This document shows, piece by piece, positions 1 through 30,479 of a stretch of 30,479 bases of DNA (position 1 is its first letter; each line of letters opens with the position of its first letter). The translations under genes were made by a program, and so were the position numbers. Under the pieces are notes generated by a model. The model made no database searches. It saw only the letters and a program-made list of their open reading frames with translations, and was not told where the DNA came from. The stretch lies in IMG/VR virus record IMGVR_UViG_3300042516_004266, positions 1-30,479 of that record. One strand, given 5' to 3'. Origin of the DNA: a virus.

Positions 1-10
1 CGCTCCCGTC

Positions 11-181
11 ATGACCAGCCCCCTTCAGCTCCGCCGCGCCGCCACCGAGACCGGCACCACCATGGTCGCTGGCCCTCTCACCGTCACCCCTGAGGGCATG
101 TTCGTGATCGCTGGCCGCTTCTGTTCCTTGAACGAGGCCATCATGGCTTGCGGCGCCTTCGACAAAAAAGCCGTGGGATAA
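11..181 (+). CDS. Small hypothetical protein (56 aa)
   Basis: An uninterrupted 56-codon frame runs from ATG to TAA. The ATG follows a C-rich stretch (CGCTCCCGTC) with no Shine-Dalgarno sequence, which matches the start context of most small genes downstream. Codon use (GCC, ACC, CTC, GGC) also matches those genes. I do not recognise the protein. It begins MTSPLQLRRA, has no signal peptide or membrane segment, and ends in a lysine-rich KKAVG tail. Its promoter would lie before the window start. A small real gene is more likely than a chance frame, but the upstream context is missing. Confidence 0.45.
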   Translation: MTSPLQLRRAATETGTTMVAGPLTVTPEGMFVIAGRFCSLNEAIMACGAFDKKAVG

Positions 182-240
182 TGGGGTGGGCCAGCGCGGT
201 GGAACGCCTGGCCCGTGACCGATTCTCTCTCTCAGAACCG

Positions 241-855
241 ATGCCAAAAACCATAGACCTGACCGGGCAGCGTTTTGGGCGCTTAGTCGCCATCCGCTTT
301 CTGAGCGATTCTGGTTCTCAGTGGCTATGCCAATGCGACTGCGGCGCTGAGCCCAAAGTACGCGGAAACCACCTCAGAACGAGGCGCACTCAAAGCTGTG
401 GCTGTCTGAACCGAGAGCAGGTGAAGTTGCGCACAACCACTCACGGTTTCTCTATTCACCCGCTTTACAACACTTGGCGGACCATGGTTGCCCGATGCGA
501 AAATCCCTGCGACCGTCAATACTCCAGCTATGGCGGACGGGGGATTAAGTGCTTACTACCCTCGCCTCAGGCCCTAGAGGATGCCATCGGCCCCAAGCCT
601 TCCCCCCGGCACACCGTTGATCGGATCAACAACGATGGCGACTACACCGCCGACAACATTTGGTGGGCACCTTCCATGAAAGAACAAAGCAGAAACCGAC
701 GCAACAATCTATGGCTGACCTGGCGTGGGAAGACACAGTGTTTGGCCGACTGGGCAAAGGAGCTGAACGTCACCAGCAGCTGCTTGTCGAAGAGACTGAA
801 GAAAGGATGGAGCCTTGAGCGAGCATTGAGCCAACCTGTAGCCACGGCTAGCTAG
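241..855 (+). CDS. HNH-like endonuclease-type phage protein, copy 1
   Basis: This 204-aa protein belongs to a common phage family that reads DLTGQRFGRL (residues 6-15), WLCQCDCG (28-35), SCGC (52-55), YGGRGI (97-102), then VDRINNDGDY (126-135) followed by a Q-S-R-N-R-R stretch near 149-154. The Cys pairs suggest zinc binding and the DRINNDG block resembles an HNH core. The C-terminus (about 160-195) looks like a helix-turn-helix. The family is usually treated as a free-standing homing-type endonuclease; that role is known for relatives, not shown here. The ATG at 241 is chosen because the family starts just before DLTGQ; the frame is open from 148. No Shine-Dalgarno sequence is evident. It is a paralog of the minus-strand gene at 21726-22337. 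Base composition is less GC-rich than its neighbours, which fits lateral arrival. Its TAG stop lies inside the next promoter box. Confidence 0.8.
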   Translation: MPKTIDLTGQRFGRLVAIRFLSDSGSQWLCQCDCGAEPKVRGNHLRTRRTQSCGCLNREQVKLRTTTHGFSIHPLYNTWRTMVARCENPCDRQYSSYGGRGIKCLLPSPQALEDAIGPKPSPRHTVDRINNDGDYTADNIWWAPSMKEQSRNRRNNLWLTWRGKTQCLADWAKELNVTSSCLSKRLKKGWSLERALSQPVATAS

Positions 856-867
856 AGGTGCTATAGT
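839..867 (+). promoter_or_regulatory. GCTAG-family promoter and leader hairpin for 912 gene
   Basis: TAGCCA (839-844), a 17-base spacer ending GCTAGAGGTGC, then TATAGT (862-867). The leader carries a hairpin GGGGC/GCCCC with loop AGGA at 877-890, then ACTCACCACCGCTTCCC before the ATG. The stop codon of the upstream gene (853-855) lies in the box. Confidence 0.75.
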
Positions 868-911
868 TTGGACATCGGGGCAGGAGCCCCACTCACCACC
901 GCTTCCCGATC

Positions 912-1118
912 ATGGCCACCGAACACGCGACAGCTGAGCAGTTCACCACCTGGGCCGCCCGCGCCAAAGAGATGACCGACGCTGCCCTCTGCTACTCAAT
1001 CAGGGACTGTCATCAAGCCGCCAAGGCTATGGCGAGCTTCAACCCGATCAAAGAGGGCTACTACCGCGACGAGGCCAGCGTCTACCACCAAGAGCTTTCC
1101 CGCCGCCTGGCCGCCTGA
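912..1118 (+). CDS. Small hypothetical protein (68 aa)
   Basis: A 68-aa hydrophilic, probably helical protein that starts MATEHATAEQFTTW and ends ELSRRLAA. It has no recognised domain, signal peptide or membrane segment. It is the first gene after a GCTAG-family promoter and is followed by two further small genes with the same C-rich start context (CACTCACCACCGCTTCCC), so the three probably share a transcript. There is no Shine-Dalgarno sequence. The sequence just before the ATG (CCCGAT) can pair with ATCGGG near the 5' end of the leader. The promoter and leader give good support for a real gene; the function is unknown. Confidence 0.7.
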   Translation: MATEHATAEQFTTWAARAKEMTDAALCYSIRDCHQAAKAMASFNPIKEGYYRDEASVYHQELSRRLAA

Positions 1119-1157
1119 GCGCGGCCTTCCCCCCCACTCACCACCGCTTCCCCAGCC

Positions 1158-1463
1158 ATGGAACTCTTCACCTCTGACCGCGACCAAGCCCTGCTTCAGA
1201 CCCAAGACCCTCGCACCCTCAAGCCTGGCCAGTGGGCCCGTTACACCCACATGATCGACGCTTGGCTGATTGACCAGGGGATGAGCGAAGGCTGCACCTG
1301 CGCCAGCAGCGGCGGCGATTGGGAGGCCTTTGGCACCCTCTGGACGAAGGGTGACAAACAGCTGATGGTGAATTACTTGACCATGCCATTCGTTGCCCTC
1401 TGCATCCTGCACGGACAGGAGCTGGCTTCGCTGATGGTGATGATCGAACCAATGCGCCGCTGA
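1158..1463 (+). CDS. Hypothetical protein (101 aa)
   Basis: A 101-aa protein of unknown function. It contains a central Gly/Ser/Cys stretch (EGCTCASSGGDWEAFG, about residues 44-59) and a hydrophobic C-terminal third (VNYLTMPFVALCILHG) that could be a buried helix or a weak membrane segment. The ATG follows the same ACTCACCACCGCTTCCC sequence seen before the 912 gene, 40 bases after that gene ends, so the two are probably co-transcribed. The minus-strand frame across it is a shadow. Confidence 0.65.
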   Translation: MELFTSDRDQALLQTQDPRTLKPGQWARYTHMIDAWLIDQGMSEGCTCASSGGDWEAFGTLWTKGDKQLMVNYLTMPFVALCILHGQELASLMVMIEPMRR

Positions 1464-1494
1464 GTCTTACCCAAACCACCACCCCATCTCAACC

Positions 1495-1767
1495 ATGAAA
1501 AAGCCTCGCACCCTGGCTGACCTGATCAAGGATCCCCGCGTCTCCGATTACAGCGACGAGCGTTACCCGAAAGAGTGCAGCGAAGGCCTGTGGCTCTACC
1601 TTGCCCCTGGCTGGGTTGGAGAACATGGCTGGGGCTGTAGCACCGTTCACGAAATGACCGTGGCCGAGTGCTGCGAGGCCCTGGGCGAAGCCCGTTATGA
1701 CCCTGAAGGTTGGTATAGGAGCGGCTTCAATCCCCAACAAAGTCGCCCCCTGCTGCCGGGTGGTTGA
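1495..1767 (+). CDS. Hypothetical protein (90 aa)
   Basis: This 90-aa protein is unrecognised. It is rich in Trp, Tyr, Gly and Cys in the middle (GLWLYLAPGWVGEHGWGCST), a pattern often seen in small compact phage proteins. It begins MKKPRTLADLIKDPRV, which suggests an N-terminal amphipathic helix. The ATG follows an A/C-rich tract (AACCACCACCCCATC) without a Shine-Dalgarno sequence. It lies 31 bases after the previous gene and ends one base before the perfect dyad promoter at 1768, so it appears to be the last gene of the transcript that starts near 870. Confidence 0.65.
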   Translation: MKKPRTLADLIKDPRVSDYSDERYPKECSEGLWLYLAPGWVGEHGWGCSTVHEMTVAECCEALGEARYDPEGWYRSGFNPQQSRPLLPGG

Positions 1768-1803
1768 CCACCTCTAGCCATCCGCAGCTAGAGGTGGTAT
1801 GAT
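1768..1803 (+). promoter_or_regulatory. GCTAG-family promoter with perfect 11-bp dyad
   Basis: CCACCTCTAGC (1768-1778) and GCTAGAGGTGG (1787-1797) form a perfect inverted repeat with an 8-base centre. TATGAT (1798-1803) follows directly, and TAGCCA at 1775-1780 sits 17 bases upstream as a candidate -35. The dyad therefore covers the -35 and the whole spacer, like a repressor operator. The leader has a hairpin GGGAGGC/GCCTCCC with loop GAGAG at 1813-1831, then CGCTTACCACC. Confidence 0.8.
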
Positions 1804-1853
1804 TCAGGGCATGGGAGGCGAGAGGCCTCCCGCTTACCACCCGCTTCACTGTC

Positions 1854-2780
1854 ATGGCCACCAAAAACACCAACACCCTCCCGGTCCCCGTCCACGTTCA
1901 GGCCCTGATCGACGCCCTGGAGAACCTCAAGCCAGCTCACTGGGTCGCCCGTCACGGCAAAGGCAGCGCCAGCAGCACTTGGATGATCTTCAGCGAGGTC
2001 TTCCGTGGCCGGATCGACGACCTGCAGCTGGCCGACGAGCAAGGCCGCGCCGGCTACCGGGTTGGCATTGAGGTGGCCCTGATTGATGGCCAGGTCGAGA
2101 CCTGCTTCAGCCTGTACGACAACCCGATGGCCGCTCGCAAGTTCAAGGCCAACTTCCGCCCTGAGCTACTGCGTCCCCTGAATGACTGCCTGGGCCGTCA
2201 CAACGTGACGTGCGGCGCCTACCCCCTGAAAGGCAGCCCCAAGATGGAGTGGGACTGGAAGACGGGCCAGGCTGGCCGCTGGATTGACCACTGGCTGAAC
2301 TCCCCCGCCTACTTCGACTGGGATCGTCTCTCCCGCTTTCAGCTGGCGGTTGGGCAATGCAGCTGGGCTTCCTGTCAGGAGCTGGTTGAGTGGGCGGCGC
2401 CCATGGCAGCCGCTTACTTGCCCTTGCTGGAGTGCATGGTGCCCCTGGAAGGCGAGCCACTCGCCCTCAATCGCCAGGGCCGCAATGACCAGCTGCGCCC
2501 CAACCTGATCCGCGCCGTGGGCAAGCCAGAGCGGGTGGGCTGTGAGTGCCACCGGATCGCCGGCTTCCGCAGCCAGTCGCCCTGCGCCGGCGGCCTTGAG
2601 GCCGCTCACATCAGGCCTTACCAGCAAGGCGGCACTGATGACCCCGGCAACGGCTTGTGGCTGTGCCACGTTCACCACTGCGAGACGGAGGGCCGGATCG
2701 AAGGCAGCCGATCGCTGGGCGTCAACCTGATGGCGCACGTCGCGCAGCAGCGCTTCAGCCGTCTGGCCATAGCTGGCTAG
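1854..2780 (+). CDS. HNH endonuclease with long novel N-terminal region
   Basis: A 308-aa protein. Residues 228-276 form an HNH module: C-rich lead-in (GCECHRIAGF), then AHIRPYQQGG (251-260), NGLWLC (266-271) and HVHH (272-275). This matches the HNH family pattern of His, Asn and a Cys-x2-His end, so it is probably a metal-dependent DNA nuclease. The first 220 residues match no family I know. They contain many Trp and aromatic residues and may bind DNA or a partner. The start is set by the promoter and the CTTACCACCCGCTTCACTGTC leader 5' of the ATG. The gene sits alone between two GCTAG boxes, like a single-gene cassette, and its TAG stop is inside the next box. It may be a restriction-like, homing or packaging-associated nuclease. 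Confidence 0.8.
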   Translation: MATKNTNTLPVPVHVQALIDALENLKPAHWVARHGKGSASSTWMIFSEVFRGRIDDLQLADEQGRAGYRVGIEVALIDGQVETCFSLYDNPMAARKFKANFRPELLRPLNDCLGRHNVTCGAYPLKGSPKMEWDWKTGQAGRWIDHWLNSPAYFDWDRLSRFQLAVGQCSWASCQELVEWAAPMAAAYLPLLECMVPLEGEPLALNRQGRNDQLRPNLIRAVGKPERVGCECHRIAGFRSQSPCAGGLEAAHIRPYQQGGTDDPGNGLWLCHVHHCETEGRIEGSRSLGVNLMAHVAQQRFSRLAIAG

Positions 2781-2792
2781 AGGTGGTATGAT
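2764..2792 (+). promoter_or_regulatory. GCTAG-family promoter for 2844 gene
   Basis: TGGCCA (2764-2769), 17 bases ending GGCTAGAGGTGG, then TATGAT (2787-2792). The leader hairpin GGGAGGC/GCCTCCC with loop GAGAG lies at 2802-2820, followed by CCTTACCACTGCTTCCCC. It is nearly the same as the leader at 1813. Confidence 0.75.
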
Positions 2793-2843
2793 TCTGTGCA
2801 TGGGAGGCGAGAGGCCTCCCCCTTACCACTGCTTCCCCCGACC

Positions 2844-3026
2844 ATGGCTACCCCGCTTCACCGCCAGATCCCCGCCAGCAGCATCCGGGCCGTTCTGGCA
2901 GCGCTTGACGCCGAGCACCGCCGCTGGCGGACAGAAGGCGGTCACTCGCTTGACTCGCTTCCTGACGTGCGCGACTGGCTTGCCACTGAAGCCGAGACCG
3001 CCGAAATGCTTGAGCGCTGCTACTAG
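2844..3026 (+). CDS. Small hypothetical protein (60 aa)
   Basis: A 60-aa basic then acidic protein that begins MATPLHRQIPASSIRAV and ends MLERCY. It is probably all-helical and has no known domain. The ATG at 2844 follows the standard hairpin and TTACCAC leader; the frame is open further upstream (from 2796), but that would include the leader. The TAG stop (3024-3026) lies in the TAGCCA of the next promoter box. Confidence 0.7.
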   Translation: MATPLHRQIPASSIRAVLAALDAEHRRWRTEGGHSLDSLPDVRDWLATEAETAEMLERCY

Positions 3027-3052
3027 CCACCTGCGGCTAGAGGTGGTATGAT
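3023..3052 (+). promoter_or_regulatory. GCTAG-family promoter of an eight-gene operon
   Basis: CTAGCC (3023-3028) and GGCTAG (3035-3040) are an inverted repeat with a 6-base centre. TAGCCA (3024-3029), 17 bases, then TATGAT (3047-3052). The leader, about 70 bases, is longer than usual and contains GGC-GAG-GCC but no clear TTACCACC tract. Confidence 0.75.
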
Positions 3053-3125
3053 CAGAGGGCAGGCGAGGCCGCTTGGGTCAGTCCTTCTAGGGTCTGAGCA
3101 CTGTGGCTGAGCCGGTTGCCAGGTC

Positions 3126-3299
3126 ATGCCTAAATCCATTCACGCGCTAGTCAAGCGATGGCTAGCGCTACCCGCCTTCGTGCAGCAACACATCATGAAA
3201 AACCTTGAGCATGAGCGGGCCGCCGCTTACCTCTCAGAGGCTGAGCAAACGCCTGCAGATCAGAAATCAGCACCTCCAGAAAGTGAGCCCAATGACTGA
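3126..3299 (+). CDS. Small hypothetical protein (57 aa), first gene of operon
   Basis: A 57-aa frame starting MPKSIHALVKRWLALPAFVQ, then a charged stretch ending PPESEPND. The N-terminal part could be an amphipathic helix. It is too short to be recognised. Support comes from its place directly after a promoter and from an 8-base overlap (ATGACTGA, 3292-3299) with the next gene, a junction type that recurs in this operon. Confidence 0.55.
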   Translation: MPKSIHALVKRWLALPAFVQQHIMKNLEHERAAAYLSEAEQTPADQKSAPPESEPND

Positions 3300-3474
3300 G
3301 TTCAAACCCATGCCGGTGGAAACCCTTGAGGATCGTCTCGGCAATGCGCTCGGCCTGGCGCTGTTCATGATCCGCCACCCGGAGACCGTGGACAACAAGG
3401 CCATGGCTCAGGTCGAGACACCCTTCAAGGAGTGGTGTGACGCGATCGTTGATAGAGGGCGGCTAGGTGGCTGA
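3292..3474 (+). CDS. Small hypothetical protein (60 aa)
   Basis: A 60-aa protein starting MTEFKPMPVETLEDRLGNAL. It is probably helical and acidic, with no known domain. The start at 3292 is chosen because it forms an 8-base overlap with the preceding stop, and the next gene overlaps its own stop in the same way (GTGGCTGA, 3467-3474). Translational coupling through the chain is likely. Confidence 0.6.
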   Translation: MTEFKPMPVETLEDRLGNALGLALFMIRHPETVDNKAMAQVETPFKEWCDAIVDRGRLGG

Positions 3475-3706
3475 ACCTCTCTCCCCACAAGCGCAGGCGG
3501 TGCTGGATGCAGCTTTCTCTGCCTATTGGTCTGCCGAACAGGAGGCCCCCAACGACGAAGGGATGATTGCCGCCGCCGCCCTCCGCGCTGCTGCGGATCA
3601 ACTTCGCAATGCTTACGCCAACGAAGAATACATAGACAGTGCGGATGACTTTCTTGATGCCATCGCCGCCGAGCTGGAGAACACCATGGAGCCGATTGAT
3701 GGCTGA
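3467..3706 (+). CDS. SPxAQAVL-family small protein, tandem copy 1
   Basis: A 79-aa protein starting at GTG: LSPQAQAVLDAAFSAY near the N-terminus, AAALRAAADQLRNAY in the middle and FLDAIAAELEN at the end. It has the same three blocks in the same order as the next gene, so the two are tandem paralogs. I remember this family as a frequent small hypothetical in Synechococcus-type genomes and their phages; the function is unknown. It is acidic, helical and probably cytoplasmic. It overlaps both neighbours by 8 bases. Confidence 0.75.
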   Translation: MAEPLSPQAQAVLDAAFSAYWSAEQEAPNDEGMIAAAALRAAADQLRNAYANEEYIDSADDFLDAIAAELENTMEPIDG

Positions 3707-3935
3707 ACTATCCCCCGCCGCGCAGGCGGTGTTATCCGCATGGGCTAAGCCCGTTGATGTCGACCGCTCACTGGTGATCAACGGCAAGGCGCTGGAGTTT
3801 CAAGCCAGAGGGGCACTCGCCGCCGCCCTCCGCGTCGCTGCGGATCAGGTGGAGCAAAGGTGGCGCGGCTTCAGTCATGAGGCTTGCCAAGAGATACGCG
3901 CCATCGCCGCCGAGCTGGAAGGTGGCAATGACTGA
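3699..3935 (+). CDS. SPxAQAVL-family small protein, tandem copy 2
   Basis: A 78-aa paralog of the preceding gene: MAELSPAAQAVLSAW, then ALAAALRVAADQVEQRW, then CQEIRAIAAELEGGND. The insert between blocks differs (DVDRSLVINGKALEFQ here). It overlaps the previous stop by 8 bases (ATGGCTGA) and the next start by 8 bases (ATGACTGA). The frame is open upstream to 3639, but that part is a shadow of copy 1. The function is unknown. Confidence 0.75.
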   Translation: MAELSPAAQAVLSAWAKPVDVDRSLVINGKALEFQARGALAAALRVAADQVEQRWRGFSHEACQEIRAIAAELEGGND

Positions 3936-4665
3936 CTTTCGTGCGCTGTGCCAAGAGCTGATAGACGAGATCGACGCAAAGGCTTATGGCATCAAATCTC
4001 TGCCATCATCAGTGGCAATCGACCGCGCCCGCGCCGCCCTGGAGGCCCAGCCCGAGCCGAAGACATCCCGCCTTCGCTATTGCGATGTCCACGGCCAGCA
4101 ACCTGAAAACGCATGGGGCTGCCCCGAATGCGTGCGAGAGATGCGCCACCAGCTGGCCCAGCCCGAGCCGCAGGGGCCGAGTGATCAGGAGCTGTTGCGC
4201 ATCTACCGAGTAGCAACACCTTGTTACCAAGTCGAAGAGTACAGAAGAGAGTTGGACTTCGCCCGCGCCGTCCTCGCCCGCTGGGGCCGCCCCGCCATCC
4301 AGCCCGAGCCGCAGGGGCCGAGTGATGAGAAGCTGCTGCGCTGTTATGGCCTCGCTAAGCGCGACCACTGCTACGAGGGGCCGATTGATGACTGGCCCAA
4401 ACGAGCTGAACGGGCAGCGACTGTTCACGGCCTCCGTGCCGTCCTCGCCCGCTGGGGCCGCCCCGCCATCGAGCCGGTGCCGGTGAGCGAGCGCCTGCCG
4501 GGGCCGGCGGATTGCGATGCGGAGGGGAAGTGTTGGTTTGGCACTCCGAGTAGTTACGTGATGGTTGCCAACTGGGTTTACGAAAAAGCCGAACATTGTC
4601 GATCGTGGAACACTCACTGGGCTCCCCACTGGGCGCTGCCGGTGCTTGGGGTGGAGGGCGAATGA
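3928..4665 (+). CDS. Repeat-containing protein with DUF551-like C-terminus
   Basis: A 245-aa protein. It opens MTDFRALCQELIDEIDAKAY, a helical region, then a Cys pair segment (WGCPECVREM) that may hold zinc. Next come two copies of a repeat: QPEPQGPSDQELLRIY followed by ARAVLARWGRPAI, and the same with EKLLRCY. The last 60 residues (PVPVSERLPGP, CDAEGKCWFG, NTHWAPHW) match the layout of DUF551, a small domain of unknown function common in phages. The exact DNA repeat (CAGCCCGAGCCGCAGGGGCC in both copies) points to recent duplication. It lies in the 3.1-5.5 kb operon and overlaps both neighbours. Confidence 0.75.
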   Translation: MTDFRALCQELIDEIDAKAYGIKSLPSSVAIDRARAALEAQPEPKTSRLRYCDVHGQQPENAWGCPECVREMRHQLAQPEPQGPSDQELLRIYRVATPCYQVEEYRRELDFARAVLARWGRPAIQPEPQGPSDEKLLRCYGLAKRDHCYEGPIDDWPKRAERAATVHGLRAVLARWGRPAIEPVPVSERLPGPADCDAEGKCWFGTPSSYVMVANWVYEKAEHCRSWNTHWAPHWALPVLGVEGE

Positions 4666-5009
4666 AGCACGAGCGCCTGAACCTCTCCCAGCACCAGTTC
4701 GTCGAAACCAGCAAGGACTTCAACGGCCGCTACTGGATTGCCTACTCCAGCGGCGCCAGCGTGTTCCTCAGGGAAGCGGCCGACCTCCGTCGCTTCCTCA
4801 AGCTGGCGAAAGGCTCCAAGGGCCTGCCCATGCGAGAGAGGCTTGACGAGTGGCTGGCCGGCCTGGCCGCCGCCGATGCGGAGCGTGAAACCCGCCTTCG
4901 TGATCCACAAGAAGACTTGTCGATCGCCGGTGAGCTACAAGCCACCGGCTTCGGGCCGGAATGCCACCCCGACGACGACCCGACCGCCAACACCAGAACC
5001 ATCATCTAG
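4662..5009 (+). CDS. Hypothetical protein (115 aa)
   Basis: A 115-aa protein starting MKHERLNLSQHQFVETSKDF. It has a beta-like first third (GRYWIAYSSGASVFLRE), a helical middle (LRRFLKLAKG, LDEWLAGLAAADAERE) and an acidic C-terminus. I do not recognise it. The ATG is chosen because it overlaps the previous stop as ATGA (4662-4665), implying coupled translation. The frame is open upstream to 4596 inside the preceding gene. Confidence 0.65.
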   Translation: MKHERLNLSQHQFVETSKDFNGRYWIAYSSGASVFLREAADLRRFLKLAKGSKGLPMRERLDEWLAGLAAADAERETRLRDPQEDLSIAGELQATGFGPECHPDDDPTANTRTII

Positions 5010-5014
5010 AACCC

Positions 5015-5236
5015 ATGCCCGAGTTCTGCTCTTCGCGCATCACCAGCGCCATCGCCAAGGCCCTGCTGGGCGAACGTGCTGCACGCTGCACCAACCTCAC
5101 CCTGGAGTTCTCAGCCGACAAGCTCCCCAGCGTGACTGCTACCTTCCTCCTGCTGGATGAGGACGCGCAAGCCCTGGGCAGTGCTCTCTCAACCGAAACC
5201 TGGACCCTTGTTGACGCCGAGGCAAGCAAGGCCTGA
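5015..5236 (+). CDS. Small hypothetical protein (73 aa)
   Basis: A 73-aa protein, MPEFCSSRITSAIAKALLGE at the start and WTLVDAEASKA at the end. The pattern of alternating hydrophobics (LTLEFSADKLPSVTATFLLL) suggests a small beta sheet. It begins five bases after the preceding stop, so it is probably in the same operon. No known family. Confidence 0.6.
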   Translation: MPEFCSSRITSAIAKALLGERAARCTNLTLEFSADKLPSVTATFLLLDEDAQALGSALSTETWTLVDAEASKA

Positions 5237-5277
5237 CGCCTGCCGCCCCGTCAACTCCAACCGATACCCCTGCCCGA

Positions 5278-5493
5278 ATGGTGCTGACAACTTGCCCGGC
5301 CTGCCCCGAGTGCAGCAGCCGGCTGAGCCGCGTTGTGATGACCCGCCACCTGGCCGATGGCCGGACGGTGAGGCGCCGCGCCTGCTGGATCTGCGATCAC
5401 CGCTGGTACAGCCTGCAAGCGGCGGAATCGGCCGTGGCGGCGACGATGCTGCAGTGGCGCGGGAAGCAACTGCTGGGAGTGCTGACATCCTAG
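5278..5493 (+). CDS. NrdR-like zinc-ribbon protein (71 aa)
   Basis: A 71-aa protein with CPACPECSSRL near the N-terminus and RRRACWICDHRWYSLQ about 30 residues later. The spacing, the D-G-R-T-V-R-R-R-x-C-x2-C core and the following aromatic residue closely resemble the N-terminal zinc ribbon of NrdR, the repressor of ribonucleotide reductase genes. NrdR itself is about 150 aa and has an ATP-cone domain, which is absent here. It could be a free DNA-binding zinc ribbon regulator; Ogr/Delta-like phage activators are another small zinc-ribbon type. It closes the operon, and its TAG stop lies in the next GCTAG box. Confidence 0.65.
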   Translation: MVLTTCPACPECSSRLSRVVMTRHLADGRTVRRRACWICDHRWYSLQAAESAVAATMLQWRGKQLLGVLTS

Positions 5494-5509
5494 CTAGACG
5501 TGGTATCAT
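5482..5509 (+). promoter_or_regulatory. GCTAG-family promoter for 5557 gene
   Basis: CTGACA (5482-5487), 16 bases containing TAGCTAGACGTGG, then TATCAT (5504-5509). The leader has GGGC/GCCC pairing at 5519-5533 and contains GGCGATCGCC, which includes the cyanobacterial HIP1 octamer GCGATCGC. Here the -35 is closer to the general consensus than in sister boxes. Confidence 0.7.
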
Positions 5510-5556
5510 TCTGAGGTAGGGCGATCGCCGCCCCGTTCCTCGCTGCATCAACAGCC

Positions 5557-5928
5557 ATGACCGTCGCCACCGCACCGGCCGACCTGCCGGAAATCGACCT
5601 GACCCAAGTTGACCCCCTGGCCATCGCCCAGGAAATCGTCAACATCCGCCGCACCATCAGCCATCAGCAGGAGCGCCTTGAGAAAGGCATGGCCCTGCTG
5701 AACCGCTGCTATGCCGAAGGCGTGGTGCCCAAGGAGTTCTCGGCAGCCGACTGCAACTTCCTGCTGGTTGCCGGCCGCACCTCCTACGACTGGGCCAGCG
5801 TGCCCGAGGTGAAAGCCGCTGAGGCCTCACTGAAGGTGGCCAAGGATCAGGCCAAGAAAGACGGGACCGTGCCGACCTCAGTTGGCGCCCCGTCCTGGCG
5901 GATCTCCGAGGCCAAGCCTTCCCACTGA
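5557..5928 (+). CDS. Hypothetical coiled-coil protein (123 aa)
   Basis: A 123-aa protein. Residues about 25-55 (EIVNIRRTISHQQERLEKGMALLN) look like a coiled coil, and a second charged helix follows near 85-103 (KAAEASLKVAKDQAKKDG). No catalytic motif is visible. The single-gene unit has its own promoter upstream and another promoter just after its stop. The ATG has the usual A/C-rich context without a Shine-Dalgarno sequence. Function unknown; a small DNA- or protein-binding phage accessory factor is possible. Confidence 0.7.
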   Translation: MTVATAPADLPEIDLTQVDPLAIAQEIVNIRRTISHQQERLEKGMALLNRCYAEGVVPKEFSAADCNFLLVAGRTSYDWASVPEVKAAEASLKVAKDQAKKDGTVPTSVGAPSWRISEAKPSH

Positions 5929-5932
5929 GCAT

Positions 5933-5962
5933 CTAGCCATCTCCAGCTAGAGGTGGTATGAT
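5933..5962 (+). promoter_or_regulatory. GCTAG-family promoter for 6010 and 6226 genes
   Basis: TAGCCA (5934-5939), 17 bases ending AGCTAGAGGTGG, then TATGAT (5957-5962). CTAGC and GCTAG flank an 8-base centre. The leader hairpin GGGAGGC/GCCTCCC with loop GAGAT lies at 5971-5989, then CACTTACCCC. Confidence 0.75.
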
Positions 5963-6009
5963 TCAGACACGGGAGGCGAGATGCCTCCCACTTACCCCGG
6001 CCACCCGCC

Positions 6010-6207
6010 ATGACCCGCACGTTCTTCGATCCCGAGGGCTTCTCCTACCAGGCCCCCGAGCGATTCCGCTTCGCCACCTTCCGCCGCGCCTTCACCGGCG
6101 AGTGGGAGCTGAACTGGTTCCACTGCACCGCCGACGACGCCAAGCAGGCCTGGGATGAACTGCAGGCTGACGGCTGGCCGGCGGCGATTCGCGCAGCCAG
6201 CCACTGA
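6010..6207 (+). CDS. Small hypothetical protein (65 aa)
   Basis: A 65-aa protein rich in aromatic residues (FFDPEGFSYQ, WELNWFHCTADDAKQAWDEL). It could be a small alpha/beta fold. It has no recognised domain. The start is set by the hairpin leader at 5971-5989. It is followed after 18 bases by the 6226 gene, which has the ACCACCGCCACC start context. Confidence 0.65.
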   Translation: MTRTFFDPEGFSYQAPERFRFATFRRAFTGEWELNWFHCTADDAKQAWDELQADGWPAAIRAASH

Positions 6208-6225
6208 ACCACCGCCACCTCAGCC

Positions 6226-6411
6226 ATGAGCCCCTTCTTCCCTTCCCTTGACCACTACACCGAGGCCGCCGAGCACCTCCAAGGGGCTGCCGATGCCCTC
6301 GGTCCTTCCGACCTGGCCGACGCCATCCTCGCCCTCAAGGCGGCCGTCAAAGCCGACCATCAGCTTGCCCTTGAGGATCAGGTCGCCAGCTATTGCGCAT
6401 GGGCTGACTAG
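6226..6411 (+). CDS. Small hypothetical protein (61 aa)
   Basis: A 61-aa helical, acidic protein, MSPFFPSLDHYTEAAEHLQG at the start, with DLADAILALKAAVKADHQLA in the middle. It is probably co-transcribed with the preceding gene. Its TAG stop (6409-6411) is the first three bases of the TAGCCA box of the next promoter. Function unknown. Confidence 0.65.
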   Translation: MSPFFPSLDHYTEAAEHLQGAADALGPSDLADAILALKAAVKADHQLALEDQVASYCAWAD

Positions 6412-6437
6412 CCACGGCTAGCTAGACCTGCTATGAT
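6409..6437 (+). promoter_or_regulatory. GCTAG-family promoter for 6477 and 6692 genes
   Basis: TAGCCA (6409-6414), 17 bases containing GGCTAGCTAGACCTGC, then TATGAT (6432-6437). The leader hairpin AGGGG/CCCCT with a perfect GAGA tetraloop lies at 6447-6460, then CTTACCACCACCACCC before the ATG. Confidence 0.75.
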
Positions 6438-6476
6438 CTAGAGCACAGGGGGAGACCCCTCTTACCACCACCACCC

Positions 6477-6659
6477 ATGACCGCTCCCACCCTTCGCGTC
6501 TTCACCGCTGTCTGCACTGTGCAGGTTGAGCGCTATGACGACCGCCCCTTTGAGCACTGCCACACCGTTGAGGCTTTCGACCAGCAGGAAGCCGGCGAAA
6601 TCGTTTTGGCGGATCTGATGCCGCGCTTCGGCCGGGTTTCGCTCAACAGCTGGCTCTGA
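6477..6659 (+). CDS. Small hypothetical protein (60 aa)
   Basis: A 60-aa protein, MTAPTLRVFTAVCTVQVERY at the start, probably a beta hairpin followed by a helix (VEAFDQQEAGEIVLADLM). It has no known family. Its start context CTTACCACCACCACCCATG is repeated exactly before the next gene (6692), which suggests that the start regions are copies of one another. Confidence 0.65.
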   Translation: MTAPTLRVFTAVCTVQVERYDDRPFEHCHTVEAFDQQEAGEIVLADLMPRFGRVSLNSWL

Positions 6660-6691
6660 TTGCCAGCCATCCCCGCTTACCACCACCACCC

Positions 6692-6886
6692 ATGACCCCA
6701 GCTCTTCGCATCACCAAGGTTGGCCGCCGCTTCGCCATCTGCGCCGGCGTGAGCCGCCTGGCCACCTTCGCCAGCTTTGACCTGGCCGCCGCCCACCTGG
6801 CCGAAAACCTGCCCTTCTACCGCTACTGGGCCGGCAGCGTTTCGGTCAGCGTGGAGAACACCCCGACCCGCACCATTCACACCTGA
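6692..6886 (+). CDS. Small hypothetical protein (64 aa)
   Basis: A 64-aa protein with an alpha/beta-like pattern: MTPALRITKVGRRFAICAG, then FASFDLAAAHLAENLPFYRY, then SVSVSVENTPTRTIHT. The start region copies that of the 6477 gene. It lies between that gene and the promoter at 6891. Function unknown. Confidence 0.65.
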   Translation: MTPALRITKVGRRFAICAGVSRLATFASFDLAAAHLAENLPFYRYWAGSVSVSVENTPTRTIHT

Positions 6887-6890
6887 CCGT

Positions 6891-6920
6891 CTAGCCATTC
6901 GTGGCTAGGCGTGGTATGAT
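6891..6920 (+). promoter_or_regulatory. GCTAG-family promoter for 6967 gene
   Basis: CTAGCC (6891-6896) and GGCTAG (6903-6908) are inverted repeats. TAGCCA, 17 bases ending GGCTAGGCGTGG, then TATGAT (6915-6920). The leader hairpin GGGAGGC/GCCTCCC with loop GAGAG lies at 6930-6948. ATCGGG at the 5' side can also pair with CCCGAT just before the ATG, as in the 912 leader. Confidence 0.75.
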
Positions 6921-6966
6921 TTAGACATCGGGAGGCGAGAGGCCTCCCACTTACCCCTCCCCGATC

Positions 6967-7170
6967 ATGACTTTTGAGACTCTTCCATTTGAGCTTTCTC
7001 ACGGTCGCAGCCCCCGTGGCCGTGGCAGCTGGGCCTTTGCCCCGTTCCATCTGCGCAATGACAGCTCCGCTGCCGTGCTGAGCCCCAGCATGACCTTCAC
7101 CGAGGCCAAGAAATGGGCCCGCCTCCAGCCTTCCCTTCAAGGCTTTCAGGTGATCGCCGTTCTCGGCTGA
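6967..7170 (+). CDS. Small hypothetical protein (67 aa)
   Basis: A 67-aa protein, MTFETLPFELSHGRSPRGRG at the start, with a basic Gly/Arg loop and MTFTEAKKWARLQPSLQGFQ near the end. The first 30 codons are less GC-biased at third positions than its neighbours. It is a single-gene unit between promoter boxes. Function unknown. Confidence 0.65.
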   Translation: MTFETLPFELSHGRSPRGRGSWAFAPFHLRNDSSAAVLSPSMTFTEAKKWARLQPSLQGFQVIAVLG

Positions 7171-7184
7171 CTTCAACGCACCTA

Positions 7185-7214
7185 CTAGCCACTCACGGCT
7201 AGAGGTGGTATGAT
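7185..7214 (+). promoter_or_regulatory. GCTAG-family promoter for 7253 gene
   Basis: CTAGCC (7185-7190) and GGCTAG (7197-7202) are inverted repeats with a 6-base centre. TAGCCA, 17 bases, then TATGAT (7209-7214). The leader hairpin GGGC/GCCC with a GAGA tetraloop lies at 7223-7234, then GCTTACCCCC. Confidence 0.75.
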
Positions 7215-7252
7215 TTGCACATGGGCGAGAGCCCGCTTACCCCCGTCACACC

Positions 7253-7558
7253 ATGACCCTCTCCACCTGTTCCGCCACCATCCTTGACCAGATCGGTGGT
7301 GCCCACCGCCTTCAGGCCATGCTCGGCACCCGCAAGATCTTCGCCGGCGACCTCGACCTCACCTTCGACTACAAGATGTGCCGCCGCTCCAACCACTGCC
7401 GCGTCACCTACTGCCCCGGCTCTGACCTCTACTCAGTCGAGTTCCTCAAGGTGGGCCCCAAGACCGGCTGCCGCGTTGTCAGCACCCATGCCGGCGTCTA
7501 CGCCGACTGCCTTCGCCGCCTCTTTGAGACGGAAACCGGCCTCTACCTCTCCCTGTGA
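7253..7558 (+). CDS. Phage-type conserved hypothetical protein (101 aa)
   Basis: A 101-aa protein with the layout ILDQIGGAHRLQAMLGTRKI (about 10-29), LDLTFDYKMCRRSNHCRVTY, SDLYSVEFLKVG and, at the end, YADCLRRLFETETGLYLSL. I recognise this arrangement from a small protein family widespread in phages and prophages (I recall QIGG near the start and an ExxTGLxLSL ending); no function is established as far as I know. The start is set by the promoter and hairpin leader. The plus-strand frame at 7284-7592 is a shadow. Confidence 0.75.
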   Translation: MTLSTCSATILDQIGGAHRLQAMLGTRKIFAGDLDLTFDYKMCRRSNHCRVTYCPGSDLYSVEFLKVGPKTGCRVVSTHAGVYADCLRRLFETETGLYLSL

Positions 7559-7588
7559 GGGCAGAGGCCCCTTCACCCCTTGCCTCCC

Positions 7589-7861
7589 ATGAACGCCCCC
7601 AAAAACGACCCCATTGAGCTGGAAGAGCTACTTGATCACCCCATGCTTCGGCCGGCGGCGATCCGCGCCATTTGCGCCGTGGCCAAGCTGCTCAAGCTCC
7701 GCAAGGAAGAGGGCCCACCCTTGACCCCCTACGAACAGATGCTCTACCAGGCCGTCCGCAAGCTCTATTTCGACATCCCCGTTGATGAAAAGCGGCAGGC
7801 TTTCGACCTGCCCGACAGGATCACCGCAGAACAGATTCAGGGGAAGATCAGCCATGGCTGA
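7589..7861 (+). CDS. Hypothetical protein (90 aa)
   Basis: A 90-aa acidic, mostly helical protein: MNAPKNDPIELEELLDHPML, then AICAVAKLLKLRKEEGPPLT. It starts 30 bases after the previous stop. A TTG at 7580 is in frame, but the ATG at 7589 with its C-rich context is preferred. It overlaps the next gene by 8 bases (ATGGCTGA, 7854-7861), the same junction found four times in the 3.1-4.0 kb operon. Confidence 0.65.
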   Translation: MNAPKNDPIELEELLDHPMLRPAAIRAICAVAKLLKLRKEEGPPLTPYEQMLYQAVRKLYFDIPVDEKRQAFDLPDRITAEQIQGKISHG

Positions 7862-8303
7862 ACTCTGTTGCGCCGTGGTGATCCGCCGCAGTCCAAACCT
7901 CAGCTTCTCACTCGCCACCGTCGAACGGCACGACCCGCCGCACGTCAGCGTCGATTTCCTGCATCAGCACGTCGAAACCCAGATGCTGGAGTGCCTGTCC
8001 ATCAGCCACGACGGAATTGAGATCGCCACCTTGTGGATGGACGAAGAGGGCAAGCTCAGGAGCAAGCAGGTGAGCGCTCTGATGCGCTTCACGGAAGAGG
8101 GCCGGCGGGCGGGCCCCGTCGCTGACGCCCTGGCCGGCAACCTCGTGATCACCGGCCCCACTGACCAAGAGGGGGACACCCTGCTCTTGCCCGAGCACGT
8201 GGCCGTTCAGCTCTGCGACGTGCTCAACGAAGGCAGTGGCGTGGCCATCACCAACACCCTTCACATGCTGGTGACAAGCCTGCCGACCATCGTTTCAAAG
8301 TGA
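7854..8303 (+). CDS. Hypothetical protein (149 aa)
   Basis: A 149-aa protein of unknown function, starting MAELCCAVVIRRSPNLSFSL. It has alternating strands in the first half (ISHDGIEIATLWMDEEGKLR) and LLLPEHVAVQLCDVLNEGSG near the C-terminus. No catalytic motif is seen. The start is chosen by the 8-base overlap with the preceding stop; the frame is open back to 7782 within that gene. Confidence 0.65.
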   Translation: MAELCCAVVIRRSPNLSFSLATVERHDPPHVSVDFLHQHVETQMLECLSISHDGIEIATLWMDEEGKLRSKQVSALMRFTEEGRRAGPVADALAGNLVITGPTDQEGDTLLLPEHVAVQLCDVLNEGSGVAITNTLHMLVTSLPTIVSK

Positions 8304-8310
8304 CCACCAC

Positions 8311-8320
8311 CTAGCTAGCC
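8311..8320 (+). repeat. GCTAG box without a -10 element
   Basis: CTAGCTAGCC follows CCAC between genes at 8303 and 8342 but is not followed by a TATGAT-like hexamer at the usual distance. It looks like a decayed or partial member of the promoter family. Confidence 0.5.
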
Positions 8321-8341
8321 TGCGTCTTTACCCATCCCGTC

Positions 8342-8506
8342 ATGCTCGTTGCCGAGATCAAAGCCCTCGCCGACTCCAAGGGTTGGCCCCTCGTCATGCA
8401 CGAAGAGGATTGCGAACCCGTGACCTTCACCATCACCATCGGCGGCCACCACTTCACGCGCATTTGCCTGGACCGCCTGATTGCGATCGTCAACCACTAC
8501 CGCTGA
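8342..8506 (+). CDS. Small hypothetical protein (54 aa)
   Basis: A 54-aa frame: MLVAEIKALADSKGWPLVMH, then acidic residues, then VTFTITIGGHHFTRICLDRL. It is probably a small beta-alpha protein. The ATG follows ACCCATCCCGTC, the usual C-rich start context, and its TGA overlaps the next ATG by one base (TGATG). It was found by reading the gap between larger frames. Confidence 0.6.
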   Translation: MLVAEIKALADSKGWPLVMHEEDCEPVTFTITIGGHHFTRICLDRLIAIVNHYR

Positions 8507-8724
8507 TGCCCCACCTCACCCTGTCCTACTTCTGGGCCGGCTCCCGCCAGCTGGTCAGCTACAGCGCTTCTGACCCCACTTGGCGGCAACACTTCACCGA
8601 GCTGGCCGCACTGGGCCACAGCCCCAAGATCATCTACGCCAACCATGCCATTCCGACTTCCCGCGAACCAGACCGAGGCGCTGAAGGACGCCCGAAAGAT
8701 CCGCGACCTGCTGCGACGGTTTGA
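8506..8724 (+). CDS. Small hypothetical protein (72 aa) with overlapping tail
   Basis: A 72-aa frame starting MPHLTLSYFWAGSRQLVSYS, coupled to the preceding stop through TGATG. The first 50 residues look like a real protein. The last 25 (EPDRGAEGRPKDPRPAATV) have low complexity and overlap the next gene by 80 bases, so the tail may be a read-through into that gene after an original stop was lost. Confidence 0.55.
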   Translation: MPHLTLSYFWAGSRQLVSYSASDPTWRQHFTELAALGHSPKIIYANHAIPTSREPDRGAEGRPKDPRPAATV

Positions 8725-8851
8725 GGCGCGTCACCACGATCTGTTCCTGCCGTTTGAGCGTGTGCGGCTGAGCGCCACTGTTGACACGATGACCGCACTG
8801 GTGACAGCGCTGCGAACGCCGCCAGGCGCTGAAGATCAATACACCCGATAG
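8645..8851 (+). CDS. Small hypothetical helical protein (68 aa)
   Basis: A 68-aa basic, helical protein: MPFRLPANQTEALKDARKIR, then DLLRRFEARHHDLFLPFERV. It has no known domain. It overlaps the preceding gene by 80 bases in another frame and overlaps the 3' end of the terminase gene on the opposite strand by 16 bases (8836-8851). Codon pattern and composition favour this frame over the overlapping one. Confidence 0.55.
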   Translation: MPFRLPANQTEALKDARKIRDLLRRFEARHHDLFLPFERVRLSATVDTMTALVTALRTPPGAEDQYTR

Positions 8852-10227
8852 CCAGAGCGGTGCGTCCGGTTGTTGCCGTTGCAGCTCCCCCAGACCAAGT
8901 ACCTGAGGGCGTCGCCAGCGTGCGAGTAATCCGTGGCCCCGCCTTTCTGCGGATGCCCGGCCTGATCGTAGGCCCAGCGTTCCAGTGAGATCGCCAGGTT
9001 GGGGCAGGCCCGCTCGTTGACCCTGATCAGGCCACGATGGAACAGGGAGTTGACGTGAGAGATGGTCTCGGCCACCGGCGGATTCTTCCTCTCGGCATGA
9101 ACCGTCAGCCCGGCTTCCCGCAGAATCTGGTGATCGCTCTTGGTGCTTGAGGTGCTAGCCGCGCCGCCGGATGCGTCCGGGTAGCAGGTCACAACCCTGC
9201 GCTGAGTCTGCGCCGGGAACTTCTGCTGCAAGTGCCGGGCCACCTCAAACGTGTCCTTGAGCTTGTACTCCCCGAAGATGTGCAAGACCTGCCGGCCGCC
9301 CTCTTGACGGAACACGCCGAAGCAGCCGTGCGAGTTGCCGATGTTGAAGTCAAGCCCCACGTAGACCGCTTCCCCGTGCTCAGCAGCCGTGAGCGTGGTG
9401 GTATGAATCCGGCGGTCATAGCTGCTGAAGATGTTGCTCTGAGCGAGGTTGACGAACTCCCCATTCAGGTAGGCCTCAATCAGCTCGGGCGGGTACTGCT
9501 CACGGAGGCTTTGGACGTAGGTCTCAGGCAGGTGCGGGTTGTCAGTTGTCTTGGCCCGGATCAGCCGCTTCGACGGATCCTCGCTCTCGACGAAGAAACC
9601 GTGCATCCAACCGAAGCCTTCCGGCGTGCAGGCCACAGCGATCTGCGGCTTGATGCCGGTTCGGATGCGACCCTGCAGCAGTCGGAACGAGTTGACAGCG
9701 GCCTGGGGCTTCACGGTGTCGATCTCGTCTACCAGGGCCCAGCTGGCATTGATCCCCCGGATGCGTGCCACGTTCTCAAAGGACCGCAGGAGGCAGCGTG
9801 AGGTGCTGCCGTCAGCGTTGCGCACCTCAAACTCAGAGGCGCCCTTGTGGTAGGTGTAGTCCACCCCCCAGGAGTCCCAGAGGTCAATGGTCTGGGGGAC
9901 CAGAATGTCCGACAACATGCCGAAGGTGGGCTCCATGGCGATGCCCACGTAGCCGGGATTGTCTTCTGCCAGCTGCAGCATCTTGGCGCTGAGGGCGAAG
10001 CTCTTGCCGGCTCCGAACCCCGCCACCAAGCCCAGGTGCCGGGTGGCGGAATCTTCAAGGAAGGCCCGCTGGTGAGGCAGCAGCGACTCCAGGCGCCGGG
10101 CTTGGCGCACCTGATTGCGAGCGACCACGAAGGCCTCGTCCCCGTAGCCACGAACCAGTGACTGAAGGGTGACGCCACGGTAGAGATCGGACAGGACGCT
10201 GGTTTTGAGAGGGGTGGGCTTTCTCAT
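8836..10227 (-). CDS. terL: Phage terminase large subunit
   Basis: A 463-aa protein with the two-domain plan of large terminases, the motor-nuclease that cuts and pumps DNA into proheads. The ATPase domain shows Walker A GFGAGKS (70-76), Walker B ALVDEID (164-170) and the ACTPEG coupling motif (199-204). The RNase H-like nuclease domain shows GLDFN (291-295, Asp293), CYPDASG (348-354, Asp351) and YSHAGDALRY (434-443, Asp439), so all three acidic positions are present. The length is normal. The ATG at 10227 has only a distant GAGG upstream and no GCTAG box, so it may depend on transcription from further upstream. Its probable small-subunit partner lies upstream at 11057-11770, separated by an HNH gene on the other strand. 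Confidence 0.95.
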   Translation of the reverse strand: MRKPTPLKTSVLSDLYRGVTLQSLVRGYGDEAFVVARNQVRQARRLESLLPHQRAFLEDSATRHLGLVAGFGAGKSFALSAKMLQLAEDNPGYVGIAMEPTFGMLSDILVPQTIDLWDSWGVDYTYHKGASEFEVRNADGSTSRCLLRSFENVARIRGINASWALVDEIDTVKPQAAVNSFRLLQGRIRTGIKPQIAVACTPEGFGWMHGFFVESEDPSKRLIRAKTTDNPHLPETYVQSLREQYPPELIEAYLNGEFVNLAQSNIFSSYDRRIHTTTLTAAEHGEAVYVGLDFNIGNSHGCFGVFRQEGGRQVLHIFGEYKLKDTFEVARHLQQKFPAQTQRRVVTCYPDASGGAASTSSTKSDHQILREAGLTVHAERKNPPVAETISHVNSLFHRGLIRVNERACPNLAISLERWAYDQAGHPQKGGATDYSHAGDALRYLVWGSCNGNNRTHRSGYRVY

Positions 10228-10280
10228 TACGCTGGCCTCAGCTGCTCAACCAATCCGTGTTCCAATCGACCAACAAGACC

Positions 10281-10427
10281 ATGGGCAAGGATCCGGGCGT
10301 GATCGCCGCCAGCGCCGAGTCGAACCGCGCTGTCCGGGTGGACACCAAGGGCGACTGCGACGCGAACTTCAGCTTGACGGACACTCCTGCATCGGTGGTG
10401 CCGTTTCGTGGCTTCAAGGTCAGCTGA
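10281..10427 (+). CDS. Possible small protein (48 aa)
   Basis: A 48-aa frame beginning MGKDPGVIAASAESNRAVRV and ending FRGFKVS. It is open upstream to 10209, and a GTG at 10257 would add eight residues (VFQSTNKT). It lies opposite the promoter-proximal end of the terminase gene and ends just before a GCTAGCTAG box. It could be a real small gene or a remnant of a larger one. No promoter or ribosome site is evident. Confidence 0.35.
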   Translation: MGKDPGVIAASAESNRAVRVDTKGDCDANFSLTDTPASVVPFRGFKVS

Positions 10428-10434
10428 TACCAGT

Positions 10435-10498
10435 CTAGCTAGCTAGAGTGGGTGGTCTGGTGAGGTGCAACTCCCAGACCCAACCAACCTTTAGCTAG
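10435..10498 (+). repeat. GCTAG boxes flanking the start of the NUMOD4/HNH gene
   Basis: CTAGCTAGCTAG at 10435-10446 is a triple unit followed by AGTGGGTGG but not by a -10 hexamer. TAGCTAG recurs at 10492-10498, eight bases before the ATG. Between them GGTCTGG and CCAGACC can pair around a 13-base loop. This resembles a promoter cassette altered by insertion. Confidence 0.5.
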
Positions 10499-10505
10499 AA
10501 GGCTG

Positions 10506-11060
10506 ATGCAATCAAGCGTAGAACGCTGGCTGCCAATCTTTGGATGGGAGGGCCTGTACGAGGTGAGCAGCCAGGGAAGAGTCCGCAGCCTTGACCGAGT
10601 TGTGGCCTACAAAAATGGGGCGGCGCGGGCCTGGCCTTCTCGGATTCTCAAGCCGTCTCAAAGAGGCGGATACCTCAGAGTTCAGCTGAGCCGACCTGGC
10701 AACCTAGTGGACCGCTCAGTTCACGACCTAGTTGCGGGGGCTTTCCTTGGCCCCCGGCCTGAGGGGCTCATTGTGCTTCATGGAAAAGGAGGCCGCCATG
10801 ACAACAGCGTGGCCAACCTGAGCTACGGCACTCACGCCAAGAACAACGGCGAAGACAGGATTCGTGATGGCACCGATCTGAGAGGTGAGCGCAACCATCG
10901 CTCGACCCTGACCCCTGAAGTGGTGTTGTACGCCCGTGCTGAGAGAGCAAAGGGCCGATCCGTGAGGGCCATCGCCAGGGAGCTAGGCCGCCCTTACAAC
11001 AGCTTGTGGCGAGCGGTAGCCGGGCACAACTGGGGATGGCTCAGTGGTCCGCAGGGTTAG
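10506..11060 (+). CDS. NUMOD4/HNH homing endonuclease-type protein
   Basis: A 184-aa protein. Residues 6-32 (ERWLPIFGWEGLYEVSSQGR and following VRSLDR) are a textbook NUMOD4 DNA-binding motif. The middle (VHDLVAGAFLGPRPEGLIVL then HGKGG, NLSYGTHAKNN) follows the HNH_3 layout, although the usual N-H-x-D-G-D core reads L-H-G-K-G-G here, so catalytic activity is uncertain. The C-terminus (SVRAIARELGRPYNSLWRAV) is a helix-turn-helix. AGAAGG before the ATG is a plausible Shine-Dalgarno sequence, unlike most genes here. It lies between the two terminase genes on the opposite strand, a typical landing place for homing endonucleases. Its stop overlaps that of the small terminase by 4 bases. Confidence 0.85.
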   Translation: MQSSVERWLPIFGWEGLYEVSSQGRVRSLDRVVAYKNGAARAWPSRILKPSQRGGYLRVQLSRPGNLVDRSVHDLVAGAFLGPRPEGLIVLHGKGGRHDNSVANLSYGTHAKNNGEDRIRDGTDLRGERNHRSTLTPEVVLYARAERAKGRSVRAIARELGRPYNSLWRAVAGHNWGWLSGPQG

Positions 11061-11770
11061 ACGGCTTTGCCTGAAGGTGCCGCCGCTACGGGTGGCGGAC
11101 CGGCTTGCGCAAGAAAGGCAGCCGACTCTTCGCTAGCCGAAGCGTCCATTTCCTCCAGGGCGGCAACGAGCTTGCCGACTCCGAGGCTCTCATTCCAGAG
11201 GCCGCTGGCGGTCATGGCCGTGCTGTTGAGCGTGGCCATGAAACGACTGGAGCGGTCGAGATTCCACTCGCTGTCAGGAAGCCGATCGACGGCTTTCGTG
11301 ACCTTGAGCAGGACTTTGGATGCCAGGGAGGCAAGGCCCTTGCTCATCTGGTGCTGAACCCGCTGGTATTCCTCGATTGAGATCCGCATTTCGGCCCGAC
11401 GCTGCTCTGCGTTGAGGCGGGCCTGAGTGGCGAACTCGTGCCGATCCCAGAGTTCGGCCCGGTAGGCCCAACGGTTGAGGCGGTGGTACTCAGAGAGGGT
11501 GGTGGCGTTGGGGGCTTTCTTGACGAGGGGATCTGCGATCAGGATCTCAACTGCGTCTCTGATGGATCGCTGAGGGCCAATGCCGAGGTAGGCCTGAAAG
11601 TACCGATAGGCGAGGGAGCTTTCGTCGAGTTGTTGTTCCCAGGCCTTGATGGCGTTGCCGTGTTCGACTTGAAGACCAGTTGATTTGTCGGATCCCACAG
11701 AACCTGCGGCGCCGCCGCATGAAGAGTGTGGACAGAGACTAGCCACAGCCGGACTTGCGGGTCTCTCCAC
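11057..11770 (-). CDS. terS: Probable terminase small subunit
   Basis: A 237-aa frame. The block AWEQQLDESSLAYRYFQAYL, then GPQRSIRDAVEIL, then YHRLNRWAYRAELWDRHEFA matches the layout of phage small terminases that begin with W-x-(R/Q)-Q-x-x-E-S, a helix-turn-helix, and a W-x-x-R-A-x-x-(W/Y)-D ending. The small subunit binds the packaging site and loads the large subunit. The C-terminal half is helical and ends in an Ala/Pro-rich tail. The start is uncertain: GTG at 11770 overlaps the divergent promoter, and an in-frame GTG at 11698 would give a protein beginning at VGSDKSTG, closer to the family. No ATG fits. Confidence 0.7.
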   Translation of the reverse strand: MERPASPAVASLCPHSSCGGAAGSVGSDKSTGLQVEHGNAIKAWEQQLDESSLAYRYFQAYLGIGPQRSIRDAVEILIADPLVKKAPNATTLSEYHRLNRWAYRAELWDRHEFATQARLNAEQRRAEMRISIEEYQRVQHQMSKGLASLASKVLLKVTKAVDRLPDSEWNLDRSSRFMATLNSTAMTASGLWNESLGVGKLVAALEEMDASASEESAAFLAQAGPPPVAAAPSGKAV

Positions 11771-11790
11771 CCTGGCTAGGGTGGTAGCAT
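11767..11790 (+). promoter_or_regulatory. Variant GCTAG promoter with dyad for regulator gene
   Basis: CCACCCT (11767-11773), centre GGCT, AGGGTGG (11778-11784), then TAGCAT (11785-11790) as -10. The dyad is tighter (4-base centre) than in the other boxes. No hairpin leader follows; the ATG at 11812 is about 15 bases from the expected start of transcription. Confidence 0.65.
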
Positions 11791-11811
11791 TGGTAGATCA
11801 GAGACCGTTTC

Positions 11812-12147
11812 ATGGCTGCACGCATCAACATCGACCCCGACCTGCTGGTGAACACCTATCAGCGGACCAGGAGCCTGCGCTCAACCGGGCGTGAACTGGG
11901 ACTGGGGCACATGGTGGTGCGGAATCACCTGACGCGGCTGGGGATCCCCCTGATTGAGAACAAGACGCCGAACGACGAGTCGCTGAGCCCGACGAGCAAG
12001 GTCTACCTTCGGCCGAGCCAGATTGAGCGGACCGATGCGCTTGCGCAGGAGGCAGGGCTTGGTCGCCACGAAATGGCAAGGCAGATTTACGGGATGGGCC
12101 TGGACGCCTACGAGAAGCAGCAAGCCAAGAAAGCTGCCAAGAAATAG
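11812..12147 (+). CDS. HTH plus ribbon-helix-helix-like DNA-binding protein
   Basis: A 111-aa protein with two apparent DNA-binding segments. Residues 11-44 (LLVNTYQRTRSLRSTGRELG and following HMVVRNHL) look like a helix-turn-helix. Residues about 64-100 (VYLRPSQIERTDALAQEAGL then RHEMARQIYGMGLDAYE) fit a ribbon-helix-helix strand plus two helices. The tail is Lys/Ala-rich. It is the clearest small transcription factor in the window, starts close to its own dyad promoter, and diverges from the small terminase. It is therefore a candidate regulator of the GCTAG promoters; this link is inference. The TAG stop lies within the next box. Confidence 0.75.
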   Translation: MAARINIDPDLLVNTYQRTRSLRSTGRELGLGHMVVRNHLTRLGIPLIENKTPNDESLSPTSKVYLRPSQIERTDALAQEAGLGRHEMARQIYGMGLDAYEKQQAKKAAKK

Positions 12148-12162
12148 CTAGTGTGGTAGAGT
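12135..12162 (+). promoter_or_regulatory. Variant GCTAG promoter for 12187 gene
   Basis: TGCCAA (12135-12140), 16 bases containing TAGCTAGTGTGG, then TAGAGT (12157-12162). The same TGCCAA/16-base arrangement is found at 23957-23984 on the minus strand. A short leader CACTTACCACCTGCC leads to the ATG. Confidence 0.65.
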
Positions 12163-12186
12163 GTGAGGGCACACTTACCACCTGCC

Positions 12187-12765
12187 ATGAAAGTCACCAC
12201 CCCTCGGGTCCGTCCGCAACACGACTACGCCGGCAAACCCTGGCAGCTGCCGGTCTTCAGCTATGGCATCAACACGGCCCTGAAGCAGGTCGCCTACCGC
12301 TGCCCCGAGTGGGACGGGCAATGGGCGCCGGCGTTCCTTGACGGCTACCGGATGCGCTTTGAGAAGGCCTACCCCGGCTCAGGTCACACCTACTGCAACG
12401 TGCGGCCGGAGCCTGGCCAGAGGGTCTTCGGGGCGCTGCTCTGGCTTGACGGAGACAGCTTCCGCTCGCTTGACCAGTTTGAGGGCTTCCCTGTCCACTA
12501 CCAGCGCAAGCGGGTCACTGTCCACGTGGAAGGGCTGGGCTTTGAGGCGGCCTGGGTTTACCACTCCGACCACCTGGACGCCGAGCTGCCGCCCACCGTG
12601 GACTATTACACCGGCGTCCTGAAGGGCCTGATCGACATCGGGGCCCCTGGCCACTATGTGGAGGAAGTGATTCGGGACACGGCGCACCGATGGCTGCACC
12701 CGACTGGGGAAGCATTCTCGCCAAGGCGGGGATCCCGGAATCGCCCGGTCGCGCTGAGGCGGTGA
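12187..12765 (+). CDS. Gamma-glutamylcyclotransferase-like (AIG2/GGCT) protein
   Basis: A 192-aa protein with the GGCT fold signatures: LPVFSYG (21-27, the substrate loop near the N-terminus), GYRMRF (53-58), V-F-G-A-L-L-W (80-86) and LDQFEGFPVHYQR (95-107) with the catalytic-type Glu99. This family opens gamma-glutamyl amides to release 5-oxoproline. ATG at 12187 is preferred; GTG at 12163 would run through the leader. It lies upstream of an amidoligase, a pairing described for bacterial and phage neighbourhoods, which suggests that the two act on the same gamma-glutamyl-type bond. The last 25 residues overlap the next small gene and look unconstrained (Arg/Pro-rich). Confidence 0.85.
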   Translation: MKVTTPRVRPQHDYAGKPWQLPVFSYGINTALKQVAYRCPEWDGQWAPAFLDGYRMRFEKAYPGSGHTYCNVRPEPGQRVFGALLWLDGDSFRSLDQFEGFPVHYQRKRVTVHVEGLGFEAAWVYHSDHLDAELPPTVDYYTGVLKGLIDIGAPGHYVEEVIRDTAHRWLHPTGEAFSPRRGSRNRPVALRR

Positions 12766-12851
12766 AAGCCGCGCAAGACCATCAGCTAGTCAAGGCTGCC
12801 CTGGAGCAAGAGCGGCGGCAGGAGAAAGCCGCCGGCGGCAAGCGAGTGTGA
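12690..12851 (+). CDS. Small hypothetical helical protein (53 aa)
   Basis: A 53-aa frame: MAAPDWGSILAKAGIPESPG, then AEAVKAAQDHQLVKAALEQE, ending in a basic GGKRV tail. It is strongly helical and charged, with a codon pattern like its neighbours. It overlaps the end of the cyclotransferase gene by 76 bases in another frame. It may be a small partner of the cyclotransferase/amidoligase pair. Not recognised. Confidence 0.55.
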   Translation: MAAPDWGSILAKAGIPESPGRAEAVKAAQDHQLVKAALEQERRQEKAAGGKRV

Positions 12852-12874
12852 CGAAATGCGACCTGTCCACTGTG

Positions 12875-12907
12875 TAGCCACAGCTAGCTAGGCCATGGTG
12901 CTATCAT
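12875..12907 (+). promoter_or_regulatory. GCTAG-family promoter for amidoligase gene
   Basis: TAGCCA (12875-12880) and TATCAT (12902-12907) are 21 bases apart, four more than in sister boxes; GCTAGCTAG lies between. The leader has GC-rich pairing (CGGA...TCCG near 12917-12943) and ends GGCACTTACCACC directly before the ATG. Confidence 0.65.
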
Positions 12908-12955
12908 TCAGGAGTCGGAGGGACAGACCTTCACCCCCGTCCGGCACTTACCACC

Positions 12956-13993
12956 ATGGCCCGCACCTTCGGCGTTGAGCTTGAGATTGTCCACGGCGAG
13001 CAGCCTGTTGGCTTCATCGGCCGCGTGACCCGTGCCCTTCGGGACGCTGGCCTGGCCCGCCAGACCATTGATCAGCAGCACTACGGGGCCAACGACTACG
13101 GCACCTGGCAGATCAACCGGGATTCCTCTGTTCACCGCAACGGCTTCGCCGGCGGCGAGGTGGTGAGCCGCATCCTTCCCGCCACCGAGGCTGGCTTCAC
13201 CGAGCTTGCCCAGGCCTGCGACCTGATTGCCGGCGCCGGCGCCACGGTCAACCGGACCTGCGGGATGCACGTTCACGTTGACGTGCGCGACCTGAGCGTT
13301 GACGAGATCCGCAACGTGGTGATCGCTTACATGCGCTTCCAGGGCGAGATCGACACCGTGGTTCCCCGCAGCCGCCGGGGCAGCAACCAATACTGCCGCC
13401 ACCTCTCGTCTTCCTACGTGAGCCTTGACGACATGATCACGAGCCTTGAGTGGGCCCAGTCGGTCAGCAGCTTGGACTACAGGATGGGCGGCAAATACCG
13501 GGTTCTGAACCTGAGCAAGTTCGCCTACACCGGCACCATTGAGTTCCGCCAGCACAGCGGCACCGTGGAGGCCGCCAAGGCGGTGGCATGGGCCCGTTGG
13601 TGCGTGGCCTTCGTCGAGACCTTCCGCCACGCTGCTGCGCCGGTGGCCGCCGTGCCTTGCGAGGGCGAGGTGCTTGAGCGCTATCAGGGCCGGGGCGAAA
13701 TGCGCCTTCCCAGCCGTGGCCCTTCCCTGGCCATCATTCGCCGCCTGCAAGCCGGCCCCGCTCGCTGGGAAGAGCTGGCAGCGCTGACCCCGCAGGATGA
13801 CAACGCCGACGCCACCGTTTGGCTCAAGTGGTGCGCCAGCCGCTACGGGGTGAGCGTGGTTCGCACTGCCGCCGGTTGGCAGCTCGACAACGGCCAGGCC
13901 GCTGCAGTCGCCGCTTCACCCTTTGAGGCCTGCTTCACCCCCGGTGGCCAGATCAGCTACTTCGGCAGCCGCCGCCGCGCCCTCAGCCGCTGA
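12956..13993 (+). CDS. Putative amidoligase enzyme (Amidoligase_2 family)
   Basis: A 345-aa protein with the conserved marks of the glutamine-synthetase-like amidoligase family: FGVELE (5-10), INRDSS (53-58), GGEVVSRIL (66-74), CGMHVHVDV (102-110), YRVLNLSKF (181-189) and TIEFRQHSGT (194-203). The Glu, His and Arg residues of these motifs bind Mg-ATP and carry out amide-bond ligation in the family. The substrate here is unknown; proposed roles for relatives include peptide tagging and cell-wall or small-metabolite modification. The first 250 residues are the enzyme, and the rest is a winged-helix-like tail (LPSRGPSLAIIRRLQAGPAR). It lies after a GGCT-like gene, as in described amidoligase clusters. 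The ATG is immediately after the CTTACCACC tract. Confidence 0.88.
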   Translation: MARTFGVELEIVHGEQPVGFIGRVTRALRDAGLARQTIDQQHYGANDYGTWQINRDSSVHRNGFAGGEVVSRILPATEAGFTELAQACDLIAGAGATVNRTCGMHVHVDVRDLSVDEIRNVVIAYMRFQGEIDTVVPRSRRGSNQYCRHLSSSYVSLDDMITSLEWAQSVSSLDYRMGGKYRVLNLSKFAYTGTIEFRQHSGTVEAAKAVAWARWCVAFVETFRHAAAPVAAVPCEGEVLERYQGRGEMRLPSRGPSLAIIRRLQAGPARWEELAALTPQDDNADATVWLKWCASRYGVSVVRTAAGWQLDNGQAAAVAASPFEACFTPGGQISYFGSRRRALSR

Positions 13994-14034
13994 TGGCGGT
14001 TGGCGCCAGACTGGCCCGGTTCGCCAGGCATTGA
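13993..14034 (+). CDS. 13-codon minicistron bridging two genes
   Basis: The amidoligase stop overlaps an ATG (TGATG, 13991-13995). That ATG opens a 13-residue frame (MAVGARLARFARH) whose TGA overlaps the ATG of the next gene in the same way (TGATG, 14032-14036). It can carry ribosomes across the 40-base gap by stop-start coupling. It may have no function as a peptide. Confidence 0.4.
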   Translation: MAVGARLARFARH

Positions 14035-14267
14035 TGCAGGTTCAGATTTCAGGCACCCGAGCCCTCTACCAAGGGGGCTCTGCTGTGGAAGTGCTTGAAG
14101 CGATTCGGAAGAACTGCCCCTACCCAGAGGCCACGCTTCAAGCGTGGATGGAAGCGTTTTCAGGGCGGATGTGCAAGTGGGACGGCAAGGCGCCGGTGGA
14201 CTGCACTTCGGCCGAAATCTTCCTGTCGGGCCTGCAGGCACGAGGCGCGATTCACGTGTGGCCTTGA
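14034..14267 (+). CDS. Hypothetical protein (77 aa)
   Basis: A 77-aa protein starting MQVQISGTRALYQGGSAVEV, then a helical region with Cys and Trp (ATLQAWMEAFSGRMCKW), ending GAIHVWP. Not recognised. It lies directly after the amidoligase, joined by a minicistron, so it may be expressed together with it and could be a substrate or partner. The start at 14034 is preferred because of the TGATG junction; the frame is open back into the amidoligase gene. Confidence 0.6.
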   Translation: MQVQISGTRALYQGGSAVEVLEAIRKNCPYPEATLQAWMEAFSGRMCKWDGKAPVDCTSAEIFLSGLQARGAIHVWP

Positions 14268-14268
14268 C

Positions 14269-14297
14269 TGGCCATCAGTGGCTAGAGGTGGTATGAT
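14269..14297 (+). promoter_or_regulatory. GCTAG-family promoter for nuclease operon
   Basis: TGGCCA (14269-14274), 17 bases ending GGCTAGAGGTGG, then TATGAT (14292-14297). The leader hairpin GGGGC/GCCCC with a 7-base loop lies at 14307-14323, then GCTTACCATCGCC before the ATG. Confidence 0.75.
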
Positions 14298-14341
14298 CTA
14301 GGGACAGGGGCCAGAGGTGCCCCGCTTACCATCGCCTTTCC

Positions 14342-14551
14342 ATGGCCTTCTCCCTTGTTCCCCCCGAGCGCCTTGAGGGTGCCGCCCTCGTCAAAGAGGC
14401 TGAGCAGACCTTGGCTAGCTGGGGGTTGACCGGCGTCAGCTTCAAGCTCCAGGGCAACCGGGTCCGCTACGTGGTCAACGGTGAGGCCCGCCAGTGCATG
14501 AGGTGGGACTTCATTCAGCAGCTGAACGAACTCGCACTGGAGACCCTGTGA
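14342..14551 (+). CDS. Small hypothetical protein (69 aa)
   Basis: A 69-aa protein: MAFSLVPPERLEGAALVKEA, then WGLTGVSFKLQGNRVRYVVN, then RWDFIQQLNELALETL. It looks like a helix, a beta hairpin and a helix. Its TGA overlaps the GTG start of the nuclease gene (GTGA), so it is translationally coupled to it and may work with it. No known family. Confidence 0.65.
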   Translation: MAFSLVPPERLEGAALVKEAEQTLASWGLTGVSFKLQGNRVRYVVNGEARQCMRWDFIQQLNELALETL

Positions 14552-15519
14552 CCTCCGCAACCTTCAGCACCGCCGAACAGCTGGCCGCGATTGCCAGGCT
14601 CCGCTACCGCCCCGTTCGCATTGATGCTGGGGTCGAGTTCAGCGCTGGCGATCACGTCTACTCCTGGCAGGGATGGAACCCGCCCAGCGTCACCCGGATC
14701 TTGAGCGCGACCGGCGTCAGCGCCTTCGACCCCACCTTCTGGCTGCGATCACTGCAGACCCGTGGCATCAAGGCTGAGCAGGCAGAGCAGTGGATCGAAG
14801 ACCTTCATTGGGATGGCCACGATCGTGCTGCCGTCAGCGAGTGGGTGAACCAGTTCGTTGGGGCTCCAATGAGCACCGACGACGCAACGGTCTACATGGA
14901 GTGGCGCCGGGATTCGGCCGCCGCCCGTGGCAGCCGCACCCATGCCCGGATTCAGCACTTCTTCACCGGCGAGCAAGACGCGATCCCTGGCCTGATGACC
15001 GACAAAACGCTGCTGGCTCGGGACAGTGGCTGGTTCGACGCCTTCTTGAGGTTCTTCCGCAATGCGGAGTTCCACGAGGTGATCGCGGTTGAGCAGCCGA
15101 TGATCAACACCGTGGGCGTGTTCTGCGGCACGGTGGACATGGCCGCAAGCGTGACCATCCCTGAGTTGGGCGACACGGGGCCGGTGCGGCGAGTGCTGGA
15201 CTGGAAGACCCTGTATCCGCCCGAAGGGCGCGTGAAAGGGAAGCCCTGGCAGGCGATGCAGATGGCTGCTTACGGGGCCACGCTGAACCGGTTGGCAGCC
15301 GCTGGCATCACAGAGGCCGTCAACATCCACCTGTTCCCCGGCGGGTATCAGCTGAGCCGGTTCAACATGGCCGACCTGGCTGAGGCTTGGCGAAGCTACC
15401 TGGGGTTCCTCTGGGAGTATTGGAGCGAGCGCCGCGCCATGGGGCTGACGTATCACAGCCCGGCGATGGCAGCTCAAGCTTTGGAGGGGATGGCGCGGGA
15501 GTGGGGGCCGTTTGCGTGA
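14548..15519 (+). CDS. RecB/Cas4-type PD-(D/E)XK exonuclease
   Basis: A 323-aa protein starting at GTG. Residues 128-137 (RGSRTHARIQ) carry the conserved His of RecB-family nucleases. GTVDM (194-198, Asp197) and LDWKT (217-221, Asp218 and Lys220) make the PD-(D/E)XK site, and QAMQMAAYG (235-243) is the Q-x3-Y motif IV. These features mark it as a phage DNA exonuclease of the type that resects ends for a single-strand annealing protein; the ERF gene at 24592 is the likely partner although it is 9 kb away on the other strand. The first 120 residues are less conserved. No iron-sulfur cysteine set is seen, unlike Cas4. Confidence 0.82.
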   Translation: MTSATFSTAEQLAAIARLRYRPVRIDAGVEFSAGDHVYSWQGWNPPSVTRILSATGVSAFDPTFWLRSLQTRGIKAEQAEQWIEDLHWDGHDRAAVSEWVNQFVGAPMSTDDATVYMEWRRDSAAARGSRTHARIQHFFTGEQDAIPGLMTDKTLLARDSGWFDAFLRFFRNAEFHEVIAVEQPMINTVGVFCGTVDMAASVTIPELGDTGPVRRVLDWKTLYPPEGRVKGKPWQAMQMAAYGATLNRLAAAGITEAVNIHLFPGGYQLSRFNMADLAEAWRSYLGFLWEYWSERRAMGLTYHSPAMAAQALEGMAREWGPFA

Positions 15520-15528
15520 GCTGGTACG

Positions 15529-15600
15529 GCTAGAGGTGGTGTGACGATCTGCGACGTGTCCTTGTATCGCACCATCAGCTAGCTAGAGGTGGCCTATAGT
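15529..15600 (+). promoter_or_regulatory. Two GCTAG boxes; second is the likely promoter of 15653 gene
   Basis: The first box GGCTAGAGGTGG (15529-15540) is followed by TGTGAC instead of a good -10. The second has GCTAGCTAGAGGTGG and then CC before TATAGT (15595-15600), two bases longer than usual. The leader hairpin at 15607-15626 pairs GTCGG with CCGAC and GGG with CCC around ACA. Confidence 0.65.
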
Positions 15601-15652
15601 TCAGAGGTCGGAGGGACACCCCCGACACCCACTGTTCACCCCGCTTATCACC

Positions 15653-16090
15653 ATGACCAGCACCACCACTGACGACGCTCGGTTCATCGAGCTGGACACC
15701 CTCTTCAACTCCAAGAACCGCGCTTTTCTCTACAGCCTCCTGAACAAGCTGGGCAGCGGCTACGACGCCGGTCTTGCCTGCCTTGATGCCGTCCTTCAGC
15801 ATCGCGTCTACACCATGAGCACGATTGCCCGCACGGCAAACCTGCAGGGCTTCAACATGAACGCTGCAGGCGCGACTATTCAGCTCGGCCGCATCACCAA
15901 AGCTCTTGCCGAGGCCGCTGGGATGAGCGGGTTGGTGGAAGAATACGCCAGGGTCCACGGCGAAGATCCGGTTTCGGTCTCCTTCCTCGCTGTTCCTGTC
16001 GGCGGCAAGACCATCAACACCTGTATGCGCGGGCGAAGATTCCGCGACAACGAGATTGTCTGGGCACTGCGCCCTGGCTACTGCTATTGA
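15653..16090 (+). CDS. Hypothetical protein (145 aa)
   Basis: A 145-aa protein starting MTSTTTDDARFIELDTLFNS. The centre (GSGYDAGLACLDAVLQHRVY and MSTIARTANLQGFNMNAAGA) is helical and might contain a helix-turn-helix-like unit. The C-terminus is beta-like (VSFLAVPVGGKTIN). I do not recognise it. It is the last gene of the plus-strand block and is followed by the only strong intrinsic terminator in the window. The ATG follows GCTTATCACC. Confidence 0.65.
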   Translation: MTSTTTDDARFIELDTLFNSKNRAFLYSLLNKLGSGYDAGLACLDAVLQHRVYTMSTIARTANLQGFNMNAAGATIQLGRITKALAEAAGMSGLVEEYARVHGEDPVSVSFLAVPVGGKTINTCMRGRRFRDNEIVWALRPGYCY

Positions 16091-16112
16091 GTCAGCGCCT
16101 CACCGGCCACAG

Positions 16113-16136
16113 GCCCCGCTCAGGCGGGGCTTTTTT
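16113..16136 (+). terminator. Rho-independent terminator
   Basis: GCCCCGC (16113-16119), loop TCAG, GCGGGGC (16124-16130), then TTTTTT. It ends the plus-strand block. The sequence also encodes the last residues (EKSPA) and the stop codon of the convergent ParB-like gene, whose stop is in the loop. Confidence 0.9.
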
Positions 16137-16776
16137 CTTGCTCAGCGTCTCGCCACTCCTGGCGGATCTTGATCATGCTCTTGGTCTCCCAGGCCCTCTT
16201 GTACTCAGCGTTTTCAAACAGCTTGCTGAACCCCGTGACGTGCTTGAGCCTGATCACTTCCTCCGGCTCCATCCCTAGCTCCCGGCAAATCTGGGCCTCG
16301 GGCCAGCCGTTGTCCAACATGCTGAACACCATTGACGCCATGCCGTCCATGCTGTGCTTGCCACGGGCCCGGTTGTGACGCACCGTGCTGGCCATCCGAT
16401 CGTTGATGTCCTTGTTGATCACCACGATCGGCAGGCGCCCATGGTTGCGCTCCAGGATGTCAGGATTGCTCTTGCAAGTGAAATACCTGTGAAAGCCATC
16501 CACAATCACAAAGAGATCGCGCTCTTCGTCGTAGATCGTGACCGTAGGCTGAGTGTAACCATCGTGCAGGATTGAGGTGTAGAGCAGACCCATCTCGATC
16601 TTGGCGACAGAGTTTGGGTTGTAGTCGTTGGGCGTGACCTTTTCAATCGGCACCCACCGCACCCGGTCTACCGGCTGGGACTTCAGCGGCGACAGTTCAT
16701 GCAGCAGGTCGCGGATCTCTTCGATGAACTGAACCTTGTCAGTGGCGGCTTCAAAGGCCTTGCGAAGTGGCTCCAT
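16120..16776 (-). CDS. IbrB-like ParB-family protein
   Basis: A 218-aa protein of the ParB/Srx superfamily. It has WVPIEKVTPNDYNPN (41-55), a T-S-I-L-H-D-G-Y-T-Q-P segment (67-77), IVDGFHRY (91-98, the nucleotide-binding box) and TVRHNRARGKH (131-141), then an HTH region (WPEAQICRELGMEPEEVIRL). This set is typical of IbrB, known in E. coli as the partner of IbrA in control of immunoglobulin-binding gene expression. An IbrA-like gene is in the same operon. ParB-fold proteins can act as CTPases or nucleases; which applies here is unknown. Last gene of the operon; its ATG shares one base with the preceding stop (TGATG). Confidence 0.82.
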   Translation of the reverse strand: MEPLRKAFEAATDKVQFIEEIRDLLHELSPLKSQPVDRVRWVPIEKVTPNDYNPNSVAKIEMGLLYTSILHDGYTQPTVTIYDEERDLFVIVDGFHRYFTCKSNPDILERNHGRLPIVVINKDINDRMASTVRHNRARGKHSMDGMASMVFSMLDNGWPEAQICRELGMEPEEVIRLKHVTGFSKLFENAEYKRAWETKSMIKIRQEWRDAEQEKSPA

Positions 16777-17378
16777 CAGTGATCCTCAAAGTGACGGTGG
16801 AAGGTCTTGCTGATCCGCCCATGGTTGCGGATCTTCTGAACGCTGGACGGGCCGACCACGTGGTCAACCAGATTGGGAACCACAATCCAGTGCTTCTCTT
16901 TGCGTGATTTCAGCCAGTAGTCCACCAAGTCGTCAAGCTCAACCATCCCATCAGGCTCCTGGCCTTTCTGCTCCAGATAGGTGGGCACGTAGTCAATGAT
17001 CTGCTGGGGATACCCAGGCGGCAGGTAGGTGCAAAGCGCTCCCCCGTATCGGCCATCCCAGCGGCTGCCGATGGTCAGGTCTTCTTTCCGCCGGCTGAAA
17101 CCGTTGATCACTCGGTCAGGGCGGGCGGCTATCTCGGCAGCCAGCTTGGCCTCAAAGTCTGGACAGAGAATGATGTCGTCTTCAAGGTGGATGCTTGGCC
17201 CGTCACCGCTCAGCTCCAGGGCCCGCAGGAAGTTGTCGGTGGCGCGAAGCCATGGCGCTCGATTCGGATCTTGCTTGCACCACAGCACCGTGACGCCTGG
17301 CAGCGCTTTGGTGATCCGAGCAACGTGAACTGCCCGGCGAGGGACAGCCCGCAAGAACATGGGGGGCAGGGTGCTCAT
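16776..17378 (-). CDS. Glycosyltransferase-like protein (GT25-like layout)
   Basis: A 200-aa protein. PSIHLEDDIILCPDFEAKLA (61-80) contains the EDD metal/sugar-nucleotide motif of GT-A glycosyltransferases. The end (PNLVDHVVGPSSVQKIRNHG, then FHRHFED) resembles the P-S-L-V-Q-H-x-G-x-S-S block of GT25-like enzymes. It presumably transfers a sugar, with acceptor unknown. The ATG at 17378 overlaps the preceding gene as ATGA; the frame is open upstream to 17480 only as a shadow. No signal peptide or membrane segment, so it should act in the cytoplasm. Confidence 0.72.
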   Translation of the reverse strand: MSTLPPMFLRAVPRRAVHVARITKALPGVTVLWCKQDPNRAPWLRATDNFLRALELSGDGPSIHLEDDIILCPDFEAKLAAEIAARPDRVINGFSRRKEDLTIGSRWDGRYGGALCTYLPPGYPQQIIDYVPTYLEQKGQEPDGMVELDDLVDYWLKSRKEKHWIVVPNLVDHVVGPSSVQKIRNHGRISKTFHRHFEDH

Positions 17379-18151
17379 TTGCCGAACCTCTGAACACGGG
17401 CTTGCCGGTGAGCCTCTCTGGCCTTGGGCGTCAGGTCTGAATCCATGGGAATCAGCAGATCCATCCCTGTGCCGGTGCATCGCTTCCCCCTTCGGTAGGT
17501 CACGTAGTCATCCATCAGGGTCTGAGGCGGGTTGCTTGCCATGAAGGTGTTCATGCCGCCACGAGTGCAGACGTGATGAACGGCCAGGCTGCCGAGGTAG
17601 CGATAGTTCGTGAAGCCGTTCACGTAGGCCGTCAGCGGCCACACGGTGTCAAAGGTGAGCGGGATAGAAGGCAGCGCTCGCATCAGGTCGGCCACCTCGT
17701 CGGTGTAAGCCATGCCGCCACCCTGATAGACCAGCGCTTGCTTCACAAAAACGTCTTTCATCTTGGGGACTTTCGCATCCATGAGCTTGCGGGTCCGGGC
17801 CCAGTTGGTGAGCACGAATCCCGTGGAGGGCTCTGCGGCCTTGGCGAGGGCCCGAGCGTAAAAGGTGTGCTCAGTCAACTCCATGTCGTCATCAAGGTTG
17901 ATGTAGGCCTCATACCTGATGCGATTCAGCAGTTCGACCCGCGCCCCGTGACACCCCAGGCGATCCGGGTAAACGAAAAGGTTGGTGATGCGGTCTCGCC
18001 GCCGGATCAACGGCACGCCTTCGGCGACACCCTGATAGAGAATGTTGATGTCAATGGCGTCGAAACGAGGCTGGGTCACGATGCTGTCAAGCAGCTTGTT
18101 CAAATCCGCCACCCGTTCGGAGACGGTGATGATCACGAAAGTGGTCTTCAC
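17375..18151 (-). CDS. GT-A glycosyltransferase
   Basis: A 258-aa protein starting at GTG (VKTTFVIITVSERVADLNKL), a typical GT2-like N-terminus for UDP-sugar binding. YINLDDDMELTEHTF (83-97) holds the D-x-D metal motif. The C-terminal half includes LVYQGGGMAYTDEVADLM and YVNGFTNYRYLGSLAVHHVC. The GTG overlaps the stop of the IbrA-like gene (GTGA), so the genes are coupled. The acceptor may be DNA, a nucleotide, protein or surface glycan. The lack of any membrane anchor and the company of IbrA/ParB-type genes favour an intracellular target, but this is inference. Confidence 0.78.
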   Translation of the reverse strand: MKTTFVIITVSERVADLNKLLDSIVTQPRFDAIDINILYQGVAEGVPLIRRRDRITNLFVYPDRLGCHGARVELLNRIRYEAYINLDDDMELTEHTFYARALAKAAEPSTGFVLTNWARTRKLMDAKVPKMKDVFVKQALVYQGGGMAYTDEVADLMRALPSIPLTFDTVWPLTAYVNGFTNYRYLGSLAVHHVCTRGGMNTFMASNPPQTLMDDYVTYRRGKRCTGTGMDLLIPMDSDLTPKAREAHRQARVQRFGK

Positions 18152-19308
18152 GCTGCGGCCTCCATGCTCATCTTGACGAATGGGTTGTCCTTGTGGTTTC
18201 GGCGGTCTCTGCCTTTGCTCCAGGCGTACCAACCCTGCACGAAGGGGCCCGCCTCCCAGTTGCGGCAGAGGGTGAAGCACTGATCGTTGACCAGCGCTGT
18301 GCGGGCCTGCACCCGATACATCTTGTCCTTGTCGGGGAACGCCGCGTACTTGCGCTCCATCTTGGCGAAGTGCTTGTCCATGGTCTTGCGATCATCCTCG
18401 CCAGGGACCATGTACTTGATCAAGTGATCGCGGTACTCACGCCATGAGTCGAACATAGGCGGCAGCTTTTTCGGGCACTGGAAAGCCTCTTTGCACAGGT
18501 GCTTAATGGTGTTGGCGCCGGGGATGCGATCGACCACCTTCTCCCAGGTCTCCCGGTCAATCTCCTGCAAGTGAATCAGGGACTGCAGCGCTGTTTCGTG
18601 ATGCAGCGACGACAGCCGCATGTCGCGGAGCGGTGTTCCCAAGGCGTACATCTCGTCATACAGCCGGCAGTAGGCCCACCTGTTGCGATGAATGGCAACC
18701 CAGATGTCGGTGAGGGACCAGTCGTAGAGCGGCGAGAAGTTGTAGTGGTCGAGGGCTTTGTCGAAGATCAGGCCCCAGGTGATGTCCCGGTAGGTGCGAA
18801 TCCCGGTGAGGCCAAGGTTGCGGCGGGGGGATTCCTCGGCGCGGATCCCGGTGAGCAGGCAGGCTTTCTGGGTTGGGAAGCGCTGTTTGAAGATCGCCGG
18901 GAACATGTCGTACCAGTCGCTGGTGCCGATGTCGGCTTCATGAATGGCGCCCGGCTCCTTGTCTCGCATCCACTTCACGCCCTCTCCCCAGCAGACGAAA
19001 TTGCTGTCGCCGCTGGCGTTGTTGGCAATGGAGATGGGGATCTGATACCAGAGCAGCTCAACGTCGGGCATGTCACGGATTTCCCGGATGTAGTCGATCG
19101 TGAATCGCCACTCGGCCTCCTGATCAGCGAAGAGCACCTGCAGGGGAAGGCGGCCCTTCTCACGAGCGACCTGGAGGGCCAGCTGCATCACCACGGTCGA
19201 ATCCTTGCCGCCGGACATGGCGACAAGGACGTGGGGGAACTCGTCGTAAAGACGCCGGATCCTGTCAAGGGCGGCGTCGAAGACGTTCTGCTGCAGGTAG
19301 AGCCTCAT
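18148..19308 (-). CDS. IbrA-like PAPS reductase-family protein (DUF3440 type)
   Basis: A 386-aa protein. The PP-loop VAMSGGKDSTVVMQLAL (29-45) marks the N-type ATP pyrophosphatase fold shared by PAPS reductase, DndC and tRNA-thiolation enzymes. It continues QVLFADQEAEWRFTIDYI, then LLTGIRAEESPRRN, and a long C-terminal region with Cys in QCPKK and CFTLC. The length and C-terminal extension fit IbrA/DUF3440 rather than the 240-aa assimilatory enzyme. A sulfur or adenylation reaction is likely from the fold; the substrate is unknown. It overlaps the 128-aa gene by ATGA and the glycosyltransferase by GTGA. Confidence 0.88.
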   Translation of the reverse strand: MRLYLQQNVFDAALDRIRRLYDEFPHVLVAMSGGKDSTVVMQLALQVAREKGRLPLQVLFADQEAEWRFTIDYIREIRDMPDVELLWYQIPISIANNASGDSNFVCWGEGVKWMRDKEPGAIHEADIGTSDWYDMFPAIFKQRFPTQKACLLTGIRAEESPRRNLGLTGIRTYRDITWGLIFDKALDHYNFSPLYDWSLTDIWVAIHRNRWAYCRLYDEMYALGTPLRDMRLSSLHHETALQSLIHLQEIDRETWEKVVDRIPGANTIKHLCKEAFQCPKKLPPMFDSWREYRDHLIKYMVPGEDDRKTMDKHFAKMERKYAAFPDKDKMYRVQARTALVNDQCFTLCRNWEAGPFVQGWYAWSKGRDRRNHKDNPFVKMSMEAAA

Positions 19309-19691
19309 AGGAGGGTGAACTGTGTTGGAGGTGTCGGGGGGACGGGCTTGCAGGTGCTCAGGGACAGCTCCTGGCGGTTGATCAAGTCACACTTGCTCCA
19401 GTGGGGATCCATCTGCCAATACCGCCAGCCGTTGACGGTGGCGTACATGCGGACTTCTTTCTTGCGGCCCCACATCATCGGCTGGCCTTTTTCCTCGATG
19501 AAGCGGGCGCAGTCTTTGAGGGTGATCGGCGGGAGGTAGCAGCCGTCTTCCCACTCTTCAGAGCCTGACTGCCAGGCCCTGCGGTGGACGTAATAGTGAG
19601 GGCAGTATTTGGCGTAGTTGACCGCGAAAGTCCAGGGCTGGCTCTCCATGGTCTGAGCAAACTGCTCCTCAGTGATGAAGCGTGATGGCAT
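19305..19691 (-). CDS. Hypothetical protein, first gene of IbrA-glycosyltransferase operon (128 aa)
   Basis: A 128-aa protein starting MPSRFITEEQFAQTMESQPW. It contains many Trp/Tyr and spaced Cys/His (AKYCPHYYVHRRAW, GCYLPPITLKDCARF, SKCDLINRQEL), which may bind metal. The layout, including FAVNYAKYCPHYY, suggests a compact alpha/beta protein. I cannot name the family, though small proteins of this kind occur next to IbrA-like genes in phages as far as I recall. It has a GCTAG promoter upstream and overlaps the next gene by ATGA. Confidence 0.7.
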   Translation of the reverse strand: MPSRFITEEQFAQTMESQPWTFAVNYAKYCPHYYVHRRAWQSGSEEWEDGCYLPPITLKDCARFIEEKGQPMMWGRKKEVRMYATVNGWRYWQMDPHWSKCDLINRQELSLSTCKPVPPTPPTQFTLL

Positions 19692-19715
19692 GGGTGGCTG
19701 GTGGCGACCTCGTGC

Positions 19716-19744
19716 ATCATACCACCGGGCTAGCTAAATGCTGG
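19716..19744 (-). promoter_or_regulatory. GCTAG-family promoter of IbrA-glycosyltransferase operon
   Basis: On the minus strand, TAGCTAGCCCGGTGG precedes TATGAT (19721-19716). The -35 region (CCAGCA) is weak. The leader is short and unstructured (GCCACCAGCCACCC before the ATG). The stop of the upstream ParB-like gene (19734-19736) lies in the box. Confidence 0.7.
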
Positions 19745-20342
19745 CCTTGTCGATCCCGAAGGTGTTGCTGCAGTGAGGGCAGGTCACGTCCACGATGCTT
19801 TGGTCTCCGGCGGTGTCGAAGCCTTGGGTCATGCGCTGCTGCGCGGCTGCAACGTCGGCGTCGGTGGTCAGCGTGGCGCCTTGCGTGGGCTGCAGGGTCG
19901 GCTCAAAGGCGGGCGGCTGGATTGCGCCGCCGAGAAGCTCCAGCTCGGCGTCACTGAAGAAATCCAGCACCTGATCGGCTTCCTCTGCGAACAGCTTCAG
20001 GCCGCTGGTGTCCCACTGGAGGTTGATCTCAGCGGTGCGATTGTCCGCCAGGGCAAGCATCCGGGCCTTGGGGTCGCCGGCGTCCAGGTCGGTGCGCTTG
20101 TGAACGATGATCTCGTCACCGCTGGTCTCAATCACCCGAACCTTGGTCAGGCCGATCTCTCCGGCCTTCTGGAAGGCGTGGTTGCCGGCGATGATCGTGC
20201 CGTCAGCGGCGGCCACGATCGGCCGGGCAAAGCCGTATTCGCGCAGGCTGCGCTCCAGGGCGTAGTTGCCCCGCTCGGTGCCTTGGTTCAGGTTGTCCTG
20301 ATCCGGGGTGAAATCGGTCAGGGAGGCTTTCTGGTCCGCCAA
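19734..20342 (-). CDS. ParB/Srx-domain protein, second copy
   Basis: A 202-aa protein with a clear ParB N-terminal domain: DNLNQGTERGNYALERSLRE (16-35), YGFARPIVAAADGTIIAGNH (36-55), VHKRTDLDAGD (80-90) and LALADNRTAE (96-105). The GTERG and IIAGN boxes bind nucleotide in ParB-like proteins. The C-terminus carries DVTCPHCSNTFGID with one Cys pair, like half of a zinc ribbon that could complete by dimerising. This type is common in phages, often near packaging or modification genes. The start is TTG at 20342 because no ATG fits before GTERG; that is uncertain. It differs greatly from the IbrB-like ParB at 16120. Confidence 0.8.
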   Translation of the reverse strand: MADQKASLTDFTPDQDNLNQGTERGNYALERSLREYGFARPIVAAADGTIIAGNHAFQKAGEIGLTKVRVIETSGDEIIVHKRTDLDAGDPKARMLALADNRTAEINLQWDTSGLKLFAEEADQVLDFFSDAELELLGGAIQPPAFEPTLQPTQGATLTTDADVAAAQQRMTQGFDTAGDQSIVDVTCPHCSNTFGIDKASI

Positions 20343-20383
20343 GGTGCAGCGTTTGAAGTGCTGGCAGCTTAGCTACAGCTGGC

Positions 20384-20809
20384 TCAGTCTCCCAGGGGGA
20401 AGCGGTGCCAGAAGACGATCCGATCGGGGTGGATGGTCACTTCTCGCACGTAACCCTTGCCATCGGCCTTGGGGGTGATCTCCACGCCGGCTTTGGCAGC
20501 AGCGGCGGCGATCAGCTCCTGGCGAAGCTTGACGCCCATCTCGTTGCGGAGGTAGCCGCCGGCGATGTAGTTGGCCATGCCCTTGTTGAAGTGGGAGTAG
20601 CGGGGAAGGCGCTGAATGATGTCGCCAACCCGGTTGGTGCTCCAGGCAATGCGGGCGGTGATCTCACTCCAGTCGGCCCACTCGTCTTGTTTGCCGCCGG
20701 TGCGGACGTGGAACTCAGGCGGGGCGACGCGGCAGATAACGCGGCCTTCGGCGGCGGCGGCGCGGATGGCGGCGTCAATCTCAGCCGATGCGGTGGTGGT
20801 AGGTGCCAT
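20384..20809 (-). CDS. Hypothetical protein (141 aa)
   Basis: A 141-aa protein starting MAPTTTASAEIDAAIRAAAA. The middle contains PPEFHVRTGGKQDEWADWSE and NKGMANYIAGGYLRNEMGVK; the end is beta-like (REVTIHPDRIVFWHRF). Not recognised. The start at 20809 is chosen because it follows the CCTTACCACCGCCC leader; the frame open to 20899 is leader sequence. It is transcribed from the perfect dyad promoter at 20895-20930. Confidence 0.65.
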   Translation of the reverse strand: MAPTTTASAEIDAAIRAAAAEGRVICRVAPPEFHVRTGGKQDEWADWSEITARIAWSTNRVGDIIQRLPRYSHFNKGMANYIAGGYLRNEMGVKLRQELIAAAAAKAGVEITPKADGKGYVREVTIHPDRIVFWHRFPLGD

Positions 20810-20835
20810 GGGGGGGCGGTGGTAAGGCTTGGGGT

Positions 20836-20886
20836 CCGGCGGTGGCCTGCCGCCGGTCAGGGGGAGAGGCGCGGGCGTCCCCTCCC
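20836..20886 (-). promoter_or_regulatory. Double-hairpin leader of the 20384 gene
   Basis: In the minus-strand leader, GGGAGGGG and CCTCTCCC (20886-20879 and 20869-20862) pair with one G-U, and CCGGCGG/CCGCCGG (20836-20842 and 20850-20856) form a second 7-bp stem. The stems precede CCTTACCACC and the ATG. Confidence 0.6.
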
Positions 20887-20894
20887 ATGTGCAA

Positions 20895-20930
20895 ATCATA
20901 CCACCTCTAGCTGGAAATGGCTAGAGGTGG
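20895..20930 (-). promoter_or_regulatory. GCTAG-family promoter with perfect 11-bp dyad
   Basis: On the minus strand, CCACCTCTAGC (20930-20920), 8-base centre, GCTAGAGGTGG (20911-20901), then TATGAT (20900-20895). It has the same arms and spacing as the plus-strand site at 1768, with a different centre, so the arms are under selection or recently copied. Confidence 0.8.
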
Positions 20931-20943
20931 CGCCTGTGCCGGA

Positions 20944-21399
20944 TCAGGCAGGCATCGCCGGGATGGCGGTGCAGTTGCGCAGCACGGCCAGCGCGGTGGG
21001 CGGCAGATAGCCGACCGGCTTGGACTCGTAGGGCGAGGGCACAAGCAGCTCAGGGCTGACGCCGGCCGCCAGCATGGCAACTCGTGCGTCATCGGCCTGC
21101 TGACGGGTCTCGTAGACGGCAGTGAACTTGCCGACGAAGATCCCTGTCGCCAAGAACGGATCGGGGCCCTCGGGGGTCTCGGTCACGGCGCAGACCACCC
21201 AGCCGTCCAGGTCGGCTTCGTAGTCGATGACCCCATCAAGGCCGTCGTCAGCGACCACGCCATGGGCACCAACGAATTGGCGGTAGGTGGCCTGATAGTC
21301 AGAGAGGGCGACCCTCTGCAGCCGTGGGTTTTGAAGCTGCTGATAGGAGGCGGCGATGGCCTGAGTGAGGGCTTCGTCGCGGGTGAGCTGAGCGGTCAT
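20944..21399 (-). CDS. Hypothetical protein (151 aa)
   Basis: A 151-aa protein starting MTAQLTRDEALTQAIAASYQ, with YEADLDGWVVCAVTETPEGP and IFVGKFTAVYETRQQADDAR in the middle and a Pro/Ala-rich end. The pattern suggests an alpha-beta fold. I do not recognise it. It has its own GCTAG promoter and a hairpin leader with a perfect GAGA loop. Confidence 0.65.
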   Translation of the reverse strand: MTAQLTRDEALTQAIAASYQQLQNPRLQRVALSDYQATYRQFVGAHGVVADDGLDGVIDYEADLDGWVVCAVTETPEGPDPFLATGIFVGKFTAVYETRQQADDARVAMLAAGVSPELLVPSPYESKPVGYLPPTALAVLRNCTAIPAMPA

Positions 21400-21459
21400 G
21401 GGATGTGATGCAGTCCGGTGAGGCCGTCACCGGGCGGTGGGGTCTCCCCCATGCACATA

Positions 21460-21488
21460 ATCATACCACCTCTAGCTGGGGATGGCTA
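21460..21488 (-). promoter_or_regulatory. GCTAG-family promoter for 20944 gene
   Basis: On the minus strand, TAGCCA (21488-21483), 17 bases ending GCTAGAGGTGG, then TATGAT (21465-21460). The leader hairpin GGGG/CCCC with GAGA tetraloop lies at 21450-21439, then a C-rich stretch before the ATG. Confidence 0.75.
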
Positions 21489-21514
21489 CATTCGGTCTGA
21501 TTTGAACCGCGCTT

Positions 21515-21533
21515 CACAAATCCAGGATTTGTG
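21515..21533 (+). promoter_or_regulatory. Palindromic operator of 21568 gene
   Basis: CACAAATCC-A-GGATTTGTG is a perfect 19-bp palindrome. It overlaps a candidate promoter in which TGTGTAAAGT (21530-21539) resembles an extended -10. It contains no GCTAG element, is AT-rich relative to its surroundings, and is unlike all other control regions here. Confidence 0.7.
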
Positions 21534-21567
21534 TAAAGTTGTTTCAACCCAAAGCACGGAGGCAGTC

Positions 21568-21729
21568 ATGCCTACGTCAACGGCAGAAGAACATCGCCAC
21601 CGCCACTACATCAGAAAAGCCCTGGCTGAAAACGGGGCTGACCCGTTTGAGATTGCGGCTGAGGCCATCGCACGGGCTGAAAGGCTGGAGGCCCGGATAC
21701 GGGCCTTGGAGGCGCAGCTGGGTCGCTAG
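21568..21729 (+). CDS. Small coiled-coil protein (53 aa) with own operator
   Basis: A 53-aa protein: MPTSTAEEHRHRHYIRKALA, then a helical repeat-like tail (EAIARAERLEARIRALEAQL) that should form a coiled coil and perhaps a dimer. GGAGG seven bases before the ATG is a strong Shine-Dalgarno sequence, which nearly all genes here lack. With the palindrome 35 bases upstream, it looks like an independently controlled, possibly autoregulated gene; there is no obvious DNA-binding motif. Its TAG stop shares one CTAG palindrome with the stop of the convergent HNH gene. Confidence 0.65.
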   Translation: MPTSTAEEHRHRHYIRKALAENGADPFEIAAEAIARAERLEARIRALEAQLGR

Positions 21730-22337
21730 CTGGCTGTGGCTAGCCCAAGAGCTTTTTCTATCGGCCACCCTCGCTTTAGGCGCTTTGCCAGTGTCGCCCA
21801 GGTGATTCCAGCCTCATCCGCCCAGTCAGCGATGCACTGCCGTCGCCCTTGGTACTCCAACAAAACATTGCTGCGCCTGTTGCGGGACTGCTGCTCTCGG
21901 GTGGCCCAGCGGACGTTCCCAGGTTGGTAATGGCCGTCGTTGTCAATCCGGTCGATCTGGTGAACCGGGGATGGGCGCGGTCCCACGTCTTGGAGAAAAC
22001 TCTCAAACGAGTCGTACAAAACACGGATGCCGCGACCGCCCCAATCCTTGAAACTTTTGTTGCGCTCAGAATTACATCGCTCTTGCATGTTTGACCAGAC
22101 TTTGTACTCAGGGCTTTGTGACATGCGGTGAGTGGCGTTTCGCTTGGCAGTAGCCTCACGGTTTTTGCAGCCACATGAGCGACTGAGCCCCCGCTTGACG
22201 TTGGCCACAAGGATTTCTTTTCTTACGCCGCAGTCGCACTCGCAGAGCCAGTAAGTCTGGCCGTTTCTGTTTTCTGCACGGCTGAGCAAAGTTAAACAGC
22301 CGTATTTTTGACCTGTCAGGTCGGCAAGCTTAGGCAT
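21726..22337 (-). CDS. HNH-like endonuclease-type phage protein, copy 2
   Basis: A 203-aa paralog of the 241-855 gene: DLTGQKYGCL (6-15), YWLCECDCG (29-37), SCGC (54-57), WGGRGI (99-104), QIDRIDNDGHYQPGNVRWAT (127-146), then EQQSRNRRSN. It keeps the consensus IDRIDNDG and RWAT that copy 1 has lost in part (VDRINNDG, WWAP). AGGAAGTGAC before the ATG is a plausible Shine-Dalgarno sequence. Its composition is less GC-rich than its neighbours, as expected for a mobile gene. An in-frame TTG lies just before the chosen ATG. Both copies end in ATAS followed by TAG, because each ends in a GCTAG box. Confidence 0.82.
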   Translation of the reverse strand: MPKLADLTGQKYGCLTLLSRAENRNGQTYWLCECDCGVRKEILVANVKRGLSRSCGCKNREATAKRNATHRMSQSPEYKVWSNMQERCNSERNKSFKDWGGRGIRVLYDSFESFLQDVGPRPSPVHQIDRIDNDGHYQPGNVRWATREQQSRNRRSNVLLEYQGRRQCIADWADEAGITWATLAKRLKRGWPIEKALGLATAS

Positions 22338-22357
22338 CAAGTCACTTCCTGCTAGAA

Positions 22358-22386
22358 ACTATACCACACCTAGCTGGCGATGGCAT
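22358..22386 (-). promoter_or_regulatory. GCTAG-family promoter for HNH copy 2
   Basis: On the minus strand, ATGCCA (22386-22381), 17 bases ending GCTAGGTGTGG, then TATAGT (22363-22358). The stop codon of the upstream nuclease gene (22370-22372) lies in it. No GC hairpin follows; instead there is AGGAAG before the start. Confidence 0.7.
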
Positions 22387-22840
22387 GACTTTCCGCAAAT
22401 ACGCTCAGCAGTGTCCCTCGCTGTTCAACCGCTTTGCCAACCAGTTTGATCCAGTAGCCGTCTTTTTGATGAATCATTGTGTTGGTGAGCGCCAAAAAAA
22501 GCCAGCCATCTGTTTGCAACAACATGCTTTTTTGCATGTCTGTGGTAAAACCAGCTCCCCTCGTGTGGCGGCCACCGCCGAACGCTCCACCTTGCACCTC
22601 GACCACGATTTTGTGCGCTGGCCAGGTGAAATCTGCCCGCCAGGGCCGCGACCTGGGCTTCAGCTTTCGCCTGATCTCCAGGTAATCCAGCCACGGCGGG
22701 ATCTCGGTCCACTGAGTTCGGGGCAGCGGCGCCCCGTGGTTCCACTTCAGCCAGGCGGCGAAGAACTCTCGCTCCAGATCGCTGCCGAACACGCTTGAGG
22801 GAGTCTTCACAAAAAAAGGGCCAGCTCTAGCTAGCCCCAT
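22370..22840 (-). CDS. PD-(D/E)XK-type endonuclease
   Basis: A 156-aa protein. WRADFTWPAHKIVVEVQGGA (67-86) has the D-x(10)-E-V-Q pattern of small phage nucleases with a Vsr/DUF559-like PD-(D/E)XK core (Asp70, Glu81, Gln83). DMQKSMLLQTDGWLFLALT (101-119) supplies the conserved Lys and following strand. The family often serves as a Holliday-junction-type or recombination endonuclease in phage replication modules; the exact substrate is unknown here. It begins 13 bases after the preceding gene, and a GCTAG box lies inside its own first codons (MGLARAG). The SSB-like and ERF neighbours support a recombination role. Confidence 0.78.
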   Translation of the reverse strand: MGLARAGPFFVKTPSSVFGSDLEREFFAAWLKWNHGAPLPRTQWTEIPPWLDYLEIRRKLKPRSRPWRADFTWPAHKIVVEVQGGAFGGGRHTRGAGFTTDMQKSMLLQTDGWLFLALTNTMIHQKDGYWIKLVGKAVEQRGTLLSVFAESHAIAS

Positions 22841-22853
22841 GATTGCAGAACCG

Positions 22854-23360
22854 TCAGGCCGTCTCGGCCATGGTGTCTCCAGGGTGGTAAGCGATCCCCG
22901 CCCGGCGGGCGAAGTTCGCGGCGCGACGCTGCTCAGCGATCAGCAGGATCCGCTGATAGGTGGCCGGGTCAAGGCTGTGCCTGGCAGCCGCCTGGAAGTA
23001 GCTGGCCACCTCCTGCTGCGTGTTGGGGTGTGACAGCGAGTGCCGAATCACCTGTTGTCGCTCGGCTTTGATCTGCGCCTGAGCGTCGGCCTTGCGGACG
23101 CGACTGGCCTTGGTCTGGCACTGCTGGAGAAGCATGGCCAGGCGGCCACGCTCCAGGCCGTGCTGCTGGATTTCCGCTGCCAGCTCCGGCGTGTGGGCGG
23201 CGTTGAGGCTGGCGCGGATGACGGCCTTGACCTCTTGCAGGCGGATCCCGGCTTCCATGGCCAGGCCGTCCAGTTGGTCGGCCGTGAGCTGGTCAAGGTC
23301 TTGCAGCGTGATCTTGCGGCCGAGTGTCTCCGACTCAAACGCGACGAGAAGCTTGGTCAT
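22854..23360 (-). CDS. Hypothetical helical protein in recombination operon (168 aa)
   Basis: A 168-aa protein: MTKLLVAFESETLGRKITLQ, then LDQLTADQLDGLAMEAGIRL, and a long charged helical region (ASRVRKADAQAQIKAERQQV). It could bind DNA or bridge proteins. It has no known domain. The start at 23360 is chosen over the long upstream frame, which is low-complexity shadow of the SSB-like gene. It lies between the SSB-like and nuclease genes in one operon. Confidence 0.65.
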   Translation of the reverse strand: MTKLLVAFESETLGRKITLQDLDQLTADQLDGLAMEAGIRLQEVKAVIRASLNAAHTPELAAEIQQHGLERGRLAMLLQQCQTKASRVRKADAQAQIKAERQQVIRHSLSHPNTQQEVASYFQAAARHSLDPATYQRILLIAEQRRAANFARRAGIAYHPGDTMAETA

Positions 23361-23416
23361 GGGCTGATGGCGGGGGGTGTTGGGGGCCAGCGGTGAAGAC
23401 GGCCCCCAGGTGCGGG

Positions 23417-23929
23417 TCAGAACGGGATCGACGTGTCGAAGCCGCCGGGTGCATCGGCGTAAGCCGGCGCAGGGGCCTGCGGTGCCGGTGCAAATGCCGG
23501 TGCGGGTGCCTGCGGTGCGGGTGCGCCCCATTGCTGGCCCTGCGGTGCCTGCTGGACAGGAGCGCCGCCCCAGCCGCCGGGAGCCGGTGCGCCCCACTGC
23601 TGGCCCTGTGGTGCTTGCTGCGCAGCTTGAGCGCGGGCGGCGTCACGGGCGGCGGCCTCAGTGGGCGAGTCGAAACGGACGCTGATCGCAGGGCGCTGCT
23701 TGCCGGTGGCGGTGAGGCTGCCGTCGCCTCTCCAGGCAGCGGCGCGAAGCTCCACAAAGGGCTCGGCGCCATCGCCATAGCCAGGCTTGAGTGGGATGGT
23801 GCCGCCAGAGATGCCTTGGTAAAGCTCAGCGATCACGCTGGCCGGGATCCTCAGGTTGCCGGTGGCGTCGGGGTCGTTCTGGTTCTTCTTGAAGGTGTTG
23901 GGGAAAAGGCCGCAGTCGAATCCTTTCAT
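23417..23929 (-). CDS. SSB-like protein with IPF tip
   Basis: A 170-aa protein. The first 87 residues are compact (MKGFDCGLFPNTFKKNQNDP, then PFVELRAAAWRGDGSLTATG). Residues about 95-160 are a disordered Gln/Pro/Gly/Ala linker with two copies of QQAPQGQQWGAPAP (104-117, 126-139). It ends GGFDTSIPF, which matches the acidic-IPF tip by which bacterial SSB recruits partners. Linker plus tip strongly suggest single-stranded DNA binding, but the N-terminal region is not an evident SSB OB-fold. It has its own promoter and lies in the recombination block. Confidence 0.7.
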   Translation of the reverse strand: MKGFDCGLFPNTFKKNQNDPDATGNLRIPASVIAELYQGISGGTIPLKPGYGDGAEPFVELRAAAWRGDGSLTATGKQRPAISVRFDSPTEAAARDAARAQAAQQAPQGQQWGAPAPGGWGGAPVQQAPQGQQWGAPAPQAPAPAFAPAPQAPAPAYADAPGGFDTSIPF

Positions 23930-23956
23930 CGGGAGTGGGTGGTGGTGGTCTCTATC

Positions 23957-23984
23957 AGTGTACCACTGCTAGCTAGCTTTGGCA
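23957..23984 (-). promoter_or_regulatory. Variant GCTAG promoter for SSB-like operon
   Basis: On the minus strand, TGCCAA (23984-23979), 16 bases containing GCTAGCTAGCAGTGG, then TACACT (23962-23957). It has the same class of -35 and spacing as the 12135 promoter. The leader is short and A/C-rich (GAGACCACCACCCACTCCCG) with no hairpin. Confidence 0.65.
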
Positions 23985-24580
23985 GTGGAGGAAGTGAACA
24001 GGAGGGATCGCATCACGGGAATCGCTCTCCCGTGTGCTCTTGGTCGGCGGGTCAGCACGTACTGCCCAGTTGGCTCCAGCCAGCCTTCTCGGCGGGCGAC
24101 CTTCCACAGGTTGCCAATCGCCTTGGGTCGGATGCTCAGGCCTCTGGCGCTGGCCAGCTGGTGATAGTCATCCCCCGTGAGCAAAGGGAGTCGTTCGCAC
24201 AGGTGGCGGATGCAGTCAAGGGATGCTTCCTTCTGGCCATCAGCGGTCGCATCCCAAGCCAGCTTCATGCCTGCGTCACGCCCGTCAAGGTTGGGCGCAG
24301 CCGCAGGCGGTTGGATCGGCTCAGACTCGGTCAGTTGCCGGGGCCCTGGGGCACTCCCGCTACCAGCGGACGCGAAGAGGTCTGGCTGAGCCCATTTCCG
24401 CTGGCCTTGATCGCCGATCGGCTGGCCGGGGCGATTTTCGGATCCGAGCTGTAGATCGGGCCGCCGACTGTGGCGCCGATGTTCTGTGCCCGAGGGGCGA
24501 ACTTCACCGCTGCGGGCGAGGTCCAGCTCCCCACTTTGTCTGCTGCGCCGGCCATTGGTCTCTGGGCTAGGTGCTGCCAT
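23969..24580 (-). CDS. Hypothetical protein with winged-helix-like C-terminus (203 aa)
   Basis: A 203-aa protein. The first 100 residues are disordered and rich in Ser, Arg, Gln and Pro (MAAPSPETNGRRSRQSGELD). The rest is ordered: DCIRHLCERLPLLTGDDYHQ, then IRPKAIGNLWKVARREGWLE, ending RSLLFTSSTAKAS. The second block looks like a winged helix as found in phage replication-initiation or loader proteins. TAGGAG before the ATG may serve as a Shine-Dalgarno sequence. It begins 11 bases after the ERF stop. The TAG stop lies in the next promoter box. Confidence 0.6.
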   Translation of the reverse strand: MAAPSPETNGRRSRQSGELDLARSGEVRPSGTEHRRHSRRPDLQLGSENRPGQPIGDQGQRKWAQPDLFASAGSGSAPGPRQLTESEPIQPPAAAPNLDGRDAGMKLAWDATADGQKEASLDCIRHLCERLPLLTGDDYHQLASARGLSIRPKAIGNLWKVARREGWLEPTGQYVLTRRPRAHGRAIPVMRSLLFTSSTAKAS

Positions 24581-24591
24581 TCTGCCGACTC

Positions 24592-25140
24592 CTAGAAGAG
24601 TGCATTGCCGCCCATCGGCGCGGGCCGGGCGGCGGGCTGATTGCGGGTGCCGTTGCTGCTGTAGTCGGACTTCTTGCCTTTGAGGCCATCGGCGGCGTTG
24701 CCGTCGTCGTCAGTCTCGGCCGCCACGCACAACAGCTGCGTCAGGTTGTAGCGCATGGCATAAGTGCCACTGCTGCCGACCGCCTGGCTCTTGCTCACGT
24801 CCAGCACCGGGAAGGTGGAGGTCCGGTAGCCGCCGCTCACGTGGCTCAAGGTGGTTGTGACCACGAAGCCGGCCGCCGTGGGCTGATAGCTGCTGCTGAG
24901 GCTCAGGCCCTGACCGCCAAGCGCTGGGGCGACCGATGCCAGCAGCTTGTCGAGCGACAGGTACTTGGAGTTGAAGTACGGGTTGTCGGCGTCCTTGGTG
25001 AGGTCGCCGTACTTGGCCCGAGCCTTGATCAGGGCCGCGTCCAGGGCAGCGATCAGCTCAATGGTGGGACCGGCGTTAGGCGGGAGGTGGCAAGGCAGTG
25101 CAGGCTGCTGCACGTTGCCTGGCGCGTCGGTGGAATCCAT
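24592..25140 (-). CDS. erf: ERF-family single-strand annealing recombinase
   Basis: A 182-aa protein with the ERF-family marks: ELIAALDAALIKARAKYGDL (28-47), NPYFNSKYLSLDKL (53-66), VVTTTLSHVSGGYRTSTFPV (93-112), QAVGSSGTYAMRYNLTQLL (119-137) and AETDDDGNAAD (141-151). Such proteins (P22 Erf relatives) anneal complementary strands in phage recombination, using ends made by an exonuclease. The length and order of motifs are normal. It ends in GGNALF, which may be a short protein-interaction tail. The ATG at 25140 follows TTTCACCACC; the upstream extension to 25191 is leader. Partner candidates are the RecB-like nuclease at 14548 and the SSB-like protein at 23417. Confidence 0.93.
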   Translation of the reverse strand: MDSTDAPGNVQQPALPCHLPPNAGPTIELIAALDAALIKARAKYGDLTKDADNPYFNSKYLSLDKLLASVAPALGGQGLSLSSSYQPTAAGFVVTTTLSHVSGGYRTSTFPVLDVSKSQAVGSSGTYAMRYNLTQLLCVAAETDDDGNAADGLKGKKSDYSSNGTRNQPAARPAPMGGNALF

Positions 25141-25160
25141 GGTGGTGAAAGACAGGTCAG

Positions 25161-25187
25161 GCGCAGCAGTCGAAGCATCCGCTGCGC
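25161..25187 (-). promoter_or_regulatory. Leader hairpin of ERF gene
   Basis: GCGCAGC and GCTGCGC form a 7-bp stem around a 13-base loop, between the promoter at 25196 and the ATG. The stem is unrelated in sequence to the GAGA hairpins of other leaders but is in the same place. Confidence 0.55.
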
Positions 25188-25195
25188 ACACTCAC

Positions 25196-25224
25196 ACCAT
25201 ACCACCATCTAGCTAGTGGCGCCA
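25196..25224 (-). promoter_or_regulatory. Variant GCTAG promoter for ERF gene
   Basis: On the minus strand, TGGCGC (25224-25219), 17 bases containing CTAGCTAGATGGTGG, then TATGGT (25201-25196). The TGGCGC/17-base form is shared with the promoter at 26229. Confidence 0.68.
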
Positions 25225-25246
25225 CTCTGGCCCCGGCGATCGGCGT

Positions 25247-25318
25247 GTGACAAATTGCGTCACGTCCTGACCAGAAAGCGCACAAGTCGCCGCTTCGCGC
25301 AGCAAATCGCAGCAAATT
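25247..25318 (+). repeat. Repeat-rich intergenic control region
   Basis: GTGAC-AAATTGC-GTCAC (25247-25263) is an inverted repeat, and CGCAGCAAAT occurs twice in direct tandem (25299-25308 and 25309-25318), one helical turn apart. The stretch lies between the ERF promoter and a possible small plus-strand gene and is richer in A/T than its surroundings. It could be an operator or part of an origin. Confidence 0.5.
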
Positions 25319-25352
25319 GGAGCTGAGCGCAGCGGGTTGGCTGGCAAGCTAC

Positions 25353-25565
25353 ATGCACGTTGTAGAGCCGTCGTTGCCAGAAGTCCTGACCATCGAAGCA
25401 ATCCCCGCAGTGCTTGACCTGTGCTGGCGCCACCGCGACGAGCTAATGCGAGACACCAACACCGCCGCCATTGAGCTGGTTCACGCCGGATCGCTTCTAG
25501 CTACAGCCTCCCTTGCTGAACCGCTGACTCCGCAATGCGCCGCTGGCTCCATCCCTCACCAGTGA
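25353..25565 (+). CDS. Possible small protein (70 aa)
   Basis: A 70-aa frame: MHVVEPSLPEVLTIEAIPAV, then DLCWRHRDELMRDTNTAAIE. The first 50 residues look like a real helical protein. It overlaps the 3' end of the convergent minus-strand gene by 65 bases, and its last part (LTPQCAAGSIPHQ) is probably shadow. It crosses a TCTAGCTAC box in which the opposite gene stops. No promoter of the usual type is seen upstream. Confidence 0.4.
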   Translation: MHVVEPSLPEVLTIEAIPAVLDLCWRHRDELMRDTNTAAIELVHAGSLLATASLAEPLTPQCAAGSIPHQ

Positions 25566-26202
25566 AGTCTTTGAGGGCCACGCAAATCGCTACCAGCTCC
25601 CGGTCCAGCTCTTCTGGCGTGAACTCGCTCAAGCCAAAGCAGACCTCTCGCAGCCGCCCGAGACGATCCTTGTCGCCGGTCGGGTAGCTGCTGATGAACG
25701 CCGCAAAGCCGTCCAGGGGGTCCGTGTAGCCCTTCCTGGTGATCGCTTGACGGATCGCCCGCCCGGCGGCCTTGCCCATGTCCACGGGCACGCTTTCAAC
25801 CACTTGGGCCCCCAGCCAGGTCTCCGGCAGCACCGGCGGCTCCTGCATCCCCGAGTACACGAAAGCGAAGTCCGCCAGGTCGAGGGGTTCACCGTCGATC
25901 TCCAGCGGCGGCACCAGCGGCAGTTTGCTGGCCAGATTCCCGGTCAGCACAGTCTTCTGCTTGCGATGGTGCTGCCAGGTCGCGTTGTTGATCGCCGCCA
26001 AGGAGTCGAACATCGCCACGCCCACCTGAGTGGTGACGCCTGTTCGCACCCCTGACAACTGCGCCGCATTGAGCTTTGACACGCCCAGGCATTGTTCTCC
26101 AAGTCGCACCCACTGGTTGGTGGTGAGCGTGGACGCCTTGATCCAACTGTCCAGCATCACCGCGAAGGCCTCACGGCCCCTCACGTGTCGGGGGAGATCC
26201 AT
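25501..26202 (-). CDS. Hypothetical protein with HTH-like segment (233 aa)
   Basis: A 233-aa protein. The N-terminal third contains LTTNQWVRLGEQCLGVSKLN then AAQLSGVRTGVTTQVGVAMF, which resembles a helix-turn-helix. The rest (DLADFAFVYSGMQEPPVLPE, SVPVDMGKAAGRAIRQAITR, EFTPEELDRELVAICVALKD) matches no family I know. It lies upstream of the ERF block with its own promoter, divergent from the replication genes, a place where phage regulators or replication accessory genes are often found. The TAG stop falls in a TGTAGCTAG box. The ATG at 26202 follows CCACCAAGCGCACACC; the frame open to 26238 is leader. Confidence 0.68.
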   Translation of the reverse strand: MDLPRHVRGREAFAVMLDSWIKASTLTTNQWVRLGEQCLGVSKLNAAQLSGVRTGVTTQVGVAMFDSLAAINNATWQHHRKQKTVLTGNLASKLPLVPPLEIDGEPLDLADFAFVYSGMQEPPVLPETWLGAQVVESVPVDMGKAAGRAIRQAITRKGYTDPLDGFAAFISSYPTGDKDRLGRLREVCFGLSEFTPEELDRELVAICVALKDFTGEGWSQRRIAESAVQQGRL

Positions 26203-26228
26203 GGTGTGCGCTTGGTGGCGGTGTGATC

Positions 26229-26257
26229 GTATTACCACCTCTAGCCCACTGGCGCCA
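26229..26257 (-). promoter_or_regulatory. Variant GCTAG promoter for 25501 gene
   Basis: On the minus strand, TGGCGC (26257-26252), 17 bases ending GGGCTAGAGGTGG, then TAATAC (26234-26229). The leader is only about 25 bases and has no hairpin. The -35 region overlaps the start of a divergent 30-aa frame. Confidence 0.68.
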
Positions 26258-26349
26258 TGAAGCTGGCGCGATGCAGCGGTGTGCCCTACCGTGCGTCAGC
26301 TCAGCTGCAGAGGCGCATCGCCCTGCACTGGAGCAACCACCGCAATTAG
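26257..26349 (+). CDS. Possible 30-aa peptide before replication operon
   Basis: ATG at 26257 opens a 30-codon frame (MKLARCSGVPYRASAQLQRR to HWSNHRN) that ends in TAG within TTAGCTAA, eight bases before the next gene. It is basic. It could be a leader peptide or a chance frame. The only support is its place and the stop inside a box-like sequence. Confidence 0.3.
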   Translation: MKLARCSGVPYRASAQLQRRIALHWSNHRN

Positions 26350-26356
26350 CTAACCG

Positions 26357-26611
26357 ATGCCTCACTTGGCCTCGCTTGCTCGCAGCCGTGATCTGCTGCG
26401 AGCCGGTATTCAGCGCCTGGACTATCGCCTGGCGTGCCTTGACGATCAGCTGCACACTCCCAGCGGCCAGATCCACGACCACCTCACCCTTGACGAGATC
26501 AACGCCTTGCTGGACGCCCAGCTGGCGGTGATGGACACCGCCACCGGGTGGATGCTTGAGCGCCACGAAGACCTGATCGGCGACTTCTACACCGAGCGGG
26601 GGGCCTCGTGA
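26357..26611 (+). CDS. Small helical protein, start of replication operon (84 aa)
   Basis: An 84-aa protein: MPHLASLARSRDLLRAGIQR, then LDDQLHTPSGQIHDHLTLDE and a helical C-terminus. It is probably all-helical. Its TGA overlaps the GTG of the next gene (GTGA, 26608-26611), so it is coupled to the replication genes. No recognised family. Confidence 0.65.
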   Translation: MPHLASLARSRDLLRAGIQRLDYRLACLDDQLHTPSGQIHDHLTLDEINALLDAQLAVMDTATGWMLERHEDLIGDFYTERGAS

Positions 26612-27471
26612 GCGGAGTGTTTGCTGGCCCCCAGGCCATGTGGTGCCCCGTCACCGTTGAGATGGTGACAGAGCTGACCAAGAACGAGCTGCTGCTCTGG
26701 ACGGCCCTGCACCAGTTCGGCGCCGACTGGGGGAGGGCCACACCGTCAACGGCCGTGGTCTGCGCAGCGTCGGGGCTGACCGAGACCCGGCTGCACGTAG
26801 CCAAGCGTGGCCTGATCGACAAGGGCTACCTCACCGTCGAGGCCCAATTCAGGGAGGGCCGACAGACCTACAACCGCTACGTGGCCCGCAAGGCGCCGCC
26901 GGGCTGGCGCGTGCTCCCCGAGGTTGCACCCGAGCCGCCCGCCGCACCGTCCGGGGAGGGTGCCGGAAGTAGGCAGGGGAGGGTGCCTAAAACAGGCACC
27001 CCCGAGGGTGCCGGAAGTAGGCACCCCGATTACACAGAAACAAATACACATCAATCCCCCCCTACCCCCCAAGGGGGGACCGACGAGAGGGTGGTCTTGA
27101 CTCGTGAGCTGATCCCTGACGATCTGGCTTCGATCGCAGACCTGTTCATGGACTGGTGGAACCACCACAAAGGCGGCAAGCGGACCCAGCGAGCACTGGC
27201 CGGCCAGATCGCCGAGCTGCGGAAGATCCTTGAGGCCAGCGACACCACCGCGTTGAGCCAGCAGATTCAGCAAGGCATTGACAGCAGCGTCATCGGCGGG
27301 CGCCGGTGGGCCGGGATCACCTTCTTCAACTTCATCCAGTACCGAGGGCTAGCTAAAAACGGCGCGTCGGGGTATGGTCGGCCGGCAGAGCGCCCCGGCG
27401 GCAGCCTGATGCCTTTCCAGTTCGACTTCGCCGGCCTCGCTCCCGCCACCGCACCAACCACCACCCCATGA
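26608..27471 (+). CDS. Replisome organizer / helicase-loader-like protein (287 aa)
   Basis: A 287-aa protein. Residues 10-98 form a winged-helix domain: MWCPVTVEMVTELTKNELLL, then PSTAVVCAASGLTETRLHVA and KGYLTVEAQFREGRQTYNRY. A Pro/Gly-rich linker follows (about 105-150) with an imperfect repeat (EGAGSRQGRVPKTGTPEGAG). The C-terminal part (DLFMDWWNHHKGGKRTQRAL, then RRWAGITFFNFIQYRG) looks like the DnaD/DnaT-like or phage initiator C-terminus. The gene lies directly upstream of, and overlaps by ATGA, a DnaB-type helicase gene, the usual place of an initiator or loader. GTG at 26608 or ATG at 26638 could be the start. A GCTAGC sequence lies in frame near the end. Confidence 0.72.
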   Translation: MSGVFAGPQAMWCPVTVEMVTELTKNELLLWTALHQFGADWGRATPSTAVVCAASGLTETRLHVAKRGLIDKGYLTVEAQFREGRQTYNRYVARKAPPGWRVLPEVAPEPPAAPSGEGAGSRQGRVPKTGTPEGAGSRHPDYTETNTHQSPPTPQGGTDERVVLTRELIPDDLASIADLFMDWWNHHKGGKRTQRALAGQIAELRKILEASDTTALSQQIQQGIDSSVIGGRRWAGITFFNFIQYRGLAKNGASGYGRPAERPGGSLMPFQFDFAGLAPATAPTTTP

Positions 27472-28904
27472 CCATCACCAGCTGGGACAGCTCACGCGAT
27501 GAGGCCCGCTTCATCGGCGCCTGCTTTGAGTATTTCGGGCCGATGGGCCGCAACATTGATCGCCTCTTCCGCCTGCTGGACAGCGGCGTTGACGAGACGT
27601 GGTTTCAGGATCCCCGCTACCGCGATCTCTACTTGGGCCTGTTCCAGGTGGTGACTTGCATCGGGCAGGAGGGCGTCACCGTCAGGGTTCAGGGGATCCT
27701 TGACGCCGCAGAGGCCCGCACCCATGACAAAGGGTGGGCCAGAGAAGCCATGCGCTCCTGCATGGAGGCATCCGGTTACCTCGTGTTCGACGATCTCCTG
27801 AACGTTGAGATCCCGCTGTGGTGGCAGAAGCTCAAGCGACCCAAACTCGTGAGTCTGCTGGGCTCGATTGACCAGCAGATCACCACCATGCCGCCAAGCC
27901 CTGACCGGATGGCGACGATCGAAAGCCTGATCGAACAGGTCACGGAGCAGTGGCAGGCCGAGCCCGCTGTTCGGCGCTCCGAGCTGGGGCTCCTGGAGCG
28001 GACAAGGGCCAAAGCCCTGGCGCCCCGGCCGCTCGACAGCCGGATCTCAACAGGCCTGCTCACGCTTGATCAGGTGCTTGGCGGCGGACTGTCGGGCCCC
28101 AGCGCTCCCGACTCCGGCCGGCTGATCGTTGTTTGCGCCAGGCCGGCCATGGGCAAGACCCAGGTCGCGGTGAACTTGGCGATGCGGGTGGCAGCCGCCG
28201 GCAGTTCTGTCGCCTTCTGGTCTCTGGAGATGCAGGATGAACAGATTGCCCTGCGGATGCTGGCCGCGTGGGATTACGCCACTCGCCGGGCGTCCGGTCG
28301 CCCCTTGATCGGCGGGCCTCTCACCTATTCGATGCTGCGCTCTCACGACATCAGCGGGGACGCCAGAAAGCGACTGGAGGGCGAAACCTACGCCGCGATT
28401 GACGCAAACCTCACCGTGTTCAACGGCGGCAGCTCACTCACCCCGGAGACCCTCTGCCATCAGATGCGCCTGTTCTGTCGCCGCCGGCCAGACACTCGCC
28501 TGTTCGTCATTGATCACCTTGGCCTGCTGGCCATCCCAGACAACAGCAACAGGGCGGTCGCCGTGGGCGAGGCCACCCGGCTGATCAAGACCACTGCCGT
28601 CAGCCTTGGTGTTGACGTGGCGCTCCTGGCTCAGCTGAACAGGGGTGTTGAGAATCGCGGCGACAAGATGCCGACCATGGGCGATCTCCGCGACTCGGGC
28701 CGGATTGAAGAGGATGCTGACGTGATCCTTGGCCTGCACCGGCCGGCTTACTACAACGTGGGCGACCCCAGCCTTGTGGGCCGCCTGGAGATCGGCGTGC
28801 TGAAGAACAGGCAGGGTGGCAGCGGGACTTTCTTGACCCAGATTGACCTGGACTGCTGCGCCGTTTCGGATGACCCGAGCTTTCTGGCACAGGTGGCAGG
28901 CTGA
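27468..28904 (+). CDS. dnaB-like: DnaB-type replicative DNA helicase
   Basis: A 478-aa protein. The N-terminal region (about 10-165) matches a DnaB N-terminal helical domain only loosely. The RecA-like domain has CARPAMGKTQVAVNLA (223-238, Walker A), FWSLEM (250-255), LFVIDHLGLL (345-354, Walker B) and ALLAQLNRGVENRGDKMPTM (385-404), then DLRDSGRIEEDADVILGLHR, which are the DnaB motifs H2-H4. It would unwind the phage fork as a hexamer. The ATG overlaps the loader-like gene stop. It lies at the end of the replication operon. Confidence 0.93.
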   Translation: MTITSWDSSRDEARFIGACFEYFGPMGRNIDRLFRLLDSGVDETWFQDPRYRDLYLGLFQVVTCIGQEGVTVRVQGILDAAEARTHDKGWAREAMRSCMEASGYLVFDDLLNVEIPLWWQKLKRPKLVSLLGSIDQQITTMPPSPDRMATIESLIEQVTEQWQAEPAVRRSELGLLERTRAKALAPRPLDSRISTGLLTLDQVLGGGLSGPSAPDSGRLIVVCARPAMGKTQVAVNLAMRVAAAGSSVAFWSLEMQDEQIALRMLAAWDYATRRASGRPLIGGPLTYSMLRSHDISGDARKRLEGETYAAIDANLTVFNGGSSLTPETLCHQMRLFCRRRPDTRLFVIDHLGLLAIPDNSNRAVAVGEATRLIKTTAVSLGVDVALLAQLNRGVENRGDKMPTMGDLRDSGRIEEDADVILGLHRPAYYNVGDPSLVGRLEIGVLKNRQGGSGTFLTQIDLDCCAVSDDPSFLAQVAG

Positions 28905-28989
28905 CCCGTGTACGTGCATTTCATGCTGGCTAGCAACGGCCGCCTCCTGCCCACCCTGAAGGCAGTCGCCCTTGTTTTCTACCACCGTC

Positions 28990-29008
28990 TAGCTAAACGT
29001 GCTACTCT
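28990..29008 (+). promoter_or_regulatory. Variant GCTAG promoter for 29031 gene
   Basis: TAGCTAAACGTGC then TACTCT (29003-29008). No good -35 is seen at 17 bases. The leader to the ATG is about 15 bases with ACCACCACGCGAC and no hairpin. Confidence 0.55.
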
Positions 29009-29030
29009 CCATCTGCGACCACCACGCGAC

Positions 29031-29354
29031 ATGAACACAAGCCCCAGCCGCCACGTGTTTGGCCGGCGGGAAGATGCCGTCTGCGCTCTGATCACTCGGC
29101 TGGAAGCCGACATCATCACGGACAGCAAGCTCTTCGCCCGCTGCTGCCTGACTGTCCCGCCCTGCCTCCAAGAACTCTCCGAGGCCCGTCAGCGACTCAA
29201 TCAGCACTTGATCCGCGCTCAAGCCATCTGCGCTGTGCATGGCCGAGACCTGGAGATCACCGGCCGTGAGCGCTACATCCACCGCTTGTTCGACGCCGTG
29301 GACAAGGCACACGAGGCCCTTGACGAAGCCACCGCCTACCTTGATTCCCTTTGA
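29031..29354 (+). CDS. Hypothetical helical protein (107 aa)
   Basis: A 107-aa protein: MNTSPSRHVFGRREDAVCAL, then ARQRLNQHLIRAQAICAVHG and AVDKAHEALDEATAYLDSL. It is largely helical and could form a helical bundle. The frame is open upstream to 28908, but the extension would include the promoter box, so the ATG at 29031 is preferred. It converges on the GP88 gene with three bases between the stops. Function unknown. Confidence 0.65.
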   Translation: MNTSPSRHVFGRREDAVCALITRLEADIITDSKLFARCCLTVPPCLQELSEARQRLNQHLIRAQAICAVHGRDLEITGRERYIHRLFDAVDKAHEALDEATAYLDSL

Positions 29355-29357
29355 TCC

Positions 29358-30155
29358 TCAGAGCTGCCCAAACCTCCGATCGCCCATCCGCTTGATCAGG
29401 TGCCGGATGTTGTTGCGCACGATCCCAATGCGGTTCGTCGTCAGCAGTGGCGCCATCAGGTCGGACGCTGATTGGTCTTCGTAGCCGGCGCTCTCCAGGC
29501 TCTCAAGGCTTGGGAACACGTCAGCGTGCCGGTCGCGGTCCAGATCAATCAGGTGGTCTTGCTTGCCGCCCAGGCTGTAGATCACCACGAAGTTCGGCGG
29601 GATCTGGCAGCCCATTTCAAAGGCCTTGAACTGGTTCACCTCCTTCGTGTAGGCGTAGAAGAGCACGTCTGGGGCTTTGGCCGCAGCGTTCAGCCAGGCT
29701 TGCGTGTAGCGAGGGTGAAAGAAATCGCCCGCGTCATGAATCCTGACGGCCTTGGCGCCAGACTCCTGCCACCACGAAAACTCTGGCCGCACCCACTCCC
29801 ATGGGTGAGGCTTGCCGGATGGCCGGTAGCGGCGATGGCTCAGCTCTTGAATCAGCCGCGCCTCCCAGGCGTCAGGGCCGGCCAGGTAACCCTCAAGGTT
29901 CAGCAGGTGCGCCGCCCTGACGTTCTGGAACAGGTAGGTGCCGTTCCTGGCGTAGCAGAGGGCCGCGCAGGCGCCAGCGTTGGGGCATGTGCTGACCAAT
30001 CCCCGGTCGCTTTTGACCGACAGGGCCGGGATTGACCAGCTGTAGATCCCGTGCCGCGCAAGCTCGCTGTTGCCGCGCTTCAGCAGAAAGTCCGTCAACT
30101 CGTGATGGCCGTTGCGCCAAGCTAGCCAGCGCCTGCAGCTAGCTAGCCGTGGCAT
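29358..30155 (-). CDS. GP88-family phage protein
   Basis: A 265-aa protein with the layout of the mycobacteriophage gene product 88 family: STCPNAGACAALCYARNGTY (55-74, Cys57, Cys63 and Cys67), then FQNVRAAHLLNLEGYL, VRIHDAGDFFHPRYTQAWLN (137-156) and VLFYAYTKEVNQFK. The Cys set, close in form to a radical-SAM-like cluster but with x5/x3 spacing, probably binds metal. No function is established for the family as far as I know. The start is uncertain: ATG at 30155 puts two GCTAG boxes inside the first codons (MPRLASCRRWLAW), while an in-frame TTG before TDFLLKRGNS would give the more usual N-terminus. It diverges from the recombinase gene. Confidence 0.8.
   Translation of the reverse strand: MPRLASCRRWLAWRNGHHELTDFLLKRGNSELARHGIYSWSIPALSVKSDRGLVSTCPNAGACAALCYARNGTYLFQNVRAAHLLNLEGYLAGPDAWEARLIQELSHRRYRPSGKPHPWEWVRPEFSWWQESGAKAVRIHDAGDFFHPRYTQAWLNAAAKAPDVLFYAYTKEVNQFKAFEMGCQIPPNFVVIYSLGGKQDHLIDLDRDRHADVFPSLESLESAGYEDQSASDLMAPLLTTNRIGIVRNNIRHLIKRMGDRRFGQL
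30122..30147 (-). repeat. GCTAG boxes in the 5' end of the GP88 gene
   Basis: On the minus strand, GGCTAGCTAGC and, after 9 bases, GGCTAGC occur in the first codons of the GP88 frame. No TATGAT follows, so this looks like a promoter box pair without a -10, supporting a downstream start. Confidence 0.45.
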
Positions 30156-30162
30156 CTTTCTG

Positions 30163-30191
30163 TTGACGGCTCATAGCTACGGTGGTATGAT
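30163..30191 (+). promoter_or_regulatory. Strong promoter of the serine recombinase gene
   Basis: TTGACG (30163-30168), exactly 17 bases ending TAGCTACGGTGG, then TATGAT (30186-30191). It is the only family member with a near-consensus -35. The box has TAGCTAC in place of GCTAGAG, so part of the usual dyad is lost. Confidence 0.78.
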
Positions 30192-30233
30192 CGGCAGGTG
30201 CGAGACGGCCCGTTCTGGCTGACACCTCCTGTC

Positions 30234-30276
30234 AACCAGGCCGAGCCCTGGTTTACAGGGAGGTACATTGCCTCCC
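30234..30276 (+). promoter_or_regulatory. Two hairpins in the recombinase leader
   Basis: AACCAGG/CCTGGTT (30234-30240 and 30247-30253) and GGGAGGT/GCCTCCC (30258-30264 and 30270-30276, one G-U). The second stem ends on the base before the ATG and holds GGGAGG, which could act as a Shine-Dalgarno only if it is opened. This suggests control of translation. Confidence 0.6.
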
Positions 30277-30479
30277 ATGCTTCGCATCGCCTACTCCCGC
30301 GTCTCCACCGGCTCTGGCGAGCAACTCGCCGCCCTGGACACCCAACGCAGCCGGCTCCGGGCCCTGGAGCCCGACCTGCACCTGGAAGACGTGGAAAGCG
30401 GCCTCAGCACCACCCGGCCGCAGTACACCCACCTCAAGCGCCTCATCGGCCGCGCTCAGGTCGCCGAAGTGCTTGCCAC
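30277..30479 (+). CDS. Serine recombinase (resolvase/integrase family), 5' part
   Basis: The frame starts MLRIAYSRVSTGSGEQLAAL and is cut by the window end after 67 codons. YSRVST holds the catalytic Ser of the resolvase/invertase catalytic domain; the E-Q-L-A-A-L-D-T-Q-R-S-R-L segment and the following E-D-V-E-S-G-L-S are typical of the large and small serine recombinases. It could be an integrase for entry into the host chromosome or a resolvase; the missing C-terminus would decide. It has the strongest promoter in the window and a hairpin over its start. An attachment site would be expected close by, but I cannot identify one. Confidence 0.88.
   Translation, partial: MLRIAYSRVSTGSGEQLAALDTQRSRLRALEPDLHLEDVESGLSTTRPQYTHLKRLIGRAQVAEVLA

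Follow-up and report, generated by a model that had tools for sequence, protein, structure and literature searches.

The DNA of T-even phages carries glucosylated hydroxymethylcytosine, in which glycosyltransferases (GTs) sugar a handle that was installed beforehand. The names IbrA and IbrB stem from Escherichia coli, where they denote immunoglobulin-binding regulators, and our literature search, in which Iyer et al. 2013 lay outside the comparison, found no DNA-modification role assigned to the pair. In their 2013 NAR paper on new systems of DNA-base modification, Iyer et al. reportedly predicted several phage PP-loop and modified-AdoMet systems, and for this reason parts of our interpretation of the cassette may have been foreseen there.

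The dPreQ0 cassette of Rosebushvirus protects DNA against restriction, and in Rosebush, a phage of the same genus as Coffee, dPreQ0 replaces approximately 28% of G in the DNA (PMC6884629). Phage CmoY, an asparagine-synthetase homologue, is an ATP-dependent AMP-forming ligase that puts glycine onto 5-carboxymethylcytosine in DNA, and ParB-domain genes are frequent in its neighbourhoods (PMC12783734).

Organization of the locus

The window, by which we mean the whole 30,479-nucleotide stretch analysed (IMG/VR virus record IMGVR_UViG_3300042516_004266), contains a minus-strand operon that is probably a phage DNA-hypermodification system, whereby IbrA, IbrB and p128 would install a handle and two GTs would sugar it. 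Its features are as follows:

19734-20342, minus strand: ParB2, a second ParB-like protein, constant companion upstream of the cassette (linkage in relatives)
19714..19735, minus strand: promoter-like element AGCTAGCCCGGTGGTATGATGC, 22 bases 5' of the operon's first start codon
19305-19691, minus strand: p128, 128 aa, conserved domain, AlphaFold pLDDT 89.8
18148-19308, minus strand: IbrA-like PP-loop ATPase, 386 aa, SGGKDS at residues 32-37, partial DUF3440
17375-18151, minus strand: GT2-family glycosyltransferase, 258 aa, GTG start, invariant DDD at 87-89
16776-17378, minus strand: GT25-like glycosyltransferase, 200 aa, EDD motif with D68 invariant
16120-16776, minus strand: IbrB-like ParB/Srx-fold protein, 218 aa, DGFHR (93-97) and RHNRARG (133-139) near-invariant
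11057..11770, minus strand: terminase small subunit (context), phrog_6299 match 6.4e-14
8836..10227, minus strand: terminase large subunit (context), phrog_2 match 5.1e-39, PF03237 match 4e-15

All five overlapping genes of the sequence-only reading were recovered as minus-strand ORFs, running from 19691 to 16120 in the order p128-IbrA-GT2-GT25-IbrB with overlaps of 4, 4, 4 and 1 bases; what that reading missed is ParB2, which belongs to the cassette. The element AGCTAGCCCGGTGGTATGATGC is a variant of a dispersed repeat whose family numbers 12 copies in this genome against 0.02 expected. The terminase small subunit gene lies approximately 4.3 kb from IbrB here, whereas in relatives it is usually directly downstream of IbrB. 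Among the remaining annotations within the window we found no indicators of modified nucleotides beyond the cassette.

Comparison with described systems

With the queuosine-type DpdA/QueCDE-FolE genes (dPreQ0) of Rosebushvirus mycobacteriophages the cassette shares a slot that lies immediately before terL in sister phages, a homologous ParB2 at its head and the use of phage-encoded enzymes; it differs in that DpdA is a base-exchange transglycosylase, whereas the window cassette has a PP-loop protein together with IbrB and swappable tailoring enzymes. The proposed cassette would resemble CmoA/CmoX/CmoY in using an AMP-forming ligase to add a small amine to a DNA base, and in the logic of first setting a handle and then hypermodifying it, but IbrA is PAPS-reductase/CysD-like where CmoY is asparagine-synthetase-like, and GTs are present here where the Cmo system has an amide only. 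Neither CmoA nor CmoX has a recognised homologue within the window. DNA phosphorothioation systems (DndCDE-DndB, SspBCD, BREX type 4) likewise employ the PP-loop ATPase superfamily and, in DndB, a ParB-superfamily partner; unlike them, the window cassette lacks conserved cysteines, DndD/DndE, SspB/SspC and a desulfurase, and has GTs, joined by MTases and GNATs in relatives. T-even phages also put sugar on a handle already in the DNA, but with GT families other than the GT2 and GT25 of the window, and no nucleotide hydroxymethylase was recognised in the window cassette. Finally, prophage and phage IbrA/IbrB pairs contain both families as adjoining genes; those of the Gaia type differ in having no p128, GT or N-MTase and usually an ectoine-synthase-like partner, and the window clade is separate from them.

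The slot itself could be followed in Bclasvirinae. The genes preceding a homologous terL are ParB2-DpdA-QueC-QueD-QueE-FolE in Coffee, ParB2-DpdA in Stinger and Bane1, and, in the different genus of Akoma, ParB2-x-x-IbrA-IbrB, while the cassette-free slot of ABU holds one small terminase-side gene and nothing else. A homologous ParB stands at the head of the slot in each Bclasvirinae genus with a cassette, the ParB2 proteins of the other cassettes being 47-58% identical to that of Akoma. The IbrA/IbrB of the slot are divergent (approximately 30-34% identical to those of the window), and the phages concerned have neither p128 nor GTs. One and the same slot is thus occupied by the proven DNA-modification cassette of sister phages and by distant relatives of the window cassette, which lends independent support to the earlier guess, made from the sequence, of DNA modification.

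Properties of the encoded proteins

IbrA matches PAPS_reduct (PF01507, 1.5e-16) and phrog_2302 (7.9e-76), and its SGGKDS motif is 99% conserved in the family, with an IbrB-type ParB in the same operon. Against DUF3440 the window protein scores 23.0 bits, under the Pfam cut-off of 25, versus 32.1 bits for the Hendrix homologue. Overall IbrA looks like an adenylating ligase. IbrB matches phrog_2159 (ParB, 3.3e-72) and ParB2 matches phrog_620 (2.7e-18) and phrog_498 (2e-17), both proteins being similar to the ParB domain that is fused to DNA methyltransferases (phrog_498). We discarded a partition role for the ParB proteins because their genes accompany modification enzymes, and also discarded membership of a defence system, the PADLOC matches being to generic PP-loop and MTase models only.

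The family alignment of p128 shows conservation at A23, P31-H32, Y91-W92-x-M94 and N105-R106. The cysteine richness first noticed in the protein is not a family property, every Cys column being below 25%. A fold search with the AlphaFold model had no PDB match; its single hit was to a viral protein that is itself uncharacterised. In relatives p128 is found fused as p128-SAM MTase, AdoMetDC-p128 and p128-GNAT, and orphan p128-MTase fusions occur on bacterial chromosomes without a complete IbrA; p128 can therefore work outside the cassette pathway.

The GT2 protein matches PF00535 at 0.0058, which is under the Pfam cut-off; its family profile retrieves solved GT2 enzymes, including a glucosyltransferase, at 2.7e-4, and its N-terminal nucleotide-binding half carries the DxD motif, as the invariant DDD. 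For the GT25-like protein the sequence match is to phrog_854 (glucosyltransferase, 1.4e-4). In a Foldseek search its AlphaFold model came closest to the GT25 structures R655 (7e-7) and COLGALT1 (1e-6); the protein has a GT-A fold and an EDD-type metal motif. Isolate phages gave no match to the window GT2, the window p128 or canonical p128, so that the evidence for linkage comes mainly from metagenomic contigs and Microbacterium phages. Searched against viral contigs by itself, the window IbrA returned zero relatives, and a two-sequence GT25 alignment used as query had Hendrix as its sole match. Culturable carriers of cassette versions are the Microbacterium phages Hendrix, Rasputia and Leaf, and mycobacteriophage Akoma.

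Conservation and exchange of tailoring genes

Across 66 dereplicated relatives (IbrA less than 85% identical to one another) the core of ParB2, p128, IbrA and IbrB adjoins the terminase genes, and 64 of these loci possess at least one swappable tailoring enzyme. A GT gene of some kind lies inside the IbrA/IbrB cassette in 41/66 loci (GT25 in 35/66, GT2 in 7/66), the other tailoring enzymes being methyltransferases, acetyltransferases, AdoMet decarboxylases and an oxygenase-like protein. When 7 outgroup (Gaia-type) loci are added, the resulting 73 loci, which hold 21 genes on average, contain 40 GT25, 7 GT2, 33 N6/N4-type MTase and 10 AdoMet-decarboxylase genes, all at gene positions -5 to +4 relative to IbrA. 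N6_N4_Mtase is a common cargo (PF01555, 2.8e-6), a GT25-N6/N4 MTase fusion is present among relatives, and the HxD...H oxygenase-like cargo co-occurs with GT25 in 6/6 cases. In locus L044 a window-like GT2 is fused to IbrA in a single ORF of 644 aa. Given the GTs in 41/66 loci and this fusion, the GTs are clearly linked to the IbrA/IbrB pair, as opposed to never being found with it, and the proposal that the genes form one functional module has held up.

The gene order of the cassette is repeated across dozens of unrelated phage contigs, more often than chance would produce. Anchoring on IbrB (80 loci) gave a similar neighbourhood wherever enough sequence was present, and p128-anchored loci with enough sequence have IbrA downstream in essentially all cases. 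Mapped onto the IbrA tree, GT25 presence requires no fewer than 11-13 changes, a number similar to that for shuffled labels, and in a pair of near relatives (L121 versus L039) GT25 lies between IbrA and IbrB in one and is absent from the other. The window cassette, with its tailoring cargo, falls in a separate, well-supported clade of this tree. Gaia-type cassettes (80 loci) contain no GT, p128 or N-MTase and often have an ectoine-synthase-like cupin, some of their IbrB proteins being fused to ectoine-synthase-like domains; sugars therefore need not be part of the core chemistry.

Proposed function and alternatives

DNA is the best-supported target of the cassette. In the course of replication or shortly after, IbrA would spend ATP on adenylating either a base of the DNA or a group bound to one, and would then attach a small nucleophile to it, a step of ligase chemistry and not of sulfur transfer. 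IbrB and ParB2, as ParB/sulfiredoxin-fold nucleotide-binding proteins, might bring the DNA into position or license the reaction, with p128 as a putative adaptor through which the tailoring enzymes are coupled. The GT2 and GT25-like enzymes would then add one or two sugars onto the handle, to give sugar-decorated virion DNA that would be resistant to host restriction; most likely the cassette would decorate the phage's own DNA to keep bacterial defences from cutting it. Exchange of the outer tailoring genes would alter the decoration and leave the core unchanged. More speculatively, and with considerable doubt on our part, IbrA/IbrB and p128 might be a new kind of core that modifies DNA by ligating to a base a handle resembling an amine or amino acid, for combinatorial sugar, methyl, acetyl or aminopropyl decoration, in which case the window would make a two-step glycosylated base, and cassettes with the HxD...H oxygenase-like cargo a hydroxylated-then-glycosylated side chain reminiscent of collagen hydroxylysine.

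We consider it unlikely that the GTs, methyltransferases and acetyltransferases build glycans of virion or host proteins, with their adjacency to IbrA/IbrB reflecting a terminase-side hot spot for cargo. Sets of GT, O-methyltransferase (TylF-like) and acetyltransferase would also suit a glycan pathway, and structural relatives of GT25, e.g. COLGALT1, are protein glycosyltransferases, but the GT2-IbrA and AdoMetDC-p128 fusions, the position of the cargo within the core operon rather than alongside it, and an N6/N4-type MTase with AdoMet decarboxylase, atypical of protein glycans, argue otherwise. Marginally less likely again is action on tRNA, the nucleotide pool or a small molecule (e.g. NTP-derived) instead of DNA: RNA and small-molecule pathways make frequent use of PP-loop ATPases, GNATs, AdoMet decarboxylase and cupin/ectoine-synthase-like domains, and the bacterial p128-MTase orphans point the same way, yet the slot and ParB2 are common to a proven DNA-base modification cassette, and a place beside the terminase suits a late, DNA-directed step.

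Very improbable, in our estimate, is a modification of DNA with sulfur, as phosphorothioate or thio-base, with IbrA acting like DndC, SspD or BrxP, even though PADLOC models match IbrA over its PP-loop region (BrxP 1.3e-8, DndC 8e-7, SspD 1e-3) and DndB, as IbrB, is of the ParB superfamily (PMC10853773). The IbrA family has no conserved cysteine (best column 62%), and the CG(L/I/V)H motif of CysH occurs in 0/203 IbrA sequences. The PADLOC models for DndD/DndE and SspB/SspC had no match among the cassette proteins scanned, and neither these proteins nor a cysteine desulfurase were recognised beside the cassette; the conserved gene clusters hold no DndD/DndE or SspB/SspC neighbour. Sulfur transfer by IbrA was discarded on cysteine conservation, and the sulfur-bearing product that had been entertained from the sequence is not supported. 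We give equally little credence to the standard annotation, under which IbrA serves sulfur metabolism as an auxiliary PAPS reductase and IbrB acts in partition, as a nuclease or as a prophage-gene co-activator. The database names favour it, as does a published annotation that places PAPS reductases of phages among auxiliary metabolic genes (PMC5463345); against it stand the missing catalytic cysteine motif of CysH, the nearly constant pairing of IbrA with IbrB and tailoring enzymes, and the fusion of Gaia-type IbrB to ectoine-synthase-like domains.

Significance

If our DNA-hypermodification reading is true, phage genes by the hundred that go under the names 'PAPS reductase' and 'ParB partition' would belong to a widespread DNA-decorating system, and those often tallied as sulfur-metabolism auxiliary genes would have been misassigned. 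It would also account for the GTs, methyltransferases, acetyltransferases and AdoMet decarboxylase that recur near phage terminase genes. A PP-loop/ParB route with interchangeable outer chemistry would thereby be added to the known ways of hypermodifying DNA, and the cassettes would be a source of new DNA-modifying enzymes.

Operon layout and putative regulatory sequences

The window is a 30,479-base IMG/VR virus record with a G+C content of 62.8%, in which terminase, DnaB, HNH and Gp88 genes are annotated. The overlapping five-gene operon described in the sequence-only reading was borne out, all five genes lying on the minus strand with successive overlaps of 4, 4, 4 and 1 bases.

Operon and adjoining gene
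19734-20342, ParB2, a second ParB-like gene 42 bases upstream of the operon
19305-19691 (-), p128, a 128-aa protein
18148-19308 (-), IbrA
17375-18151 (-), GT2 glycosyltransferase, GTG start at 18151
16776-17378 (-), GT25-like glycosyltransferase, ATG start at 17378
16120-16776 (-), IbrB

Longer ORFs opening further upstream are improbable for GT2 and GT25, as each would run more than 100 bases into its neighbour. The 42-base gap contains a promoter-like variant of a repeat dispersed in this genome. The dispersed 18-bp element, GGCTAGAGGTGGTATGAT, occurs 12 times versus 0.02 copies expected; its copies are located before start codons, often with the inverted half CTAGCCA on their 5' side, and it looks like a phage-specific promoter/operator.

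Copies of GGCTAGAGGTGGTATGAT in the window
(+) 1786, 2775, 3035, 5492, 5945, 6903, 7197, 14280, 15528
(-) 20895, 21460, 26229

Elsewhere in the window, a gamma-glutamyl cyclotransferase-like gene (12163-12765, +) adjoins an Amidoligase_2 gene (12956-13993, +; PF12224, 6.7e-32), and the two may form a pair that modifies peptides or the cell wall. Four HNH endonuclease-like genes (148-855, 1854-2780, 10506-11060 and 21726-22340) fall within 30 kb, several of them possibly of the homing type, and a gene product 88 family protein (PF17338, 3.6e-40) is encoded at the contig end (29358-30155, -).

A conserved core with exchangeable cargo

IbrA matched PAPS_reduct in Pfam (1.5e-16), with DUF3440 scoring marginally below cut-off, and IbrB matched the ParB family phrog_2159 (3.3e-72). 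The DDD motif of GT2 is invariant across its family, whose profile matched the solved glucosyltransferase 9jma (2.7e-4), while the AlphaFold model of the GT25-like protein (pLDDT 87.3) gave mimivirus R655 and human collagen galactosyltransferase as top Foldseek matches (~1e-6). For p128 no family was found in Pfam, PHROGs or PADLOC, and its model is good (pLDDT 89.8) yet had no PDB match in a fold search; homologues include the N-terminal region of a 'methyltransferase' of Microbacterium phage Hendrix and ~90-aa proteins from dozens of phages.

Among 80 viral contigs retrieved with IbrB, the gene order was ParB2 - p128 - cargo - IbrA - IbrB - small terminase-side gene - terL. An independent p128-only scan gave 44 loci, in which IbrA and IbrB adjoin p128 wherever the locus has room. 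Dereplicating the set and discarding seven loci that the tree exposed as outgroups left 66, of which 64 carry at least one tailoring enzyme of the kinds listed.

Occurrence among the 66 loci (all genes searched; cargo profiles were seeded with operon members, which somewhat biases location counts)
p128, 57
GT25, 35
N6/N4-type methyltransferase, 28
GNAT, 25
Class I SAM methyltransferase, 14
AdoMet decarboxylase, 10
GT2, 7
Oxygenase-like protein, 6

Pfam backing for cargo came from PF01555 (2.8e-6), PF00583 (3.5e-10), PF02675 (1.1e-12), TylF (7.7e-10) and Methyltransf_25 (1.8e-10); the putative oxygenase owes its label solely to an HxD...H pattern together with Pfam hits that fell short of threshold.

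The cassette parts are tied together by fusions. One 644-aa ORF in a relative (L044:2854-4788) joins a GT2 of the window's kind (residues 5-253) to IbrA (259-623), the fusion partners of p128 are a SAM methyltransferase, an AdoMet decarboxylase or a GNAT, and an N6/N4 methyltransferase is joined to GT25. The earlier suggestion that the glycosyltransferases share a joint reaction with IbrA/IbrB is supported. Cargo turnover is rapid: mapped onto the IbrA tree, GT25 requires a minimum of 11-13 changes, near the value for shuffled labels, and a GT25 gene between IbrA and IbrB is present in only one of the near relatives L121 and L039. Together with L013 and the window, these two make up a supported set of four (96/94), the window having no closer kin. 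Cargo combinations are not random: the oxygenase-like gene occurs solely alongside GT25 (6/6, p = 0.026), and AdoMet decarboxylase is accompanied by GT25 in just 1/10 (p = 0.004), both being uncorrected tests on related sequences.

AdoMet decarboxylase is fused to or beside p128 at L048:3181-3840, L055:5826-6470 and L063:6399-7043, and free in L083 and L127; a methyltransferase-like gene is also present in decarboxylase-bearing cassettes, a pairing that hints at aminopropyl transfer. Orphan, chromosomal p128-methyltransferase fusions of ~305 aa, lacking IbrA/IbrB, occur in Gamma- and Alphaproteobacteria genome bins (L137, L138, L140, L141, L142 and similar bacterial contigs).

In the separate Gaia-type clade, an ectoine-synthase-like protein is paired with IbrA/IbrB in 55 of 80 loci (within L147-L226) and fused to IbrB in 26, and p128, GT, N6/N4 methyltransferase and AdoMet decarboxylase were found in 0/80. 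Gaia's own copy matches PF06339 (1.3e-32). This cupin adjoins or is fused with IbrB at L006:6606-7505 as well as in the 55 loci, and Gaia-type phages additionally encode an uncharacterised ~130-aa protein.

Core chemistry

SGGKDS is kept in 99% of IbrA relatives, and in IbrB the near-invariant DGFHR and RHNRARG fall where the ParB/Srx fold has its nucleotide site. The best IbrA cysteine column reaches at most 62% among relatives and the CysH motif was found in 0/203 sequences, which makes the transfer of sulfur, also entertained in the sequence-only reading, unlikely; an adenylation step, with an amine or hydroxyl then acting as the attacking group, is therefore more likely than thiolation. 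A 2013 prediction paper reportedly may cover IbrA-like systems.

DNA as the likely target

The cassette is probably a phage DNA-hypermodification system. The genes preceding a homologous terL were compared in Bclasvirinae mycobacteriophages and a relative.

Genes in the terL-side slot
Akoma, ParB2-x-x-IbrA-IbrB
Coffee, ParB2-DpdA-QueC-QueD-QueE-FolE
Stinger and Bane1, ParB2-DpdA
Gordonia Evaa, ParB2 plus a fusion of ParB with a methyltransferase
ABU, a single small gene only

ParB2 of the other phages compared is about 47-58% identical to that of Akoma. In Rosebush, the type phage of the genus to which Coffee belongs, dPreQ0 is present at ~28% of G (PMC6884629), and given the shared slot IbrA/IbrB therefore replaces a proven DNA-modification module, with its ParB2 companion retained. 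An independent contextual parallel is a known phage AMP-forming ligase that has ParB neighbours and works on DNA (PMC12783734). Genomic context thus predicts DNA as the likely target of the cassette.
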